Of a stretch of DNA of 64,000 nt, positions 1 to 64,000 are shown one piece after another. The stretch covers positions 1-64,000 of the forward strand of contig RECZ01000155.1 in the NCBI GenBank assembly GCA_007693765.1, written 5' to 3'. The first letter of the stretch is position 1. Every line of letters starts with the position of its first letter. The translations under genes and the position numbers were made by a program. The notes below the pieces were generated by a model, which searched no databases, was not told the DNA's origin, and saw only the letters and a list, made by a program, of their open reading frames with translations. Source of the DNA: Phycisphaerales bacterium. Its GTDB lineage: Bacteria > Planctomycetota > Phycisphaerae > Phycisphaerales > UBA1924.

Positions 1-26
1 GGAGGGGGAGGGGGAGGGGGAGGGAG
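1..26. repeat. G-rich hexamer tandem repeat (GGAGGG)n, cut by the window edge
   Basis: Four perfect GGAGGG units followed by AG begin at the first base, so the array probably extends further left. Runs of three or more G on one strand could form a G-quadruplex (inference). It lies just beyond the stop codon of the metal ATPase. Confidence 0.7.
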
Positions 27-43
27 AATGCGCTGGGACTGGG

Positions 44-2473
44 TCAGTCGGTTGTTGTTGTGGGCGCTTCGGGTTTGAAGCGCAGCAGGCGGAGGGCGTT
101 GAGCACCACCACGATCGTGCTGCCCTCGTGGAAGACCACGGCCCAGCCGATGCTGGCGACGCCCGTGATGGCCAGCGGCGCCAGCAGCGCGATCACGCCT
201 AGCGCGATCACCAGGTTCTGCGCGATGATCCGCCGCGCGAACTTCGCCAGCCGCACCGTCTCGGGGAACTTCGCGAGGTCGTCGTGCATGAGGGCGACGT
301 CCGCCGTCTCCAGCGCGACGTCCGAGCCCGCGGCGCCCATGGCCACGCCCACGCTGGCCGCGGCGAGGGCGGGGGCGTCGTTCACGCCGTCGCCGACCAT
401 GGCGATGCGCCCGTAGGCGTCGCGCAGGCGTGCGACCTCGCGCATTTTGTCTTCGGGGAGGAGGGCGGCGTGGTGCTCATCCACCCCGGCCTGTTGCGCG
501 ATGGCGCGAGCGGCGCCCTCGTTGTCGCCGGTGAGCATGACGATGCGCTCCACGCCGTTGCGCCGCAGGGCGGCGATGGCGTTGGGGGCGTCGGTGCGCA
601 TGGTGTCGGCGAGCGCGATCACGCCCAGCGGCGCGCCGGCGCGGCGCACGACAACGGCGGTGGCGCCCCCCCGCTGCTCGCGCTCGATCGTGTTGCGCAC
701 GGCGCGTACGGCGTCGGGGTCGTCCTCGATCATGCGCAGGCTGCCGATCTCGATGACGTCGCCGTCGAGCACGCCCCGCAGACCCTTGCCCACGACCTGC
801 TCAACGTTGGACGCCGCGCCGCCCCCCCACCCCCGCTCGGTGGCGGCGTCCACGATGGCCTGCGCCAGCGGGTGGGCGCTGCCGACCTCGACGCTGGCCG
901 CGGCGTGGAGCAGCGCGGCCTCGTCGACGCCATGCAGCGGATGCACGCCGACAACCCTGGGCTGGCCCAGCGTGAGCGTGCCGGTTTTATCGAAGGCCAC
1001 GACGCGCAATCGCCCCAGCGTCTCGAGGTGGGCGCCGCCCTTGATGAGTACGCCCATGCGCGCTGCCCGCCCGAGGGCGCTGAGCGTGGCGGCGGGCGTG
1101 CCGATGGCCAGCGCGCAGGGGGAGGCCGCGGTGAGGAAGGCCATCGAGCGGTAGAACCACGTCTTCCAGTCCTCGATTGCGCCCCCGGCGAGCAGGGGCA
1201 TGCCGAAGAGCAGCAGCGCCGTCGCGACGAGCACGAGGGGGACGTAGAAACGCTCGACCTTGGCGGTGAAGAGTTCGGTGGGCGATTTCTGCGTCTGCGC
1301 CTCTTCCACGAGGCGGATGGCCTTGGCGAGCGTGGTGTCCGTCGAGAGTTTCTCGACGACGACGTCGATCGCGCCGTCGCCGTTGACGGTGCCGGCGAAG
1401 ACCTCGTCGCCCTCGCTCTTCTCGACGGGGCGGGCCTCGCCGGTGATGGCGGATTGATCGATCGTCGAATACCCCGACCGCACGCTGCCGTCCGCGGGGA
1501 CGCGCTCGCCCGGGCGCACCAGCACGACGTCGCCGATCTGGAGTTCGTCGACGTGGACGGTGCGCGTGCCGCCGTCTGTGCGCAGCACGGCGGTCTCGGG
1601 GGCGACCTCGTGCAGGGACTTGATCGCCTTGCGGGCGCGGGACATGGCGAGGTCCTCGCCGGCGTGCCCGAAGGCGAAGAGGACGAGCAGCAGCGCGCCC
1701 TCCGCCCAGTGCCCGAGGATGCCCGCGCCGATGGCCGCGACGAACATCAGCACGTCGATGTTGAACGTGAATCTTCGCAGCGCCTGGAGGGTGTCCCACG
1801 CGGTGTGCCACCCGGCGAGCACGTACACCAGCAGGAACATGGGCGTGGTGATCCCGCTCGTGACGCCCGACCACGAGAGGATCACCCCGAGCAGCAGCAA
1901 CGCCGCGCCGGAGCCGGCCCACGCGAAGTCCGGGTGCTCGCGCAGGAAGTTGCCCGCCCGCGTGACACCCTCCGCGATGCGTTCCTTGCGGGGCAGGAAG
2001 GCGGCGTCCTGATCGATCGAGGCGTGTGTGGCCGCGACCCTGTAGCCCATGCGGCTGAGGCGCATGACGATCTCGGGCAACTGGCACGAGGAGCGGTCGA
2101 ACTCGATGCGGAGCGTGCGCGAGGGGAAGGAGGCGCTGGCGCGCACGTTGGGCAGGCTGTTGAGGGCGGCCTCGATATTCGATGCGCTCTGGGGCGACGC
2201 CATGCCCTCGACGCCCAGCACGATGTGGCCCCAGCGTTCGCGGAAGTCGATCCCCGCGTGGCGGGCGAGGCGTTCGAGCGTCGCGAGGGGCGTCGTGCCC
2301 TGATTCACCACGGCGCGGAGCGTGGGCTGGCCGTCGAGGTCGACGATCTCCGCGTCGCGCACGCCCGCCTCGTCCCGCACGTGGCGCAGGAAGTGGCCGA
2401 GGCGACGCGCGCGCTCGGGGGCGTCGTCGGGCGCGAGCAGCGGGATCTCGATGCGGGCGCGGCGTTTGGACAT
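44..2473 (-). CDS. P1B-4-type heavy-metal translocating P-type ATPase
   Basis: An 809-residue inner-membrane cation-exporting ATPase. Visible motifs are TGE (344-346, actuator), DKTGT (phosphorylated Asp near 495), an HP motif in the nucleotide domain, and TGDN and GDGVNDAP in the hinge. The metal-site helix reads SPC (451-453) rather than CPC, and a later helix carries HEGST (from 782). Together these are the signature of the P1B-4 subgroup, which in characterised members exports Co2+, Fe2+ or related metals. The N-terminus holds an HMA-like fold (about 85-150) that has lost its CxxC: GMASPQS stands where GMxCxxC is expected. The start was chosen at MSKRRARIEI because the reading frame upstream lacks protein-like sequence. 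The gene diverges from the hsp20 gene. The metal specificity is inferred from motifs only. Confidence 0.88.
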   Translation of the reverse strand: MSKRRARIEIPLLAPDDAPERARRLGHFLRHVRDEAGVRDAEIVDLDGQPTLRAVVNQGTTPLATLERLARHAGIDFRERWGHIVLGVEGMASPQSASNIEAALNSLPNVRASASFPSRTLRIEFDRSSCQLPEIVMRLSRMGYRVAATHASIDQDAAFLPRKERIAEGVTRAGNFLREHPDFAWAGSGAALLLLGVILSWSGVTSGITTPMFLLVYVLAGWHTAWDTLQALRRFTFNIDVLMFVAAIGAGILGHWAEGALLLVLFAFGHAGEDLAMSRARKAIKSLHEVAPETAVLRTDGGTRTVHVDELQIGDVVLVRPGERVPADGSVRSGYSTIDQSAITGEARPVEKSEGDEVFAGTVNGDGAIDVVVEKLSTDTTLAKAIRLVEEAQTQKSPTELFTAKVERFYVPLVLVATALLLFGMPLLAGGAIEDWKTWFYRSMAFLTAASPCALAIGTPAATLSALGRAARMGVLIKGGAHLETLGRLRVVAFDKTGTLTLGQPRVVGVHPLHGVDEAALLHAAASVEVGSAHPLAQAIVDAATERGWGGGAASNVEQVVGKGLRGVLDGDVIEIGSLRMIEDDPDAVRAVRNTIEREQRGGATAVVVRRAGAPLGVIALADTMRTDAPNAIAALRRNGVERIVMLTGDNEGAARAIAQQAGVDEHHAALLPEDKMREVARLRDAYGRIAMVGDGVNDAPALAAASVGVAMGAAGSDVALETADVALMHDDLAKFPETVRLAKFARRIIAQNLVIALGVIALLAPLAITGVASIGWAVVFHEGSTIVVVLNALRLLRFKPEAPTTTTD

Positions 2474-2779
2474 GCGGGGCGTCAGCGTAGGGCGTTCGGG
2501 AACGGTTCGCAGTCGAGAACCGGTCTCACATATCGGTCCGATCGGGGCCGACGCGGCACGCTGCCGCTTTGGCGCCCGCGCCAGCGCGGCAGCGCCGGAG
2601 TGACGCCCCCACCGCACTGCTGTGCCCCTCCTGCGTGGGCTCGGGCTGTGTGTCCGGTCCGGCACGGGCTTTGCAATTTGGCGCGGCGTAGGCCCGCAGC
2701 CCCGGAAGCGTCTTTGGGGGCGCTTCCTGCGGCAGATGGACGGGCCGCGTGCATCACACAGAAAGGAAGGAGGCTGACC
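2474..2779. other. Divergent intergenic region between the metal ATPase and hsp20
   Basis: About 306 bases with no credible gene. It must hold the promoters of both divergent genes. I see no CIRCE element (TTAGCACTC) and no convincing -35/-10 pair. A strong purine-rich ribosome binding site (AAGGAAGGAGG, about 2763-2773) lies at its right end and belongs to hsp20. Confidence 0.4.
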
Positions 2780-3220
2780 ATGCTGACCCAACGCATCAAC
2801 GGCACGAACACCCCCACCCGCGCCCGGTCTGACTTCGACCGGCTCTTCCACGACTTCATCGGCTTCCCCCTGCCCCTGCGCGCGGAGGCCGGAGCGGCGT
2901 TCCCGGCGCTCAACGTCTTTGAGACCGACCAGAGCGTGCGCATCGAGGCGGAGCTGCCGGGGTTCGCGATGGAGGATGTCGATGTCTCGTTCATGGACGG
3001 GGAGCTCACCGTTCGCGGGCGCCGGGAGAACGTCGTCGAGGAGAACGCGCAGGTGCATCGTTGCGAGCGGCGCGTGGGCGAGTTCGCCCGCACCGTCCGC
3101 CTGCCCATGCCCATCGACGCGGACAACATCGGCGCCACGCTCGACCGCGGCGTGCTGACGGTGACCCTGCCCAAGGCGGAGACCGCTCGCCCCCGGAAGA
3201 TCGAGGTTCGCACGGCGTGA
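2780..3220 (+). CDS. Small heat-shock protein, Hsp20/alpha-crystallin family
   Basis: A 146-residue cytosolic holdase chaperone. The alpha-crystallin domain covers roughly residues 40-143. It opens with PALNVFETDQSVRIEAELPG and includes the conserved GELTVRGRR strand and the closing G-V-L-T-V-T-L-P motif (GVLTVTLPK), which pairs with an ACD groove in oligomers. Length and order match the bacterial HspA class. The ATG at 2780 follows the strongest Shine-Dalgarno sequence in this part of the window, and a rho-independent terminator follows the gene, so it looks monocistronic. No heat-shock operator is recognisable upstream. Confidence 0.93.
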   Translation: MLTQRINGTNTPTRARSDFDRLFHDFIGFPLPLRAEAGAAFPALNVFETDQSVRIEAELPGFAMEDVDVSFMDGELTVRGRRENVVEENAQVHRCERRVGEFARTVRLPMPIDADNIGATLDRGVLTVTLPKAETARPRKIEVRTA

Positions 3221-3274
3221 GCGATGCGCCGGATCGCGGCGCCGCGAGCCGATTCGTAAGCAATTTCATAGGCA

Positions 3275-3304
3275 ACGCCACGGCCGGTCACGCCGTGGCG
3301 TTTT
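3275..3304 (+). terminator. Rho-independent terminator after hsp20
   Basis: A 10-bp GC-rich inverted repeat (ACGCCACGGC / GCCGTGGCGT) with a 7-base loop is followed by TTTT on the plus strand. It lies 55 bases after the hsp20 stop codon. Confidence 0.75.
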
Positions 3305-3321
3305 CCTGCGCGCCGACTCGG

Positions 3322-4161
3322 TTACGAGGGGCTGGCGACGGCGGCGATGCGCGTCTGGTCGGAGACGACGACGCCGCCCGGGGGCTCGACGGTGATGGCG
3401 AAGAGCGTGGGCTGGCCGACGGGGAGCTTGGCGTCGATGCGGACGCGGGCCTCGCCGGTTCGTGGGTCGATGTCGAAGACACCGCCGTCGACGGGGTGCA
3501 ACTCGCGCGAGCCGTCGAAGATCCAGAGTTGGTACTGGTTCTGGGAGGGATCGAGCGGGCGCAGGCCGCGGAACGTCATGTAGCCTGACTGTGCGCTGTT
3601 GCTCCAGACGACCTCGCCCTCGACCTCGGCGCCCGTCTCGTCGGGGCCGGGGGCCCACGCGATGCGGACGGCGTCGGGCAACGCGGCGATGCGGTCGAGC
3701 GGAAGCTCGGGCGGAGTGGTCGCGATGCGGGGCCACCAGCCGAGGAGGGCGAGCATCAGGCAGGCGGCGGCGGCCATCCAGGCGAGCCCCGCGCCGGCGC
3801 CGATGCGCCCGGCGACGTTGGGATCGCGCGAGGGCTCGCCGAAGACGGGGGTGGCGGCGGTGCGGGCTCCGGCGGCGCGGGCCGCGCCCTCGCCGGTGCG
3901 CCATGTCTTGGCCTGGGCCTCGAGCGCGGCGCGGACGCCGTCGGGCATGGACTCACTGGGTGCTCCGGGGGCGCCGGGGGCGCTGCAGTAGACGCTCGCG
4001 AGCGCGGCGGCGGCGCGGTCGAGCTCGTCGCCGGAGTATGCGGCGGTCTGGCGGAGCAGCCGCTCGAGCTCGGCCGTCTGCGCGGGGTCGAGGCCCTCGG
4101 TCGCGCGGTCGGCGAGCAGTTCGAGCAGGCGGTCGTCGCTGTGGTGCATGGGCGCGGTCAT
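3322..4161 (-). CDS. RskA-like anti-sigma factor
   Basis: A 279-residue single-pass membrane protein. One transmembrane helix (GLAWMAAAACLMLALLGWW, about 125-145) separates an N-terminal cytoplasmic region from a C-terminal extracytoplasmic domain. That domain reads YQLWIFDGSRELHPVDGGVF and later FAITVEPPGGVVVS, typical of the anti-sigma-K factor C-terminal domain. There is no HxxxCxxC zinc motif at the N-terminus, so it is not a ZAS-type anti-sigma. Its ATG overlaps the stop codon of the sigma-factor gene by four bases (4158-4161), the usual sigma/anti-sigma arrangement. It probably holds the partner sigma at the membrane until a signal releases it (inference). Confidence 0.82.
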   Translation of the reverse strand: MTAPMHHSDDRLLELLADRATEGLDPAQTAELERLLRQTAAYSGDELDRAAAALASVYCSAPGAPGAPSESMPDGVRAALEAQAKTWRTGEGAARAAGARTAATPVFGEPSRDPNVAGRIGAGAGLAWMAAAACLMLALLGWWPRIATTPPELPLDRIAALPDAVRIAWAPGPDETGAEVEGEVVWSNSAQSGYMTFRGLRPLDPSQNQYQLWIFDGSRELHPVDGGVFDIDPRTGEARVRIDAKLPVGQPTLFAITVEPPGGVVVSDQTRIAAVASPS

Positions 4162-4808
4162 GACGCGGCCTCCGTCGTCGAACGCGACGATTCGAGGATC
4201 TCACGCACCCTGATCAATCCTCTGCGGATGTTGGTCTTGACGGTGCCCAGCGGCATCCCGGTGATCTCGGCGATCTGGGAGTGTGAGCAACCATGGTGGA
4301 TGGAGAGACGGAGGACGGTCTGCTGGTCTTTGGAGAGCTCGTCGAGGGCCTTGGCGGCGATGGCCGCGTCTTCGGAGATCGCGGCGCGGTCGGGCGTCTC
4401 GTCGGAGTTCTGCGGGTCGATGTCGCCGAGCTCGGAGGGCTGGATTCTGCGGGAGCGTCGACGCAGGCGGTCGATGAGCCGGCGGCGGGCGATCATGACG
4501 ATGAAGGTCGGCTCGGAGGCGACGCTGGGATCGAATCGTTCGGCGCTGCGCCAGAGATCGATGAAGACGTCCTGCACGGCGTCTTCTGCTTCGGCGCGGC
4601 TGGGTGTGAGCCGGAGCGCGATCGACCACACCAGATCGGCGTAGCGGTCGATGCAGTCTTTGACTGCGTCGGCGTCGCCTCGGGCGATGCGCTGTAGGAG
4701 CGATTCGGTCACGATGCGTTTGGCCCTATGCGGGTACTGGTGTGTGCCTGACGAGCCGGTGGGCATCGGGGACCATCGGCGCGCTGGTTGAGAAGCGTTC
4801 ATGAGCAT
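4158..4808 (-). CDS. ECF RNA polymerase sigma factor (SigK-like)
   Basis: A sigma-70 family protein of up to 216 residues. Region 2 is seen in LVWSIALRLTPSRAEAEDAVQDVF (DAVQDVF core) and the following IDLWRSAERFDP. Region 4 is the helix-turn-helix in LSIHHGCSHSQIAEITGMPLG and TVKTNIRRGL. The first 32 residues look weakly conserved. A GTG at 4712 (VTESLLQRIARGD) would give a 184-residue protein closer to the ECF norm and is a serious alternative start. It overlaps and is probably co-translated with the anti-sigma gene. The regulon is unknown; the secreted fasciclin gene directly upstream on the same strand could be a target (inference). Confidence 0.87.
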   Translation of the reverse strand: MLMNASQPARRWSPMPTGSSGTHQYPHRAKRIVTESLLQRIARGDADAVKDCIDRYADLVWSIALRLTPSRAEAEDAVQDVFIDLWRSAERFDPSVASEPTFIVMIARRRLIDRLRRRSRRIQPSELGDIDPQNSDETPDRAAISEDAAIAAKALDELSKDQQTVLRLSIHHGCSHSQIAEITGMPLGTVKTNIRRGLIRVREILESSRSTTEAAS

Positions 4809-4870
4809 AGTCGATTTCGCCGCGGGATGTCACTCGGATGCACGCCCCCGGCGCCGGGTCTGCACCCAAT

Positions 4871-4903
4871 AAAAAAAGACGCCCCCGTTGCATCGGGGGC
4901 GTC
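4871..4903 (-). terminator. Rho-independent terminator after the fasciclin gene
   Basis: A perfect 10-bp stem (GACGCCCCCG / CGGGGGCGTC) with a 6-base loop. Read on the minus strand it is followed by seven T. It ends transcription of the fasciclin gene before the sigma-factor gene starts. Confidence 0.85.
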
Positions 4904-4936
4904 TCGTTTGGCGCCGGTTCGCGGGCGGAAGGCGTT

Positions 4937-4972
<36 letters not shown>

Positions 4973-4984
4973 TACGAGGGCCGG

Positions 4985-5929
4985 TCAGTTGCCGGGGATG
5001 ATGACGGTGTCGATGACGTGGATGACGCCGTTGGTCGTGTCGATATCCGTCGCGATGACGGCGGCGCCGCCGATGGTGACGCGTGTGCCGCGCACCTGGA
5101 CGGGGAGGGTGACGCCCGCGACGGTCTTGGCCGAGGTCATGCCGACGACCTGATCCGCGTAGACGCGGCCGGGCACGACGTGCGCGGTGAGGATGCGGGT
5201 GAGCATCTCGCGGTTCTCGGGCTTGAGGAGCGTCTCGACCGTGCCCGCGGGGAGTTTGGCGAAGGCTTCGTCGGTGGGCGCGAAGACGGTGAAGGGGCCG
5301 GCGCCCTGAAGCGTGGAGACGAGGCCGGCGGCGTCGAGCGCGGCGGCGAGCGTCGTGAAGCGGCCGGCGGCGACGGCAGTCTCGATGATGTCCGACGTCG
5401 AGGGCATGATGACGCTGTCGATGACGTGGATCACGCCGTTGGAGGCCGTGATGTCGGTGGAGACGACGGTGGCGCCGTCGATCATGACCGTGCCGCCGTT
5501 GACCGTGACGTCGATGCGTTGGCCGTTGACGGTGGCCGCATTCTTCACGTTCACGACGTCGCTCGCCATGACCTTGCCGGGCACGACGTGGTAGGTGAGG
5601 ATCGCGACGAGAGTGTCGCGGTTTTCCGGCTTGAGGAGGCTCTCGACCGTGCCCGCGGGGAGCTTGGCGAAGGCTTCGTCGGTGGGCGCGAAGACGGTGA
5701 AGGGGCCGTCGCCCTTGAGGACGTCGACCAGCCCGGCGGCCTTGACCGCGGCGACCAGCGTGTTGAACGAGCCGGCGCTGACAGCGGTGTCAACGATGTC
5801 GGGCGTGGCGTTACGCTGGTACTGCACTGTTGTGGCCACGGGCGCGCTCGGGGTGCACGTGCCGCCTGCGAAGGCGCCGGCGGAGAGGGCGGCGGCGGCG
5901 GTGATGGAGATCAATGCTGAGGTGCGCAT
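4985..5929 (-). CDS. Secreted protein with two fasciclin (FAS1) domains
   Basis: A 314-residue exported protein. The N-terminus [21 protein letters not shown] is a signal peptide and fixes the start. Two FAS1 domains follow (about 45-175 and 178-312). Each has the conserved core [20 protein letters not shown], then a YHVVPG/AHVVPG motif, and ends with GVIHVID. FAS1 domains act in adhesion or matrix contact in characterised proteins. The two domains are nearly identical at DNA level over parts of the core (about 5219-5300 against 5629-5714), which points to a recent internal duplication or gene conversion. A strong terminator follows. The ligand is unknown. Confidence 0.92.
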
Positions 5930-6379
5930 GTTTGGTGCTTTCTTGTTGCTTGAGGGGGGTGGGGTTCGAGTGATGGGGAGGGATCGGCGTCCGCTGCAGC
6001 GGGGACGGGCCCGGTGCGCCGGGGATCCGACGACGGGCACGGCGGGTGCTTCGCTCGCCCCGTGGATTGGATTCGCGGGTGCAGCGCCGAGATTGGCGTT
6101 CCTTTGGGAGCATGCGTCGAAGGCGGCGCGTGCGTGCCGTTTTCTCGGACCGCCCCGGGAGGCCTTGTCAGCGCGGGGCGTGACCCGACATCAGGAGGCT
6201 GTGTTTTTCGACTTATTCCGGGGTTTTTGCGTTGACAACGCGGGTCGCCGCGCGGGATGATGCCGAACAGATGCCGTGAGACGTTCCGGACGGACAGCGT
6301 GGGCGGTCTTCGGGAGGTCGTCGAGCGGCTCTCACTCGCTGCACACAGACAAATACGGATCGACTGGAGGATGAGCATT
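5930..6379. other. Divergent intergenic region, fasciclin gene to giant secreted protein
   Basis: About 450 bases without a credible gene. It contains a T-rich stretch (6203-6230) and a TTGACA box (6232-6237), described separately as a putative promoter for the rightward gene. Nothing else is recognised. Confidence 0.4.
6232..6261 (+). promoter_or_regulatory. Putative sigma-70 promoter for the giant secreted protein
   Basis: A perfect TTGACA -35 box (6232-6237) stands 18 bases before GATGAT (6256-6261), a fair -10 box. It lies about 120 bases before the start codon. The call rests on consensus match only. Confidence 0.4.
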
Positions 6380-9300
6380 ATGAAGAGTCACCACCTCGGA
6401 TCTTTCAGTGCGCGGTCGCTACGCGGTCGTGCGCGTTCGCTGTTTTCGATCGCGCTCGCGTCGATGGCGCTGCTGGCCTTGCCGGTGAGCGCCGGCGAGA
6501 AAGAGCCCTGCGATGGTCCCTTCTGGGAGAACACGCCGGGCGTTCCCGGCATGGACGCTCAGGTTCATGCGTTCGCGGAGTTCAACGGCGAGCTCTACGC
6601 GGCGGGACAGTTTCTGATGGCGTCGGGCGAGACGGTCAATCGCATCGCACGCTGGAACGGCGTCTCCTGGACACCGCTCCCCGGCGCTGAGGTGGGCGCT
6701 AACAACGAGATTCATGCGCTGGAGGTCTTCGACGGCGCGCTGCACGTGGGTGGCCGGTTCACCAGCATCGGCGGCGTCAGCGCGCTGCGGGTCGCGCGGT
6801 TCGACGGCGCCTCGTGGTCGCAGGTCGGCGCAGGCTTCAACGACGACGTCTATGCGCTGCACGTGCACAATGGCGAGTTGTACGCCGGCGGCCGCTTTTC
6901 GAACTCGGGCGGCGCGGGGATGAACAACGTCGCACGCTTCGACGGAACGGCTTGGACGGCGCTCGGCGCCGGCACGTCTTCTCGCGTCGAGGCGCTGGCC
7001 AGCTTCCAAGGCGACTTATACGTGGGCGGCCTGTTCAACTCTGCCGGCGGCGTATTCGTCAGCCGCGTGGCCCGGTGGGACGGCACGGAGTGGTTCGCGC
7101 TCGACGGGGGCGTGGGCGGGACGGTCTTCGCGCTGATCCCCTTCGACGGCGATCTATACGTCGGCGGCAACTTCAACAACGTCGGCGGAGACAACACCAT
7201 CCGCTTCCTCGCCGCGTGGGACGGGACAGCATGGATGCCCTCCGTGGCGCCGGGCCTGAACTCGCGTGTCGAGGCTCTGGCCACGTTCGACGACGGGATG
7301 GGCGACGCGCTCTTCATCGGCGGCAACTTCACCGAGGTCGCCGGCATCAACGCGCGCCGCATCGCACGTCTCGACAAGAAGAACGGTTGGAGCTCGCTCG
7401 GCCTGGGCCTGCCCAACGCCAACTCACGCGTGAACACCCTGCTGACGTTCTTCGACCCACTGCTCGATGACGTCGCGCTCTTCGTCGGCGGCAACTTCAA
7501 CAACACCGGCGGGCTGACCGCGAACAACGTGTCGCGGTGGTCGCTTTGCGTCGAACCCGACATCTGCATCCCCGGCTGGGACACCGCCTCCGGCAACCCC
7601 GGCACGAGCCTCTTCGACCCCGGGTCGGCCATCAGCGGGTGGGTGTTTGACCTGTACGAGTGGGCGCCGGAGGACGTGCGCGGCGTCAGCGAGCCTTCGC
7701 TCTTCGCCGGCGGGTTCTTCCGCAGCGCCGGCACGACCAGCGATCTCTTCAGCCTCGCCCGCTACGACGGCTCAGTCTGGCACGCGCTGCCCAACGAGGA
7801 CGGCGGGCTCGGCATCGGCGGCGTGGGGGACAACATGCAACTCGGCCCCTTCTTCGTGCATGGGTTCGAGGCGTTCCCCTTCACCGAGATGGACACCGCC
7901 GAGCGCGGCGCCGCTGGGCCGAGCGCGCAGGAGGTGCTGTACGTCGCCGGTCGCTTCCCGCGCGTGAGCGAGGGCGCTGGGCTGACGCAGTCGCTGGCGT
8001 TCTGGGACGGCGAAGTTCTCCGCGACAGCCGCTGGCTCTTCGGGATTTCCAAGTTCGAACTCGGCGCCGTGCTCGCGCTGGAGCGGGCCGAGGGCGCCCT
8101 CCGCGGCACGCCACGCCTCTACGCGGGCGGTCTGTTCGATGTCGTTTTCGACCGCGGCTTCCCCGGCAGCGGGCCGCCACCGATGGGCATCTCGGGCGCC
8201 TTGGCGACCAACGTCGCGGTGTATGACGGCTTCTCCTGGTCGCAGGTCGGCCCCGACGCCTCCACTCCCGGCGGCCTGTCCACGCTGTTCAACCCGGTCA
8301 CCTCTCTCGCGGTCGTGACAGATGACGGCCTTGAGAACGTGTTCATCACCCTGCTCTTCGCCGACGCCGAGGTGACCGATGGGTTTGCCCCTGAAGGCGG
8401 CCCCGAATCCTGTGTCTGGCGCTTCGACGGCGAGTCGTGGGCGCCGCTCGGCGACCTGCCGGGGCTGGGCTTCGAGGTTCGCGTCGTCGATCTGGGCGAC
8501 GGGCCGACGCTCGTCGCTGCGGGGGCGATGCTCGCCATGCAGAGCGGGGACCGCGGGGATGACCCCGAAGTCATCGGCTTCGTCGCCGAATGGGACGGTG
8601 CGCAATGGGTCGCGCTCGGCGACGCGGAGTTCCGCAACGAGAACATGATCGGCGCCCCGGCGATCGGCGTCGTCACCAGCGTGCGCGTCTTCGACGACGG
8701 GACCGGCCCCGCCCTGTACGCGACGGGGTTCTTCGACACCGTCGGCGGCGACCTCGCGGCAAACAACATCGCCCGCTGGGACGGCGAGTCGTGGTCGGCG
8801 CTCGAAGAGGGCATCACCCTCGATGTCGAGGCCAAGCTCATGGCCTCCTCACTCCGGACGCTGGGCTCGTTCGCCTCTGGGCGCGACGATCAGCCCGAGG
8901 GCGCCATCTGGCCGGTCCTCTCGGATTACCTCAACGTGGTCGGCGGACGCACGATGGAGCCCTCGCGCATCGGCAACGCCGAGGGAGAGTCGCTCTACGT
9001 CGGCGGCCTCTTTGACAAAGCCGGCGGCATGACGGCCAAGGGCATGGCGGCGTGGTCCGGTTGCGACGAGGTCGGCGTCCCCCCGTGCGAGGGCCTTGTG
9101 TGGGACGCGTCGCTGGGGCAGCCCGGCGTCACGAGCCTCGACGACGATGCGTTCCCTGGCGATGTGCTCACGTTGCTCGACCTCACCCCGATCGCGGACA
9201 CGCCGCGCGGCGGGGTCTCCGCGTCGTACGCTCCGGGCGAGTTCCTCATCGGCGGCGTGAACATCGCGGCCGTCGACGGCGTCGCCGTCACTGGGCTTGC

Positions 9301-11023
9301 TCGTGGCAATGTGAGCACCGGCGCGCTCTTCCCGGACATCGTTTCGGTCACACCGCTTTTATCGAATTCCACACGGGTGGCTACGACAAGCCTGAGCGCG
9401 TTGGGCGACTCGTTCGCCATCACGTATGGCGGGACCTTCGACGGCGTCACGACCAGCGCCGGCTCCGAGGGCGATTCGAGCGCCGGCAACGTGTTCCAGT
9501 TCTACACATCCGGCAACGTGATCGAGGGCGGCGCAGCTGAGCTTCTGTTCGATGACATGAACGGGGGCGTGAACTTGCAAGTGTTCTCGACGCTCCAAGC
9601 CTCTGCGTTCGGGGGCGACGCTCTTCGCGGCCTCATCGATCCCACTCGGGCCGTCTTTGTCGGCGGCAACTTCACGCAGGCCGGCGTCGTCGACAAGGCG
9701 CCCATTGACCCGGAGAGAGGCGTCGTCGTTCCGGAGGTCGAAACGAACGCCATCGCGTTGTGGACCGGGTCGGAGTGGTTTGCGCTGGGCGGCGCGGGCG
9801 GCCTGCAGATCGACGCCGGCCCGCTCAACCCCCGCGCCTCCGTCATGACCGCCTTCGACGCGGTCGGGCTCGGTCGGCCGCAGCTCATCGTCGCCGGCAC
9901 CTTCGACGGCGTGGAGGTTGTTGGCCCGGCGCGGGGTGGCGGCCCATCCACCGAGATCATTGCGATGAACAACATCGGCGCCTACGACCCGCTCACGGAC
10001 CAGTGGTTCGGGATCGGTGAGGGCGTGGGCTCTCCCAGCGTCAGCAACGGCGCATTGACGATTGTCACCGCGCTCGCCGTGTACGAGGACGAGCTCTACG
10101 CCTTCGGTCGCTTTACGCAGGCGCCCGAGCCGGAGGGAGACAACTTCGAGTTCCGCGGCGCCGCCAAGTGGAACGGCACGGAATGGGTTGACATCAGCGA
10201 AGGGCTCTTCGATGTGGTCAGCGCGACCGCCGTCACCGCAGTGGTGTTTGATGACGGGCGCGGCCCCGCGCTGTTCATCGGCTCCGAGGGCGTCGAGATC
10301 GGCGGAGAGGGCTCGGGCGAGTTCACGTCCGGCCTCGCCCGCTGGGACGGCTCCGAGTGGACCGATCCGGTGGACGAGCCGCTCACGTTCGTTTTTGTCG
10401 ACTCGGAACTCGGCAGCGGCGGCGTCTCGGTTTTCCCGGGCTTCGTCAACGTGCTGCTGCCGATGCAGGACCCCGACACCGGAGAGGACGTGCTGATCGT
10501 CGGCGGTTCCTTCACCAACGCCGGCGATGAGCCCGCGCTGGGCATCGCCACGCTTCGCCCGTGCGAAGACCTGCCCCCGAGCGGCGCACCCGTCATCGTG
10601 GACCTGCTCGTCGACCCCGAGGGCGGCGAGGTAACGTACCCCAACAGCGTGATGTTCTTCGTCGCGGCGACGTCGCCCAACTGCGACGGGCCGCTGACCT
10701 ACCAGTGGCGACGCAACGGCGTCGACCTCATCGACGACGGACGCATCATGGGCGCGCAGACGCCGACGCTGATCATCAACCCCGCACTGTTCGATGACCT
10801 CGGCGACTATTCCGTCCGCGTGGATAACGACTGCGACGGGGTCGTCTCCGACGACATCCCGCTCACGGTCATCTGCACGGGCGACTACAACGGCGACGGG
10901 ATTGTCGACTTCGCCGACCTGAGCGTCGTGCTCTCGGACTTCGGCGGCGACTTCGACTTCAGCGACCTCTCCGTCGTGCTCGCCAACTTCGGGGTTGATT
11001 GCAACGTGCTCCCCAATAACTGA
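6380..11023 (+). CDS. Giant secreted repeat (beta-propeller-like) protein with Ig-like and dockerin-like C-terminus
   Basis: About 1547 residues. The signal peptide is at residues 1-38 (core SIALASMALLALPVSAGE). The body is built from many repeats of the type (I/V)ARWDG-x-x-W-x-x-LG-x-G ... V-x-AL-x-x-FDG-x-LYVGG-x-F-x-x-(A/V)GG, about 40-60 residues each, which look like Kelch/propeller blades. Near the C-terminus an Ig-like stretch (YQWRRNGVDLIDDGRI ... LGDYSVRVDNDC) precedes a dockerin-like segment (GDYNGDGIVDFADL, then a second DFSDLSVVLANFG) ending in VDCNVLPNN. The ATG at 6380 sits nine bases after GGAGG; an in-frame ATG at 6371 directly abuts that site and is less likely. Similar architectures are common in Phycisphaerae exported proteins (known from the family). 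Function is unknown; a surface or matrix role is inferred. Confidence 0.85.
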   Translation: MKSHHLGSFSARSLRGRARSLFSIALASMALLALPVSAGEKEPCDGPFWENTPGVPGMDAQVHAFAEFNGELYAAGQFLMASGETVNRIARWNGVSWTPLPGAEVGANNEIHALEVFDGALHVGGRFTSIGGVSALRVARFDGASWSQVGAGFNDDVYALHVHNGELYAGGRFSNSGGAGMNNVARFDGTAWTALGAGTSSRVEALASFQGDLYVGGLFNSAGGVFVSRVARWDGTEWFALDGGVGGTVFALIPFDGDLYVGGNFNNVGGDNTIRFLAAWDGTAWMPSVAPGLNSRVEALATFDDGMGDALFIGGNFTEVAGINARRIARLDKKNGWSSLGLGLPNANSRVNTLLTFFDPLLDDVALFVGGNFNNTGGLTANNVSRWSLCVEPDICIPGWDTASGNPGTSLFDPGSAISGWVFDLYEWAPEDVRGVSEPSLFAGGFFRSAGTTSDLFSLARYDGSVWHALPNEDGGLGIGGVGDNMQLGPFFVHGFEAFPFTEMDTAERGAAGPSAQEVLYVAGRFPRVSEGAGLTQSLAFWDGEVLRDSRWLFGISKFELGAVLALERAEGALRGTPRLYAGGLFDVVFDRGFPGSGPPPMGISGALATNVAVYDGFSWSQVGPDASTPGGLSTLFNPVTSLAVVTDDGLENVFITLLFADAEVTDGFAPEGGPESCVWRFDGESWAPLGDLPGLGFEVRVVDLGDGPTLVAAGAMLAMQSGDRGDDPEVIGFVAEWDGAQWVALGDAEFRNENMIGAPAIGVVTSVRVFDDGTGPALYATGFFDTVGGDLAANNIARWDGESWSALEEGITLDVEAKLMASSLRTLGSFASGRDDQPEGAIWPVLSDYLNVVGGRTMEPSRIGNAEGESLYVGGLFDKAGGMTAKGMAAWSGCDEVGVPPCEGLVWDASLGQPGVTSLDDDAFPGDVLTLLDLTPIADTPRGGVSASYAPGEFLIGGVNIAAVDGVAVTGLARGNVSTGALFPDIVSVTPLLSNSTRVATTSLSALGDSFAITYGGTFDGVTTSAGSEGDSSAGNVFQFYTSGNVIEGGAAELLFDDMNGGVNLQVFSTLQASAFGGDALRGLIDPTRAVFVGGNFTQAGVVDKAPIDPERGVVVPEVETNAIALWTGSEWFALGGAGGLQIDAGPLNPRASVMTAFDAVGLGRPQLIVAGTFDGVEVVGPARGGGPSTEIIAMNNIGAYDPLTDQWFGIGEGVGSPSVSNGALTIVTALAVYEDELYAFGRFTQAPEPEGDNFEFRGAAKWNGTEWVDISEGLFDVVSATAVTAVVFDDGRGPALFIGSEGVEIGGEGSGEFTSGLARWDGSEWTDPVDEPLTFVFVDSELGSGGVSVFPGFVNVLLPMQDPDTGEDVLIVGGSFTNAGDEPALGIATLRPCEDLPPSGAPVIVDLLVDPEGGEVTYPNSVMFFVAATSPNCDGPLTYQWRRNGVDLIDDGRIMGAQTPTLIINPALFDDLGDYSVRVDNDCDGVVSDDIPLTVICTGDYNGDGIVDFADLSVVLSDFGGDFDFSDLSVVLANFGVDCNVLPNN

Positions 11024-11064
11024 CCGCCCGGGCCCCTGCGGCCTGCAAACTCGTTGCTGATCCA

Positions 11065-11101
11065 GAGGCGGGAGCCGCGACGCTCCCGCCTCTTTTCTTT
11101 T
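11065..11101 (+). terminator. Rho-independent terminator after the giant secreted protein
   Basis: A perfect 10-bp stem (GAGGCGGGAG / CTCCCGCCTC) with an 8-base loop, then TTTTCTTTT. It lies between this gene and the convergent glutamate dehydrogenase gene. Confidence 0.85.
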
Positions 11102-11108
11102 CCACCCT

Positions 11109-12488
11109 TCAGACGATGCCCTGCGCCAGCATGGCCGCGGCGACGAGCTTGAAGCCGGCGAGGTTGGCGCCGCGGACGTAGTCGACGTGCTTCTCTCGCC
11201 CGCGACCATCGCGCACGCACTGGTCGTGGATGTGGCGCATGATCTCTTCGAGCCGGCGCTCGACGGTGTCGCGGTCCCAGAGGGTGTGGGAAGCGTTCTG
11301 GGCGCGTTCGAGGCCGCTCACGGCGACGCCCCCGGCGTTGGCGGCCTTGGCGGGCCCGACGAGCACCCGCCCGGCGCGGAAGGCCTCGATCGCGTCGTGC
11401 TCGCAGGGCATGTTCGCGCCCTCGACCACGGCGCGGACGCCGGCTTTGATCATGCGCTTGGCGTGCGCGCCGGACAGTTCGTTCTGCGTGGCGCAGGGGA
11501 GGGCGACGTCGCACTCCACGGCGGCGCTCCACGGGCTCTCGCCGCGTGTGAACGTCGCCTTGCGGTGCTTTTTGGCGTGTTCTTCGATGCGGCCGCGCCG
11601 ACGCTGCTTGAGGTCCTTGACCCGCTCGATCTTGTCGCGGTCGAAGCCGTCGGGGTCGTGCACGAAGCCGTCTGAGTCGCTCATGGTCACGACCGTGGCG
11701 CCGAGCTCTGTGGCTTTCTCGGCGGCGAAGAGGGCGACGTTGCCAGAACCGCTGATGGCGATGCGCTTGCCGCGCAGGCCGTCGCCGGATTCCGTGAGCA
11801 TCATCTCGGCGAAGAGCACGCAGCCGTAGCCGGTGGCCTCGGCGCGGAGCGGCGACCCGGAATACGCCTCGCCCTTGCCCGTGATGGCGCCGGTGAAGCG
11901 GTTCTCGATGCGCCGGAGCATGCCGAAGAGGTAGCCGATCTCGCGATCGCCCACGCCGATGTCGCCCGCGGGGACGTCGGTGTCCTCGCCGATGTGCCGC
12001 CGGAGTTCGATCATGAACGACTGGCAGAAGCGCATGACTTCGCGGTCGCTGCGGCCCTTGGGGTCGAAGTCCGCCCCGCCCTTGGCGCCGCCCATGGGAA
12101 GGCCGGTGAGGGCGTTCTTGAGCGTCTGCTCGAAGCCGAGGAACTTGAGAACGGACTGGTTCACCGTCGGATGGAACCGCAGCCCCCCTTTGTATGCGCC
12201 GAGTGCGCCGTTGAACTGCACCCGCCAGCCGCGGTTCGTGCGGACCTCGCCGTCGTCGGTCTCCCACGGCACGCGGAAGATCACGATGCGCTCCGGCTCG
12301 GTCATGCGTTCGAGGATGCGCGCGCTGCGCAGTTCTTCGTTCGCGAGGATGTGGGGCGCCACCGAGGCCGCGACGTCGCGCACGGCCTGATGGAACTCCG
12401 GCTCACCGGGGTTGCGCTGCACGAGGCGCTGCATGAACGCCTCGACGGCTCGGGCGGCGTCTCTTCGCGTATACGACTGCTTGGCCAT
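11109..12488 (-). CDS. gdhA: NADP-type glutamate dehydrogenase
   Basis: A 459-residue enzyme that interconverts glutamate and 2-oxoglutarate plus ammonium. Length and sequence match the hexameric small GDH class. The substrate-binding region contains KGGLRFHP and then LPMGGAKGGADFDPKG with the catalytic Lys. The dinucleotide domain follows (TGYGCVLFAEMML, ISGSGNVALFAAEKATELG). The C-terminal GANLAGFKLVAAAMLAQGIV matches the family end. The ATG at 12488 follows CGGAGCAGCG, an acceptable ribosome binding site. NADP preference is inferred from similarity to the assimilatory subfamily. The gene stands alone between a convergent terminator and the tRNA gene. Confidence 0.95.
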   Translation of the reverse strand: MAKQSYTRRDAARAVEAFMQRLVQRNPGEPEFHQAVRDVAASVAPHILANEELRSARILERMTEPERIVIFRVPWETDDGEVRTNRGWRVQFNGALGAYKGGLRFHPTVNQSVLKFLGFEQTLKNALTGLPMGGAKGGADFDPKGRSDREVMRFCQSFMIELRRHIGEDTDVPAGDIGVGDREIGYLFGMLRRIENRFTGAITGKGEAYSGSPLRAEATGYGCVLFAEMMLTESGDGLRGKRIAISGSGNVALFAAEKATELGATVVTMSDSDGFVHDPDGFDRDKIERVKDLKQRRRGRIEEHAKKHRKATFTRGESPWSAAVECDVALPCATQNELSGAHAKRMIKAGVRAVVEGANMPCEHDAIEAFRAGRVLVGPAKAANAGGVAVSGLERAQNASHTLWDRDTVERRLEEIMRHIHDQCVRDGRGREKHVDYVRGANLAGFKLVAAAMLAQGIV

Positions 12489-12595
12489 CGCTGCTCCGTG
12501 CGGGTGTACGGGCGGCGGCGGGCCGACCCAGCGCCGTCGCCGCGAGGCGGGCGCCGGCTGTGCGGCCGCGTGCGGGCACGGGCCGACGATGAAAG

Positions 12596-12669
12596 TGGCG
12601 ATGGGCGGACTCGAACCGCCGACCTAGGGTTTATGAATCCCTCGCTCTAACCAGCTGAGCTACATCGCC
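12596..12669 (-). tRNA. tRNA with anticodon CAT, probably elongator tRNA-Met
   Basis: A cloverleaf can be folded on the minus strand. The acceptor stem is GGCGATG/CATCGCC, the D arm contains GCTCAGCTGGTTAGAGC, the anticodon loop is TTCATAA, and the T arm contains GGTTCGAGTCC. There is one A-A mismatch at the base of the anticodon stem. The discriminator is A and no CCA is encoded. The G1-C72 pair rules out an initiator-type start. A lysidine-modified tRNA-Ile2 also has CAT and cannot be excluded by eye. Confidence 0.88.
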
Positions 12670-12689
12670 GTATGGGCTTCGAGATGGCC

Positions 12690-12695
12690 ACTGTA
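12690..12695 (-). promoter_or_regulatory. Putative -10 box of the CAT-anticodon tRNA gene
   Basis: On the minus strand TACAGT lies 20 bases before the tRNA 5' end. No clear -35 box is visible. The hexamer resembles the TACACT and TATACT boxes found before other genes here. Confidence 0.35.
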
Positions 12696-12796
12696 GGCCC
12701 GCGTCGGGGCTCGTCAACACATGCTTTCGGAGCGGCGCGGGGCGGCTCCGGGGGGGTATCGGGGGCGACAGGATACCGCGGATCGGGCGTGCCGGG

Positions 12797-13678
12797 TCAG
12801 GACGCCGAGGCGGGGGCGAGGACCCCCGAGAGGGCGAGGTGCATCCGCACGGCGTCGAGCAGCGTTCGCAGTTGCTCGGAGAGGGGCGCCGCGGGGTCGG
12901 CGGGATTGGGCGTGTTCCAGACGTGGTCGGCGCCCTCGATGACCACGGGGATCACGTTCTCGTGCCGCGAGACGAGTTGCACGGCGTCGTCGGCGGGGAC
13001 GACGTCGTCCTCCTGGCCGAGCACCGCGACCATGGGGCACCCGATGCGGGCGCGCATGGCCTGCACATCGTGGTCGTCGGGGTGGTCGATCTGCTGCTGC
13101 AGCCAGTCGCGCCCGACGCGCAGTTGTTGGCCGGTGCGCGACGAGGGGGAATCGATCCATCCGCGGTCGAGCAGGAGCGCGCGCTGGTCGTCGCTCATGG
13201 TGTCGGCGGCCTCGGGGGCGGAGACGGTGACGACCATGCTGGGCTTCACGGGCTCGTCATCGCGGAACGCGCGGCCGGCGCAGAGGATGCACGCGGTGCC
13301 GCCGCGGCTGTGCCCGATGAGGACGATCGGCAGCCCCGGCGGGGTGTGCGGGAGGCGCCCCTCGTACGCGGCGGTCATCACGGTGCGGATGTCGTCCGCC
13401 TGCGTGCGCCACGTGTCTCGTTCGAAGAGGTCCGGGCGCTCGAAGGTGGACGGGTCAGCGCCGACGCCGGCGTGGGAGAGGTTGAAGCGGTGGACGGCGA
13501 GGGGGGAATCGCCGGCGAGCTCGCGGGCCAGCAACGGGATGAATCCGTAGTCCTTGTAGCCCTTGAAGCCGTGGACGATCAGCGCCGCGGCCCGTGCCGG
13601 CGCCCGGGTGGGCGGGTGGGCGTCGCCGCGGATGGGCTCCCCCCCGCTGCCGTCGATGGTCCACGGCTCGACGATCAT
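12797..13678 (-). CDS. Alpha/beta hydrolase (serine hydrolase)
   Basis: A 293-residue cytosolic hydrolase. The first beta strand and oxyanion region read AALIVHGFKGYKDYGFIP. The nucleophile elbow is GHSRGG, with Ser near residue 123. Acid and histidine candidates are in VLGQEDDVVPADDA and EGADHVWNT. It resembles bacterial dienelactone-hydrolase/acyl-peptidase-type hydrolases, but the substrate cannot be told. Its ATG overlaps the stop codon of the dehydrogenase gene by four bases (13675-13678), so the two are translationally coupled. A link to that step of metabolism is only suggested by position. Confidence 0.82.
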   Translation of the reverse strand: MIVEPWTIDGSGGEPIRGDAHPPTRAPARAAALIVHGFKGYKDYGFIPLLARELAGDSPLAVHRFNLSHAGVGADPSTFERPDLFERDTWRTQADDIRTVMTAAYEGRLPHTPPGLPIVLIGHSRGGTACILCAGRAFRDDEPVKPSMVVTVSAPEAADTMSDDQRALLLDRGWIDSPSSRTGQQLRVGRDWLQQQIDHPDDHDVQAMRARIGCPMVAVLGQEDDVVPADDAVQLVSRHENVIPVVIEGADHVWNTPNPADPAAPLSEQLRTLLDAVRMHLALSGVLAPASAS

Positions 13679-14700
13679 GCTTTGATCCGCTTGGCGATGA
13701 CCTCGGCGAAGTCCATGGTGCCGAGTTCGCCGCCGAGGTCGGCGGTCTTCTCGCCGGCGCGCATGGCGGCGTCGTACGCGTTCTTGATGCGGGCGGCGGC
13801 GCGGACGCAGGTCTCGTCGTTGCGGGTCTCGGCGAGGTGGTTGAGCATCATGACGCCGGACATGATCAGGGCCAGGGGATTGGCGACGCCCTTGCCGGCG
13901 ATGGTGGGCGCCGAGCCGTGGACGGCCTCGAAGACAGCGGCCTTCTCCCCGATGTTGGCGCCGGGGACGACGCCGAGCCCGCCGACGAGGCCGGCGCAGA
14001 GATCGCTGATGATGTCGCCGTAGAGGTTCTCACAGAGCACGACCTCGAAGTTGCCCGGGTCCTGCACCATCTTCATGCAGGCGGCGTCGATGATCATGTC
14101 GTCCACGGCGACGCCGGGGTACTCGCTGGCCACACGACGGGCGACGTCGAGCATCATGCCGTCGGTGAGCTTCATGATGTTGGCTTTGTGGAAGACGGTG
14201 ACGCGTGTACGCCCGCGCTTCTTGGCGTAGTCGAACGCCCATCGCGATATGCGCTCGCAGGCGCGGAGCGTTGCCACCTTCATGGAGACAATGACGCCCT
14301 CGGTGACGACGTTCTCGATGCCGCTGTAGAGGCCCTCGGTGTTCTCGCGCACGATCACGAGGTCGACGTCCTTGTAGCGCGTCTCGACGCCGGGCAGGGA
14401 TCGCACGGGGCGGACGGCGGCGTAGAGATCCAGCCGCTTGCGCAGCGCGACGTTGACCGAACTGAAGCCCTTGCCGACGGGCGTGGTGCAGGGGCCCTTG
14501 AGGGCGACGCCGTGCATGGCGATCGCGTCGATCGTCTGCTGGGGCAGGGTTTCGCCGGTCTGGTTGAGGGCGGACTCGCCGGCGAGTTGCACGTCGAATT
14601 GCACGGGCGCGCCGGCGGCTTCGAGCACGTGGCGCGTGGCGTCGGAGACTTCCGGCCCGATGCCGTCGCCGGGGATGAGCACGACTGTGTGAGTAGACAT
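13675..14700 (-). CDS. Isocitrate/isopropylmalate dehydrogenase family (NAD-type isocitrate dehydrogenase)
   Basis: A 341-residue beta-decarboxylating dehydrogenase. It opens with VVLIPGDGIGPEV, carries GPCTTPVGKGFSSVN and LRKRLDLYAAVRPV (substrate arginines), and has the ENTEGLYSG phosphorylation-loop motif. HKANIMKLTDG and LYGDIISDL hold the catalytic Lys and metal-binding Asp residues, and AVFEAVHGSAPTIAGKG is the cofactor loop. The ENTEGLYSG and TTPVGKGFSS segments favour isocitrate over isopropylmalate as substrate, giving 2-oxoglutarate in the TCA cycle (inference). A TACACT -10 box lies only nine bases before the ATG, implying a nearly leaderless message. Confidence 0.87.
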   Translation of the reverse strand: MSTHTVVLIPGDGIGPEVSDATRHVLEAAGAPVQFDVQLAGESALNQTGETLPQQTIDAIAMHGVALKGPCTTPVGKGFSSVNVALRKRLDLYAAVRPVRSLPGVETRYKDVDLVIVRENTEGLYSGIENVVTEGVIVSMKVATLRACERISRWAFDYAKKRGRTRVTVFHKANIMKLTDGMMLDVARRVASEYPGVAVDDMIIDAACMKMVQDPGNFEVVLCENLYGDIISDLCAGLVGGLGVVPGANIGEKAAVFEAVHGSAPTIAGKGVANPLALIMSGVMMLNHLAETRNDETCVRAAARIKNAYDAAMRAGEKTADLGGELGTMDFAEVIAKRIKA

Positions 14701-14709
14701 GGGACAGGG

Positions 14710-14715
14710 AGTGTA
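14710..14715 (-). promoter_or_regulatory. -10 box (TACACT) just upstream of the dehydrogenase start
   Basis: GCTACACT on the minus strand ends nine bases before the ATG at 14700. Transcription would begin at or within a few bases of the start codon. Other members of this pattern are described as a finding. Confidence 0.5.
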
Positions 14716-14746
14716 GCGGGCGAGCGCCGGGGCGCCCGCGTGTGCG

Positions 14747-15424
14747 TTATCGCCCCGCGCCCGTGGGCGGGGGCGGGATCACGAGTCGCATGCCGGGGCG
14801 CAGGTCCTCCGGGCGTCGGAGTTGATCGCGGTTGGCGTCGAGGATCACCTGCCAGAGCGAGGCGGAGTTGTAGTACGTGCGCGCGATGGCGCCGAGGGTG
14901 TCGCCGCGCTGCACGACGTACTCGATGGTGGCCCCCGCGGGTGAGATCCGGGGCTCGGGCGAGGGCTCGGCGCCCGGGCCCGGTTCGGCGGGGAGGCCCT
15001 GCACGTTGAGTGGGTCGACCGGGATGCGGAGCGTCATGCCGGGGCGGAGCTTGAGGGGGTCCACCTCGGGGTTGGCGCGGGAGATCACCGTCCAGAGGCG
15101 CGATTCGCCGTAGGCGCCCGCGGCGATGCGCTGCATGGTGTCGCCGGCGCGCACCACGTACGGGGTGGTCTGGGGGGCGAGGACGGCGATGCGGTCCCGG
15201 GGTTGCGCCGGGAGCGGCGGGGGCGGCTCGCGCAGGATGGCTTCGGGGGGCGGCCGGCGCTGTTGCTCCGGCTGCGGGGGCGCAGCGCGATCGATGAGGT
15301 TGGGGGGGGCGTCGGCGAAGGTGATCGCGGGGTCGGTGGCGCCGGGCCACGCCCAGAACACCACCACCCACACCACGAGCAGGGCGAGCATCGCCGAGAT
15401 CAGTCTGGTCGGGCCGTCGCGCAC
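14747..15424 (-). CDS. Membrane-anchored protein with two LysM domains
   Basis: A 225-residue protein beginning at a GTG (15424) preceded by GAGGGAG eight bases away. An N-terminal transmembrane segment (AMLALLVVWVVVFWAW) is followed by a Pro-rich linker. Two LysM domains follow: YVVRAGDTMQRIAAGAYGES...LRPGMTLRIPVD (about 90-145) and YVVQRGDTLGAIARTYYNSA...LRPGMRLVIPPPP (about 170-222). LysM domains bind peptidoglycan-type glycans, so the protein probably links the cytoplasmic membrane to the wall (inference). It lies 35 bases downstream of secDF on the same strand and is likely co-transcribed with it. Confidence 0.86.
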   Translation of the reverse strand: MRDGPTRLISAMLALLVVWVVVFWAWPGATDPAITFADAPPNLIDRAAPPQPEQQRRPPPEAILREPPPPLPAQPRDRIAVLAPQTTPYVVRAGDTMQRIAAGAYGESRLWTVISRANPEVDPLKLRPGMTLRIPVDPLNVQGLPAEPGPGAEPSPEPRISPAGATIEYVVQRGDTLGAIARTYYNSASLWQVILDANRDQLRRPEDLRPGMRLVIPPPPTGAGR

Positions 15425-15459
15425 AGCGTGTTCTCCCTCGGGCCGGGAGGGCGGAGGGT

Positions 15460-18400
15460 TTACGTCGAAACCAGGGTCTGCTCGTTCTCGTCGGCGACAG
15501 CGCCCCTTCGGATGGGTCGCACCGGTTCTGAGGCCCGCTTGGAGTAGACGAGTTGGGCGGCGATGCCGAAGGAGGAGTAGGTGCCGATGACCACGCCGAT
15601 CATGATCGCGAAGGCGAACCCGCGGATGCTCTGGCCGCCGAAGACGTAGAGGATCGTCACCGCGAGCAGCGTGGTGAAGCTGGTGATCACGGTGCGGCTG
15701 AGGGTCTGGTTGATGGAGAGGTTGATCACCTCGCGGGACGCGTGGACGAGCTTGCCGCGGTTCTCGCGGATGCGGTCCATCGTCACGATGGTGTCGTTGA
15801 GCGAGTAGCCGAGGATCGTCAGCACGGCGGCGACCATGGCGAGGTTGATCTTGAAGGGCTCGAGACCGACCGCGGCGGCGAAGCCGGGGACGTAGATGAA
15901 GAGCACCTCGCACAGCGCGACGGCGCCGAGCGCGACGATGGCGTCGTGCAGAATCGCGGCGGTCGCCGCGAGGCTGTAGCGCACCGAGCCGAACCGCACC
16001 CACAGGTAGATGAGGATGCCCAGGAGGCTGAGGATGACGGCGACGGTGGCGTCGGCGGCGAAGGTGGCGGCGATGGCCGGGCTGAACGACTGCACGCCGG
16101 CGAGGCTGGTGCCGCGTTCGAGCGCATCGCGCACGAGGCGCTCTTCCTGCGCCGCGAGTTCGCTGCGCCAGCGGCCCTCGTCGTCGAAGAAGTCGACGCC
16201 GGTGTCGCGGACGACGAGCGCGAAGGAGGTGACGCTCTCCGCCGTGCCCTCGACGATCACGATGCGGTGCGGGCGTGCGGCGGCGTCGGCGTGATCGGGC
16301 TGGGCGCGCAGTTCGCGCAGGCGCCGTTCGAGGTCGGCGAGGGTCGGCGCGGGCGCGACGCGCTCCGCCACGACGACGACGCCTCCGATGAACTCCTCGA
16401 CGTTGTCGCGGATCTCGGGAGCGCCGATCGAGTCGCCGAGCGCGCGCTGGAGAACCGGGTCGGCGCGGATCGCGTCGAACGCGAGCGGCGGGTGGGCGTC
16501 GAGCACGTCGGAGAACGCGTCGATCACGGCCTCGGACACGACGTTGACGTCGGTCACGACCGTCTTCACCTGGAACATCGCGGAGGTGATGTTGTCCGCC
16601 TCGGGGTTCAGGGCCAGCACCTGGGCGTTGATGAGCTGGGCGATGGGTGTGCCGGCGGGCGCCTGCATGGCGCGGTCGCGGACGCGCTGCTCCGCCTCGG
16701 GGCGCGTGAGCATGAGCTGGCGCCCGTCATCGTCGGCCTTGAGGCGGATGGTGACGGCGGTGCCGCCGCGGAACTCGTTGTCGAACATCTCGCGGCCCTG
16801 GAAGGCCATGAGGGAGAAGCTGGCGATGAGGAGCACGCCGGAGATGGTGAAGAAGATGGGGCGGTACCTGATCCACTCGATCTTGGGCTCGAGGATCCGG
16901 TCGATCACCGGAACCACGGTGGGCAGCATGACGATGCGCTTCCACTTGAAGCCTTCGAGCCCGATGGTGTAGATCAGGCGGGTGATCACCAGCGCCGAGA
17001 AGAGCGTGGTGACGACGCCGATGCCCAGCGTGACCGCGAAGCCGCGGATCTCGGTGGTGCCCGTCCAGTACAGCACTACGCACACGATGAGATTGGTGAC
17101 GTTGCCGTCGACGATGGCGCTGAGCGCCTTGGAGTAGCCGAGTCGCACCGCGGCCTTGATCTTGGCGCCGGCGCGGACCTCTTCGCGGATGCGCTCGTAG
17201 ATGAGCACGTTCGCGTCCACCGCGATGCCGAAGGTCAGGATGACGCCGGCGATGCCGGGCATGGTGAACGCGGCTTGGCCGATGGCCATCACCCCCAGCA
17301 GCAGCAGCGCGTTGCAGGCCAACGCCGTGATGGCGATGAACCCGGAGGTGAAGTAGTAGAACACCATGAAAATGGCGATGGCGATGAGCGCGTAGACGCC
17401 GGCGATCATGCCGCGTCTGAGGTTGTCGGCGCCCAGTTGCGGCGCGAGAACATCGATATGGATCGGCTCATCGCCCAGCTTGGCGCCGAGCGAGCCGGCG
17501 CGGAGCGTCCGGACGATGTAGGAGATGTCGTCCTGAGAGAAGCCGCCCGAGCCGCCGCTGATCTGGCCGCGATTGGAGATGCGAGAGAGCAGGCGCGGCG
17601 CGGTGTAGGCGCGATCGTCGAGGAGGATCGCCATGTTCCGTCCGACGTTGGCGCCGGTGAGCTCGCCGAGGAATCGGGCGCCGAGGGCGTCCATGGCGAA
17701 GCCGATCGCGGGCATGCCCCGCTCGTCAGCGCTGGCGAAGGCGTTGGCGACGGACCAGTTGCCCTCGGCGCTGGTGAGGCGCATGCCGGGGGAATCCCAC
17801 AACAGGATGAAGTACTGCCCGTCGCGCTCCTCGCCGATGTAGCCGCGGTTGGCGAAGAAAGCCGCGGCGTCGTTCCGGAGCCGACGCAGGTCATCGACGG
17901 TGTCGTACCACTGTTCGATGTCTTCGATCTCGAACCAGCGCATTCCCGGAGGCCGGGCCTGTCGCGGGCCACGCTCGCGGAACTCGTCGCGCACGGCCTG
18001 CAGGTCGGAGAGGTCGTCGGCCTCGACAGTGATGCGGAAGGAGAGCACGCCGGCGCCGCGGAGCAGGCGGATGAGGTCGGAAGGGTCGTCGAGGCCTCGC
18101 CGTTCGGAGGCGTAAGCCTCAAAGGCGGCGATGGCGTCGTCGAGGAGCGGGGCGGCGTCGGGGTGCTGCTCGCGGAGGCGGTTGATGGCCTGCGCTCGGG
18201 GGCTCGGCAGTGAGACGGCCTCGCGGGTGGCGCGATCGACGATCACGCGGGACTGGTCGGGGAGCTCCAGCGCGCGGCGCACCTCGTCGGCGCGGATGCT
18301 CGCCGCCAAGGCGGCGCCGCGGGCACGCTCGTAGCGGATCTCGGCCTCGGCCGCGGCGGCGACGAGGTCGTCGATGATGGCCTCGTCGACGTCACCCTGC

Positions 18401-18915
18401 GCGACGGCCTGCTCGTAGGCCCGGCGTGCGGAGGCGGCCGCGTCGTAGGCGTCGGCGGCCTCGGTGAGCATCGCGACGCGTTCGGACTCGGAGCGGGCGA
18501 GGCTGTCGATCGCGGCGCGTCGTTCCTCGCCGCTGAGGCGGAGCGCACGCTCGAGCGCTGGCGCTTCGATGGTGTACGTCTCGAAGGCTTCGAGCGCCTC
18601 CTCGTAACGCACCCGGAGTTCGCGCACACGGTCGCTGGGGAGGGGCATCGAGATCTCGATGCGGTTCTCCCCCTGCGCGACGATGGTGATGTCGAGAGCG
18701 CCCGTGGGGTTGATGCGGTTCTTGAGCACCTCGATGGTGCGGCCGAGTACCTCTCGCGCGTTCTCGCCGCGCTCGATCTCGACGGGGTAGACGAGGCTCA
18801 CACCACCGGCGAGGTCCTTGCCGCGGCGCAGCTTCTCGGCGGGCGGATTGATGGCGAGGGCGGCGATGACGAGCGCCGTCAAAACGATGATCGCGTTCCG
18901 AACGATGTTTCGCAT
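15460..18915 (-). CDS. secDF: Fused protein-export protein SecD-SecF
   Basis: An 1151-residue inner-membrane protein that uses the proton gradient to help pull exported proteins out of the Sec channel. SecD comprises residues 1 to about 655. It has an N-terminal transmembrane helix, LKNRINPTGA (the D1 signature), a second periplasmic block ending in GQISGG, and a helix bundle with GIAVDANVLIYERIREE. SecF follows from about 660, with FRGGTAVTIR and GYSLNDTIVTMDRIRENR. An Ala/Glu/Arg-rich insertion at about 105-255 in the first periplasmic domain looks coiled-coil and is not present in E. coli SecD. The gene lies 66 bases downstream of yajC. Confidence 0.95.
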   Translation of the reverse strand: MRNIVRNAIIVLTALVIAALAINPPAEKLRRGKDLAGGVSLVYPVEIERGENAREVLGRTIEVLKNRINPTGALDITIVAQGENRIEISMPLPSDRVRELRVRYEEALEAFETYTIEAPALERALRLSGEERRAAIDSLARSESERVAMLTEAADAYDAAASARRAYEQAVAQGDVDEAIIDDLVAAAAEAEIRYERARGAALAASIRADEVRRALELPDQSRVIVDRATREAVSLPSPRAQAINRLREQHPDAAPLLDDAIAAFEAYASERRGLDDPSDLIRLLRGAGVLSFRITVEADDLSDLQAVRDEFRERGPRQARPPGMRWFEIEDIEQWYDTVDDLRRLRNDAAAFFANRGYIGEERDGQYFILLWDSPGMRLTSAEGNWSVANAFASADERGMPAIGFAMDALGARFLGELTGANVGRNMAILLDDRAYTAPRLLSRISNRGQISGGSGGFSQDDISYIVRTLRAGSLGAKLGDEPIHIDVLAPQLGADNLRRGMIAGVYALIAIAIFMVFYYFTSGFIAITALACNALLLLGVMAIGQAAFTMPGIAGVILTFGIAVDANVLIYERIREEVRAGAKIKAAVRLGYSKALSAIVDGNVTNLIVCVVLYWTGTTEIRGFAVTLGIGVVTTLFSALVITRLIYTIGLEGFKWKRIVMLPTVVPVIDRILEPKIEWIRYRPIFFTISGVLLIASFSLMAFQGREMFDNEFRGGTAVTIRLKADDDGRQLMLTRPEAEQRVRDRAMQAPAGTPIAQLINAQVLALNPEADNITSAMFQVKTVVTDVNVVSEAVIDAFSDVLDAHPPLAFDAIRADPVLQRALGDSIGAPEIRDNVEEFIGGVVVVAERVAPAPTLADLERRLRELRAQPDHADAAARPHRIVIVEGTAESVTSFALVVRDTGVDFFDDEGRWRSELAAQEERLVRDALERGTSLAGVQSFSPAIAATFAADATVAVILSLLGILIYLWVRFGSVRYSLAATAAILHDAIVALGAVALCEVLFIYVPGFAAAVGLEPFKINLAMVAAVLTILGYSLNDTIVTMDRIRENRGKLVHASREVINLSINQTLSRTVITSFTTLLAVTILYVFGGQSIRGFAFAIMIGVVIGTYSSFGIAAQLVYSKRASEPVRPIRRGAVADENEQTLVST

Positions 18916-18981
18916 GTGCTCAGGGAACCGGATGCGTCGGTGAAGGAGGGATGCGCCGGGGACGCGGGTCGGCGCTGGGTG

Positions 18982-19509
18982 TCAGGAGTTGACGGTTTCC
19001 GCGGGGGCGAGCGTGTCGCTCGTGGAGGCGGAGGACGAGCTCTTCTTGAGCACGGACTGGACGGCGCTGCGGGCGATGCGGAGCTTGGTGTTCGTCGCCT
19101 CGTCGACCTTGAGCACGATCTCGTCGTCGCGGATCTCGGCGACGGTGCCGATCACGCCGCCGATGGTCTGCACACGGTCGTGGCGGGTGAGGCCGCCGAG
19201 CATCTCGGCCCGGCGCTTCTTCTCTTTGCGGCCCGCGAAGATCTGCATGACGATCATGAACACGAACATCATGAGGATGAGCGGGAGGAACATCCCCATG
19301 CCGCCCATGCCCTGGGGCTGGGCGGCCTGCTGCTGGCCGGGGGCGCCGAGCGGCTGACCCTCCTGCTGCACGGTCCCGGCGCCGCCGTCGGAGCGACCCG
19401 CGATCGGGGGGGCGGCCTGCGCGGCGGATGCGAGCGTTGCGTGCCCCGTGGCGTTGGAGTTGGGACCGACGAGGGCGAGGGTGATGATGGGGCTGGTCTG
19501 GGTCGTCAT
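18982..19509 (-). CDS. yajC: Preprotein translocase subunit YajC
   Basis: A 175-residue single-pass membrane protein that associates with SecDF. The hydrophobic helix (MFLPLILMMFVFMIVMQIF, about 88-106) is followed by the family core GRKEKKRRAEMLGGLTRHDRV, QTIGGVIGTV and the DDEIVLKVDE strand. The N-terminal 85 residues are a low-complexity Gly/Gln/Ala-rich extension (QQQAAQPQGMGGMGM), longer than in E. coli YajC (about 110 residues in total). It lies directly upstream of secDF, as in many bacteria. Confidence 0.95.
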   Translation of the reverse strand: MTTQTSPIITLALVGPNSNATGHATLASAAQAAPPIAGRSDGGAGTVQQEGQPLGAPGQQQAAQPQGMGGMGMFLPLILMMFVFMIVMQIFAGRKEKKRRAEMLGGLTRHDRVQTIGGVIGTVAEIRDDEIVLKVDEATNTKLRIARSAVQSVLKKSSSSASTSDTLAPAETVNS

Positions 19510-19602
19510 AGTGTCGTCTCAGTGCTGTAGAAGGCTGTGCGGGCGGGTTCGAGGCGGGGATGTGCGTCCCGTACGGCGGTCGCCGCGGGTCGTGCGGAGT
19601 CT

Positions 19603-20889
19603 TTATGGCCTTTCGGCGTCCCCGATCTCGGGCGACGCGCTCGCGTCCGAGGGCTGGGGGTCATACGAGCGGACGCTGAGTACAGGCCAACGCCTGTCGA
19701 GCGCAGACCAATCATCATGGCCGATTGCCCGCCGGATGTCCAACATCAGGCGCTGGAAGTGTCGCAGATTGTGCAGGCTGACGAGGATCGGCCCCAGCAT
19801 CTCGTCTGAAAGGAACAGGTGCCGGATGTACGCCCGCGTGAACGGGCGCCCGTCGGGGGTGGGCCAGCCGTGGGACCCGGGGTCGCAGGCGAGGCAGTCG
19901 CAGCCCGTCTCGATGGGCCGGTCGTCCTCGCTGAACGCGGCGTTCCGGAGGCGGATCTGCCCCGTGCGGGTGAACGCGTTGGCGTTGCGCCCGTTCCGCG
20001 TGGGCAGGACGCAGTCGAACATGTCCACGCCGGCCCGCACCGCGGCGACCAAGTCCCGCTCGTAGCCGACGCCCATCAGGTAGCGGGGCTTGTCCTGCGG
20101 CAGGAGGGGGGCGGTATGGGCGACGACGCGGGCGATGTCCCCCGGCCCCTCCCCCACCGCCACGCCGCCGATGGCGTAGCCGGGGAGGTCGATCGCGCAG
20201 ACGCGCTGGGCGGACCACTCACGCTTGGCGAGGTCGGTGCCGCCCTGGACGATGCCGAAGAGGGCCTGATCGTCGGGGCGGGCGTGGGCCTTCACGCAGC
20301 GCTCGAGCCAGCGGATGGTGCGCTCGTTGGCGATGGTGAGGCGGGCGTCGTGGTCGTAGCCCGCGCTGAAGTTGGCGGCGTGCTGGGCGGCCAGCCGGAG
20401 GCGCGTGAGGTTGAAGGTGCGCGGGTCGACGCTGGGCGGGCAGTCGTCCAGGGCCATGATGATGTCGGCGCCGAGTTTGTTCTGCGTCTCGATGGCGCGC
20501 TCGGGGGTGAGGTCGATCATCGAGCCGTCGACGATCGACTTGAAGACGACCGAGTCTTCGCTGACGCGGTTGCCGTCGGCCATGGAGTAGGCCTGATAGC
20601 CGCCCGAGTCGGTGAGAATGGGGCCGTCCCAGCCCATGAACGGGTGCAGCCCGCCGCGACGCTCGATGAGGTCCGGGCCGGGTCGCAGGAGCAGGTGGTA
20701 GGTGTTGGCGAGCACGACCTGCGCGCCGGTGGCGCGCACGAGATGGGGCAGGATGCCTTTCACGGTGGCCCGGGTGCCTACGGGCATGAAGGCGGGCGTG
20801 TCGAACGCCCCGTGCGGCGTGTACACCTTCCCCGTGCGGGCGTTGGTCGCCCGCGATCGTTCGAGGATCTCGAAGCGCAGTGCGCTCAT
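19603..20889 (-). CDS. tgt: Queuine tRNA-ribosyltransferase (tRNA-guanine transglycosylase)
   Basis: A 428-residue enzyme that swaps guanine 34 for the queuosine precursor in tRNAs with GUN anticodons. Family motifs: TPAFMPVGTRATVKG, the substrate loop DSGGYQAYS (usually DSGGFQVFS), GIVQGG, GYAIGGVAVGE, and MFDCVLPTRNGRNANAF with nucleophile Asp near residue 292. The zinc site is CDCLACD then AYIRHLF, with about ten extra residues (GSHGWPTPDG) between the third Cys and the His region. It ends seven bases after... the rhomboid gene stop, so the two are probably one transcript. The C-terminal tail is Pro/Ser-rich. Confidence 0.94.
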   Translation of the reverse strand: MSALRFEILERSRATNARTGKVYTPHGAFDTPAFMPVGTRATVKGILPHLVRATGAQVVLANTYHLLLRPGPDLIERRGGLHPFMGWDGPILTDSGGYQAYSMADGNRVSEDSVVFKSIVDGSMIDLTPERAIETQNKLGADIIMALDDCPPSVDPRTFNLTRLRLAAQHAANFSAGYDHDARLTIANERTIRWLERCVKAHARPDDQALFGIVQGGTDLAKREWSAQRVCAIDLPGYAIGGVAVGEGPGDIARVVAHTAPLLPQDKPRYLMGVGYERDLVAAVRAGVDMFDCVLPTRNGRNANAFTRTGQIRLRNAAFSEDDRPIETGCDCLACDPGSHGWPTPDGRPFTRAYIRHLFLSDEMLGPILVSLHNLRHFQRLMLDIRRAIGHDDWSALDRRWPVLSVRSYDPQPSDASASPEIGDAERP

Positions 20890-20896
20890 GGGCTGG

Positions 20897-21814
20897 TCAT
20901 CCTCGGCGGGCGTCCGTCGCGTCGCGCAGGACGGCGCGCTCGGCCTCGCTGAGGCTGTGCAGGCCCTCCGTGGCGACCTTGCTCAGGACGCGGTCGACCT
21001 CGGCCTGGCTGGGGCCACGGGGCGTTGACCTCGGGGTGCGGGGCGCGTGCTTGCTCGCGGCGACGCGCCCGGCGTGGCGTTTCTTGTCCGGCGGCTTGAA
21101 GACATCGAAGAAGTCGTGCAGCAGGTGGGGCCGACGCACGAAGTACGCGCCGGCGAGCGCGCCGCCGATGTGGGCCGCGTCGCCGCCGGCGTTTGCGCCG
21201 CCCAGCAGCAGGTTGGCCAGCGCCACGCCGACGTAGATGTACGCGAGCGTGCGCAGCCGCAGGCTGATGGGCGGGAAGATGAGTTGCATGACGGCGTGCG
21301 GCTGGTAGTGGGCCGCGGCCATCACCACGCCGAACACGCCCGCCGAGGCGCCGATGAGCGGCGTGCGCATGTCGTGGATGAGCAGCCCGGGCAGAGAGAC
21401 GGGCAGCATGTAGCCGAGCAGGTTCAGCGTGAGGTACATGATCGCGCCGAATACGCCGCAGACAAGGTAGAACGCCGCGTAGCGCTTGGACCCCATCCGA
21501 GACTCGACCGCGCCGCCGAAGACCCAGAGCGCGAACATGTTGAAGAGGATGTGGAAGAGGCTCGCCTGCGAGTGCAGGAACTGGAAGGTGAGCAGCCTCC
21601 AGACCTCGAGGCCGAAGAATCCTTCCTGGGTGTTGAAGTTGCCCCACGTCAGCAGCGTGTTTCTCACCGGCGGAGAAAGCTGCATCACCACGAAGATGGC
21701 GATGTTGACGACGATCAGCCACGTGTTGAACGACCACGCGGGCAGGGCGCCGACGCGGGCGCGGCGGGGCGTTCGCTGGTCGGCTCTGAGATAATCGCGG
21801 TCGTACAGGCCCAT
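20897..21814 (-). CDS. Rhomboid-family intramembrane serine protease
   Basis: A 305-residue polytopic membrane protease. The catalytic Ser lies in GASAGVFGV and the His in AHIGGALAGAYF. The conserved loop-1 WR motif (VWRLLTFQFLH) and HILFNMFALWVFGGAVE are also present. After the last helix, a soluble tail (about 225-305) ends in a short helical module, QAEVDRVLSKVATEGLHSLS, that recurs at the C-terminus of the neighbouring site-2 protease. The gene lies 122 bases after that protease and 7 bases before tgt. The substrates are unknown. Confidence 0.93.
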   Translation of the reverse strand: MGLYDRDYLRADQRTPRRARVGALPAWSFNTWLIVVNIAIFVVMQLSPPVRNTLLTWGNFNTQEGFFGLEVWRLLTFQFLHSQASLFHILFNMFALWVFGGAVESRMGSKRYAAFYLVCGVFGAIMYLTLNLLGYMLPVSLPGLLIHDMRTPLIGASAGVFGVVMAAAHYQPHAVMQLIFPPISLRLRTLAYIYVGVALANLLLGGANAGGDAAHIGGALAGAYFVRRPHLLHDFFDVFKPPDKKRHAGRVAASKHAPRTPRSTPRGPSQAEVDRVLSKVATEGLHSLSEAERAVLRDATDARRG

Positions 21815-21936
21815 GCCGTTGTGTCGCGCTCCGTGCGGAGAAGGGGTTGGTGCGGCGCCGTCCGTGGCCGCCGAGGCGGTGCGGGGCCCCGCTGATGAGA
21901 CGCGCCCCGGTTCTTCGGGTTCGTGCGGGGGCGATG

Positions 21937-23004
21937 TTACCCGCGACGGCGGCGGTTGGTGGCCCGCTTGAGGACGGCGTGCTCACGCCGGTTCAGGGCG
22001 TCGATGCCCTCGGAGGCGATTTTGGCGAGGATCCGGTCCACCTCGGCCTGCTCCTGCGCTTCGCGCTCGAGCCGGCGGATTTCTCTGGGGGAAGGCTCGT
22101 CGGGCTCGTCGTCGTCGGATGCGCCATGTTTCCAGTCGTCGGCGCCGGCGCCCCAGAGGCCGCCCTCGCCGACGCGGCCGAGTTCGTCGGGCGCGCGGAG
22201 CCGGCGGCGCTCGAACCAGCACGTCAGCCCGCCGAAGGCGGCGATGCCGATGAGCATCGCGTGGTTCCCCACCAGCCCCACGAGCGCGAGCACGATGGCG
22301 CCCACCAGCCCGATCGTGATCGCGACCTCGAGCGAGGGGATGCGTCCGATGCGCGGCCAGAGCACTTCGCGGAGCACGCGCCCGCCGTCGAGCGGGAAGA
22401 TCGGCAGCAGCAGGTTGAAGCCCAGCAGCACGATGTTGAGGTAGTGCGTGAGCCACAGCGCGACGAGCCAATAGGTGTCGATCCCGCTGATCACCGCGCC
22501 GGGCCGGAAAGGGTTGAAGACGATGTCCTCGCGCATGCCCGCGAGCAGCAGGCCGACGGAGGTGATGGGCAGGATCGCGACGTTCACCATCGGCCCGCCG
22601 AGCGTGGTCACAAGATGGGCGCGCCAGTTCTCGGGCGGGTTGCACGAGGCGAGGCCGCCGAGGGGCCACATGAGGATGTCGTCCGCCTCGCCCTTGACGG
22701 CGCGGCAGGCGAAGCAGTGGCCGAACTCGTGCAGCAGCACCAGCACGAAGAGCGCCGACATGGCGACGAGTGCGTACGCGAAGCCCCACGCGTCCTGCAG
22801 CAGGGAGTAGGCCAGCCTCGCGACGATGAAGAGCACGAAGAAGACGTGTATGCGCACGCGGATCCCCGCCACCGTCCCCAGCGTGAGGGCCCAGTTGAAG
22901 GGGTTGTCGGCGTCGCCGAAGACGCGGGCGAGCGTCTCGCGGAACCGGCCCTGTCCGGCGTCGGGGTGGCGCATGCCTCGGTGATCCTTCCAGTCGCTGG
23001 TCAT
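21937..23004 (-). CDS. M50-family (site-2 protease-like) intramembrane zinc metalloprotease
   Basis: A 355-residue multi-pass membrane protease. The zinc-binding HExxH is in VLLHEFGHCFACR, and the third ligand Asp is in FPLDGGRVLREV. GGPMVNVAILP corresponds to the NPxxN-like region. The C-terminal cytosolic part is acidic and ends in QAEVDRILAKIASEGIDALN, matching the tail of the rhomboid protease next door. Its start codon overlaps the Nudix stop by four bases (23001-23004), so the two are coupled. Length and topology fit the SpoIVFB-like subgroup without PDZ or CBS domains. Confidence 0.92.
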   Translation of the reverse strand: MTSDWKDHRGMRHPDAGQGRFRETLARVFGDADNPFNWALTLGTVAGIRVRIHVFFVLFIVARLAYSLLQDAWGFAYALVAMSALFVLVLLHEFGHCFACRAVKGEADDILMWPLGGLASCNPPENWRAHLVTTLGGPMVNVAILPITSVGLLLAGMREDIVFNPFRPGAVISGIDTYWLVALWLTHYLNIVLLGFNLLLPIFPLDGGRVLREVLWPRIGRIPSLEVAITIGLVGAIVLALVGLVGNHAMLIGIAAFGGLTCWFERRRLRAPDELGRVGEGGLWGAGADDWKHGASDDDEPDEPSPREIRRLEREAQEQAEVDRILAKIASEGIDALNRREHAVLKRATNRRRRG

Positions 23005-23543
23005 GCGTGCCCGGCGGGCAGGAGGCCGCGCCGGAGGGCAATGAGCAGGGCGAGCATGGACTTGGCGTCGATGAGCTCGGCCTTATCGATCATGTCGAAG
23101 CACGTTTGTAGAGGCACGGGCGTCACCTGGATGCGTTCGTCGGCCTCCGGGCGTTCGCCGACGTGGGTCAGATCGGTGGCGAGGAAGGCGTGCATCAGTT
23201 CGTCCGTGAGGCCGGGCGTGGTGAGGAACGAGCCCAGCGGTATCAGCCGGTCCGCCCGCCAGCCGGTTTCTTCGATGAGCTCCCGGGCCGCACAGATTTC
23301 GGGGGCCTCGCCGCGGTCGATGGTGCCGGCGGGGAGCTCCAGGAGCCAGTCGTCGACGGCGACGCGGAGATTCCGGATCATCGCGACCCGCCCGTCGGGG
23401 AGCAGCGGGAGGATCACGACGGCCCCGGGGTGACGGACGATCTCGCGTTCGAGGGTGGACCCGTCCTCGAGATGCAGGCATACGCGCTCGAAATCGAACT
23501 TCGAGCCTTTGTGGAGAACGTCGCGCTCGCAAGTACGGCTCAT
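23001..23543 (-). CDS. Nudix hydrolase, ADP-ribose pyrophosphatase type
   Basis: A 180-residue cytosolic pyrophosphohydrolase. The Nudix box runs from about residue 90: AGTIDRGEAPEICAARELIEETGW fits Gx5Ex5[UA]xREx2EExGU. The upstream strand LLELPAGTI is typical of ADP-ribose pyrophosphatases (NudF-like). I chose the ATG at 23543 because a TATGAT -10 box ends seven bases before it; an in-frame ATG at 23555 lies inside that box. The start is head-to-head with mlaF, with fewer than 20 bases between. It is the first gene of the coupled minus-strand run. Confidence 0.88.
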   Translation of the reverse strand: MSRTCERDVLHKGSKFDFERVCLHLEDGSTLEREIVRHPGAVVILPLLPDGRVAMIRNLRVAVDDWLLELPAGTIDRGEAPEICAARELIEETGWRADRLIPLGSFLTTPGLTDELMHAFLATDLTHVGERPEADERIQVTPVPLQTCFDMIDKAELIDAKSMLALLIALRRGLLPAGHA

Positions 23544-23550
23544 CGATGGA

Positions 23551-23556
23551 ATCATA
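23551..23556 (-). promoter_or_regulatory. -10 box (TATGAT) of the Nudix gene, within a very short divergent promoter
   Basis: On the minus strand TATGAT ends seven bases before the ATG at 23543. The opposite mlaF start is at 23562, so two divergent genes start 18 bases apart. Their promoters must overlap each other or lie inside the opposite coding region. Confidence 0.45.
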
Positions 23557-23561
23557 GGGGA

Positions 23562-24431
23562 GTGACCGCCCCCGCCACGAGCCGCGACGCCAGCCCCCCC
23601 ATCGTCCGGTTCGTCGGCGTGCGAAAGTCGTTCGGCGCCCTGCGGGTGCTGCAGGACATCGATCTCACGTTCAATACCGGCGAGACGACCGTGGTGCTGG
23701 GGCCCTCGGGCGTGGGCAAATCCGTGCTGCTCAAGCACATCGCGGGGCTGCTGCGGCCGGATCGCGGCGAGGTGTGGTTCCGCGACACGCGGATCGACGG
23801 AATGAACGAACGGCGCCTGAGCGGCATCCGGCGGGAGATCGGCTTTCTGTTTCAGCAGGCGGCCCTCTTCGATTCGATGAGCGTGGAGGAGAACGTCGCC
23901 TTCCCGCTCACGGAGCACACGAGCCTCGGGCGCGCCGAGCGCCGGGAGCGGGTGAGCGAGGCGCTGCGGACGGTGGGCATCGAGGGGATGCTCGCGAAGC
24001 TCCCCGCCCAGCTCTCGGGCGGGCAGCGCAAGCGGGTGGGCCTGGCGCGGGCGATCATCCTGAAGCCCGCGTTAATCCTCTATGACGAGCCCACGACCGG
24101 GCTGGACCCCGTACGGGCCGACGGCATCAACGAGCTGATCTTGAAGATGCGCAGCGAGCTCGGCGTCAGCGGCATCGTCGTCACACACGACATCACCAGC
24201 GCCCGGAAGGTCGCCGATCGGCTGGTGATGCTGCGGGACGGGCGGGTGGTCGCGGACGGCACGTTCGACGAACTCGAATCTTCGCCGGACCCCTACGTCC
24301 AGCACTTCCTGCGCGGACGCTACGATCCGGCCATGGACGAACCCACCAGCCACAACGGCGTCCCCGTTCCCCACAGCGCAGGCTCGTCCGGCGACGACGA
24401 CGCGCCCCGCCACGAAGCGGGTGAAGCATGA
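23562..24431 (+). CDS. mlaF: MlaF-like ABC transporter ATP-binding protein
   Basis: A 289-residue cytosolic ATPase for lipid trafficking between the membranes. It has Walker A (GPSGVGKS), the Q-loop (FLFQQAALFDSMSVEENVAFPL, which is characteristic of Mla/Mce ATPases), the signature LSGGQRKRV, Walker B (LILYDEPTTGLDP) and the switch His (VVTHD). A C-terminal extension of about 35 residues is acidic and polar. The start is inferred at GTG 23562; no good ribosome binding site is visible. It overlaps mlaD by four bases. No permease gene (mlaE) is adjacent, which is unusual. Confidence 0.92.
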   Translation: MTAPATSRDASPPIVRFVGVRKSFGALRVLQDIDLTFNTGETTVVLGPSGVGKSVLLKHIAGLLRPDRGEVWFRDTRIDGMNERRLSGIRREIGFLFQQAALFDSMSVEENVAFPLTEHTSLGRAERRERVSEALRTVGIEGMLAKLPAQLSGGQRKRVGLARAIILKPALILYDEPTTGLDPVRADGINELILKMRSELGVSGIVVTHDITSARKVADRLVMLRDGRVVADGTFDELESSPDPYVQHFLRGRYDPAMDEPTSHNGVPVPHSAGSSGDDDAPRHEAGEA

Positions 24432-25453
24432 ACCCGCGCATTCGCGACCTGCTCATCGGTCTGACGGCGCTGATCGGCGTGCTCGGTCTGGCGGCGATGC
24501 TGTTCCTGTTCGGCGAGTTCCAAGGTCGAAAAACGTACGAACTGCACATCGTGCTCGACACCGCGCAGGGGCTGACGCCGGTCTCGCCGGTGACGCTCAA
24601 CGGCGTGCGTGTGGGGCAGATCAAGTCGATCGGCGTTGCGCCCGACCCGCGCGACGGCGTGACAATGCGCGTCGGCATCTTCGAGAACATGCGCATCCCC
24701 CGCGACATAGAGTTGGCGATCGACCGCACCTTTGTGGGCGACGCCACGCTGGCCATGCGAACACCCCTCGCGATCGGGGGCCGCCCCGCGGGCGAGATCG
24801 AGTTTCTGGAGCCCGGCGACACCATCCATGGCACGGCGGCGACGCTGCTGGATCAGATCGGCTCGCTGCTGGATCAGCGGCTGAGCTCGCTCGATCGCGC
24901 GGTCGATTCGTTCGAGCGCCTGAGCGACGCCTACGTGCGCGTCGGCGAGCGCGTCGAAGACCTTCTGGCGCCGCGCACGCTCGCGGACGTGGACGCGGGC
25001 GCATCCCCCCCCAACATCTACACGGCCGTGGCGCGAGTGGACACGGTGGCGAGCGAGCTGCGCCGGTGGCTCGGCGATGAGACCCTCCGCGCCGACGCCC
25101 AGCGGGCGGTCGCGCAGGCCGCGAATCTGTTCGAGGAAGCGAGCACGGCGCTCGAGACGTGGACGGAGACCGCCCAGCGCGTCGGCGCTCAGGTGGATCA
25201 GATCGGCGAGCAGACGGCCGTCGCCGTCGCCGACTTCGGCGAATTCGCGCGCAGCGTGGGCGTGGCGGTCGAAGAAGTGCGGATGGTCGTCGGGGCCCTC
25301 AACGACGGGCAGGGCACGGCGGGGCAGTTGCTCAAGAACCCCGACCTGTTCAACGCCATGACCGACGCCGCCCGCCGGCTGGAGCGCGCCCTGCTCGAGG
25401 CGCAGCTCCTGGTCGAGAAGTACCGCAAGGAAGGCATCCCCATCCAGTGGTGA
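24428..25453 (+). CDS. mlaD: MCE-domain (MlaD-like) substrate-binding protein
   Basis: A 341-residue membrane-anchored periplasmic protein. One N-terminal transmembrane helix (LLIGLTALIGVLGLAAMLFLFG) precedes the MCE domain (about 38-125): YELHIVLDTAQGLTPVSPVTLNGVRVGQI is the family signature, with the V-x-L-N-G-V-x-V-G-x-V/I core. The C-terminal 200 residues are predicted helical and carry Ala/Glu heptads (RAVDSFERL, FEEASTALETWTETAQRV), as in other MCE proteins that form helical barrels. GTAGQLLKNPDLFN is a common MCE tail motif. It overlaps mlaF upstream and xseA downstream by four bases each. Confidence 0.93.
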   Translation: MNPRIRDLLIGLTALIGVLGLAAMLFLFGEFQGRKTYELHIVLDTAQGLTPVSPVTLNGVRVGQIKSIGVAPDPRDGVTMRVGIFENMRIPRDIELAIDRTFVGDATLAMRTPLAIGGRPAGEIEFLEPGDTIHGTAATLLDQIGSLLDQRLSSLDRAVDSFERLSDAYVRVGERVEDLLAPRTLADVDAGASPPNIYTAVARVDTVASELRRWLGDETLRADAQRAVAQAANLFEEASTALETWTETAQRVGAQVDQIGEQTAVAVADFGEFARSVGVAVEEVRMVVGALNDGQGTAGQLLKNPDLFNAMTDAARRLERALLEAQLLVEKYRKEGIPIQW

Positions 25454-26955
25454 AGCGGCGCCCCGGCAAACCCGCCCCGTCCGGGGGCACGGAGGCCCGC
25501 CCGACCTTCGACCCATCGAAGATGGCCGCTCAGCCGGGCGCGCCGGCGCCGGCCGCGAGCGATGTGCCCATCAGCATCACCCGGCTCGCGGCATTGATTG
25601 ACGGCGCCCTCCGCGCGGGCGTGCCCGCGCCGGTGCGCGTCCGCGGCGAGGTCTCGGGGTTCAACGACCGCACCCACTGGTGGTTCAACCTCAAGGATGA
25701 AGACGCCGTCGTCTCGTGCGTGATGTTCGCCAGTGCCGCCAAGCGGGCCGGCTTCGTGCCCGAGAACGGTCAAGAGGTCGTCGCCCGCGGGCGCATCGAG
25801 CATTACGCGAAGCAGGGCAAGACGCAGCTCTACATCGACAAGATGGAGCCCGCCGGCGCGGGCGCCCTGGAAATGCGGTTCCGGGCGCTGTGCGAGGAGA
25901 TCCGGTCGCTGGGCTGGTTCGATGTCGAACGCAAGCGGCCGCCGGCGTGGTTCCCGCGGCGCGTCGCCGTGGTCACATCGCGCACCGGCGCCGCGCTGCA
26001 GGACGTGCTCGACACCATGCGCAAGCGCTGCCCCGGCGTGGGCGTGGTGCTGGTGGACGTCATGGTGCAGGGAGCACACGCGGCGCCGCAGATCGCCGCC
26101 GCGATCCGTCGCGTCTCCGATGAGCACGAGCGGCTGGGCGTGGACACGATGATCGTCACGCGCGGCGGCGGCTCCATGGAGGATTTGTGGGCGTTCAACG
26201 AGCGGGTGGTCGCGGAGGCGATCGTGCGTTCGGCGGTGCCCGTGGTCGCCGCGATCGGGCACGAGACGGACACCACGATCGCCGAACTCGTCGCCGACGA
26301 GCGCTGCGCCACCCCCACGCAGGCCGCGATGCGCTGCACGCCGGATCGCACGGCGCTCGCCCAGCAGGTGGACCAGCACGCGCGGCGGCTGCGGGCGGCG
26401 CTGCGCTCCGGGGTGAACGCGCGCCGGGCCCGGCTCGAACGGGCCTCGGCGCGGCTGTCGCGTTCGCGGCCCGAGGCGGTGTACGCCGCACGACGCGAGC
26501 GCGTCGCCCGCCTGCGGACGCTGCTGCGCGATGCGCTGCACGAGCGGGCGCGGGCGTTCGACGCCGACCGTGCGCAGGAGCGCCTCGATCGCGCGCTCCG
26601 CGATGCGCGCGGGCGTGCGGCGTCGCGGCTCGACGCGGCCGCCCGCACGCTCGACATGGTCGGGCCGGTGAACGTGCTGCGCCGGGGGTACTCCGTCACG
26701 CTGCGGGCGGACGGCCGGGCCGTCCGCGCTCCGGGAGACGTTCGCCAAGGCGACGCGATCGAAACACGGCTGGCGACGGGCTCGCTACGCTCGATCGTCG
26801 CCCCCCCCGGAAGCCTCCCCCCCGAAACTCCACGCGGCCCCGACGCCTCACCGGGCTCCCCCCCTGCTTCCAACCCCGCGCGGCCCGCGCGGCGCAGGAA
26901 GCGCAAGCCCCCCACCGAGCCCCCGACGATGGACCTCTTCGGCGACGATCGGTAA
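25450..26955 (+). CDS. xseA: Exodeoxyribonuclease VII large subunit
   Basis: A 501-residue subunit of the single-strand-specific exonuclease used in repair. The N-terminal OB fold is visible (VRVRGEVSGFNDRTHWWFNLKD, about 60-130). The catalytic domain carries RVAVVTSRTGAALQD, VTRGGGSMEDLWAFNE and AIGHETDTTIAELVADERCATPTQAA. An Arg/Ala-rich coiled coil follows (about 300-400) and the end is GPVNVLRRGYSVT. The GTG at 25450 overlaps the mlaD stop and is preferred; an in-frame ATG at 25522 would drop 24 residues before the domain. The last 45 residues are Pro/Ser/Lys-rich. Confidence 0.95.
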   Translation: MKRRPGKPAPSGGTEARPTFDPSKMAAQPGAPAPAASDVPISITRLAALIDGALRAGVPAPVRVRGEVSGFNDRTHWWFNLKDEDAVVSCVMFASAAKRAGFVPENGQEVVARGRIEHYAKQGKTQLYIDKMEPAGAGALEMRFRALCEEIRSLGWFDVERKRPPAWFPRRVAVVTSRTGAALQDVLDTMRKRCPGVGVVLVDVMVQGAHAAPQIAAAIRRVSDEHERLGVDTMIVTRGGGSMEDLWAFNERVVAEAIVRSAVPVVAAIGHETDTTIAELVADERCATPTQAAMRCTPDRTALAQQVDQHARRLRAALRSGVNARRARLERASARLSRSRPEAVYAARRERVARLRTLLRDALHERARAFDADRAQERLDRALRDARGRAASRLDAAARTLDMVGPVNVLRRGYSVTLRADGRAVRAPGDVRQGDAIETRLATGSLRSIVAPPGSLPPETPRGPDASPGSPPASNPARPARRRKRKPPTEPPTMDLFGDDR

Positions 26956-26956
26956 C

Positions 26957-27286
26957 GTGCCCCGCGTGAGCAAACGCCGTAAGGATTCCGATGACCGCCC
27001 GCAGGAGCCCACCGAGGCGGACGCCGAGACCGCGCTGTCGTTCGAGCAGGCGGTGGAGCGGGTGGAGGCGATCATCGAGCGGATCGAGTCGGGCGAGGCC
27101 GGGCTGGAGGACTCCATCGCGCAGTACGAGAAGGGCGTGGTGCTGCTCGGGCGCTGCCGCGCGATCCTTGATCGGGCCGAGCAGCGGATCGAGGAACTGA
27201 CCGCGTCGCCCGAGCCCAAGGGCCGCGGCGCCGCCCCGCGCGACGACGACGGCGCGGCGGACGCCGACGACGAGCTCCCCTTGTGA
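26957..27286 (+). CDS. xseB: Exodeoxyribonuclease VII small subunit
   Basis: A 109-residue partner of XseA. The family core is LSFEQAVERVEAIIERIESGEAGLEDSIAQYEKGVVLL, then CRAILDRAEQRIEEL. It has a charged N-terminal extension and an acidic tail (DDDGAADADDELPL). Translation starts at GTG 26957, one base after the xseA stop, and the stop codon overlaps the GTG of the prepilin peptidase gene. Confidence 0.94.
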   Translation: MPRVSKRRKDSDDRPQEPTEADAETALSFEQAVERVEAIIERIESGEAGLEDSIAQYEKGVVLLGRCRAILDRAEQRIEELTASPEPKGRGAAPRDDDGAADADDELPL

Positions 27287-28974
27287 CGCCGGCGCCCTGG
27301 CTGATCGCGACATTCGCCCTGACCTTCATGTTCGCGGTCGGCGCGTGCGTGGGGTCGTTTCTCAACGTGGTGGCGCACCGCTTGCCGCTGGGGCAGGGGC
27401 TGTTCGCGCCGGGGTCGCGCTGCCCACGCTGCGAGACGCCGCTGCGCTGGACGGAGAACTTCCCCGTGTTCGGCTGGCTCTGGCTGCGGGGCCGGTGCCG
27501 TTTCTGCCGGTCGCCGATCTCGGGCGAGTACCCGCTGATCGAGGTGGCCACGGGGCTGCTCTTCGCGGGGCTCTACGGCGCGTGGTTCGTGCACGAGGCC
27601 ACGGGCGTTTGGGGCGGCTCGGACGCCGCGCCGGGATGGACGCACGCCGGGCTGCTGGCGACGTGGCCGATGTTCACGATCGTGCTGACGATGATCGGCT
27701 CGCTCATCGCGATGACGCTCATCGATGCGCGCACGTTCACGATTCCGCTGATCCTGCCGTGGGTGGCGACGGCGGTGGCCGTGGTCTTCCAACCGCTGCA
27801 CGGGGCGTGGATCGGCGCACGGCACGCCGGGCTGCCGGGGGTGCGCGATCAACCCTGGACGATCCCCGTGCCTGATGCGCTGGGGCTGGGCCTGGCGCTG
27901 GGCGCCCTGCTGGGCGTCGGGGCGTCGCTGCTGCTGGTGCGCGCGGGGCTGATGCGTCGCAGTTTTTGGGACTACGAGGTGTGGGAGGAATCCGCCCGGG
28001 AGAGCCTGTCGCGCACGGGCACGCTCGCCCGCGTCGATACGGAGATCGAGCCGAGCGTCGGCGGGGCGCTCCTGCGGGCGCTGGTGCTGACGGGGCCGGC
28101 GATCGCGCTCATGGGCGTTGGGTTCACCTTCGGTGTGCGCTGGGGGAGCCCCTTTGTGGGCATGGCCGTGGGCACGCTGCTCGGGCTGACGATCGGCGGC
28201 GTGCTGCGCGCGGTGCTGGTGTCGCGGATCGAAAAATCGACGCGGGCGGAACGCTCCGCCGCGACCCCGGCGCCCGTGCCCGCCGTTCCGGAGCCCGGAC
28301 CATCGAAGCCCGTGTCGCGCGTGGTTCGCGTGGCGCTGTGCGTGGCCCCCGTCGTGATCTTCGGCGCGGCGGGGTGGGCGCTCGACCCCTTCCACACGCT
28401 CACCGGGGCGGGTATGGGCCTGCTCGCGGGCGTGCTGGCTCTGGGAGCGCTCGCGGGACGCGGCGGCGACGATGCGGGCGAGGAGCCGACGCTGTGGCTC
28501 GCGTACCCGCACGCCAGACGCGAGATGGGCCGGGAGGCGCTCTTCCTCGCGCCGGCCGCGGTGCTGGCGGTCTTGGGGGCGGTGGCACTGCCCGCGGTAT
28601 TCGCGGCGGAACTGCCCCTGTGGCTGGCGGCGCTGGGCGGGGCGCTGGTGGGGTACGTCGTAGGCGGGGGCGTGGTGTGGATGATCCGGATCGTGGGAAC
28701 GCTGGCCTTGGGCAAGGAGGCGATGGGGATGGGCGACGTCCACCTCATGGCCGCGGTCGGGGCGTGCCTCGGTTGGATCGACCCGCTGCTGGCGTTTTTC
28801 ACGGCGCCCCTGTTTGGGTTGTCGTGGGCACTGCTCAGCGCGTTGGCGAGCGGCTCGCGCGTGGGCGCCCTGCCCTTCGGGCCGCACCTGGCGCTGGCGA
28901 CGATCGCGGTGGTGACGGCACGCCCGTGGTACGACGCGCTGCTGGCGCGGCTGATGCACGCGCCGGGGGTGTAG
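27283..28974 (+). CDS. Enlarged prepilin peptidase (type IV leader peptidase, GspO/PilD family)
   Basis: A 563-residue polytopic membrane aspartyl protease that cleaves type IV pilin-like leader peptides. The N-terminal methyltransferase-like half shows ACVGSFLNVVAHRLP and a zinc tetrad (CPRC ... CRFC). The two catalytic Asp residues are in TLIDARTF (Asp 148) and GMGDVHL (Asp 485). In standard family members these are about 65 residues apart, but here about 337. The extra segment contains several hydrophobic helices and polar linkers. The GTG start overlaps the xseB stop by four bases. No pilin genes are nearby. Confidence 0.86.
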   Translation: MTPAPWLIATFALTFMFAVGACVGSFLNVVAHRLPLGQGLFAPGSRCPRCETPLRWTENFPVFGWLWLRGRCRFCRSPISGEYPLIEVATGLLFAGLYGAWFVHEATGVWGGSDAAPGWTHAGLLATWPMFTIVLTMIGSLIAMTLIDARTFTIPLILPWVATAVAVVFQPLHGAWIGARHAGLPGVRDQPWTIPVPDALGLGLALGALLGVGASLLLVRAGLMRRSFWDYEVWEESARESLSRTGTLARVDTEIEPSVGGALLRALVLTGPAIALMGVGFTFGVRWGSPFVGMAVGTLLGLTIGGVLRAVLVSRIEKSTRAERSAATPAPVPAVPEPGPSKPVSRVVRVALCVAPVVIFGAAGWALDPFHTLTGAGMGLLAGVLALGALAGRGGDDAGEEPTLWLAYPHARREMGREALFLAPAAVLAVLGAVALPAVFAAELPLWLAALGGALVGYVVGGGVVWMIRIVGTLALGKEAMGMGDVHLMAAVGACLGWIDPLLAFFTAPLFGLSWALLSALASGSRVGALPFGPHLALATIAVVTARPWYDALLARLMHAPGV

Positions 28975-29022
28975 AAGGCGCTCTTTCTTGGGGCGCAAGC
29001 GTTGCGCGAGGGCCGGCGTGGC

Positions 29023-29051
29023 TGGACAGTCAGGGCTGCTTGTTTTACAAC
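29023..29051 (+). promoter_or_regulatory. Sigma-70-like promoter of the OmpA-like lipoprotein gene
   Basis: TGGACA (29023-29028) and TACAAC (29046-29051) are separated by 17 bases. Transcription would start about 80 bases before the ATG. Found by consensus only. Confidence 0.45.
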
Positions 29052-29137
29052 GTAAGCCGCGCCTCACGCGGAGCGCGACGCCCGAACCGCGGCGTCCAAA
29101 CACGGCCCACACCCGGTGACAGGGGAGCCTACAGACG

Positions 29138-29815
29138 ATGTCAACGACTCGGAATCTTCTGCGAACCAACTGGCGACGCGCGATCGGGCTCGGTCTGCTC
29201 GTGACGCTGGGCGCTCTGATGACCGGCTGCTCGAACGGCGAGCGTCAGCAGATGGCCCTGTACGAACAAGAAAACATGGAACTGCGTTCGCGCAACGACC
29301 AGCTTGAAGCGGCCCTGCGCGACAGCGAGTCGCAGCGGTCGATGCTCGAAGAGGAGCGCGAGCGTCTCGACAGCCAACTCCGCTCCGCCCAGCAGCAGCG
29401 CCAGACCGCCGGCGCCGCGACCGGATTCGAGGGCATGGCCGGCGTGGGCGTCTCGCGTCGCGGCAGCGACATCGTGGTTGACGTCGCGGGCGATGTGCTC
29501 TTCGACTCCGGTCAGGTGACGCTCAAACCCGCGTCGCGCCAGCGGCTCGACAACATCGCCTCGGTGCTCAACTCGCGCTACCCCAACGCCGTGATCCGCA
29601 TCGAGGGGCACACCGACTCCGACCCCATCCGGCGGAGCCAGTGGAAATCCAACGAACGACTCGGCGCCGAGCGCGCGATGGCCGTGCAGGACTACCTCGC
29701 CTCGAAGGGTGTGGCGAAGAGCCGCACGTACATCGCCTCCTTCGGCCCGGCGCGCCCGAAATCCACGAAGGCCGCGAGCCGGCGCGTGGAGATCGTGATC
29801 CTCGGCGGCTCCTGA
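29138..29815 (+). CDS. OmpA-family peptidoglycan-associated lipoprotein
   Basis: A 225-residue lipoprotein. A signal sequence with lipobox LMTGC puts the lipidated Cys near residue 31. A coiled-coil region follows (about 40-90: QENMELRSRNDQLEAALRDS). The OmpA domain spans about 110-222, with DVLFDSGQVTLKP, RIEGHTDSDPI and the NERLGAERAMAVQDYLAS helix; these are the peptidoglycan-contacting motifs. It probably tethers the outer membrane to the wall, like Pal. Its own promoter and terminator flank it, so it is likely monocistronic. Confidence 0.93.
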   Translation: MSTTRNLLRTNWRRAIGLGLLVTLGALMTGCSNGERQQMALYEQENMELRSRNDQLEAALRDSESQRSMLEEERERLDSQLRSAQQQRQTAGAATGFEGMAGVGVSRRGSDIVVDVAGDVLFDSGQVTLKPASRQRLDNIASVLNSRYPNAVIRIEGHTDSDPIRRSQWKSNERLGAERAMAVQDYLASKGVAKSRTYIASFGPARPKSTKAASRRVEIVILGGS

Positions 29816-29849
29816 GCCACATCGTTCCGGACCATCCCCAACCACCGTG

Positions 29850-29883
29850 CCACCGACTTCGCCCAGCGAAGTCGGTGGTTTTT
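29850..29883 (+). terminator. Rho-independent terminator, copy 1 of a recurring palindrome
   Basis: A perfect 12-bp stem (CCACCGACTTCG / CGAAGTCGGTGG) with a 5-base loop is followed by TTTTT. Near-identical palindromes occur after two genes at 63674-63790. Confidence 0.9.
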
Positions 29884-29924
29884 CATTCCATCACCCCTGA
29901 TCAGCCCCTGACCGGTCCGTGATG

Positions 29925-29930
29925 TACGCT
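29925..29930 (+). promoter_or_regulatory. -10 box (TACGCT) just upstream of the recG start
   Basis: TGTACGCT ends six bases before the ATG at 29937, matching the short-leader pattern of several genes here. It supports 29937 as the true start rather than 29919 or 29922, which would lie inside the promoter. Confidence 0.45.
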
Positions 29931-29936
29931 GACGCC

Positions 29937-32039
29937 ATGGACGCCGCGGCGGGCTTCGATCTGCGCACACCCATCGAACGCGTGCCCGGCGTCACAGCGC
30001 GCAGGGCGCCCGCGTTCCGCGCGTTGGGGATCGAGCACGTGGCGGGACTCCTGCAGCACCTGCCCCACCGCCACGAGTTCGAGGCGGAAGAGACGAGCAT
30101 GGCCGGCCTGCAGCCCGACGCGGTGGTCAGCGCCCGCGGCGAGGTGACGGCGACACGGGTGGTGATCCACGGCAAGAAGCGCTTCGAAGCCGTTCTGAGC
30201 GACGACACGGGGCGGCTCGACCTCGTGTGGTTCAACGCCCTGTACATGCGCGACAAGATCATGCCCGGCGTGCGACTGCGCGTGCAGGGCAAGGCCAGAC
30301 GGCGCGGCCCGGGGCTGCAGATCGCCAACCCGCGGTATGAGATCATCGACGACGAGTCCGAGCCCGAGGCCCGCGCAGCCCGCCTCCGCCCCGTGTACCC
30401 CGCCAGCGAGGAGGCGCCCTCGAAGGCCATCGAGCGCGCGGTGGACGCCGTGCTCGATCGCGCCCTGCCCCACGTCGAAGACCATCTGAGCGACGACTAC
30501 CGGCGCGAGCGCAGCCTGCCCTCCCTGCGCGACGCTTACCGCATGATGCACCGCCCCGAATCGGAGGACGAGGTCGCGCAGGCCCGGCGACGGCTCGCAT
30601 ACGACGAGTTCCTGCTGCTGCAGCTCGGGGTGCAGATGAAGCGGGCGCACCTGCGCAAGACGCAGCGGGCGCCCGCGCTGCGCTGGTCGGAGGAGATCGA
30701 CGCCCACATCCGCGAGCGCTTCCCCTTCGCCCTCACGCCAGCGCAGGACGAGGTCGTGCGGGAGATCCGGCGCGACCTCACGCAGGCGACGCCCTCGAAC
30801 CGGCTGATCCAGGGCGACGTCGGGTCGGGCAAGACGGTGGTGGCGCTGTACGCGATGCTCATGGCCAGCGCATCGCGCTTCCAATCCGCGTTGATGGCGC
30901 CGACCGAGATCCTCGCCGAGCAGCACCACGCCACGATGACGGCCATGCTGCACGGCTCGAACGTGCGCATCGCCCTGCTCACGGGGGCGTTGGGCGCGCA
31001 GGAGCGGCGCACCACGGTGGCGGCGATCCGCGAGGGGGCGATCGACATCGTCATCGGCACGCACGCGCTGCTCACCGAGGATGTGCGGTTCGGTGCGCTG
31101 GGCGTCGTGGTGATCGACGAGCAGCACCGCTTCGGCGTGCGCCAGCGCGCGGGCCTGCGCGAGCGCTCGGGCGACGGGAAGACCACGCCGCACACGCTGG
31201 TGATGACGGCCACGCCCATCCCGCGCACGCTGGCGCTGACGGTGTTCGGCGATCTCGACGTCTCGACGATCCGCGGCATGCCGCCGGGGCGCATCCCGGT
31301 GACGACGCGCGTCGTCGGCGTCGACAAGACGGACGAAGTGTACGGCTACGTGCGCACGAGGCTGGAGCGCAAGGAGCAGGCGTACGTCGTCGTGCCGGCG
31401 ATCGACACGGGTGAATCGTCTGGGGACAAGGCGCTGCGCGACGTGCGATCCACGCTCAAACGCCTCGAAGGCGGCCCGCTCGCGGGGATGCGCCTCGCGG
31501 CCCTGCACGGGCGGCTGAAGCGCGAGACGCGCGAGCGCATCATGGAACGCTTCCGGCTGGGGCAGATCGACGCCCTCGTCGCGACAACCGTGATCGAGGT
31601 CGGCGTGGATGTGCCCAACGCATCCATCATGGTGATCGAGCACGCCGAACGCTTCGGCCTCTCACAACTGCACCAGTTGCGCGGGCGCGTCGGGCGCGGC
31701 CAGGCGCGGGCGCTGTGCGTGCTCATCGGCGAGCCGATCACGCCCGAGGCCGCGGAGCGACTCGGCGCGATCGGCAAGACGACCGACGGCTTCGCCCTCG
31801 CGGAAAAGGACCTCGAACTGCGCGGCCCCGGCGAGGTGCTGGGCGCCCGACAAGCCGGCGACGCCCCCTTCCGCGTGGCCGACCTGCCGCGCGACATCGA
31901 CCTGCTCATGCTGGCCAGACGCGACGCGGCGCAGTGGATCGAACGCTCCCCCACGCTCGATGCGCCGGAGGAAACACTGGTGCGCGGGCGGCTGTTGAAG
32001 CGGTACCGTGAGACGTTGGGGTTGGCGGATGTGGGGTGA
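29937..32039 (+). CDS. recG: ATP-dependent DNA helicase RecG
   Basis: A 700-residue branched-DNA helicase for replication-fork reversal and recombination. The N-terminal wedge/OB region (about 1-220) contains RVPGVTARRAPAFRALGI and LVWFNALYMRDKIMPG. Helicase motifs: LTPAQDEVVREI, Walker A GDVGSGKT, the APTEILAEQH motif, DEQHRFGVRQR (DExH box), MTATPIPRTLALT, and motif VI QLRGRVGRG. The C-terminal DGFALAEKDLELRGPGEVLGARQ is diagnostic of RecG. It lies directly after a terminator. Confidence 0.96.
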   Translation: MDAAAGFDLRTPIERVPGVTARRAPAFRALGIEHVAGLLQHLPHRHEFEAEETSMAGLQPDAVVSARGEVTATRVVIHGKKRFEAVLSDDTGRLDLVWFNALYMRDKIMPGVRLRVQGKARRRGPGLQIANPRYEIIDDESEPEARAARLRPVYPASEEAPSKAIERAVDAVLDRALPHVEDHLSDDYRRERSLPSLRDAYRMMHRPESEDEVAQARRRLAYDEFLLLQLGVQMKRAHLRKTQRAPALRWSEEIDAHIRERFPFALTPAQDEVVREIRRDLTQATPSNRLIQGDVGSGKTVVALYAMLMASASRFQSALMAPTEILAEQHHATMTAMLHGSNVRIALLTGALGAQERRTTVAAIREGAIDIVIGTHALLTEDVRFGALGVVVIDEQHRFGVRQRAGLRERSGDGKTTPHTLVMTATPIPRTLALTVFGDLDVSTIRGMPPGRIPVTTRVVGVDKTDEVYGYVRTRLERKEQAYVVVPAIDTGESSGDKALRDVRSTLKRLEGGPLAGMRLAALHGRLKRETRERIMERFRLGQIDALVATTVIEVGVDVPNASIMVIEHAERFGLSQLHQLRGRVGRGQARALCVLIGEPITPEAAERLGAIGKTTDGFALAEKDLELRGPGEVLGARQAGDAPFRVADLPRDIDLLMLARRDAAQWIERSPTLDAPEETLVRGRLLKRYRETLGLADVG

Positions 32040-32349
32040 GGCCTGCGTGCGGCGCGCGATATTCTTGGCTTGTTCGGGGGATTCCCTCGCTCGTGATGAT
32101 CTTTTCAACAGCGCATTTCCTCGCTGAATACGCGTCTGTGCAGCTCTCCTCCTCGATCTCAGGATTTCTTGGAACACTTCGGCCCGCGGGCCGACTAACC
32201 CAATAAGCCTGTGGCGCCGTAACGCGCGCTGCGGGCGCCGATGTCGTTGTGGGCGTGCATGTTGCGCGTGCGGCGGGATTGGTTCGTGCGTCGCGGCCGC
32301 CGCCGGCCCGGCGCGATCGGAACGATCCACATTTGCAGGAGAACAGGAC
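32040..32349. other. Intergenic region between recG and the OmpH-like gene
   Basis: About 310 bases without a credible gene. It is locally AT-richer (around 32060-32170). No palindrome or promoter stands out. GCAGGAGAACAGGAC (about 32335-32349) supplies the ribosome binding site of the next gene. Confidence 0.35.
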
Positions 32350-32829
32350 ATGATGCGAGTTTCCAAGGCACAGTTCGCCGGCGGCGTTGTCGTCGGCGTG
32401 GTCGGCGCTTCACTGATCGGCGTGGGCGGGATGGCGTTCGCGCAGACGCAGCGGGCGCAGCCCGTCGAGCGCGATGCGCAGGTTCGCGTGGGCACGTACA
32501 CGCCGCAGACGGCGTTCAGCCAGTACCGCGGCGCCGACGCCATCAACGAGCGTGCGGAGCGTCTGCAGATCGAGATGCAGGAAGCGCAGCAAGGGGGCGA
32601 TCAGCAGCGCATGATGGAGCTTCAATCGGAGATGCAGCAGCTGCAGATGGCGCAGCAGCAGATCGTCGAGCGCTTCTTCGCAGAGGTCGAGCGGGCCGTG
32701 CCCGAGGTCGCCCGTGAGGCCGGGGTGAGCGTCTTCGCGGTCGAGATCGTCTACACGGCCGCCGAACTCGGCGAGCCGATGGACCTCACGCCACAGGTCG
32801 TCGAGCGGATCAACAAGAACGCCGACTGA
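32350..32829 (+). CDS. OmpH/Skp-like periplasmic protein
   Basis: A 159-residue exported protein. The N-terminus has a signal or anchor segment (FAGGVVVGVVGASLIGVGGMAFAQ). The rest is helical and Gln/Glu-rich (AERLQIEMQEAQQGGDQQRMMELQSEMQQLQMAQQQ), like the coiled-coil arms of Skp. It ends in a globular strand-helix element (VSVFAVEIVYTAAELGEPMDLT ... VVERINKN) that resembles the OmpH end 'DLT..V...LN'. Skp-type proteins chaperone outer-membrane proteins. Assignment to the family is by pattern, not by a search. The ATG at 32350 could alternatively be the next ATG at 32353. Confidence 0.72.
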   Translation: MMRVSKAQFAGGVVVGVVGASLIGVGGMAFAQTQRAQPVERDAQVRVGTYTPQTAFSQYRGADAINERAERLQIEMQEAQQGGDQQRMMELQSEMQQLQMAQQQIVERFFAEVERAVPEVAREAGVSVFAVEIVYTAAELGEPMDLTPQVVERINKNAD

Positions 32830-32927
32830 CCTTCGCATCGCACCGCTTCGGGGGTGAGAGGCTGGGGTTGAGAGAGAGTCGTCGGGGCTCTGGGAGACCG
32901 CGGCATTTCGGGGCAGACGCCGTACAC

Positions 32928-32962
32928 GCGGGGGCGGGACTTCGGTCCCGCCCCCGCTTTTC
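32928..32962 (+). terminator. Rho-independent terminator after the OmpH-like gene
   Basis: A perfect 13-bp GC stem (GCGGGGGCGGGAC / GTCCCGCCCCCGC) with a TTCG tetraloop is followed by TTTT. It is one of the strongest terminators in the window. Confidence 0.92.
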
Positions 32963-32996
32963 CGCGCCGGTGTGGCGCGGCCCGCCCCTCCCCCAT

Positions 32997-33002
32997 TACA
33001 CT
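32997..33002 (+). promoter_or_regulatory. -10 box (TACACT) just upstream of polX
   Basis: ATTACACT ends seven bases before the ATG at 33010. The terminator of the previous gene ends only about 35 bases upstream, which leaves room for a compact promoter only. Confidence 0.5.
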
Positions 33003-33009
33003 CCACGCC

Positions 33010-34788
33010 ATGTCGCGCAACGCCGAACTCGCCGGCCTCCTGCAGCAGATGGCGGACCTCATGGAACTGACGGGCGCGGACCGCTTCCGCGTCGCGGCCC
33101 ATGCGCGGGCGTCGCGCACGGTCGATTCCATCACGCAGGACATCGACGAGCTCGCCGACGACCGCGATGCGCTGCTGGCCGTGGACGGCATCGGCGCCAA
33201 GATGGCGGACAAGATCCAGGAGTTCTCGCGCACCGGGCGCATCGGTGAGCACGAGGCGTTGTTGCAGGAAGTGCCCCCGGGGCTGCTGGGCGTCATGGAT
33301 GTGCCCGGCCTCGGGCCCAAGACGGTGCGGCTGCTGTGGAAAGAACTGGGCGTCGAGGGGGTGGACGACCTCAAGCGGGTCATCGACGACGGGTCGATCC
33401 TGAACCTGCCGCGGATGGGCGAGAAGACGGTGGCCAACATCCGCGACGCCCTCGTCTTCGCCAGAGCCAGCGCGGAGCGCACGCCGCTGGGCGTCGCCCT
33501 GCCCGCGGCCCTCGCGCTCGTGCAACGCCTCGAAGGCGTCAAAGGAGTGTCGCGGGTCGAGTACGCCGGCTCGGTGCGTCGTGGGCGGGCGACGATCGGC
33601 GATGTGGACATCCTCGCCTGCGCGGAGGACGGCGGCGCGGCCCACGAGATGTTCCGCGCCATGCCCGAGGTCGAGAAGGTGCTGGCCTCGGGCGAGACGA
33701 AGACCTCCGTGCGGCTGCTCACCTCGCGGAACAAGCGCCTGCAGGCGGACCTGCGCACCGTGGGGCGCGAGCACTACGGCGCCGCGTTGCTCTACTTTAC
33801 CGGCTCGAAGGAGCACAACGTGCGCCTGCGCGAGCGCGCCATCCGCATGGGGATGACGCTCAACGAGTACGGGCTGTACAAGGAATCGAAGGGGAAGAAG
33901 ACGGAAGGGTCGCCCCAGTCGCGCGGCGAGAAGCCCGTCGCCAGCAGAACAGAGGAAGACATCTACGCTGCCCTGGGCCTGCCGTGGATACCGCCCGAAC
34001 TCCGCGAGGGCGCGGGCGAACTCGATCATCCCGCGGACCACGACTTCGGCCTGATCGAGATCGCAGACATCAAGGCCGAGCTGCACGCGCACACCGATGC
34101 GTCGGATGGCCGGATGTCCATCGTCGAACTCGCGGAGCGGGCGAAAGAGCGCGGCTTCCACACCATCGCCGTCACGGATCATTCCAAGAGCCAGCCCATC
34201 GCCGGCGGGCTGCACCCCGATCGGCTGCGCGAGCACATCGAGCACATCCACGCGGCCCGGTCGCGGGTCAAGGGCATCACGATCCTCGCGGGGTCGGAGG
34301 TGGACATCCTCGCCGACGGCTCGTTGGACTACGACGACGAGCTGCTGGCGAAGCTGGACATCGTGGTGGCCTCGCCGCACGCGGCGCTGAAGCAGGACCC
34401 GGACGCCGCCACCAGGCGGCTGCTGCGGGCGATCGCGCACCCGCTGGTGCACATCCTCGGGCACCCGACGGGTCGGCTGATCAACCGGCGCGAGGGGATG
34501 TCGCCGGACATCCGGGCGCTGGCGCTGGCCGCGGCGGAGCACGGCACGGCGCTCGAAATCAACGCCAACTGGATGCGGCTGGACCTGCGCGATGCGCACG
34601 TGCGCATGGCGCTGGACATCTCGCCGGACACGCTGATCGCCATCGACTGCGATGTGCACAGCGAGTCGGACTTCGACCAGCTCGGCTTCGGCGTGCTGAC
34701 GGCGCGCCGGGGCGGTCTGACGCCGAGTCGCTGCGTCAACACGTGGCCGGCGAAGAAGCTGCACGCGTGGCTGAAATCGAAGCGATGA
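33010..34788 (+). CDS. polX: DNA polymerase/3'-5' exonuclease PolX
   Basis: A 592-residue family X polymerase with a C-terminal PHP domain, active in gap filling and base-excision repair. N-terminal 8-kDa-like and helix-hairpin-helix regions (VDGIGAKMADKIQEF, DVPGLGPKTVRLLW) bind DNA. The palm motif AGSVRRGRATIGDVDIL carries the metal-binding Asp pair. The PHP domain starts at about residue 355 (ELHAHTDASDGRMS) and keeps TVTDHSKS-like and CDVHSESDF metal ligands. Length and order match Bacillus PolX. It probably has a nearly leaderless mRNA and is followed 85 bases later by the Fur-like gene. Confidence 0.95.
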   Translation: MSRNAELAGLLQQMADLMELTGADRFRVAAHARASRTVDSITQDIDELADDRDALLAVDGIGAKMADKIQEFSRTGRIGEHEALLQEVPPGLLGVMDVPGLGPKTVRLLWKELGVEGVDDLKRVIDDGSILNLPRMGEKTVANIRDALVFARASAERTPLGVALPAALALVQRLEGVKGVSRVEYAGSVRRGRATIGDVDILACAEDGGAAHEMFRAMPEVEKVLASGETKTSVRLLTSRNKRLQADLRTVGREHYGAALLYFTGSKEHNVRLRERAIRMGMTLNEYGLYKESKGKKTEGSPQSRGEKPVASRTEEDIYAALGLPWIPPELREGAGELDHPADHDFGLIEIADIKAELHAHTDASDGRMSIVELAERAKERGFHTIAVTDHSKSQPIAGGLHPDRLREHIEHIHAARSRVKGITILAGSEVDILADGSLDYDDELLAKLDIVVASPHAALKQDPDAATRRLLRAIAHPLVHILGHPTGRLINRREGMSPDIRALALAAAEHGTALEINANWMRLDLRDAHVRMALDISPDTLIAIDCDVHSESDFDQLGFGVLTARRGGLTPSRCVNTWPAKKLHAWLKSKR

Positions 34789-34859
34789 CACGCGGGGGCT
34801 CGCCGCGTCCTGCTCCGGGGGCGGGAACGGCGGACCGGGTGCCCGCTCGGTCGCGGGCG

Positions 34860-34865
34860 TACAAT
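34860..34865 (+). promoter_or_regulatory. -10 box (TACAAT) just upstream of the Fur-like gene
   Basis: CGTACAAT ends eight bases before the ATG at 34874. It is one of the best matches to the TATAAT consensus in the leaderless-type set. Confidence 0.5.
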
Positions 34866-34873
34866 CTCCCCTG

Positions 34874-35365
34874 ATGGACCTCGCCCCACCACGACGCAAC
34901 AGCAACGCCGCCGACGCGGACGATGTGCAGATCCTCGAGCCGCTCTGCGCGGTCTTCCGGCGCCACCTCAAGAAGGACGGCCAGAAGTACACGCCCGAGC
35001 GGGCGCAGATCCTGGACACGATCCTGCGCTTCGACGACGTGTTTCAGGCCGAGAAACTGCAGGAGACGCTGCGCACCGAGGGGCGACGCGTCAGCAAGGC
35101 GACGATCTATCGCACGATCAAGCTGCTGCAGGACGCGGGCATCATCCAGCAGGTGCTCTTCGACGCCGAGCAGGCGCACTACCAGTTGGCCTACGGCCGG
35201 CGCCCATGCGACCTGATCATCCGCGTGGACACCGGGGAGATCGAGTCCATCGAGGCGCCGGAGCTCATCGCCCTCCGCGACCGGCTGTGCGCCGAGCGGG
35301 GGCTGCGGCCGCAGGGGCACAGGCTCATCATCTACGCGATGGGCGACGAGGTGACGGGGGCGTAG
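34874..35365 (+). CDS. Fur-family transcriptional regulator lacking the usual metal-binding residues
   Basis: A 163-residue protein. The winged-helix DNA-binding domain is clear (about 35-105): KYTPERAQILDTILRFDDVF, then SKATIYRTIKLLQDAGIIQQV, which is the standard Fur recognition helix and wing. The dimerisation domain is shorter and altered. Where Fur/Zur/PerR have HxHxHLIC..C, this reads AYGRRPCDLIIRVDTGEI. The C-terminal CxxC is absent. Structural zinc and the regulatory His cluster therefore seem lost. It may sense something other than a divalent metal, or act constitutively (inference). A short-leader promoter precedes it. Confidence 0.85.
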   Translation: MDLAPPRRNSNAADADDVQILEPLCAVFRRHLKKDGQKYTPERAQILDTILRFDDVFQAEKLQETLRTEGRRVSKATIYRTIKLLQDAGIIQQVLFDAEQAHYQLAYGRRPCDLIIRVDTGEIESIEAPELIALRDRLCAERGLRPQGHRLIIYAMGDEVTGA

Positions 35366-35506
35366 GCGGGCGGTGTCTTCACGCTTGCTTCGCGTATTGC
35401 TGCTTCCAACCTCATGCGGGGTTTGGTACGCTAGCCCGGTTGGGGTTCACGGAACGGCTCCGGGGCCCTTGTGAACGAAACGCCGCGTGCTCCGAGGGAC
35501 ATCGCC

Positions 35507-36478
35507 ATGACACGTTCCGGGTTGATCCATCGTCTGTCGATCGGGCTGCTTTCGCAGCGCGCGTGCGTGCTGCACGCGGCCGTGTTCGCGTGTGCGGTCG
35601 GCGTCGCCGCGTACGGCGCGCAGGCCGCCCCGGGTGACGCGGAAGAGCCCACGATGTTCGTGCGACTCATCGACCCCGGGCAGGAGCCGCGGCGGGCGCT
35701 GCGTTTGCAGGTCAAACCGGGGGACGAACAGCGGATCATCTTCGAGCAGCGCCTGCAGCTCCGGATGCGGATCGATCCCCTGCCCGAACCCATGCAGGAT
35801 GCGAGCTCTTCAGAGATCAGCCTGCTGATCGAAGTGCTCGAGCCGCGGGGCGAAGACATCAGCTACCGCGCGACATATACGGGCGTTCGTATCCATGACA
35901 ACGACGACATGGAGGAGGATGTCGCCGATGAGATGCGCGAGGTGCTCGACGACTTCGTCGGCATGCGGATGCGCGTCGACGTCACCGATCGCTGCGAGGT
36001 CCGTGCCGTCGAACGGGAGGGCGGCGCGCTCCAAGACCCGATCATGCGGGCGCTGCATGAGGGGATCGTGGATTCGATGCGGCAGATGAGCCTCCCCTTC
36101 CCCGTTGAGGAGGTCGGCGTCGGCGCCGAGTGGGTGGTCGACTCCACCATCGAGATGATGGGGGCGCGGTTCGCGAGCATCTTCACAGTGCAGGTGACCG
36201 AACTGACCGAGACGGGGTACGAGGCGACCATCTCGGGGCAGGTCCACGCCGCGGATCAACCCATCGAATTCGACATGATGCCCGGCGACGCGAGCGCGCG
36301 GATCGTCATCAGCATCGGCGAAAGCCACGGGACGCTGCGCCACGATCTGCGGCAGGTGCTGCCTCTGGTCCGTATGCGCAGCGTCAGCGACACAGAGATG
36401 ATCGTGAGCCACGAGATGATGCACACCGTCATCAAGCAGAGCATGGAGATGGATATCTCCTTGCGTGCGCAGGAATGA
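35507..36478 (+). CDS. Secreted protein of unknown function
   Basis: A 323-residue exported protein. I chose the ATG at 35507 because GAGGG lies eight bases upstream; a GTG at 35471 would add 12 residues. The N-terminus has a signal-like hydrophobic stretch (LHAAVFACAVGVAAYGAQA). The mature part is beta-rich and acidic. It has an alternating pattern (LRLQVKPGDEQRIIFEQRLQLRM ... ISLLIEVLEPRGEDISYRATY) and a VGVGAEWVVDSTIEMMGARF segment. It resembles in layout the secreted protein at 59727-60590 and planctomycete DUF6263-like proteins (tentative). No catalytic motif is recognised. It is convergent with the exbD gene. Confidence 0.75.
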   Translation: MTRSGLIHRLSIGLLSQRACVLHAAVFACAVGVAAYGAQAAPGDAEEPTMFVRLIDPGQEPRRALRLQVKPGDEQRIIFEQRLQLRMRIDPLPEPMQDASSSEISLLIEVLEPRGEDISYRATYTGVRIHDNDDMEEDVADEMREVLDDFVGMRMRVDVTDRCEVRAVEREGGALQDPIMRALHEGIVDSMRQMSLPFPVEEVGVGAEWVVDSTIEMMGARFASIFTVQVTELTETGYEATISGQVHAADQPIEFDMMPGDASARIVISIGESHGTLRHDLRQVLPLVRMRSVSDTEMIVSHEMMHTVIKQSMEMDISLRAQE

Positions 36479-36493
36479 GGACGCTCTACGGCG

Positions 36494-36994
36494 TCACTCC
36501 TCCCGCGACCGCGCCAGCGCCACGCCCGCCACGCCCGCCTGCTCGCAGGCGTCGTAGACGCGGATGACGTCCTGGTACGCCGTGCCGGGGGTCGGTTCGA
36601 TGACGATGCGGATGGCGCTCGCGGCGCCCTCTTCGCGGTGGCGGCGCAGGGTCTCGTCGAGGTCGCCGAGGGTGCCGTCGGTGAGGCCGAGGCCGGTGAC
36701 GCGGGTGGCGCCGTCGTCGCTGGTGCGGAGGCGCAGGACGACCGACGTCGGCGGGATCTCGAGGTCGAGGGTTGGGGCTGGGTCGGCCTCGCGGGCGTCG
36801 GCGTCTGTTTGCGTGACGCCCTGGGCCATGCCCACGTCGAGGAACCACTCCGGGCCGATGAAGGCCGAGCCGGCCATGAAGAAGATGAGGATCACCATCA
36901 CGATGTCCACCATCGGCGTCATGTTGGGGCCGAAGTGACGCGCGGCGACGGCGGAGGCGTTCCGCCGACGGAAGCCGTTGCGGACGGCGCTCAC
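36494..36994 (-). CDS. ExbD/TolR-family biopolymer transport protein (second copy)
   Basis: A 166-residue membrane protein. One transmembrane helix contains the proton-coupling Asp (NMTPMVDIVMVILIFFMAGSAF), and a periplasmic domain follows, ending in YQDVIRVYDACEQAGVAGVALA, a typical ExbD end. It starts at GTG 36994, which overlaps the stop of the first exbD by four bases. It works with the ExbB/TolQ-like protein encoded just upstream to harness the proton gradient for envelope transport or stabilisation. It ends 15 bases from a convergent gene, with no terminator visible. Confidence 0.9.
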   Translation of the reverse strand: MSAVRNGFRRRNASAVAARHFGPNMTPMVDIVMVILIFFMAGSAFIGPEWFLDVGMAQGVTQTDADAREADPAPTLDLEIPPTSVVLRLRTSDDGATRVTGLGLTDGTLGDLDETLRRHREEGAASAIRIVIEPTPGTAYQDVIRVYDACEQAGVAGVALARSREE

Positions 36995-37491
36995 CGGGCG
37001 CCCCCTTCGTCGTCGGGGCGGCGGGTGGCGAGGCGCACGTCGCGCACACCGGCTTCGGCGCAGGCGTCGAGGGCGGGCTCGACGAGGCCGAAGGGGGCGT
37101 CGCGCGGGGCGCGGATCTGCACCACCACGTTGGGCTCGCGGCTGAGCCGGGCGCGGAGCAGCGACGTCACCGCCGCGTAGCCGACGATCTCGTCGTCCAC
37201 CATGACGATGGGGCCGGCGTCCGGGTCGCCGTCGCGGCCGCCGGGATCGATGTTGATCACGAAGGAATCCTGCGGCATGTCGGCGCGACCGCTGATGGAT
37301 TCGGGAAGCTCCATCGGCGACCGCTGCGTCTCGGCGAGACGGCCCACGATCAGGAAGAAGACGATCATGCACAGCACGACGTCGATGAGCGGCGTCATGT
37401 TGACGGGCGCGACCGTGTCCTCGCCGGGGCCGCCCCCGGACCCGCCGGACCCGCCGGACCCGCCGCGGGATGTCATGCGGCGGAGGCGCAC
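36991..37491 (-). CDS. ExbD/TolR-family biopolymer transport protein (first copy)
   Basis: A 166-residue paralogue of the protein encoded immediately downstream. The N-terminus carries a Gly/Ser run (RGGSGGSGGSGGGPGED). The helix APVNMTPLIDVVLCMIVFFLIVG holds the conserved Asp, and the periplasmic part ends in LVEPALDACAEAGVRDVRLAT. The GTG at 37491 lies one base after the exbB stop; an ATG at 37476 is an alternative. Two ExbD-type subunits with one ExbB-type subunit is a recurrent planctomycete arrangement (known from other genomes). Confidence 0.9.
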   Translation of the reverse strand: MRLRRMTSRGGSGGSGGSGGGPGEDTVAPVNMTPLIDVVLCMIVFFLIVGRLAETQRSPMELPESISGRADMPQDSFVINIDPGGRDGDPDAGPIVMVDDEIVGYAAVTSLLRARLSREPNVVVQIRAPRDAPFGLVEPALDACAEAGVRDVRLATRRPDDEGGAR

Positions 37492-37492
37492 G

Positions 37493-38197
37493 TCACTCGC
37501 GCTCCGTGAAGGCGCTGGAGGGGATGGACTCGAACAATTCCGACGACACCACCATCGCGCGGGTGCAGATGCGGTCCACCACGGTGCGGAAGTAGCCGTA
37601 GGCCATGAGGCTGGGGATCGCCAGCAGCAGGCCGAAGAAGGTGTGGAAGAGCGCCTTGGCGATGCCCAGCGAGAGCTCGCCCGGCCCGGCCTGCCCGCCC
37701 GTCACGCCCAGAGCGGCGAAGGCGATGATCATGCCGTAGACGGTCCCGACCAGGCCCAGCAGCGGGCCGAGGTGCCCGATGACGTTGAGCAGTTCGATCT
37801 TGCGGAACCACGCGGCGCACTCTTCGGAGGCGGTGAGCTCCGCGGCCTCTCGGGCGCCGGTGCGCCCGGTGTGCGATTGCCGCAAACCGGCGCGGATGAC
37901 GCGGGAGGCGAAGGAGTCGTCCTTCTCCACGAAATCGCGCAGCGGCGCAGCGTCGGCGGCGCGCACGCGCTCGCGCAATTCGCGCACGGAGGATTCGGGC
38001 AGCACGTTGCGGTCGCGGATCTGGATGAACGCGCGGATGATGATCGCCACGGAGATGATGGAGCACACCAGGATCACGCCCGTGAAGACGTCGGCCGATT
38101 GCCAGAAGAGGCCCATCACCCCATCGGCGTCGGCGAGGCGTGCGGGGGCTGGAGCCGGGGCCGGGGCGGCGAGCATGGTGAAGACGAGTGCGGGCAT
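37493..38197 (-). CDS. MotA/TolQ/ExbB-family proton channel protein
   Basis: A 234-residue inner-membrane protein. The first helix is near residues 38-58 (VFTGVILVCSIISVAIIIRAFIQI). A cytosolic stretch follows, and then the conserved pair of helices: LLNVIGHLGPLLGLVGTVYGMI and GIAKALFHTFFGLLLAIPSLMAYGYF, matching the TolQ/ExbB signature. It is the stator-like partner of the two ExbD proteins downstream. A 66-base gap separates it from yacG, so it may have its own promoter. Confidence 0.92.
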   Translation of the reverse strand: MPALVFTMLAAPAPAPAPARLADADGVMGLFWQSADVFTGVILVCSIISVAIIIRAFIQIRDRNVLPESSVRELRERVRAADAAPLRDFVEKDDSFASRVIRAGLRQSHTGRTGAREAAELTASEECAAWFRKIELLNVIGHLGPLLGLVGTVYGMIIAFAALGVTGGQAGPGELSLGIAKALFHTFFGLLLAIPSLMAYGYFRTVVDRICTRAMVVSSELFESIPSSAFTERE

Positions 38198-38263
38198 ATC
38201 GGGTCGCGCTCCTTGCGTGGGTGCGGCAGGCTACACGCCGTGGCGCGAGGGGGCCATGTCGGA

Positions 38264-38521
38264 TCAGTCCTTGCGCTCGTCGGGGTCGTCGCGGACGATC
38301 GTGGTGTCGGGGTCGTCGAAGTCCTCGAGCGAGGCCTCGCGGGAGATCACATAGCGCCCGCTGAACCAGTTGCCGAGGTCCGCCAGTTTGCAGCGCTCGG
38401 AGCAGAACGGCGTGTGGTCGGCGTCCACCGGGGCGGGGCCGGCGCAGATGGGGCAGCGGACATCCCTGCCCGGCGCTGGGCCCTGGTCGGATGGTTCACG
38501 CGGTGGCTCGGGCGCGGTCAT
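38264..38521 (-). CDS. yacG: DNA gyrase inhibitor YacG (zinc-binding)
   Basis: An 85-residue zinc-ribbon protein. The motif RCPICAGPAPVDADHTPFCSERCKLADLGNWFSG matches the four-Cys CPxC...FCSxRC...DLGxW pattern of YacG. The tail is acidic (DDPDTTIVRDDPDERKD). In E. coli YacG binds GyrB and blocks its DNA binding. The start at 38521 overlaps the tsaE stop by four bases; an in-frame ATG at 38530 is possible. Confidence 0.9.
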   Translation of the reverse strand: MTAPEPPREPSDQGPAPGRDVRCPICAGPAPVDADHTPFCSERCKLADLGNWFSGRYVISREASLEDFDDPDTTIVRDDPDERKD

Positions 38522-38997
38522 CGTGTGCATGCTAGCCCCTCCAGCCGCTCGCGCCACGAGGGGGCGTCCCACGCGAGAACGATGCGGCGTTCGGATTCGG
38601 CCGCGTGCTCGATGGCGACGCGGAGGGCCGCGGGGGGCAACGCGTCGGCGATGCGCTCCACCCACTCGATGGCGATGACGCTCGACCCGTCGGCGATGCG
38701 GTCCCAGCCGAGGGCGTCGAGGTCGTCGGCGCTGTGCAGGCGGTAGGCGTCGATGTGGATCAATGGCGGGGCGCCGTCGGTAGTCGGGGTGTACTCGTTG
38801 ACCAGCACGAAGGTGGGGCTGTGGACTCTGGCGGGGTTGATGCCCATGCCCTGCGCCACGCCGCGCACGAAGCGGGTCTTGCCGGCGCCGAGTTCGCCGC
38901 TCAGGGCGAGCACATCCCCGGCACGGAGACGGGCGCCGAGCGCTGCGCCGAGGGCGATCGTCTCTTCCTCGTTGTGGACGGTGCGTTCGATGGTCAT
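38518..38997 (-). CDS. tsaE: tRNA threonylcarbamoyladenosine biosynthesis protein TsaE
   Basis: A 159-residue ATPase that supports the t6A modification of tRNA position 37 with TsaB/TsaD. It has Walker A (SGELGAGKTRFVRGVAQGMG), then SPTFVLVNEYTP, HIDAYRL and VIAIEWVERI, all family hallmarks. The ATG at 38997 overlaps the thiL stop by four bases. Confidence 0.95.
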   Translation of the reverse strand: MTIERTVHNEEETIALGAALGARLRAGDVLALSGELGAGKTRFVRGVAQGMGINPARVHSPTFVLVNEYTPTTDGAPPLIHIDAYRLHSADDLDALGWDRIADGSSVIAIEWVERIADALPPAALRVAIEHAAESERRIVLAWDAPSWRERLEGLACTR

Positions 38998-39923
38998 GCG
39001 CCGTGGTCCCAGCCGAGTTCGGCGGCGTCGATGGTGTCGCCCTCGGGCGTGCGCACGACGCACCCTGCGCCCTCGATCACCGAGCCGACGCGGGTGATGG
39101 GGAGCCCGGTTGGCGTGCGCGCGGGCACGTCGCCCCCGACTGGATCGATGCAGAAGCAGAGTTCGTAGTCCTCGCCGTCAGCGAGCGCGGCGCGCCAGCC
39201 GGCCGCGGCGGGCGCGATCGGCAGGAGCGCTGCGTCGAGTTCGATGCGCACGCCGGAGGCGCTGGCGATGCGACCGGCGTCGCGCCCCAGTCCGTCGGAG
39301 AGGTCGATCATGGCGTGCAGGCGATCGGCGAGCGCATCGCAGAGCCACGCGCCCTCGTCGATGCGCGGATCGAACGTGAGGTGGCGCCCCTGCCCGTCCG
39401 CGCCGAGGGAGCCGCCCAACGCGCCGGTGACGTACACCCCGTCGCCGGGGCGCGCGCCGGATCGGAGCACCGGGCCGCGTACGGCGTGCGGCTCGCCGAC
39501 GATGGTCACGGTGAGGACGCTGGGGCCCTCGGTGCGGGCGATGTCGCCGCCGATGAGCGGGCAGCCCCAATGGGCGCCCCAGCGGGCCATGGCGTCGAAG
39601 AGTTCGTTTTCGTTGTCGAATGTGTCGCGGAGCGCGCCGGTGGCGAGGGCGGCGACCGGGCGCCCCCCCATCGCCGCGATGTCGGAGACGGAGCGGGCCA
39701 CGGCCTTGCGGGCGATGTGGTCGATGGACGTGCGGTCGGCGTCGTAGTGGCGCCCTTCGACGAGTTGATCGACGGTGAGGAGCAACGCGGGCGCTGCGGG
39801 GTCGGCGGCGGCGCGCAGCACGGCGCAGTCGTCGCCGGGGCCGGTGACGATGCGCGGGTGGCCGCGTGCAATGTGCTTCGATCGTGCGTAGATGTGCGCG
39901 AGCAGTTCGGATTCGGGCTTCAT
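38994..39923 (-). CDS. thiL: Thiamine-monophosphate kinase
   Basis: A 309-residue enzyme that phosphorylates thiamine monophosphate to thiamine diphosphate. N-terminal motifs: TGPGDDCAVLRA and TVDQLVEGRHY (metal and substrate binding), then HIARKAVARSVSDIAAMGG. The C-terminal half has MIDLSDGLGRDAGRIA and DGEDYELCF. It overlaps waaA upstream and tsaE downstream by four bases each. No other thiamine genes are nearby, so its place in this operon appears to be for expression rather than pathway. Confidence 0.94.
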   Translation of the reverse strand: MKPESELLAHIYARSKHIARGHPRIVTGPGDDCAVLRAAADPAAPALLLTVDQLVEGRHYDADRTSIDHIARKAVARSVSDIAAMGGRPVAALATGALRDTFDNENELFDAMARWGAHWGCPLIGGDIARTEGPSVLTVTIVGEPHAVRGPVLRSGARPGDGVYVTGALGGSLGADGQGRHLTFDPRIDEGAWLCDALADRLHAMIDLSDGLGRDAGRIASASGVRIELDAALLPIAPAAAGWRAALADGEDYELCFCIDPVGGDVPARTPTGLPITRVGSVIEGAGCVVRTPEGDTIDAAELGWDHGA

Positions 39924-41206
39924 CGCGTCGCCCCCATCGGCTCGGGCGCGGCGGGCGCCGGCGCGGGTGTGCCGCCACCAACGCGGGCCGCCATCTCGCG
40001 GAGCATGGCGGCGGTGCGGGCGGTGGCGCCGCGGTTGGTTTCGACGCACGCGCGGGCGGCGCGGCCCATCGTCTCGCGGTCGTCGTCGTTGTTGAGCAGG
40101 CGTTCGAGTTCCTTCGCCAGTGTTTCGCGTGTCGCGACGACGATGGCCCCGTCCTCGCGCATGGTCTCGACGGCGGTGCGGAAGTCGGCGTGGGCGGGGC
40201 CGATGATCACCGGTTTGCCCAACGCGGCCGGCTCCATGGGGTCGGAGCCGTGCAGGTCGCCGAAGGACCGCCCCACCACGACGACGTCCGCCAGGGCGTA
40301 GGCCATGCGGAGTTCGCCGATGGTGTCGAGCAGGAACCGCCCCACGGTTGGGTCGCCCGTTCCCGTGGATCGGCGCACGCACCCGGCGAGGTCGGCCGCG
40401 GCAAGGTCGAACCATTCGGGGCGTCGCGGTGCGCACAGGAGTTGCACGCCCGGGGGCGTGGCGTCGAGGAGGAGGGCGTGCTCGTCGGGCGCGGTGCTGC
40501 CTGCGACGATGAGTGGTTTCGCGGCGTCTATGCCCATCGCGCGGGCGAGTTCGGCGGCGCCGGGGACGTCGGCGCCCTCCGCGATGACGGGGGCCGCGTC
40601 CCACTTCATGGAGCCGACGATGTGAACGCGTTCCGGTCGGGCGCCGGCGCGGATGAAACGCTGGGCGTAGGTCTCGTCCTGCACGCTGACGAAGCGCAGG
40701 CCGGCGAAGTACGTGCCCATCAGCGGGCGCGCCATTCGGTAGCGCCCGTGGGAGCGGTCGCTCAGGCGCCCGTTGATGATCGCCAGCGGCACGCCGCGCC
40801 GGGCGCACGCGCGGGCGAAGTTGGGCCAGAGTTCGAGCTCGGCGAGGGCGACGGCGTCGGGGCGGACGGTGTCGAGGAATCGGCGCACGCTCCACGAGGC
40901 GTCGAGCGGGTAGCGGACGACGTGCGCCTTGCCGGTGAAGAGCTCGCGGGCGCGGGCGATGCCGGTGTCGGTCGTGCAGCTCACCACGACGTCGTGGTCT
41001 TGGCGCAGATCGTCGACGAGGGCGCGCAGGAGGTTGGTCTCCCCCACCGAGACGGCGTGGAGCATGAGTCGGGGCTTTTCGTTCTTGGGTGGGAGGCGCT
41101 CGACGCGGCCGAAGCGCTCGGCCCAGCCGCCGCGGGCCTTGCGCATCCAGAACGGCGCGGTGACGAGGGCCACGACGAGGTAGACGATGTCGAGAAGGAG
41201 GCTCAC
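39920..41206 (-). CDS. waaA: 3-deoxy-D-manno-octulosonic acid (Kdo) transferase
   Basis: A 428-residue membrane-associated glycosyltransferase that adds Kdo to lipid A precursor. The N-terminal anchor helix (IVYLVVALVTAPFWMRKAR) is followed by LMLHAVSVGETNLLRALV, the LAELELWPNFARACARRGVPL motif and NGRLSDRS. The C-terminal domain contains VAGSTAPDEHALLL and VGRSFGDLHGSDPMEPAALGKPVIIGP, typical of WaaA/KdtA. Its presence implies an LPS-type outer membrane. It is the first gene of the seven-gene run. Confidence 0.94.
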   Translation of the reverse strand: MSLLLDIVYLVVALVTAPFWMRKARGGWAERFGRVERLPPKNEKPRLMLHAVSVGETNLLRALVDDLRQDHDVVVSCTTDTGIARARELFTGKAHVVRYPLDASWSVRRFLDTVRPDAVALAELELWPNFARACARRGVPLAIINGRLSDRSHGRYRMARPLMGTYFAGLRFVSVQDETYAQRFIRAGARPERVHIVGSMKWDAAPVIAEGADVPGAAELARAMGIDAAKPLIVAGSTAPDEHALLLDATPPGVQLLCAPRRPEWFDLAAADLAGCVRRSTGTGDPTVGRFLLDTIGELRMAYALADVVVVGRSFGDLHGSDPMEPAALGKPVIIGPAHADFRTAVETMREDGAIVVATRETLAKELERLLNNDDDRETMGRAARACVETNRGATARTAAMLREMAARVGGGTPAPAPAAPEPMGATR

Positions 41207-41304
41207 CGTCGGCGCCTCGCGGCGGACGCGTGGCGCCCGCCCGAAGAGCGGAGGTCATCGGCGGCGTCGGCGCGTTGGGTGGCCGGGGTCGGTGGCATGG
41301 AAAG

Positions 41305-41378
41305 TGGGCGGGGAGGGACTCGAACCCACGACCCCTCGCGTGTAAAGCGAGTGCTCTAGCCAGCTGAGCTACCCGCCC
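41305..41378 (-). tRNA. tRNA-Val (anticodon TAC)
   Basis: A minus-strand cloverleaf. The acceptor stem GGGCGGG pairs with the 3' strand, the D arm contains GCTCAGCTGGCTAGAGC, the anticodon stem is CTCGC/GCGAG with loop TTTACAC, and the T arm contains GGTTCGAGTCC. The discriminator is A and no CCA is encoded. Confidence 0.95.
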
Positions 41379-41505
41379 GGGTGCGTCGCGGCGGCGATCG
41401 ATCGGTCGGAGCGCGGCGTTCGACGATAGGTCCTGTGTCGAGCCCCGCGGGGCATCGGGTGTGGGCCCCGGCGGCCTGGGTGCGGGCCGGGGCGTTTTCC
41501 GAAAG

Positions 41506-41579
41506 TGGGCGATACAGGACTCGAACCTGTGACCTCCTGCGTGTCATGCAGGCGCGCTAGCCAACTGCGCCAATCGCCC
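41506..41579 (-). tRNA. tRNA-Val (anticodon GAC)
   Basis: A minus-strand cloverleaf. The acceptor stem is GGGCGAT/ATCGCCC, the anticodon stem CCTGC/GCAGG with loop ATGACAC, and the T arm contains GGTTCGAGTCC. The discriminator is A and no CCA is encoded. It lies about 130 bases upstream of the other tRNA-Val, probably in one transcript. Confidence 0.95.
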
Positions 41580-41622
41580 GAGATGTCTGCGCCGGGGCGG
41601 GAGACCCGCTCCGACGAGGCGG

Positions 41623-41628
41623 AGTATA
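41623..41628 (-). promoter_or_regulatory. -10 box (TATACT) of the tRNA-Val pair
   Basis: GGTATACTCC on the minus strand lies 43 bases before the 5' end of tRNA-Val(GAC). It is a strong match to TATAAT. No clear -35 box is seen. Confidence 0.45.
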
Positions 41629-41751
41629 CCCCCTCGTCAGCGGCATGCCAGTGGGCGGCGCCCGATGGGCGACGCTGCGGCTAAAGGTATGTGCAGGGAG
41701 CGAAGGGCGGGACGATCGACAGCGAGCCGGACGCGCCGACCCGCGCGAGGG

Positions 41752-41895
41752 TCACCGCTTGTCGGCGACGTTGAGCATGCGTCCGAGCCGGCGCTTGCGG
41801 TTGAGCATCTTGCGCCCGTTCTTGGTCTTCATGCGGACGCGGAATCCGATGGAGCGTTTGCGTTTGATGCGGCTGTTGCGGCGGGGGTAATGCAT
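41752..41895 (-). CDS. rpmH: Ribosomal protein L34
   Basis: A very short gene, 47 residues, highly basic. The translation begins MHYPRRNSRIKRKRS and continues GFRVRMKTKNGRKMLNRKRR, then LGRMLNVADKR. The RxKRKRSxGFRxRMxTxxGRxxLxxRRxxGR pattern is L34. The usual N-terminus (MKRTFQPS) is replaced by MHYPRRNS. The start ATG (41893-41895) has a TACACT -10 box about 75 bases upstream. rnpA and dnaA, common neighbours in other bacteria, are not adjacent. Confidence 0.93.
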   Translation of the reverse strand: MHYPRRNSRIKRKRSIGFRVRMKTKNGRKMLNRKRRLGRMLNVADKR

Positions 41896-42348
41896 CGCGT
41901 CACCTCGGGGTGCGTTCGTCGACGCCGCGGGTGCGGGTCGGGAGATGGTTGGGGGAAAATCGAGCCGGGCAGTGTAGCAGGCTCCCTCGCGGGTCGCCAG
42001 CGGGCCCCCGGGTGGGTATTGATGCCCCCCGGGGGGGCTGGGGAGGCTGGAGGGTTCTGGGAAATATCGCGAGAGTCCAGTGGCGGGAGCGGGAAGTCGA
42101 TGTACCCTTCAAGTGAAGTCAGCGGCGACGGACGCCGCGACCGGCCGCGCGTGCTCAATGGCCGTCGGCGACGCCCGGCGAGGCCCCCTTTGCGGGGATC
42201 CCGCTGTGCCGAACTGTTACGGCCATTCAGCCCCCGCGTCCGTGGGAACTGGATCGACGCATCGCCAGAGGTGGTGCGTCCGCACCTCGGTGCGCTCACG
42301 CCCCCGGCAGGCCCGGGCCCGCGCGAGCGCAGAACGGACAACGGGCCC
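41896..42348. other. Divergent intergenic region between rpmH and rnc
   Basis: About 450 bases. It contains the rpmH promoter and a GC-rich imperfect palindrome (about 42000-42038; GGGCCCCCGGG ... CCCCCCGGGGGGG). I find no convincing ORF, RNase P RNA, SRP RNA or tmRNA signature. Confidence 0.4.
41971..41976 (-). promoter_or_regulatory. -10 box (TACACT) of rpmH
   Basis: GCTACACT on the minus strand lies 75 bases before the rpmH start. The identical octamer occurs before rpmB and the dehydrogenase gene at 14700. Confidence 0.45.
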
Positions 42349-43179
42349 ATGCCTGACGAGAAGATGCTCGAAGCCATCGAGAGGGCGCAGGAGATCCTCG
42401 CCCTTCGCTTTACGAACGTCGACGTGCTGGAGAAGGCGCTGACGCACGCGTCGATCTCGGACTCGCGGCAGGCGTCCAACGAGCGGTTGGAGTTCCTCGG
42501 CGACGCGGTGCTGGGGATGATCGTCTGCGAGCGGATCTTCCGGCACTACCCGGAGATGCTCGAGGGGGACATGACGAAGATCAAGTCCGCCGTGGTGTCG
42601 CGCCGGACGTGCGCACAGATCGCCAACCGGCTCGGCCTCGACGAGTTGCTGCTGCTGGGCAAGGGGATGCAGACGCGCGCCGGGGTGCTGCCGTCGTCGC
42701 TCTCGGCGGCGGTGTTGGAGTCGATCATCGGTGCGATCTTTCTCGACGCGGGCATCGAGAAGGTGTACGAGTTCCTGCTGCCGCACGTGGACCCGATCAT
42801 CCTGCGCGCCGCCGAGAGCGGGCATCAGCAGAACTTCAAGTCCGTGCTGCAGCAGCACGCGCAGCAGCGGATGAACGCCAGTCCCGTGTATCACGTGCTC
42901 GACGAGAAAGGCCCGGACCACGCCAAGAACTTCCAGGTGTGCGTGGAGATCGACGGCGTGCGGCACGAGTCGTGCTGGGGCGCCTCCAAGAAGCAGGCCG
43001 AGCAGCAGGCGGCGCTCAACGCGCTGCACGCGCTGGGGGTCGCGGTCGAAGCACCGGACGGCGAGGTGACCATCGTGCCCCACGCCGACGACGAAGACGA
43101 GACGCCGAACGGCCGCGAGATCCTCTCCGACGATCGTCTGCGATCCTCCGAGGACGAGCCCGAGAGCCTGCGGTCCTGA
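42349..43179 (+). CDS. rnc: Ribonuclease III
   Basis: A 276-residue double-strand-specific endoribonuclease for rRNA and mRNA processing. The catalytic signature NERLEFLGDAVLGM is near residue 45, and the second acidic cluster is in LESIIGAIFLDAGIEKVYEF. A double-stranded RNA-binding domain follows (about 160-228: NFKSVLQQHAQQRMNASPVYHVLDEKGPDHAKNF...). The last 45 residues form an acidic tail absent from E. coli RNase III. The ATG at 42349 is preceded by a GC-rich leader without a clear ribosome binding site. Confidence 0.95.
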   Translation: MPDEKMLEAIERAQEILALRFTNVDVLEKALTHASISDSRQASNERLEFLGDAVLGMIVCERIFRHYPEMLEGDMTKIKSAVVSRRTCAQIANRLGLDELLLLGKGMQTRAGVLPSSLSAAVLESIIGAIFLDAGIEKVYEFLLPHVDPIILRAAESGHQQNFKSVLQQHAQQRMNASPVYHVLDEKGPDHAKNFQVCVEIDGVRHESCWGASKKQAEQQAALNALHALGVAVEAPDGEVTIVPHADDEDETPNGREILSDDRLRSSEDEPESLRS

Positions 43180-43185
43180 CCCGCG

Positions 43186-45237
43186 TCAGGGCGCGCTCGC
43201 CGGCGACACACGCTCGAGCCCGCGCCAGGCGCGAAGGTTGATGGCCGCGCGGCTGGGCGCGGTCTGCCACGGGAACGCCGCCCGGGGCCAGGTGGTGCGC
43301 ACGCCGCGTGCATCGATGCGTTCGAGGCCCAGCAGCAGCACATCGCGGTCGCGGGTGAACCGCTCGGGGATCTCGACGACGGCGATCCAGCGGTCGTGTT
43401 CTTCGCGGATCTCGATGGGGCGCGGATCGGCGCCGGCGACGAGTTCGTTGACGACGAAGCCGCGCCGATCAACGCGGAGCGCTGCGAGGGGCGCGCCCGT
43501 GGGGCCGATCCAGAGACGAACGGCGTCAGTCCCCCCCGCCCCCGCCCCCGGAAGCGCCCCCGGAACCGCCCCCGGAAGCGCCCCAACCTCCGGACTCGTT
43601 GGTGGCGCGATGCGCGTGCTCGGAAGCTCCATCTGTGACACGGCGGCGGCGAACTCGGGGGGCTCCTTGCCCGGGGCGTACACCAGCGGCACGCTGGGGT
43701 AAGGCGGCGCGAGATACTCGGCCTCGATGTCGAGATACTCGGGCGTTGCCGGGTCCAGCGCCTGCTCTTGTGCATCCGCATCGTCGGGGGCGGCAGCAGC
43801 GCGGCACTCGATGTAGACCTCCCACCGTTGCTCGCCGGGGCGTCGGTGCAGCATGGCGGCGGTCAGCCATGCTTCGTCGGTGGCGATGGGCGCATCCGCG
43901 AGCCACGTCGCGAGCGTGTGCTCGCGGGCGAAGGGGCCCATGCGCACGCCCGGCGGCGCTCCCGGCGCAGGTGCGCTCATCACCGGGAGGTCGATGCGGG
44001 TCTCGCCGATACGTACATCTACGGTGACGCCCTCGGGCGCACCGTCGGTGCTCACGATCAGCGTAGCGGTCTCTCCGGAGGGCAGCGATTGCAGGTCGGC
44101 CCCGCCGAGCGACGCGGACGCCGTTGTCGGTTCGGGGAGCAGCGAGGCGACGCCGATGGCGATGTGGCGCGACGCGACGGCGTCGTCCTCCACCCACGCG
44201 ACGCCCTCGGGCAACGCCGAGAGCCACGCGCCGATCCGGCTGCGCCGTTCGGGATCGCGCATCGCGGGGTCGAGCAGATCGCCGAGGAGACGCGAGAGGG
44301 CAGCGCCCTCGGCCGACCACACGGGCACGAGCTCCCCGCCACGGAACCGCACCACGGGCGTAATCGCGTAGCGGAGGCGAGCGGCGAGGGACGCATCGAT
44401 CGACGCCATCCGATCGAGGCCCGCACGCCATCGCCCCTCGATCTGCGTCGCAAAGACCTCCAGCACCGGGTGATCGAGGGGGGCGGCGTCGTCACGCTCA
44501 CCCAGTCTTTCGAGGAGGAGTCTCGCGCGCCAGCGGCGGGCGGGGTCTCGCGTCGCCGGCTCGATGAGCGCCCGCAGGAGCGTTATTGCGGTGCGCTCGT
44601 TCGGCGTTGCGGTACGCGCGGATGTTTGGCGCGCCGTGTTTGGCGAAGCGTCGAGCCAATGGAGCGTCAGCGCTCTGCCGTCGATGGTGATCGTGGATGC
44701 GTCGCGCGCATCGCGAAGGTCGACGAGGAGCGTCCACGAGCCGCCGCGCACCTGCTCGGGCGCGCCGAGCGGGTCTTCGACGCGCCACACGCCGGGCGGG
44801 GAGAGCCACGCGATGGTCGCGTCACGGTCTGCCGTCCAACCGATCCAGTACAGCGCCGAGGGGAGCGGGCGCCCGTCATCGGTGCGGACTTCAACAAGGT
44901 TGTGCACGGCCGGGAGCGCAGACGGGGCGTAGGTGTCGGCTTTCGTCGCGACGAGGAACGCCTCGACCTCGCTCTTCCACGCGTCCTCACTCCGCCACGC
45001 GATCCGCACCGGGGTGAGCAGGACGTGGCCGCGAAGGGCGAACTCGCGTGTCTCGACGGGCACGGCCTCGCGGACCGGTGACGGCGTCGCGATACGAGGT
45101 ACGAGCGGTTCGTCGAGGAGCGTGGTGGGCGTGGAGGGCGTGGAGCAGCCCGTGCTGGCCGCAAGGGCCACCGCTGTCGTGAGGCACACCCCGGCGCAGA
45201 CCCGGCGGGGTCGGGATGTCGGAGACGTTCGGAACAC
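43186..45237 (-). CDS. Large lipoprotein of unknown function
   Basis: A protein of about 683 residues starting at GTG 45237. The N-terminus has a Tat/Sec-like signal with lipobox (TTAVALAASTGCS), which predicts lipidation near residue 27. The mature part is rich in Ala, Arg and Asp. It has a central block of helical segments (TAITLLRALIEPATRDPARRWRARLLLERL) and later beta-rich stretches. A Pro/Gly/Ala linker (VGALPGAVPGALPGAGAGG) precedes a final beta domain (VRLWIGPTGAPLAALRVDRRGFVVNEL). I recognise no family. It is convergent with rnc, with six bases between the stop codons. The start is uncertain because no ribosome binding site is visible. Confidence 0.7.
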   Translation of the reverse strand: MFRTSPTSRPRRVCAGVCLTTAVALAASTGCSTPSTPTTLLDEPLVPRIATPSPVREAVPVETREFALRGHVLLTPVRIAWRSEDAWKSEVEAFLVATKADTYAPSALPAVHNLVEVRTDDGRPLPSALYWIGWTADRDATIAWLSPPGVWRVEDPLGAPEQVRGGSWTLLVDLRDARDASTITIDGRALTLHWLDASPNTARQTSARTATPNERTAITLLRALIEPATRDPARRWRARLLLERLGERDDAAPLDHPVLEVFATQIEGRWRAGLDRMASIDASLAARLRYAITPVVRFRGGELVPVWSAEGAALSRLLGDLLDPAMRDPERRSRIGAWLSALPEGVAWVEDDAVASRHIAIGVASLLPEPTTASASLGGADLQSLPSGETATLIVSTDGAPEGVTVDVRIGETRIDLPVMSAPAPGAPPGVRMGPFAREHTLATWLADAPIATDEAWLTAAMLHRRPGEQRWEVYIECRAAAAPDDADAQEQALDPATPEYLDIEAEYLAPPYPSVPLVYAPGKEPPEFAAAVSQMELPSTRIAPPTSPEVGALPGAVPGALPGAGAGGTDAVRLWIGPTGAPLAALRVDRRGFVVNELVAGADPRPIEIREEHDRWIAVVEIPERFTRDRDVLLLGLERIDARGVRTTWPRAAFPWQTAPSRAAINLRAWRGLERVSPASAP

Positions 45238-45819
45238 GTGTGGGGAAGGGTACGGCTGGTTGAGGCGGCGTGCCCGGGTCTCTGAGGGGCATGGGTCGAC
45301 GCCTGCGGCGCTGCGCTGCGCCGCGGCGCTGAACTGACGACCTCGCTTCAGTGTTCGGAAGGGGTGAATTCTCGGGCGCCCCCCCCTACGCACGGGGGCA
45401 GGAACTGGGTTTTTGGCATGGGGAGGGTAAAATGGGGGAAATTTATGGTGCGACCCACCCGTGTATGGGGTATATTCTGAGCGTAGCAAGGGAGAGGCGG
45501 GACTCCGGCTTTGGTCGCTCATACGGGGTGATTTTCGCGCAGTCAGCCGAGCAGGCCCGCGCCAAAGTGAGAGAACGCCGACGGAGACACGTCTTGGGAA
45601 TGCGGCACGTCGAACACAGAGCACACCCTCAGGCGGTTGTCGATCCGACCGGGATCTCCGGGGCGGTGTCGCCCATCGTGTGCGCTGTGGAGCGGGCGTC
45701 GGCGGACTGAAAGCATCACGCTCCGCGTGTGCGGAGCTTGTGTTTGGATGGCAAGTGTTGGCCGCTGTGTTCCCCGCGGCAGAAACTACCCACCGCTTGG
45801 AGTGGAAGGAGAAATAGAG
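45238..45819. other. Divergent intergenic region with an AT-richer core
   Basis: About 580 bases between the large lipoprotein and the first paralogous exported protein. An island of lower GC (about 45400-45480, including GGTATATTC) could hold promoters, but no -35/-10 pair is convincing. Short open frames here look random. The 3' end carries AAGGAGA (45806-45812), the ribosome binding site of the next gene. Confidence 0.35.
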
Positions 45820-46866
45820 ATGAGCATTCGCATCATGACGGCGGCCGCGATCGTCGCCGTCGCGGGAGCAACGGAGGCCAGCGCGGCGTTCCAGAACGGG
45901 GACATCATCTTCGTCGATACGCCCAACGACACGGTGAACATCTACCGCGCCGCCAGCGGCACGACGGAGACGCTGTACCAGTTCAACGATCCGAACAACA
46001 CGATCCGGCTCGCGGGCATCACCCGCGTGAACGGTCGGTTCTACGTGAACTCGGGCTTCGCGTCGCCTTCGACGCCGAGCGAGGCCGCCATTTTCGAGCT
46101 GCGGAAGCTGTTCGGGAACACGATGGAGAGCACGCTCGCCTCGAGCAACCCGCTGCTCAATCCCATCGGCATCGCGTACCACCGCGGGTCCGATCGGCTG
46201 CTCTCGGTCAACAACCCCGGCCCCGGCAGCCAACCCGACGAGGGCATCATCGGCACCCGGATCAGCGACGGCGATGTGAAGATCTCGTTCGCTGAAGACA
46301 CCACGCCCCCCCTGCCGCGATACCAGGCCGGCTTTCGCATCACGCGCGACCTCGGCAACGCCGATCAGTTCTTCGCCGTGACCGCCAACGGCGGCGTGCT
46401 CAACGGCCCCGGCGACGAGGGCAAGGGCAGCGTGCTGCACCGCATCACGGTGGACGCCAACGGCGACGCCACCCAGGCCGTGATATACGACTTCAGCGCA
46501 ACGCCCTTCGGCCCGGTCACCTTCGTCCGCGGCGTCGCGGCGGTCGGCAACGATGTGTACGTCACCGACTCGTTCACGGGCGGCATCTACCGGATCGCTC
46601 TGGACGCCAACGGCGACTTTGACTCGATCTCGCTCGTCATCGACAACATGGGCGCCGACCCGGGCGAGCTTCAGTACAACCAGTACACGAACAAACTCGT
46701 GTTCGGGATGAACAACAACACGATCAACCAGGTCAGCCTCGACGGCACGGGCTTCGAGACGCTGGTAATGGGCGTCGCGCCGCGCGGCATGTACATCATC
46801 CCCACGCCCGGCGGCGTCGCGCTGCTCGGGCTCGCCGGCCTCGCGATCACGCGTCGTCGTCGCTGA
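45820..46866 (+). CDS. Exported protein with PEP-CTERM-like sorting tail, paralogue 1
   Basis: A 348-residue secreted protein. It has a signal peptide (MSIRIMTAAAIVAVAGATEASA), a mature body and a C-terminal sorting signal PTPGGVALLGLAGLAITRRRR: a Pro-containing motif, a hydrophobic helix and an Arg cluster. Proteins with this tail are normally processed by an exosortase-type system and sent to the cell surface. The body shows propeller-like repeats (GSDRLLSVNNPGPGSQPDEG, GVAAVGNDVYVTDSFTGGIYRIALD), suggesting an SMP-30/NHL-like fold (inference). A strong ribosome binding site lies upstream. It is paralogous to the next gene. Confidence 0.87.
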   Translation: MSIRIMTAAAIVAVAGATEASAAFQNGDIIFVDTPNDTVNIYRAASGTTETLYQFNDPNNTIRLAGITRVNGRFYVNSGFASPSTPSEAAIFELRKLFGNTMESTLASSNPLLNPIGIAYHRGSDRLLSVNNPGPGSQPDEGIIGTRISDGDVKISFAEDTTPPLPRYQAGFRITRDLGNADQFFAVTANGGVLNGPGDEGKGSVLHRITVDANGDATQAVIYDFSATPFGPVTFVRGVAAVGNDVYVTDSFTGGIYRIALDANGDFDSISLVIDNMGADPGELQYNQYTNKLVFGMNNNTINQVSLDGTGFETLVMGVAPRGMYIIPTPGGVALLGLAGLAITRRRR

Positions 46867-46994
46867 ATCGGATCTCTGCAACCAACGAAGCACCACCTGC
46901 ATCACCCCCACGTATCACCACACACGTCATCGACGCCAGCCGCTGCAACGCAAACCGGCACGGCCGACCCAACTGATTCAAGAGGAGAAACCGC

Positions 46995-48029
46995 ATGAAC
47001 ATCCGCACGATCTCACGCCTGAGCGCCCTCGGCGCCATCGCCGGTCTCGCGACCAGCGCCCACGCCGCCTTCCAGAACGGCGACCTCATCTACACCGACG
47101 CCCTGAGCAACACCGTCAACATCAACAGCGGCGGCGTCAACAGCAATCTGTACACCTTCGGGGGCCCGGACATCCGCCTCGCGGGCATCACCCGCGCCAA
47201 CGGCCGCTGGTACATCAACTCCGGCTTCGCGTCGCCGAGCGACCCGAGCGAGGCGGCGATCTTCGAGCTCAAGAAGCTCTTCGGCAACACGGTGGAGAGC
47301 ACGCTCGCCTCGAGCAACCCGCTGCTCAACCCCATCGGCATCGCGTACCACCGCGCCTCGGACCGCCTGCTCTCGATCAACAACCCCGGCCCCGGCAGCC
47401 AGCCCGACGAGGGGATCCTCGGTACGCGCACCAGCGACGGTGACGTGATCTTTACATTCGAGGAGGATCCGACCGGACCGTTCCCCCGTCACCAAGCCGC
47501 CTCTAGAATCGTTCGCGACACCAGCAACCCCGACGTCTTCTACACCATCAGCGTCAACGGCGGGGTGCTTCAGGGCCCCGGCAATGAGGGCAAGGGCAGC
47601 GTCATCTACCGCCTGGACGTTGACAACGACGGCGTCGGCACGGTCGCTCCTGTCGCCGACCTCTCCTTCACCAGCTTCGGCAACATCACGTTCGTGCGCG
47701 GCATCGCGACCGACGGCCAGAGCTTCTTCTTCGGCGACAACCAGACCAACGCCATCTACTCGCTGGACATCTCCGGCGACCTCACCACCCTCCAGCAGAT
47801 CGTCACCGGCGTCACCCGCCCCAACGACATCATCTACAACCCCTTCACCAACAAGATCATCTGGAGCGACAACTTCGATGAGGCCATCTACCAAGTGAAC
47901 GTTGACGGCACGGGCTTTGAGACGCTCGCCACCGGCGTCAACGCCCGCGGCCTGTACGTGATCCCCACCCCCGGCGCCGCGGCCCTGCTGGGCCTCGCCG
48001 GGCTCGTCGGCGTCCGTCGTCGCCGCTGA
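46995..48029 (+). CDS. Exported protein with PEP-CTERM-like sorting tail, paralogue 2
   Basis: A 344-residue paralogue of the previous gene product, similar over its whole length. It has its own signal peptide (MNIRTISRLSALGAIAGLATSAHA) and the tail PTPGAAALLGLAGLVGVRRRR. The block ESTLASSNPLLNPIGIAYHR is shared exactly, and its DNA is nearly identical (46126-46187 against 47292-47353). This points to recent duplication or gene conversion. GAGGAGAAACCGC precedes the ATG. A rho-independent terminator follows, so both genes probably form one transcript. Confidence 0.87.
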   Translation: MNIRTISRLSALGAIAGLATSAHAAFQNGDLIYTDALSNTVNINSGGVNSNLYTFGGPDIRLAGITRANGRWYINSGFASPSDPSEAAIFELKKLFGNTVESTLASSNPLLNPIGIAYHRASDRLLSINNPGPGSQPDEGILGTRTSDGDVIFTFEEDPTGPFPRHQAASRIVRDTSNPDVFYTISVNGGVLQGPGNEGKGSVIYRLDVDNDGVGTVAPVADLSFTSFGNITFVRGIATDGQSFFFGDNQTNAIYSLDISGDLTTLQQIVTGVTRPNDIIYNPFTNKIIWSDNFDEAIYQVNVDGTGFETLATGVNARGLYVIPTPGAAALLGLAGLVGVRRRR

Positions 48030-48067
48030 AACCGGCTCTGATCCGGCTTCAGTGATCCGAAATCTCA

Positions 48068-48102
48068 CGGCCCGCGCCGGCACGGCGCGGGCCGTTTTCT
48101 TT
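48068..48102 (+). terminator. Rho-independent terminator after the paralogue pair
   Basis: A perfect 11-bp stem (CGGCCCGCGCC / GGCGCGGGCCG) with a 5-base loop is followed by TTTTCTTT. Confidence 0.88.
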
Positions 48103-48233
48103 ATGCGTTCTTCACACTATGCTGCCTGCGCGCGAGGCGGCTGTCGTCATCATCGTGCCCCGTCTGCACGCTCCGGAGCACCCGGACGGGCGGAACGCGA
48201 TACACACCCCGGCGCAGGCGACCCACTGAGCGC

Positions 48234-49364
48234 ATGAGCACATCTTCTCGATCCAAGTCTCCCGCCTCCGGAATGCGCTTCTTCGAGCGATACCTGACGG
48301 TCTGGGTGGCGTTGTGCATCGTCGGAGGCGTGGCGCTGGGGCAGTTCCTGCCCGCCGTGCCCGAGACGCTCAGCCGGTTCGAGTACGCGAGCGTCTCGAT
48401 CCCCATCGCGGTGCTGATCTGGCTCATGATCTACCCGATGATGGTGCAGATCGATTTCACGAGCATCGTACGCGCCTCCAAGCAGCCCAAGGGCCTCACG
48501 ATCACGCTCGTGGTGAACTGGCTGATCAAGCCCTTCACGATGTTCCTGCTGGCGTGGCTCTTCTTCCGCGTGATCTTCTCGCCCTTTATCGGCGAGGACG
48601 ACGCGACGCAGTACATCGCGGGCGCCATCCTGCTCGGGGCGGCGCCCTGCACGGCGATGGTCTTTGTGTGGAGCTACCTCACCCGCGGCGACGCCGCGTA
48701 CACGCTGGTGCAGGTCTCGATCAACGACCTGATCATGCTCGTGGCGTTCGGGCCGATCGTGATCCTGCTGCTGGGCATCAGCGACATCGTGGTGCCCTAC
48801 GAGACGGTGCTGCTGTCGGTGGTGCTCTACATCGTGGCGCCGCTGGCGGCGGGGATGCTCTCGCGGGCGGTGCTGATCCGTCGCAAGGGGATCGCGTGGT
48901 TCGACGGTGTGTTCGTGAAGCGGCTCGGGCCGCTGACGATGGTGGGGCTGCTGGTGACGCTCGTGCTGCTCTTCGCGTTCCAGGGCGAGACCATCCTGAG
49001 CAAGCCGTTCCATATCGGGCTGATCGCGGTCCCGCTGATCATCCAGTCGCTGTTCATCTTCGCGCTGGCGTACGGGTGGGCGAAGCTGTGGCGGGTGAAC
49101 CACGAGGTCGCGGCGCCGGCGGCGTTGATCGGGACGAGCAACTTCTTCGAGCTGGCGGTCGCGACCGCGATCGTGCTCTTCGGCCTCAATTCAGGGGCGG
49201 CGCTGGTGACGGTGGTCGGCGTGCTGGTGGAGGTGCCCGTGATGCTGGCGCTGGTGCGTTTCGCGAACCGCACGCGGCCGTACTTCCCGTGCGCTGTCGG
49301 CTGCCCGCCGCCCGACCCCACACCAGACCCCGCCCCCGCCCCCGGGGTCCATCCGGACGCCTGA
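48234..49364 (+). CDS. ACR3-family arsenite efflux transporter
   Basis: A 376-residue integral membrane protein with about ten helices. The ACR3 signature is clear: [32 protein letters not shown] and [20 protein letters not shown], which contains the Cys essential in studied ACR3 proteins. Near the end come [25 protein letters not shown] and [12 protein letters not shown]. It should expel As(III), possibly Sb(III). No arsR, arsC or arsM is adjacent. A Pro/Asp-rich tail follows the last helix. It is followed 28 bases later by a universal stress protein gene. Confidence 0.92.
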
Positions 49365-49392
49365 CGGACGCTTGCAGGAAAGGACGGAGCCG

Positions 49393-49809
49393 ATGTTCGA
49401 ACGCGTCTTGATCGGGATCGACCTCTCGCCATCCACCGATGCGCTGCTCGCGGCCCTGCCGCGCATGCGCGACGCCGGCGTCGGCTCACTCACGCTGGCG
49501 CACGTGATCCCGGTGTCGTACGTCAACTTCGCCGGCGTGAGCCACGAGGACAGGCACCGCGCGGCGTTGGAGGAGAAGGGCCGTGATGTTCAGGCGATGG
49601 GGTTCGCGTGCGACACCGTGCTCCGGGTGGGCGACCCGGCCGTGGAGCTGCTCGCGATCGCGGAGGAGATCGGCGCGACGTTGCTGGTCATGGGTTCGCG
49701 TGGCCAGAACCGACTCGAGGAATTCTTCCTCGGCAGCGTCGCCACGCAGGTGCTGCGGCACGCCACGCTGCCGGTGCTGGTGACGCCGATCGGGCGCGAC
49801 GTTGCGTGA
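49393..49809 (+). CDS. Universal stress protein (UspA family)
   Basis: A 138-residue cytosolic protein. It starts FERVLIGIDLSPSTDALL and ends with the nucleotide-binding motif GSRGQNRLEEFFLGSVATQVLRHATLPVLVTP, which matches G-x2-G-x9-G(S/T). This suggests an ATP-binding Usp. The ATG at 49393 follows a CGGAG; a TTG at 49372 is unlikely. The gene lies 28 bases after the ACR3 gene and its stop codon abuts the convergent moxR stop. Confidence 0.9.
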   Translation: MFERVLIGIDLSPSTDALLAALPRMRDAGVGSLTLAHVIPVSYVNFAGVSHEDRHRAALEEKGRDVQAMGFACDTVLRVGDPAVELLAIAEEIGATLLVMGSRGQNRLEEFFLGSVATQVLRHATLPVLVTPIGRDVA

Positions 49810-50868
<1,059 letters not shown>

Positions 50869-50875
50869 ACGGACA

Positions 50876-50881
50876 TTATGG
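50876..50881 (-). promoter_or_regulatory. -10 box (CATAAT) just upstream of moxR
   Basis: CCATAATG on the minus strand; the hexamer ends seven bases before the ATG at 50868. It fits the short-leader pattern. Confidence 0.45.
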
Positions 50882-50964
50882 CCTGCCGAAGCCCGGGCGT
50901 GCAGCGGGGCGCGGCCGCGGGCCAGCGCGACATCGCCGCGTCGGCCCGATGCGCCGCGGCCCGA

Positions 50965-50970
50965 TATGAT
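50965..50970 (+). promoter_or_regulatory. -10 box (TATGAT) upstream of the 159-residue unknown protein
   Basis: GATATGAT ends eight bases before the ATG at 50979. It supports that start and a nearly leaderless mRNA. Confidence 0.45.
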
Positions 50971-50978
50971 CGCGCACC

Positions 50979-51458
50979 ATGAACGCCGTGCAGAAACTCC
51001 GCCAGATCGTCGGTGAGATCAGATCCACTCGCGACCCGATCGGCGCTCGCGAGGCGTGGGCGCTGGCGGGCCGGTTGCTCTCGCGGATGCCCGTTGATCA
51101 GTCCGCGGCGGCCGAGGCCTGCGAACAGCGCGACATCGAGGCGCTCGATGCGTTGGTGGCGAGCATCGAGAACCCCAGGGCCCCCGCGACGGACAGTTCG
51201 GGCGGATCCGCCGCGCCGGATGCGCCGGAGATCTCGCCCGAGGTGCTCGACAAGGCGTACCGCGTCTTCCGCAAGCGGCTGAAGGTGTCTCGGCTCGCGG
51301 AGGAATCAAAGCTCGGCGGGCGCCAACTCACGGGCGGGCGCAAGTCGGAGATCGATGCGATCCTGCCGCCGCACGAGTACCCCGATGAAGTCTGGAAAGC
51401 TCTGGCGCGGTCCGGGCGCATCAAGGACACGGGGCGCGGCTTCTATTCGATGCCGTGA
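50979..51458 (+). CDS. Conserved-looking protein of unknown function
   Basis: A 159-residue soluble protein that I do not recognise. The N-terminal 60 residues are helical (VQKLRQIVGEI, REAWALAGRLLSRM). A Pro/Ser/Ala linker follows (about 65-85), and then a basic C-terminal domain (EVLDKAYRVFRKRLKVSRLAEES, KLGGRQLTGGRKSEIDAILPP, WKALARSGRIKDTGRGFYSM). The basic helical C-terminus could bind nucleic acid, but this is speculation. It is a single gene between divergent moxR and the tRNA-Ile gene. Confidence 0.7.
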   Translation: MNAVQKLRQIVGEIRSTRDPIGAREAWALAGRLLSRMPVDQSAAAEACEQRDIEALDALVASIENPRAPATDSSGGSAAPDAPEISPEVLDKAYRVFRKRLKVSRLAEESKLGGRQLTGGRKSEIDAILPPHEYPDEVWKALARSGRIKDTGRGFYSMP

Positions 51459-51570
51459 GTGTCGATGCCGTGCGGTGCGCAGCGAGTGCGGATTGCCCCC
51501 TGAGCCCCCCCACCGCCTTTCGGCGGCGTTGATCGTGGCGCCTCATCGGCGCGCTGTCTGCTGCGGAAAG

Positions 51571-51644
51571 TGGGCCTGAAAGGACTCGAACCTTCGACCT
51601 CACCCTTATCAGGGGTGCGCTCTAGCCAGCTGAGCTACAGGCCC
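51571..51644 (-). tRNA. tRNA-Ile (anticodon GAT)
   Basis: A minus-strand cloverleaf beginning GGGCCTGTAGCTCAGCTGG. The anticodon stem is CACCC/GGGTG with loop CTGATAA, and the T arm contains GGTTCGAGTCC. The discriminator is A and no CCA is encoded. It is not inside an rRNA spacer, which is where tRNA-Ile(GAT) is often found. Confidence 0.95.
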
Positions 51645-52224
51645 GCACGGGATGTTTCGCGGCCGCCGCGACGGCGTGTATCGGCGCCGGCGGGGCGGGG
51701 CTTGGCCCGCGAAGGGTGGGGAGTATAGCAACCGCCCCCAGAGCCCGCGACGGGCCGCGTCGGGGCCGCGGCGGGGTTTCCGCGGCGGCGATTCCGCGGC
51801 GGCGGCGAGGGGTGTGGGTGCGGACTGAATGGGTGCTCCGCGGAGCCGGTGGTCGCCCGGGAGGATGGAGGCGGTATCGGGCGTCCGGGCGCCGGCCGGA
51901 GGAGCCGGCGCGCTCGCCGAATCGTCCGTCGCGGCGGGAAAAGGCGAGATTTACACACCTGTTCGTGGGGCGAACGCAAGTCGTCATGCGGTCTCGACGA
52001 TGTCTCCAGCACGGAGTTGACGGGATGCCCGCCGCACATCCGCGCCCGAGCGGACCAGAGCCCACTCACACGCTGATGCGCACGACATCCCCACACTCCG
52101 AGCGATAGCCCGAACCCAAAGAGACACGCCGCCGCGTCCGCGCATGTTGCCGGGCACGCGTCGGCACGACGCCGCGTGGCGCGAGATGCACAGTCCACGC
52201 ACGAACGCACATGGAGACCCTTGT
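51645..52224. other. Divergent intergenic region between tRNA-Ile and the FG-rich protein
   Basis: About 580 bases. It contains the tRNA promoter (51722-51727) and otherwise only random-looking open frames. GAGATTTACACACC (about 51947-51960) is the only lower-GC spot. GGAG (52213-52216) lies nine bases before the ATG at 52225. Confidence 0.4.
51722..51727 (-). promoter_or_regulatory. -10 box (TATACT) of tRNA-Ile
   Basis: GCTATACTCC on the minus strand, 77 bases before the tRNA 5' end. It is the same hexamer as before the tRNA-Val pair. Confidence 0.45.
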
Positions 52225-53229
52225 ATGAACACGTTCCCGAACACGATCCCCGGCATGTTCCCCTTCGCCAGCACCCCGAACTTCCTGAACGGCGTTCCGT
52301 TCAACGGCGTCTCGCCCTTCGCCGGCACCCCCGGCATCCCCGGCTTCACCCCCGGATTCAACCCCTCGCTCTACAACAGCCTCATCGGCCAGGGCGGCAA
52401 CGGTCAGTTCTGGGGCGGCCAGCCCTGGGGCCAGATCTGGGGCCAGACCAACGGCCTCAACGGCTTCGGCGGCCTGCCCTTCGGCGGCTTCACCGGCACG
52501 CCCTCGATGAACAACATCTCCGGTCAGTTCGGCGGCGCCAACTGGACGCAGCCCACGCCCTTCTCGAACTTCGGTGGTTTCCCGAACTTCTCCAACGGCA
52601 CGCTGCCCGTGAGCGGTTTCGGCATCAACCCCCTCAACTGGATCTCGCCCTTCATCGGCGCCGGCATGTTCTCGCAGCCCTACGGCTCGTTTGGCGGCTC
52701 GTTCCCCACGGCCAACACGATCTCCGGCTTTAACGGCATCCCCGCCTCCGGCCTCAACACCGGCTTCAACACCATCCCCGGCTTCAACGTCGCGAACAGC
52801 ACCCCGTGGTTCTCCGGCGCTCCCGGCTTCCACGGCGTCAGCCCCTTCGGGATGAACCCCGCGCTCTTCACGCAGAACTCCTTCGCCACCCCGATCACCC
52901 CGTGGAGCTACACCAATGGCGCCCCCACCGGCCAGAACGTGAGCATCCCCAACGCGATCAACACGCAGGGCGGCGCCTTCGGCCAGAACGTCCACCAGCC
53001 CATCTCCGGCCAGACGATCCCCTACGGCTTCAACGGCGGCGTTCCCTTCGGCTTCAGCCCCGCCTTCTCCGGCGTCGCCGCGCCCTTCATCGGCCAGCCC
53101 TGGGGCTACTACCCCGGCTTCACGCCCACCAACAGCGGCGTGAACACGTCCGCCGGCGTCAACACCGGGAACGTGCCCTTCCAGCAGAACAACGTCGGCG
53201 CGCAGGGCCTCTGCCGCGACGCCGCCTGA
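52225..53229 (+). CDS. FG-rich, nearly charge-free low-complexity protein of unknown function
   Basis: A 334-residue protein with extreme composition, dominated by Gly, Phe, Asn, Pro, Ser and Thr. By hand count it has about 38 Phe, about 9 FG and 13 GF dipeptides, and about 10 PF. There is no Lys or Glu anywhere, and Arg and Asp appear only in the last five residues (CRDAA); two His are present. Degenerate units such as PGFxxGFN, LPFGGF and SGFNG recur without a fixed period. No signal peptide, transmembrane helix or fold is visible. The ATG at 52225 has GGAG nine bases upstream. Codon use (AAC, TTC, GGC) is that of the host and a strong terminator follows, so this is a real, expressed-looking gene. 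Composition resembles GLFG nucleoporins and prion-like domains, but homology is not claimed. Confidence 0.85.
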   Translation: MNTFPNTIPGMFPFASTPNFLNGVPFNGVSPFAGTPGIPGFTPGFNPSLYNSLIGQGGNGQFWGGQPWGQIWGQTNGLNGFGGLPFGGFTGTPSMNNISGQFGGANWTQPTPFSNFGGFPNFSNGTLPVSGFGINPLNWISPFIGAGMFSQPYGSFGGSFPTANTISGFNGIPASGLNTGFNTIPGFNVANSTPWFSGAPGFHGVSPFGMNPALFTQNSFATPITPWSYTNGAPTGQNVSIPNAINTQGGAFGQNVHQPISGQTIPYGFNGGVPFGFSPAFSGVAAPFIGQPWGYYPGFTPTNSGVNTSAGVNTGNVPFQQNNVGAQGLCRDAA

Positions 53230-53291
53230 TCCTGACGATCTGTGAGACCGCGGCGGCGCCCCGGCGCCCCGTCCTCCTGTCACGTTGCACG

Positions 53292-53327
53292 CACGGCGAT
53301 GAGCGGAGCCTCATCGCCGTGTTTTTC
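53292..53327 (+). terminator. Rho-independent terminator after the FG-rich protein
   Basis: A perfect 12-bp stem (CACGGCGATGAG / CTCATCGCCGTG) with a 6-base loop is followed by TTTTT on the plus strand. Confidence 0.9.
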
Positions 53328-53334
53328 TGCGCCC

Positions 53335-53793
53335 TCAGCGCGTGGTCAGGCCCGCGGCGTGCAGGGCCGCGCGGAGTTCCTCCGCGTCCGCTCGCGAGAA
53401 CGACCCGACGTCCCATGAATCGAGATCGAGCACGCCCCAACAGGCGCCGGATTCGTCGATGCAGGGCACGACGACTTCCGACCTGTCGCGGGGATCGCAG
53501 GCGATGTACGCCCCGCCCAGTTCCGCGACGTCGCGCACGATGAGCGGCTCGCGGGTGGTGAAGCAGACGCCGCACGCGCCGTGGAGCCCGATGGGCGAGC
53601 ACGCGGGCTTGTCGCGTCGCGGGCCGAGCACGAGGTTCTCGCCGTCGCCGGCGTCGAGGTAGAAGCCCGCCCACGAGACGCCCGTCGGGGCCAGTATCTC
53701 CCAGAGCACGTCCACGAACGCCTCCATGCGCGCCTCGCGGTCGCCGTCGATCGCCGCCGCCCGCTCGCGTACGCTGGTGTAGTCGCGTGTCAT
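53335..53793 (-). CDS. GAF-domain free methionine-(R)-sulfoxide reductase
   Basis: A 152-residue cytosolic GAF-fold enzyme. The fRMsr signature is visible: GACGVCFTTREPLIVRDVAE, then GGAYIACDPRDRSEVVVPCID, giving the Cys residues needed for catalysis in E. coli YebR (GxCG... and IACD). WAGFYLDAGDGENLVLGP is the usual N-terminal strand pair. It repairs oxidised free methionine. The start at 53793 is chosen at MTRDYTSVRERAAAI. It diverges from the NHL protein gene by 72 bases. Confidence 0.92.
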   Translation of the reverse strand: MTRDYTSVRERAAAIDGDREARMEAFVDVLWEILAPTGVSWAGFYLDAGDGENLVLGPRRDKPACSPIGLHGACGVCFTTREPLIVRDVAELGGAYIACDPRDRSEVVVPCIDESGACWGVLDLDSWDVGSFSRADAEELRAALHAAGLTTR

Positions 53794-53865
53794 GCCGGAA
53801 TGATCCGCACGCCGCGGCGGTTCGTCCACGGGCATCCACGCGGGATGGTCCACGAAGGGACCGGT

Positions 53866-55896
<2,031 letters not shown>

Positions 55897-55935
55897 GCCC
55901 GACGGCGGCCCCCGCCCGCGGCGGATGGTTGCCGG

Positions 55936-55941
55936 TATGAT
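55936..55941 (+). promoter_or_regulatory. -10 box (TATGAT) just upstream of sucC
   Basis: GGTATGAT ends nine bases before the ATG at 55951. It fits the short-leader pattern and separates sucC transcription from the gene before it. Confidence 0.5.
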
Positions 55942-55950
55942 CCGCCTCCC

Positions 55951-57162
55951 ATGAAGATCCACGAACATCAAGCGCGACAGTTGCTGGCGGACGCCGGCGT
56001 TCCAGTTCCTCCCGGCGTGGTTGTCGAGTCCGTTGACGACGCCGCGAGCGTGTACAAGCGCGTCGTCGGCGAGGCCGGGCTGGGCGAGAAGGGGCTGGCG
56101 GTCGTCAAGGCGCAGGTCCACGCCGGCGGGCGCGGCAAGGCGGGGTTCGTGAAGCTCGTCCGCTCGCCCGAGGAGGCGACCGAGGCGGCGCGGTTCATGC
56201 TCAGCAACAGGATGGTCTCGCCCCAGACGCCGCCCGAGGGGCTGGAGGTCAAGCAGCTGCTCATCGCGGCGGGCGTGGACATCGCCAAGGAGTACTACCT
56301 CGCCATCACCACCGACCGCGCCACGCGACGCAACGTGCTGATCGCGTCGAGCGAGGGCGGGGTGGAGATCGAGCAGGTCGCGCACGACAACCCGGACGCG
56401 ATCATCAAGGAGCCCATCCACCCCGTCGCCGGGCTGCAGGCGCACCAGGCGCGGCGCCTCGCCTTCGACCTCGGCTTCAAGGGCAAGCAGGTCGGGCAGG
56501 CGGCGTCGATCATGATGGCGCTCGCCAAGGTCTTCGTCGAAAAGGACTGCACGATCGCGGAGATCAACCCGCTCATCGTCACACCGCCCTCCAGTGAATA
56601 TCCCGACGGGCGCGTGCTCGCCATCGACGCCAAGTTCAACTTCGACGACAACGCCCTATTCCGGCAGGACCGCGTCAAGGCCATGTTCGACCCGACGGAG
56701 GAGAACCCCGCCGAGATGCGGGCCAAGAAGTTCGACCTCTCGTACATCGCGCTCGAGGGCAACATCGGCTGCCTCGTCAACGGCGCCGGGCTGGCGATGT
56801 CCACGATGGACATCATCAAGCACTATGGCGGCCAGCCCGCAAACTTCCTCGATGTCGGCGGCGGCGCCAGCGAGGAGGCCGTGACCGAGGGCTTCCGCAT
56901 CATCCTCAGCGACAGCGCCGTCAAGGGCGTGATGGTCAACATCTTCGGCGGCATCATGCGCTGCGACATCATCGCGCAGGCGATCGTGAACGCCGCGAAG
57001 GAAGTCGGCTTCGAGGTGCCCCTCGTCGTGCGACTCGAAGGGACGAACGTCGAGGAAGGGCGCAAGATCCTCGAGCAGGCGCAGGCTGAGATACCCACGA
57101 TGCAGACCGGCACGGACCTCGCTGACGCCGCCAAGAAGGTGTGCGCCGCCGTGGCGGGCTGA
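55951..57162 (+). CDS. sucC: Succinate-CoA ligase beta subunit
   Basis: A 403-residue TCA-cycle subunit (succinyl-CoA to succinate with nucleotide triphosphate formation). The ATP-grasp domain starts [20 protein letters not shown] and has [19 protein letters not shown]. The metal-binding region reads [11 protein letters not shown]. The C-terminal CoA-ligase domain contains [45 protein letters not shown] and [16 protein letters not shown]. The full-length family pattern is intact. sucD, normally the next gene, is not here. Confidence 0.97.
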
Positions 57163-57503
57163 GCGTCGCGGCGGTGGCGGTTCACACTGGCGCCATCCAC
57201 GCTTGTTTGACCAATATTCGGATCGTTCGATAGACTTTGCTCGAGCATGCTGCGGGCGTTCCGCGGCACGTTCTCGGCACTTGGAGAGGCACATCCGCGA
57301 TGGATGACCCTGGCGGTTGTAGTTGTGAACACCCCCTGCTCCCGCGGCGACGCGGGGGCGCACCGTTGCGCGCACGCGCCGCGGGACGGGAGGTTGACGC
57401 GAACGCGCAGGCGTGCGCCCGCTCCATGAGCGGCCGCGCGTAGCACGGACGCTCGCTCTCCGGCCCGCGCACACGCGCGGCGTTCGTGAACAGGAGAGCG
57501 CAG
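57163..57503. other. Long leader region upstream of mgtE
   Basis: About 340 bases with no credible gene. A lower-GC patch (57205-57245, ACCAATATTCGG and GATAGACTTTG) could hold the mgtE promoter. The rest is GC-rich with several possible stems (for example GCGGCGACGCGGGGGC around 57340-57360), so a structured 5' UTR of about 250 bases is possible. I cannot match it to the M-box or ykoK consensus. Confidence 0.4.
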
Positions 57504-58856
57504 ATGTCCGACTCACCCATCGACACCCCGATCCTCGATTTGATCGCCAACCCGGACGACGACGCCCTGCGCGCCGCGCTGAACGACGTCCACCCCTTCG
57601 ACGTCGCCCAGGCGGTCGAGGAGTTGGAGAACGCTGAGATCTGGGCGTTCCTTCGTCGCCTCGGCGACCCGCTCAACGCGGACGTCTTCTCGCACCTCGA
57701 CCTCGACCATCAGGCCGAGCTCGTGCAGGAGCACGCGCCGGAGGAGACGGCGCCGCTGCTCGAGCGCATGGCGCCCGACGACCGCGTGGACGTGCTGCAG
57801 GCGATCGACGACGAGCTGCGCGAGCGCATTCTGGCGCGGATGACGGTCTCGCAGCGGCGCGTTACGGAGCGGCTGGCCGGGTACGAGGAGGGCACGGCGG
57901 GCGGCGTGATGAGCCCCGAGTTCGCGGCCCTGCCCGCCGACCTGACGGTGGCGGAGGCGATCGGGCTGCTGCGCCTGCAGGCGCCGCGGAAAGAGACGAT
58001 CTACGACATCTTCGTGATCGACGACGCGAGCCGTCTGATCGGCGTGGTGGGGCTGAAGGATCTGATCCTCGCGTCGCCGAAAGACCGCATCTCCGAGATC
58101 ATGCGCGCCGAAGTGATAAGCATCCGAGCCGACGAGGATCGGAACGAGGCGGCGCGCAAGATCCGCGAGTACGACCTGTTGACGCTGCCCGTCGTGCAGG
58201 GTGACAACCGGTTGGTGGGCCTCGTGACCGTCGACGACGTGCTGGACGTCACCGAGGAAGAGGCCACGACGGACTTCCACCGCATGGCGTCGGTGGGAAA
58301 TATTCAGACGGATCTTCTGGGTGCGAGCATGTCGCTGCTCTACCGCAAGCGTATCCCGTGGCTGCTGGTGCTGGTGCTCATGAACGTGTTCTCTGGCGCC
58401 GGCATCGCCTACTTCGAGGACACGATCGCCGCCGCCGTCGCGCTGGTGTTCTTCCTCCCGTTGCTGATCGACTCCGGCGGCAACGCCGGATCGCAGTCGG
58501 CGACGCTGGTGGTGCGGTCCCTCGCGACCGGCGAGACGGTGCTGCGCGACTGGCTGCGGTTGCTCCGGCGGGAGGTCCTCATCGCCGGGGCGCTCGGTCT
58601 GACGATGGGTCTGGCGGTGTCCATGCTCGGCTTCCTGCGGGCCGGGCCCGACATCGCCCTCGTCGTCGCCGTCACCATGGTGCTCGTGGTCATCGTGGGC
58701 AGCCTCATCGGCATGTCGTTGCCCTTCATCCTCACCCGCCTCAAGATGGACCCCGCCACCGCCAGCGCCCCGCTGGTGACATCCCTCGCGGACATCTGCG
58801 GGGTGCTGATCTACTTCTCGATCGCCACGTGGTGGCTGGGCCTGCAGGCCGCTTGA
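57504..58856 (+). CDS. mgtE: Magnesium transporter MgtE
   Basis: A 450-residue Mg2+ channel-like transporter. The N domain (about 1-125) is helical, with [18 protein letters not shown] and [20 protein letters not shown]-pair regions follow (about 135-255: [56 protein letters not shown]). The transmembrane domain (about 285-450) has [21 protein letters not shown] and [40 protein letters not shown], which hold the conserved pore motifs. GGAGAGCGCAG precedes the ATG at 57504. mgtC follows 18 bases later. Confidence 0.95.
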
Positions 58857-58874
58857 GCTTGGGAGGCTGCGCCG

Positions 58875-59573
58875 ATGGTACTTTCTGAATTGATTGTCCG
58901 GATCGGGGTTGCGCTGGTGCTCGGCGCCTGCATCGGCGCCGAGCGTCAGTGGCGCCAACGACTCGCCGGCCTGCGCACAAACACGCTTGTCTGCCTCGGC
59001 GCCGCGCTCTTCGTGATGCTCTCGGTGATGATGGACGACGAGATCAGCCCCACACGCGTCGCTGCGCAGGTGGTTTCCGGCATCGGCTTCCTCGGCGCTG
59101 GCGTGATCTTCAAGGAGGGTGCGAGCGTGCGCGGCCTCAACACAGCCGCCACGCTCTGGTGCTCAGCCGCGGTGGGTGTGCTCGTCGGGACCGGGTTCCT
59201 GATCGAGGCGACGTTCGGCGCGATCGCCGTGCTCGCCGCCAACGTGCTCTTGCGTCCCTTGGCCGCCCGCATCAACCGTCAGCCTCAGGACGTCATCGAA
59301 CTCGATACCTCCTACCGCCTCCGTGTTGATTGCCGTCAGGAAGACGAGAACCACGTCCGGGCCCTCGTCATGGAGCGTGCGAGCGTCAAGGGGCTCTTCC
59401 TGCGCTCGCTCTCAAGCGAGGACGCCCCAGATGGCCGATTCGCGGTCGTGAAGGCCGAACTCGTCGCCACGGGCCGACAGGATCCGCTTTTGGAGCGCGT
59501 GCTGAAGCAGATCGGACTCGAGGACGGCGTCACCGCCATCAGTTGGTCCGTTTTGGACGCGACCACCGAGTGA
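58875..59573 (+). CDS. MgtC/SapB-family membrane protein
   Basis: A 232-residue protein. The N-terminal half has four or five helices with the MgtC signature (GACIGAERQWRQRLAGLRTNTLVCLGAALFVMLS and GIGFLGAGVIFKEGASVRGLNTAATLWCSAAVGVLVG). The C-terminal half is a cytosolic ACT-like domain (about 150-230). MgtC proteins help growth at low Mg2+ and, in Salmonella, modulate the ATP synthase. Its position 18 bases after mgtE suggests one operon for magnesium balance. Confidence 0.92.
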   Translation: MVLSELIVRIGVALVLGACIGAERQWRQRLAGLRTNTLVCLGAALFVMLSVMMDDEISPTRVAAQVVSGIGFLGAGVIFKEGASVRGLNTAATLWCSAAVGVLVGTGFLIEATFGAIAVLAANVLLRPLAARINRQPQDVIELDTSYRLRVDCRQEDENHVRALVMERASVKGLFLRSLSSEDAPDGRFAVVKAELVATGRQDPLLERVLKQIGLEDGVTAISWSVLDATTE

Positions 59574-59623
59574 ACCCGGCTGACCCTCGTGCGTCGAATT
59601 CCCTGCGGGACGCCCTGCGCGCG

Positions 59624-59652
59624 TTGACAGCCCCGCCGATTGCGCCGATATC
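59624..59652 (+). promoter_or_regulatory. Sigma-70-like promoter for the secreted protein at 59727
   Basis: A perfect TTGACA (59624-59629) and GATATC (59647-59652) are separated by 17 bases. Transcription would start about 68 bases before the ATG. Confidence 0.5.
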
Positions 59653-59726
59653 GTCCAGAGACCGAACGCCCCCCGGCCCCCGGCCCGAAAACCGCCCCGA
59701 CCCACGACGCCACGGAGCCCCCTCAG

Positions 59727-60590
59727 ATGCACGCCTGCACCGTCCTCGTCGCGACCGCCCTCCTCGGCGCTTCCCCGTTTGTCCGGCCGCAGGCCGAACT
59801 CACCCCCGGGTACCGCGCCCACGAGACGCTGCAGTATCAGATCACGCAGTCGTCGAGAGTGCAGCGGCACACCGGCGAGGGCGTGCAGACCATGGTGGCG
59901 AGCGGATTCGACATCCACATCGAGCCGGGGGACGGATCGCGGTCGACCGTCGTGGCGTCGTACACATCGTTCGCGGTCGAAATCGACAACGGCGTCGAGG
60001 TCATCCGTTACAGCTCGAGCGATCCGGAGTGGTCCAACCGGCAGGGCGAGCGCTTGGCGCCCGCCGTGCGGGCCATGCTCGGCACGCGGCTGCGGATGCA
60101 GGTATCGCGGGATGGCATCGCCTCGAACCTCGAGATGCTCGATGCGCCCGAATTCAACGATAGTCGATTCATTGAAACGATCGTGCGCCCCGAGGCACTG
60201 CGGCGAGCGTTCACGCAGATCTTCACGGTGCGCTGCGACGTGGACACCCCCGACATCGGCCACACGTGGACGAGCTCGGAGTCGAACCCGATGGGGAACG
60301 GCATCTGGGCCGTCACTTCTTTCGAGAGCACGCTCCGCGACATCGAAAACGAGAAGGCCAGCATCGAGTTGCGTGGCGAGGCCAGCCTCGTGCACCCCGA
60401 CCCCGGCACGGAACTGCATCAGTCCATCGAGACACGCGACATCGGCGGTGTGCTCGTCTGGAACATCGCGGACGGCGTGCTCGAATCCGCCCGTACACAC
60501 TCCGATTTCGATGTCGTGACGCCCCGCGGCGGCCTTGCTCCGGACAGGACCAGGCTGCGCCAGGCGAGCGTCATCCAGCGAACGCGCTGA
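59727..60590 (+). CDS. Secreted protein of unknown function, possible DUF6263-like
   Basis: A 287-residue protein with a short N-terminal signal (MHACTVLVATALLGASPF). The mature part is beta-rich with alternating hydrophobics: YRAHETLQYQITQSSRVQ, GFDIHIEPGDGSRSTVVASYTS, LGTRLRMQVSRDGIASNLEML. The layout, a repeated 'threshold' helix (RFIETIVRPEALRRAFTQIF) followed by GHTWTSSESNPMG, parallels the protein at 35507-36478 (DSMRQMSLPFP ... GAEWVVDS). Both may belong to one planctomycete exported family (inference). It has its own TTGACA promoter. Function is unknown. Confidence 0.78.
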   Translation: MHACTVLVATALLGASPFVRPQAELTPGYRAHETLQYQITQSSRVQRHTGEGVQTMVASGFDIHIEPGDGSRSTVVASYTSFAVEIDNGVEVIRYSSSDPEWSNRQGERLAPAVRAMLGTRLRMQVSRDGIASNLEMLDAPEFNDSRFIETIVRPEALRRAFTQIFTVRCDVDTPDIGHTWTSSESNPMGNGIWAVTSFESTLRDIENEKASIELRGEASLVHPDPGTELHQSIETRDIGGVLVWNIADGVLESARTHSDFDVVTPRGGLAPDRTRLRQASVIQRTR

Positions 60591-60630
60591 GGCGCGGAGG
60601 GCGCCACACGTCAATCGCCCATCAACGAAC

Positions 60631-60653
60631 GACCCCGGCGCGGGGCCGGGGTC
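60631..60653. terminator. Possible bidirectional terminator between convergent genes
   Basis: A 9-bp stem (GACCCCGGC / GCCGGGGTC) with a 5-base loop lies between the secreted protein gene and rpmB. T-rich tails are weak on both strands (GTTCGTTGAT on the minus side), so efficiency is uncertain. Confidence 0.4.
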
Positions 60654-60693
60654 GGGTGGAGACTTTGTTTCGTGCGCACGCTGCGGGTGCGCC

Positions 60694-60972
60694 TCAGCCG
60701 GCGTTCGCCTGCTTCTGCTGGCGTGTGTAGCCGTACTTCCGCTTGAGGGGCTTCTCGACGAGGCCGGTCTTGATGGCCTTCGCGGAGGCGAGCACGCGCA
60801 CGGTGCGTCCGTCGATCACGGCCGTCACCTTCTGGAGGTTGGGCTTGAAGGTGCGCTTGGTGATGCCGGTCGGCTTGAGACCGAAGCCGCCCTTGGTGAT
60901 CTTCTGACCACGGTAGACGCGGCGCATGCCGGAACTGGTTTTCTTGCCGGTGAAGGCGCAGACGCGGGGCAT
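60694..60972 (-). CDS. rpmB: Ribosomal protein L28
   Basis: A 92-residue ribosomal protein. The N-terminus PRVCAFTGKKTSSGMRRVYRG is slightly unusual (L28 usually has CxxxGK and a second Cys nearby). The body GITKRTFKPNLQKVTAVIDGRTVRVLASAKAIKTG is typical, ending in a basic tail (EKPLKRKYGYTRQQKQANAG). AGAGGAGCC lies upstream of the ATG at 60972. A TACACT -10 box is at 61009-61014. Confidence 0.95.
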   Translation of the reverse strand: MPRVCAFTGKKTSSGMRRVYRGQKITKGGFGLKPTGITKRTFKPNLQKVTAVIDGRTVRVLASAKAIKTGLVEKPLKRKYGYTRQQKQANAG

Positions 60973-61008
60973 CGGAGGGCTCCTCTGGGACCTGAGTGAA
61001 GGGGGAGA

Positions 61009-61014
61009 AGTGTA
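61009..61014 (-). promoter_or_regulatory. -10 box (TACACT) of rpmB
   Basis: GCTACACT on the minus strand, 36 bases before the ATG. The same octamer precedes rpmH. Confidence 0.5.
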
Positions 61015-61114
61015 GCAAACCACCGACGCGGGACAAGTCGGGCGGGATCGGCGTCGCCACCGCGGCCGGCGACGGGCTCGTCAGGGCGGCTGCGACGCCA
61101 ACCCGCCGAGAACA

Positions 61115-61120
61115 TATTGT
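61115..61120 (+). promoter_or_regulatory. Putative -10 box of the DUF255 protein gene
   Basis: TATTGT in a local AT-rich patch (AACATATTGTAG), 39 bases before the ATG at 61160. No clear -35 box. Confidence 0.35.
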
Positions 61121-61159
61121 AGTGGCCGGCGACTCCTCCCCGCCGCACCGCCCTTCAGC

Positions 61160-63628
61160 ATGACCGCACCCCGTCACAACGCGCCCCCCGCCAGCCCGGA
61201 AGCGGCCGCCCTCCGCGCCCGGAACCGGCTCGGGAACGAGTCGAGCCCGTACCTCCTCCAGCACCGGGAGAACCCCGTCGCGTGGCGCCCGTGGGGCGAG
61301 GAGGCCTTCGCAGAGGCGGCGGAGCGCGGCGTGCCGATCTTCCTCTCGATCGGGTACGCCACCTGCTACTGGTGCCATGTGATGGAGCGGGAGTCCTTCG
61401 AGGACCCCGCGATCGGCGCCCTGATGTCTGAACGGTTCGTCTGCGTCAAGGTCGACCGGGAGCAACGCCCGGACGTGGACGACATCTACATGGCGGCCGT
61501 CCAAGCCCTTTCGGGGCGCGGCGGGTGGCCCATGAGCGTCTTCCTGACGCCCCCCGGCGCCCGCACGCCCGACGACCCCGGGCTCGAACCCATCTGGGGC
61601 GGGACGTACTTCCCCCCCGAGCCGCGCCACGGACTGCCGAGCTTCCGGCAACTGCTCGAGGGCATCAGCGAGGCGTGGGGCAGTCAGCGCGATGTGGCGT
61701 TGAAACAGGCCGGGGCGGTGACGGAGGTCGTGCGGGAGCGGCTCGGCGCGACGGCTGCGCCGGTGCGGATCGGCGCCGCCGATGTGAGCCGCGCGGCGGG
61801 CGAGTTGCTGCGGATGTACGACGCCGCCCACGGCGGCTTCGGCGGGGCCCCGAAGTTCCCGCAGCCGGTGTTCCTCGAATACCTGCTCGACGTGATCCCG
61901 GGGATCGAAGAGGAATCGGCGCGGACCGCCGCGATGAACGCGGTGCGGCACACGCTCGATCGCATGGCGCTGGGGGGGATGTTCGATCAGGTCGGGGGCG
62001 GGTTCCACCGCTACAGCGTCGACGCGGAGTGGGTCGTGCCGCACTTCGAGAAGATGCTTTACGACAACGCCCAACTCGGCGCGCTCTACGCGCGGGCGTG
62101 GTCGGTGACCGGTGATCCGTTCGATGCGTACATCGCGCGGCGCACGCTCGACTACGCGCTGCGGGAGATGGCCTCGGAGCGCGGCGCGTTCTACTCCGCG
62201 CAGGACGCCGAGGTGGACGGGCAGGAGGGGCTCAACTACCTGTGGACGCCGGACGAGGTGCGGGCCGCCCTGCCGCCCGATGACGCGGCCTTCGCGATCG
62301 AGGCCTACGGGCTCGACCGGCCCGCGAACTTCCAGGACCCCCACCACCCCGACGCCCCGCCCCGCCACATCCTGACCCTGCGCGAGCGCCCCGACCGCAT
62401 GGCCGCACGGCTGGGCGTGCGCCCCGACGACGTGCTGGAGCGGCTCGGACGCATCAACGCGGCGCTGTACGACGTACGGAACGCGCGCAAACAGCCCCTG
62501 CTCGATGACAAGACGCTCGCCTCGTGGAACGGGCTGATGATCGCGGCGCTGGCGGACGCGGGGGCGGCGCTGGGGGAGCGTCGGTACATCGAGGCGGCGG
62601 CCGCCGCGGCGGGGTTCGTGTGGGACAGGATGCGCGACGACCGGGACCTGCTGCGGGTGTGGCGGTCCGGCGCGGCGACGACCAAGGGCGTGCTCGAGGA
62701 CTACGCCATGCTGGCGCAGGGCCTGCTCTCGCTGCACAAGGCATGGACGATCGCCAAGGACGCGGAGCGGGCGCAGGACTGGCTGGAGCGGGCGATGATC
62801 ATCGTTGGGCAGGCGAAGGTGCTCTTCGCCGACCTGCAGACGGGCGCGTGGCACGACACCCGCCCCGGCGCCCGCGACCTGCTGGTGCGGGCGCGGTCGA
62901 TGCACGACGGCGCTGTGCCCAGCGCGACCTCCGTCTTGCTGCACAACCTGCTCGACCTGCACGCGGCCACACGCGATGAAACGTGGCTGGACGACGCCGG
63001 GCGCCTGCTCGCGGCCTCCAGCGCGGCGATCCACGCCTCCCCGCTCGGCTGCGTCAACGCGACCCGCGCCCTGCTGCGCGTGCTGCGCAACCACCCCGGG
63101 TTGATCGAGACCCACGGCATGATCCGTGACGCCACGCCGGCCGCCGAGGATGATGACGCGGGCGACGCCCACGAGATCAGCGATCCTCCCGTCGAGGTCT
63201 ACGCCGACAAGGAGCGCGTGGATGTGGGCGACGGCGCCCCGGGCGAGATCAACCTCGAACTGCGCATCCGCGAGGGCTGGCACATCACCGCGCACGAGCC
63301 CTTCGCGCCGGGCACGCCCGAGGAAGAGCGCGTGCCGGGGCTGATCGGGCTGCGCGTCGAGGTGCGCGGCGGCGAGGGCGTGCGCGCGGTCGTGCGGTAC
63401 CCGACGGGCGAGCCGCTGCACGACGGCGCCTCCGAGGACGACGAGCCGCTGCCATTGCCGCCGCTCATGGTCCACGAGGGGTCGCTCCGGCTGAGCGTGT
63501 CACTGCAACGCGACGGCAAGGCGTGGTCGGGCCGCCCGCTGCTCTACGTTGCGTACCAGCCCTGCACCGACCGCGAGTGCCTGGCGCCGATGACGGCGGA
63601 GTTGGATGTGGCAATCGACCCGGTGTGA
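61160..63628 (+). CDS. DUF255 (YyaL/SSP411-type) thioredoxin-domain protein with a DsbD-N-like C-terminal extension
   Basis: An 822-residue protein. The N-terminal thioredoxin-like domain has the family hallmark [21 protein letters not shown] and the active site [29 protein letters not shown] and [11 protein letters not shown] follow. The middle is an alpha/alpha barrel (about 190-650), with [38 protein letters not shown] and [13 protein letters not shown]. Typical relatives end near 680 residues. Here an extra beta domain (about 680-822) carries [14 protein letters not shown] and ends [19 protein letters not shown], resembling the N-terminal domain of DsbD. No signal peptide is seen, so location is uncertain. 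Confidence 0.93.
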
Positions 63629-63673
63629 GCCCCCGGAACACCACCGTTGCCGTTACGCACCCGATCCTCGTGC

Positions 63674-63706
63674 CACCGACTTGCCCGGCAAGTCGGTGTC
63701 TTTATG
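63674..63706 (+). terminator. Terminator-like palindrome, copy 2
   Basis: A 12-bp palindrome (CACCGACTTGCC / GGCAAGTCGGTG) 45 bases after the DUF255 gene stop, followed by TCTTTATG. It reads GTGCCACCGACTTGCCCGGCAAGTCGGTG in two parts: GTGCCACCGACTTG and CCCGGCAAGTCGGTG. Confidence 0.7.
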
Positions 63707-63759
63707 TACACCTCGCAGCGACGACTGCACCGCTCATGTGCGCACGTATTCTCCGTCAT

Positions 63760-63790
63760 GAAGAGCACCGACTTGCTGGGCAAGTCGGTG
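63760..63790 (-). terminator. Terminator-like palindrome, copy 3 (inverted)
   Basis: A palindrome (CACCGACTTGC / GCAAGTCGGTG) followed on the minus strand by CTCTTCATG. It is positioned to end the fumarylacetoacetase transcript. Core and flank nearly match copy 2 in inverted orientation. Confidence 0.65.
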
Positions 63791-63841
63791 GCACGGGGGA
63801 ATGACACGGGGGGAAGTGGCACGGGCCCGTGCGTGGCCTGA

Positions 63842-64000
63842 TCAGTTCGTCGCGTCGGCGCCGACGACTACGCCGCGGCATTCTCCGAGACCGATGCGCA
63901 CCGCGCCTTCGCGTTCGCACCAGCCGCGCAGGGTCACCTCGTCGCCGTCTTCGAGGAAGACGCGCTTCTCGCCGGTGGGGAGTTCGATGGGTTGGCGGGG
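63842..64000 (-). CDS. Fumarylacetoacetase, C-terminal fragment (gene continues past the window)
   Basis: The last 52 codons of a gene entering from the right edge. The translation reads PRQPIELPTGEKRVFLEDGD then EVTLRGWCEREGAVRIGLGE, then CRGVVVGADATN and stop. The [FL]LxDGDEVxxxGxCxxxGxRIGxGxCxGxV pattern is the C-terminal end of fumarylacetoacetase, the last enzyme of tyrosine/homogentisate breakdown. Only this part can be judged; the catalytic domain lies outside the window. Confidence 0.75.
   Translation of the reverse strand, partial: PRQPIELPTGEKRVFLEDGDEVTLRGWCEREGAVRIGLGECRGVVVGADATN

Follow-up and report, generated by a model that had tools for sequence, protein, structure and literature searches.

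Site-2 proteases (S2Ps) such as mjS2P (MJ0392) and SpoIVFB carry a C-terminal CBS domain. Among bacterial rhomboids, YqgP serves as an adaptor of FtsH, its catalytically dead form included (PMC7231995), and rhomboids remove orphan membrane proteins (PMC7232013); the S2P RseP eliminates signal peptides (PMC8144685). SHOCT is a short C-terminal domain with two predicted helices that occurs on many protein types and whose function is unknown (PMC3581485). The domain described here, DUF6576 (PF20216), was not mentioned by name in the open-access literature searched. Homology, structure prediction, distribution, conservation and gene context were computed for a locus in the window, the 64,000-nucleotide stretch of Phycisphaerales DNA analyzed in this work, where a rhomboid and an S2P encoded side by side both end in this domain.

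Results and discussion

The adjacent rhomboid and S2P share a C-terminal domain

There is a 4-base overlap between the NUDIX hydrolase stop and the S2P start, 122 bases separate the S2P stop from the rhomboid start (Table 1), and the short spacings from NUDIX through S2P and rhomboid to tgt, all on one strand, led us to read these genes as a single operon. The Ser-His dyad motifs (GxSG, His) expected of PF01694 are in place in the rhomboid, whose nearest solved relatives are GlpG, and the S2P has the HExxH and distal Asp-Gly motifs of PF02163. The closest solved relatives of the S2P membrane domain are the MJ0392 S2P (3b4r; E 2.4e-43) and SpoIVFB (E 5.2e-17).

Table 1 Features of the locus, in window coordinates
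Feature	Position	Strand	Basis or remark
NUDIX hydrolase gene	23001..23600	-	start codon uncertain
Site-2 protease (S2P), Peptidase M50, 355 aa	21937..23004	-	Peptidase_M50 (PF02163) E 5e-14; HEFGH and PLDGG
Zinc-binding HEFGH motif of S2P	22717..22731	-	sequence and alignment
S2P linker, predicted disordered, residues 273-304, membrane domain to tail	22093..22188	-	AlphaFold2
DUF6576 tail of S2P, residues 319-353	21946..22050	-	PF20216 profile and BLASTP
Rhomboid intramembrane serine protease, 305 aa	20897..21814	-	Pfam Rhomboid (PF01694) E 7.6e-25; catalytic GASAG and His (AAHIGG)
DUF6576 tail of rhomboid, residues 270-304	20903..21007	-	PF20216 profile and BLASTP
tgt, queuine tRNA-ribosyltransferase	19603..20889	-	starts 7 bases past rhomboid stop
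yajC, preprotein translocase subunit	18982..19509	-	
Fused secD-secF, 1151 aa	15460..18915	-	

The rhomboid tail, Q270-R304, reads QAEVDRVLSKVATEGLHSLSEAERAVLRDATDARR and is followed by a G at the C-terminus, while the S2P tail, Q319-R353, reads QAEVDRILAKIASEGIDALNRREHAVLKRATNRRR and is followed by RG. When the whole proteins were compared by BLASTP, the tail was the sole significant region, with 24 of 52 positions identical (46%, E 1e-10), and the module common to both spans about 35 residues. An earlier note on this DNA had placed the same C-terminal module on the two adjacent proteases, and this was confirmed, with both genes at the stated coordinates. Its motif for the second helix, (S/R)E(A/H)xAVL, was out of register by one to two positions with the alignment of SEAERAVLRDAT over NRREHAVLKRAT.

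Both tails belong to DUF6576 and cover most of the length of its Pfam profile, which identifies the domain of unknown function on rhomboids that the note had tentatively mentioned; the family is indeed carried mostly by rhomboids. Searching the whole 2.9 Mb genome with PF20216 returned these two tails and no third place, the two E values being 1.0e-7 and 3.5e-6. Against a curated cut-off of 27.3 bits, the S2P scored 34.1 bits in the genome search and 30.5 bits in a scan of the whole protein, and the rhomboid scored 29.2 and 26.0 bits, the last value being just under the cut-off. Chance similarity of the two tails is ruled out by the PF20216 and BLASTP matches, and also because the tail pair recurs in most order-level relatives. 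The DUF6576 family itself was already in Pfam; that S2Ps and free SRP M domains also carry it is described in this work from the sequence. Assignment of the tail to SHOCT was considered and rejected, as a family listing for 65 tails (25 families, E values up to 5) did not include PF09851.

Distribution and gene context of the tail

At the level of the order, DUF6576 was present in 41 of 41 genomes, mostly in exactly two copies, and the 40 regions read contained a tailed S2P and a tailed rhomboid that were nearly always neighbors. It was found in 266 of the 294 genomes of the phylum Planctomycetota. When named genomes were scanned for nothing but the tail, 80 loci were obtained, from Planctomycetota, Bacteroidota, Gemmatimonadota, Verrucomicrobiota and their relatives, and 79 of these tails were on rhomboids or S2Ps, the remaining one being cut by a contig end. 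Tailed rhomboids were seen in all four of the named phyla. The 44 non-planctomycete genomes reached through these loci, and thus selected through the tail itself, had the tail on one rhomboid, sometimes two, and no tailed S2P was seen among them; every tailed S2P encountered was planctomycete. Altogether, 246 distinct tail-bearing frames were examined, comprising 176 rhomboids, 63 S2Ps, 4 SRP M domains and 3 unclassified frames (two contig-end truncations and one probable frameshifted S2P). With 239 of 246 carriers being rhomboids or S2Ps, the random spread over unrelated cytosolic proteins that the earlier note had named as evidence against its proposal was not seen.

Some individual loci were arranged differently. 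At L094:2013-3929 (+), a tail-less rhomboid stands beside a tailed S2P, the reverse of the usual loss, and at L097:3126-5009 (-), two tandem rhomboids, each tailed, occupy the place where the S2P-rhomboid pair usually stands. A tailed rhomboid gene directly following a tail-less one was observed in Bacteroidota (L186, L188, L193, L223, L238, L247 and others). A trypsin-like protease domain comes right after the first half of a rhomboid domain in two frames that end in DUF6576, L135:236-1900 (+) and L119:1-1611 (+), and has probably been inserted into the rhomboid domain.

A profile of the tailed S2Ps was run on 149 genomes of the phylum, and its matches ran through the tail in at least 56 of them; other matches reached no further than the end of the membrane domain, among them one to another S2P in the genome of the window. 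When 106 S2P membrane domains were placed in a tree built with the tail excluded, 19 of the 25 tail-less proteins formed one clade (SH-aLRT 97), and the tail label required at least 5 changes, one of them a likely frameshift case, compared to 22.8 with shuffled labels, indicating that the association of S2P and tail is old. A single origin of the S2P tail is plausible on this sequence evidence and is put no higher because the tree was a quick one with many weak forks.

In Phycisphaerae, the pair lies within a NUDIX-S2P-rhomboid-tgt-yajC-secDF cluster, with tgt following the rhomboid in most regions read and then usually yajC. In the window's family, the S2P gene separates NUDIX from the rhomboid; in another family (L094, L100), it separates the rhomboid from tgt, and related genomes have NUDIX-rhomboid-tgt-yajC with S2P absent. 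YajC and SecDF belong to the holo-translocon (PMC5095914). This linkage to translocon genes was seen only at Phycisphaerae-type loci and was not found outside that class.

In many planctomycetes, the tailed rhomboid and tailed S2P genes are unlinked. This removes the dependence on adjacency from the earlier suggestion that a shared tail on side-by-side proteases points to a common docking partner; the docking partner itself is still the best reading. It also bears on the view that the tail has no partner and was copied by recombination from the neighboring rhomboid gene onto the S2P, where it drifts. The genes are adjacent within the order, as such copying would have it, but the two tailed genes lie apart in planctomycete families outside it, which largely refutes copying through adjacency alone, and a tail that is kept phylum-wide and is as invariant as the active site makes this explanation hardly credible.

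Conservation of the tail and catalytic state of its carriers

In an alignment of 19 diverse S2Ps, nearly all invariant columns fell either in the tail (D323, L326, G333, L337, E341 and L345) or at and around the active site (H92, E93, H96 and D206). The tail is as conserved as the catalytic residues. Across genomes, S2P and rhomboid tails were 44% identical, hardly below the 48% found among S2P tails and the 47% among rhomboid tails, indicating that the tails of the two proteases are held to one form. Of 67 tailed S2Ps aligned, 55 were catalytically intact and 12 were without HExxH and/or the catalytic Asp yet had kept the tail, so that the role of the tail is separable from catalysis. Both catalytic residues aligned in 160 of 174 tailed rhomboids and failed to align in 14, part of which are perhaps misalignments. 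Apparent pseudoproteases among the tailed S2Ps occur at L064, L065, L071, L073, L093, L096, L115, L189, L204, L207 and L049/L151, several of them beside a tailed rhomboid.

A regulatory or turnover element, either an autoinhibitory flap or a recognition tag by which a cytosolic AAA+ protease sets the amount of the enzyme, would be suited by a C-terminal tail on a flexible linker that, being basic, is likely on the cytosolic side. Autoinhibition, however, has no purpose on the catalytically broken S2Ps that retain the tail, a soluble M domain is tailed as well (see below), and a folded, strictly conserved hairpin exceeds the needs of a simple degron, so that we regard such an element as unlikely.

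Tails of the same genome were slightly more alike than those of different genomes (47% compared to 44% identity, permutation P 4e-4). Together with the two amphipathic helices and the adjacency of the tailed proteases in most order-level relatives, this would be expected if the tails bound each other to form rhomboid dimers or a rhomboid-S2P complex. A small within-genome effect can also be explained by linked composition, though, and SHOCT, an analogous short C-terminal domain, did not oligomerize when tested (PMC3581485). Many genomes have a single tailed protein, and since this is so in most of the non-planctomycete genomes examined, the tail cannot have served a heteromeric pair in its ancestral role. 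We therefore consider oligomerization unlikely as the function of the tail.

Predicted structure of the tail

AlphaFold2 modeled 65 tails as a helical hairpin, with helices at residues 2-22 and 29-44 of the 45-residue fragment and a pLDDT of 94. In the model of the whole S2P, hairpin helices 306-332 and 339-354 follow the linker at residues 273-304, and pLDDT was about 30 in the linker compared to about 90 in the tail. The tail is thus predicted to be an autonomous helical hairpin that, in the S2P, hangs on a disordered tether. Between the helices, an invariant Gly, a Leu and a Ser/Thr-x-x-Glu motif probably have a structural role, as helix C-cap and capping box. The fold by itself can account for most invariant residues of the tail (the C-cap Gly, Leu, the capping box and the core Leu), so they do not demonstrate a conserved binding face. 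A search for solved relatives of the tail gave none that were significant.

The tail on a free SRP54/Ffh M domain

The earlier note had proposed a test of whether the tail appears on membrane proteases only. It does not, because a free-standing SRP54/Ffh M domain carries it: seven genomes, all from a single planctomycete family (f26), encode a small protein that is made up of the M domain without the GTPase domain and ends in DUF6576 (L287:6085-6726 (-), and L282, L283, L284, L285, L286 and L288). An initial Pfam match had suggested a tail on full-length Ffh, which was rejected as the carriers are free M domains lacking the GTPase and are distinct from true ffh. In three genomes, the M-domain gene is located upstream of true ffh and shares its strand, and in a fourth it adjoins ffh on the opposite strand; in the remaining genomes its contig has no ffh in view. 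In one fully read region, it is located between a murA-like gene and ffh-rpsP-trmD-rplS, the names beyond ffh being read from the sequence. Such carriers are few, and they are the strongest functional clue, being soluble proteins with relatives that bind signal peptides.

A tail fused to an SRP M domain next to ffh, in an ffh-rpsP-trmD-rplS cluster, and the basic residues that follow many tails are what one might see if the tail bound the ribosome or SRP RNA directly and so held the proteases near the exit tunnel, where they would act co-translationally. The fusion is confined to one planctomycete family, however, the tail helices are of mixed charge, and no convincing RNA-binding family matched the tails; we find direct binding of this kind quite unlikely.

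A candidate docking tag in membrane-protein quality control

We tentatively favor, at a little short of an even chance, the reading that DUF6576 is a docking tag on the cytosolic side for a partner common to rhomboid and S2P, and in one family to the M domain, acting in membrane-protein quality control. Both protease C-termini are probably cytosolic, given that the linker is basic and the M-domain carrier is soluble. A docking module fits better than a part of the enzyme, since the predicted hairpin is tethered, is held to one form on different enzymes, is kept independently of catalysis, would face the cytosol and is found on carriers tied to membrane biogenesis. Quality control appears the likeliest setting in view of the known roles of bacterial rhomboids as FtsH adaptor (PMC7231995) and in orphan removal (PMC7232013). 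Rhomboid and S2P hairpins and, within one family, that of the free SRP M domain would be bound by the same partner, which would bring the tailed proteins together where membrane and secreted proteins are inserted or discarded. Once recruited, the proteases may dispose of spent signal peptides, of orphan subunits or of proteins that were inserted wrongly. Candidate partners are the holo-translocon, the ribosome, and FtsH or another AAA+ machine.

A bolder and, taken whole, unlikely form of the docking reading is that DUF6576 would direct its carriers, like an address label, to a hub of membrane-protein quality control in the Bacteroidota-Planctomycetota lineages. Such a hub would gather rhomboids, a dedicated S2P branch that includes dead pseudoproteases and, for one family, an SRP M domain that lacks the GTPase but still binds hydrophobic segments, and all of them would dock on a single conserved partner, located at the translocon or close to it.

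With one domain common to an SRP fragment and to two intramembrane proteases of unrelated mechanism, the search can concentrate on a single partner, and an uncharacterized Pfam domain gains a testable role. Most bacterial rhomboids and many S2Ps await functional assignment, and the partner of the hairpin would show where these proteases act in several phyla.

Comparison with known systems

The model of the S2P tail (21940-22074, -) resembles the DELSEED hairpin of the beta/A/B subunits of rotary ATPases. All but one of the 50 Foldseek matches listed were to subunits of the rotary-ATPase type, most of which superposed over about 30 residues with an rmsd near 1 A; E values were 2.7 or worse, below significance, and the matched segment is presumably the DELSEED hairpin. 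In a comparison that was chosen post hoc and used AtpD sequences entered by hand, hhalign gave a probability of 31% for the tail against the DELSEED segment and at most 0.4% for 57 decoys. The resemblance is probably one of convergence. SHOCT is similar to DUF6576 in its shortness, C-terminal place and two helices, while the range of carriers is far narrower for DUF6576. In contrast to the tailed rhomboids, YqgP of B. subtilis has its cytosolic domain at the N-terminus, where it binds metal, and an extracellular TPR domain at the C-terminus, with no DUF6576 described. Where mjS2P and SpoIVFB have their C-terminal CBS domain, the planctomycete S2P has the DUF6576 hairpin.
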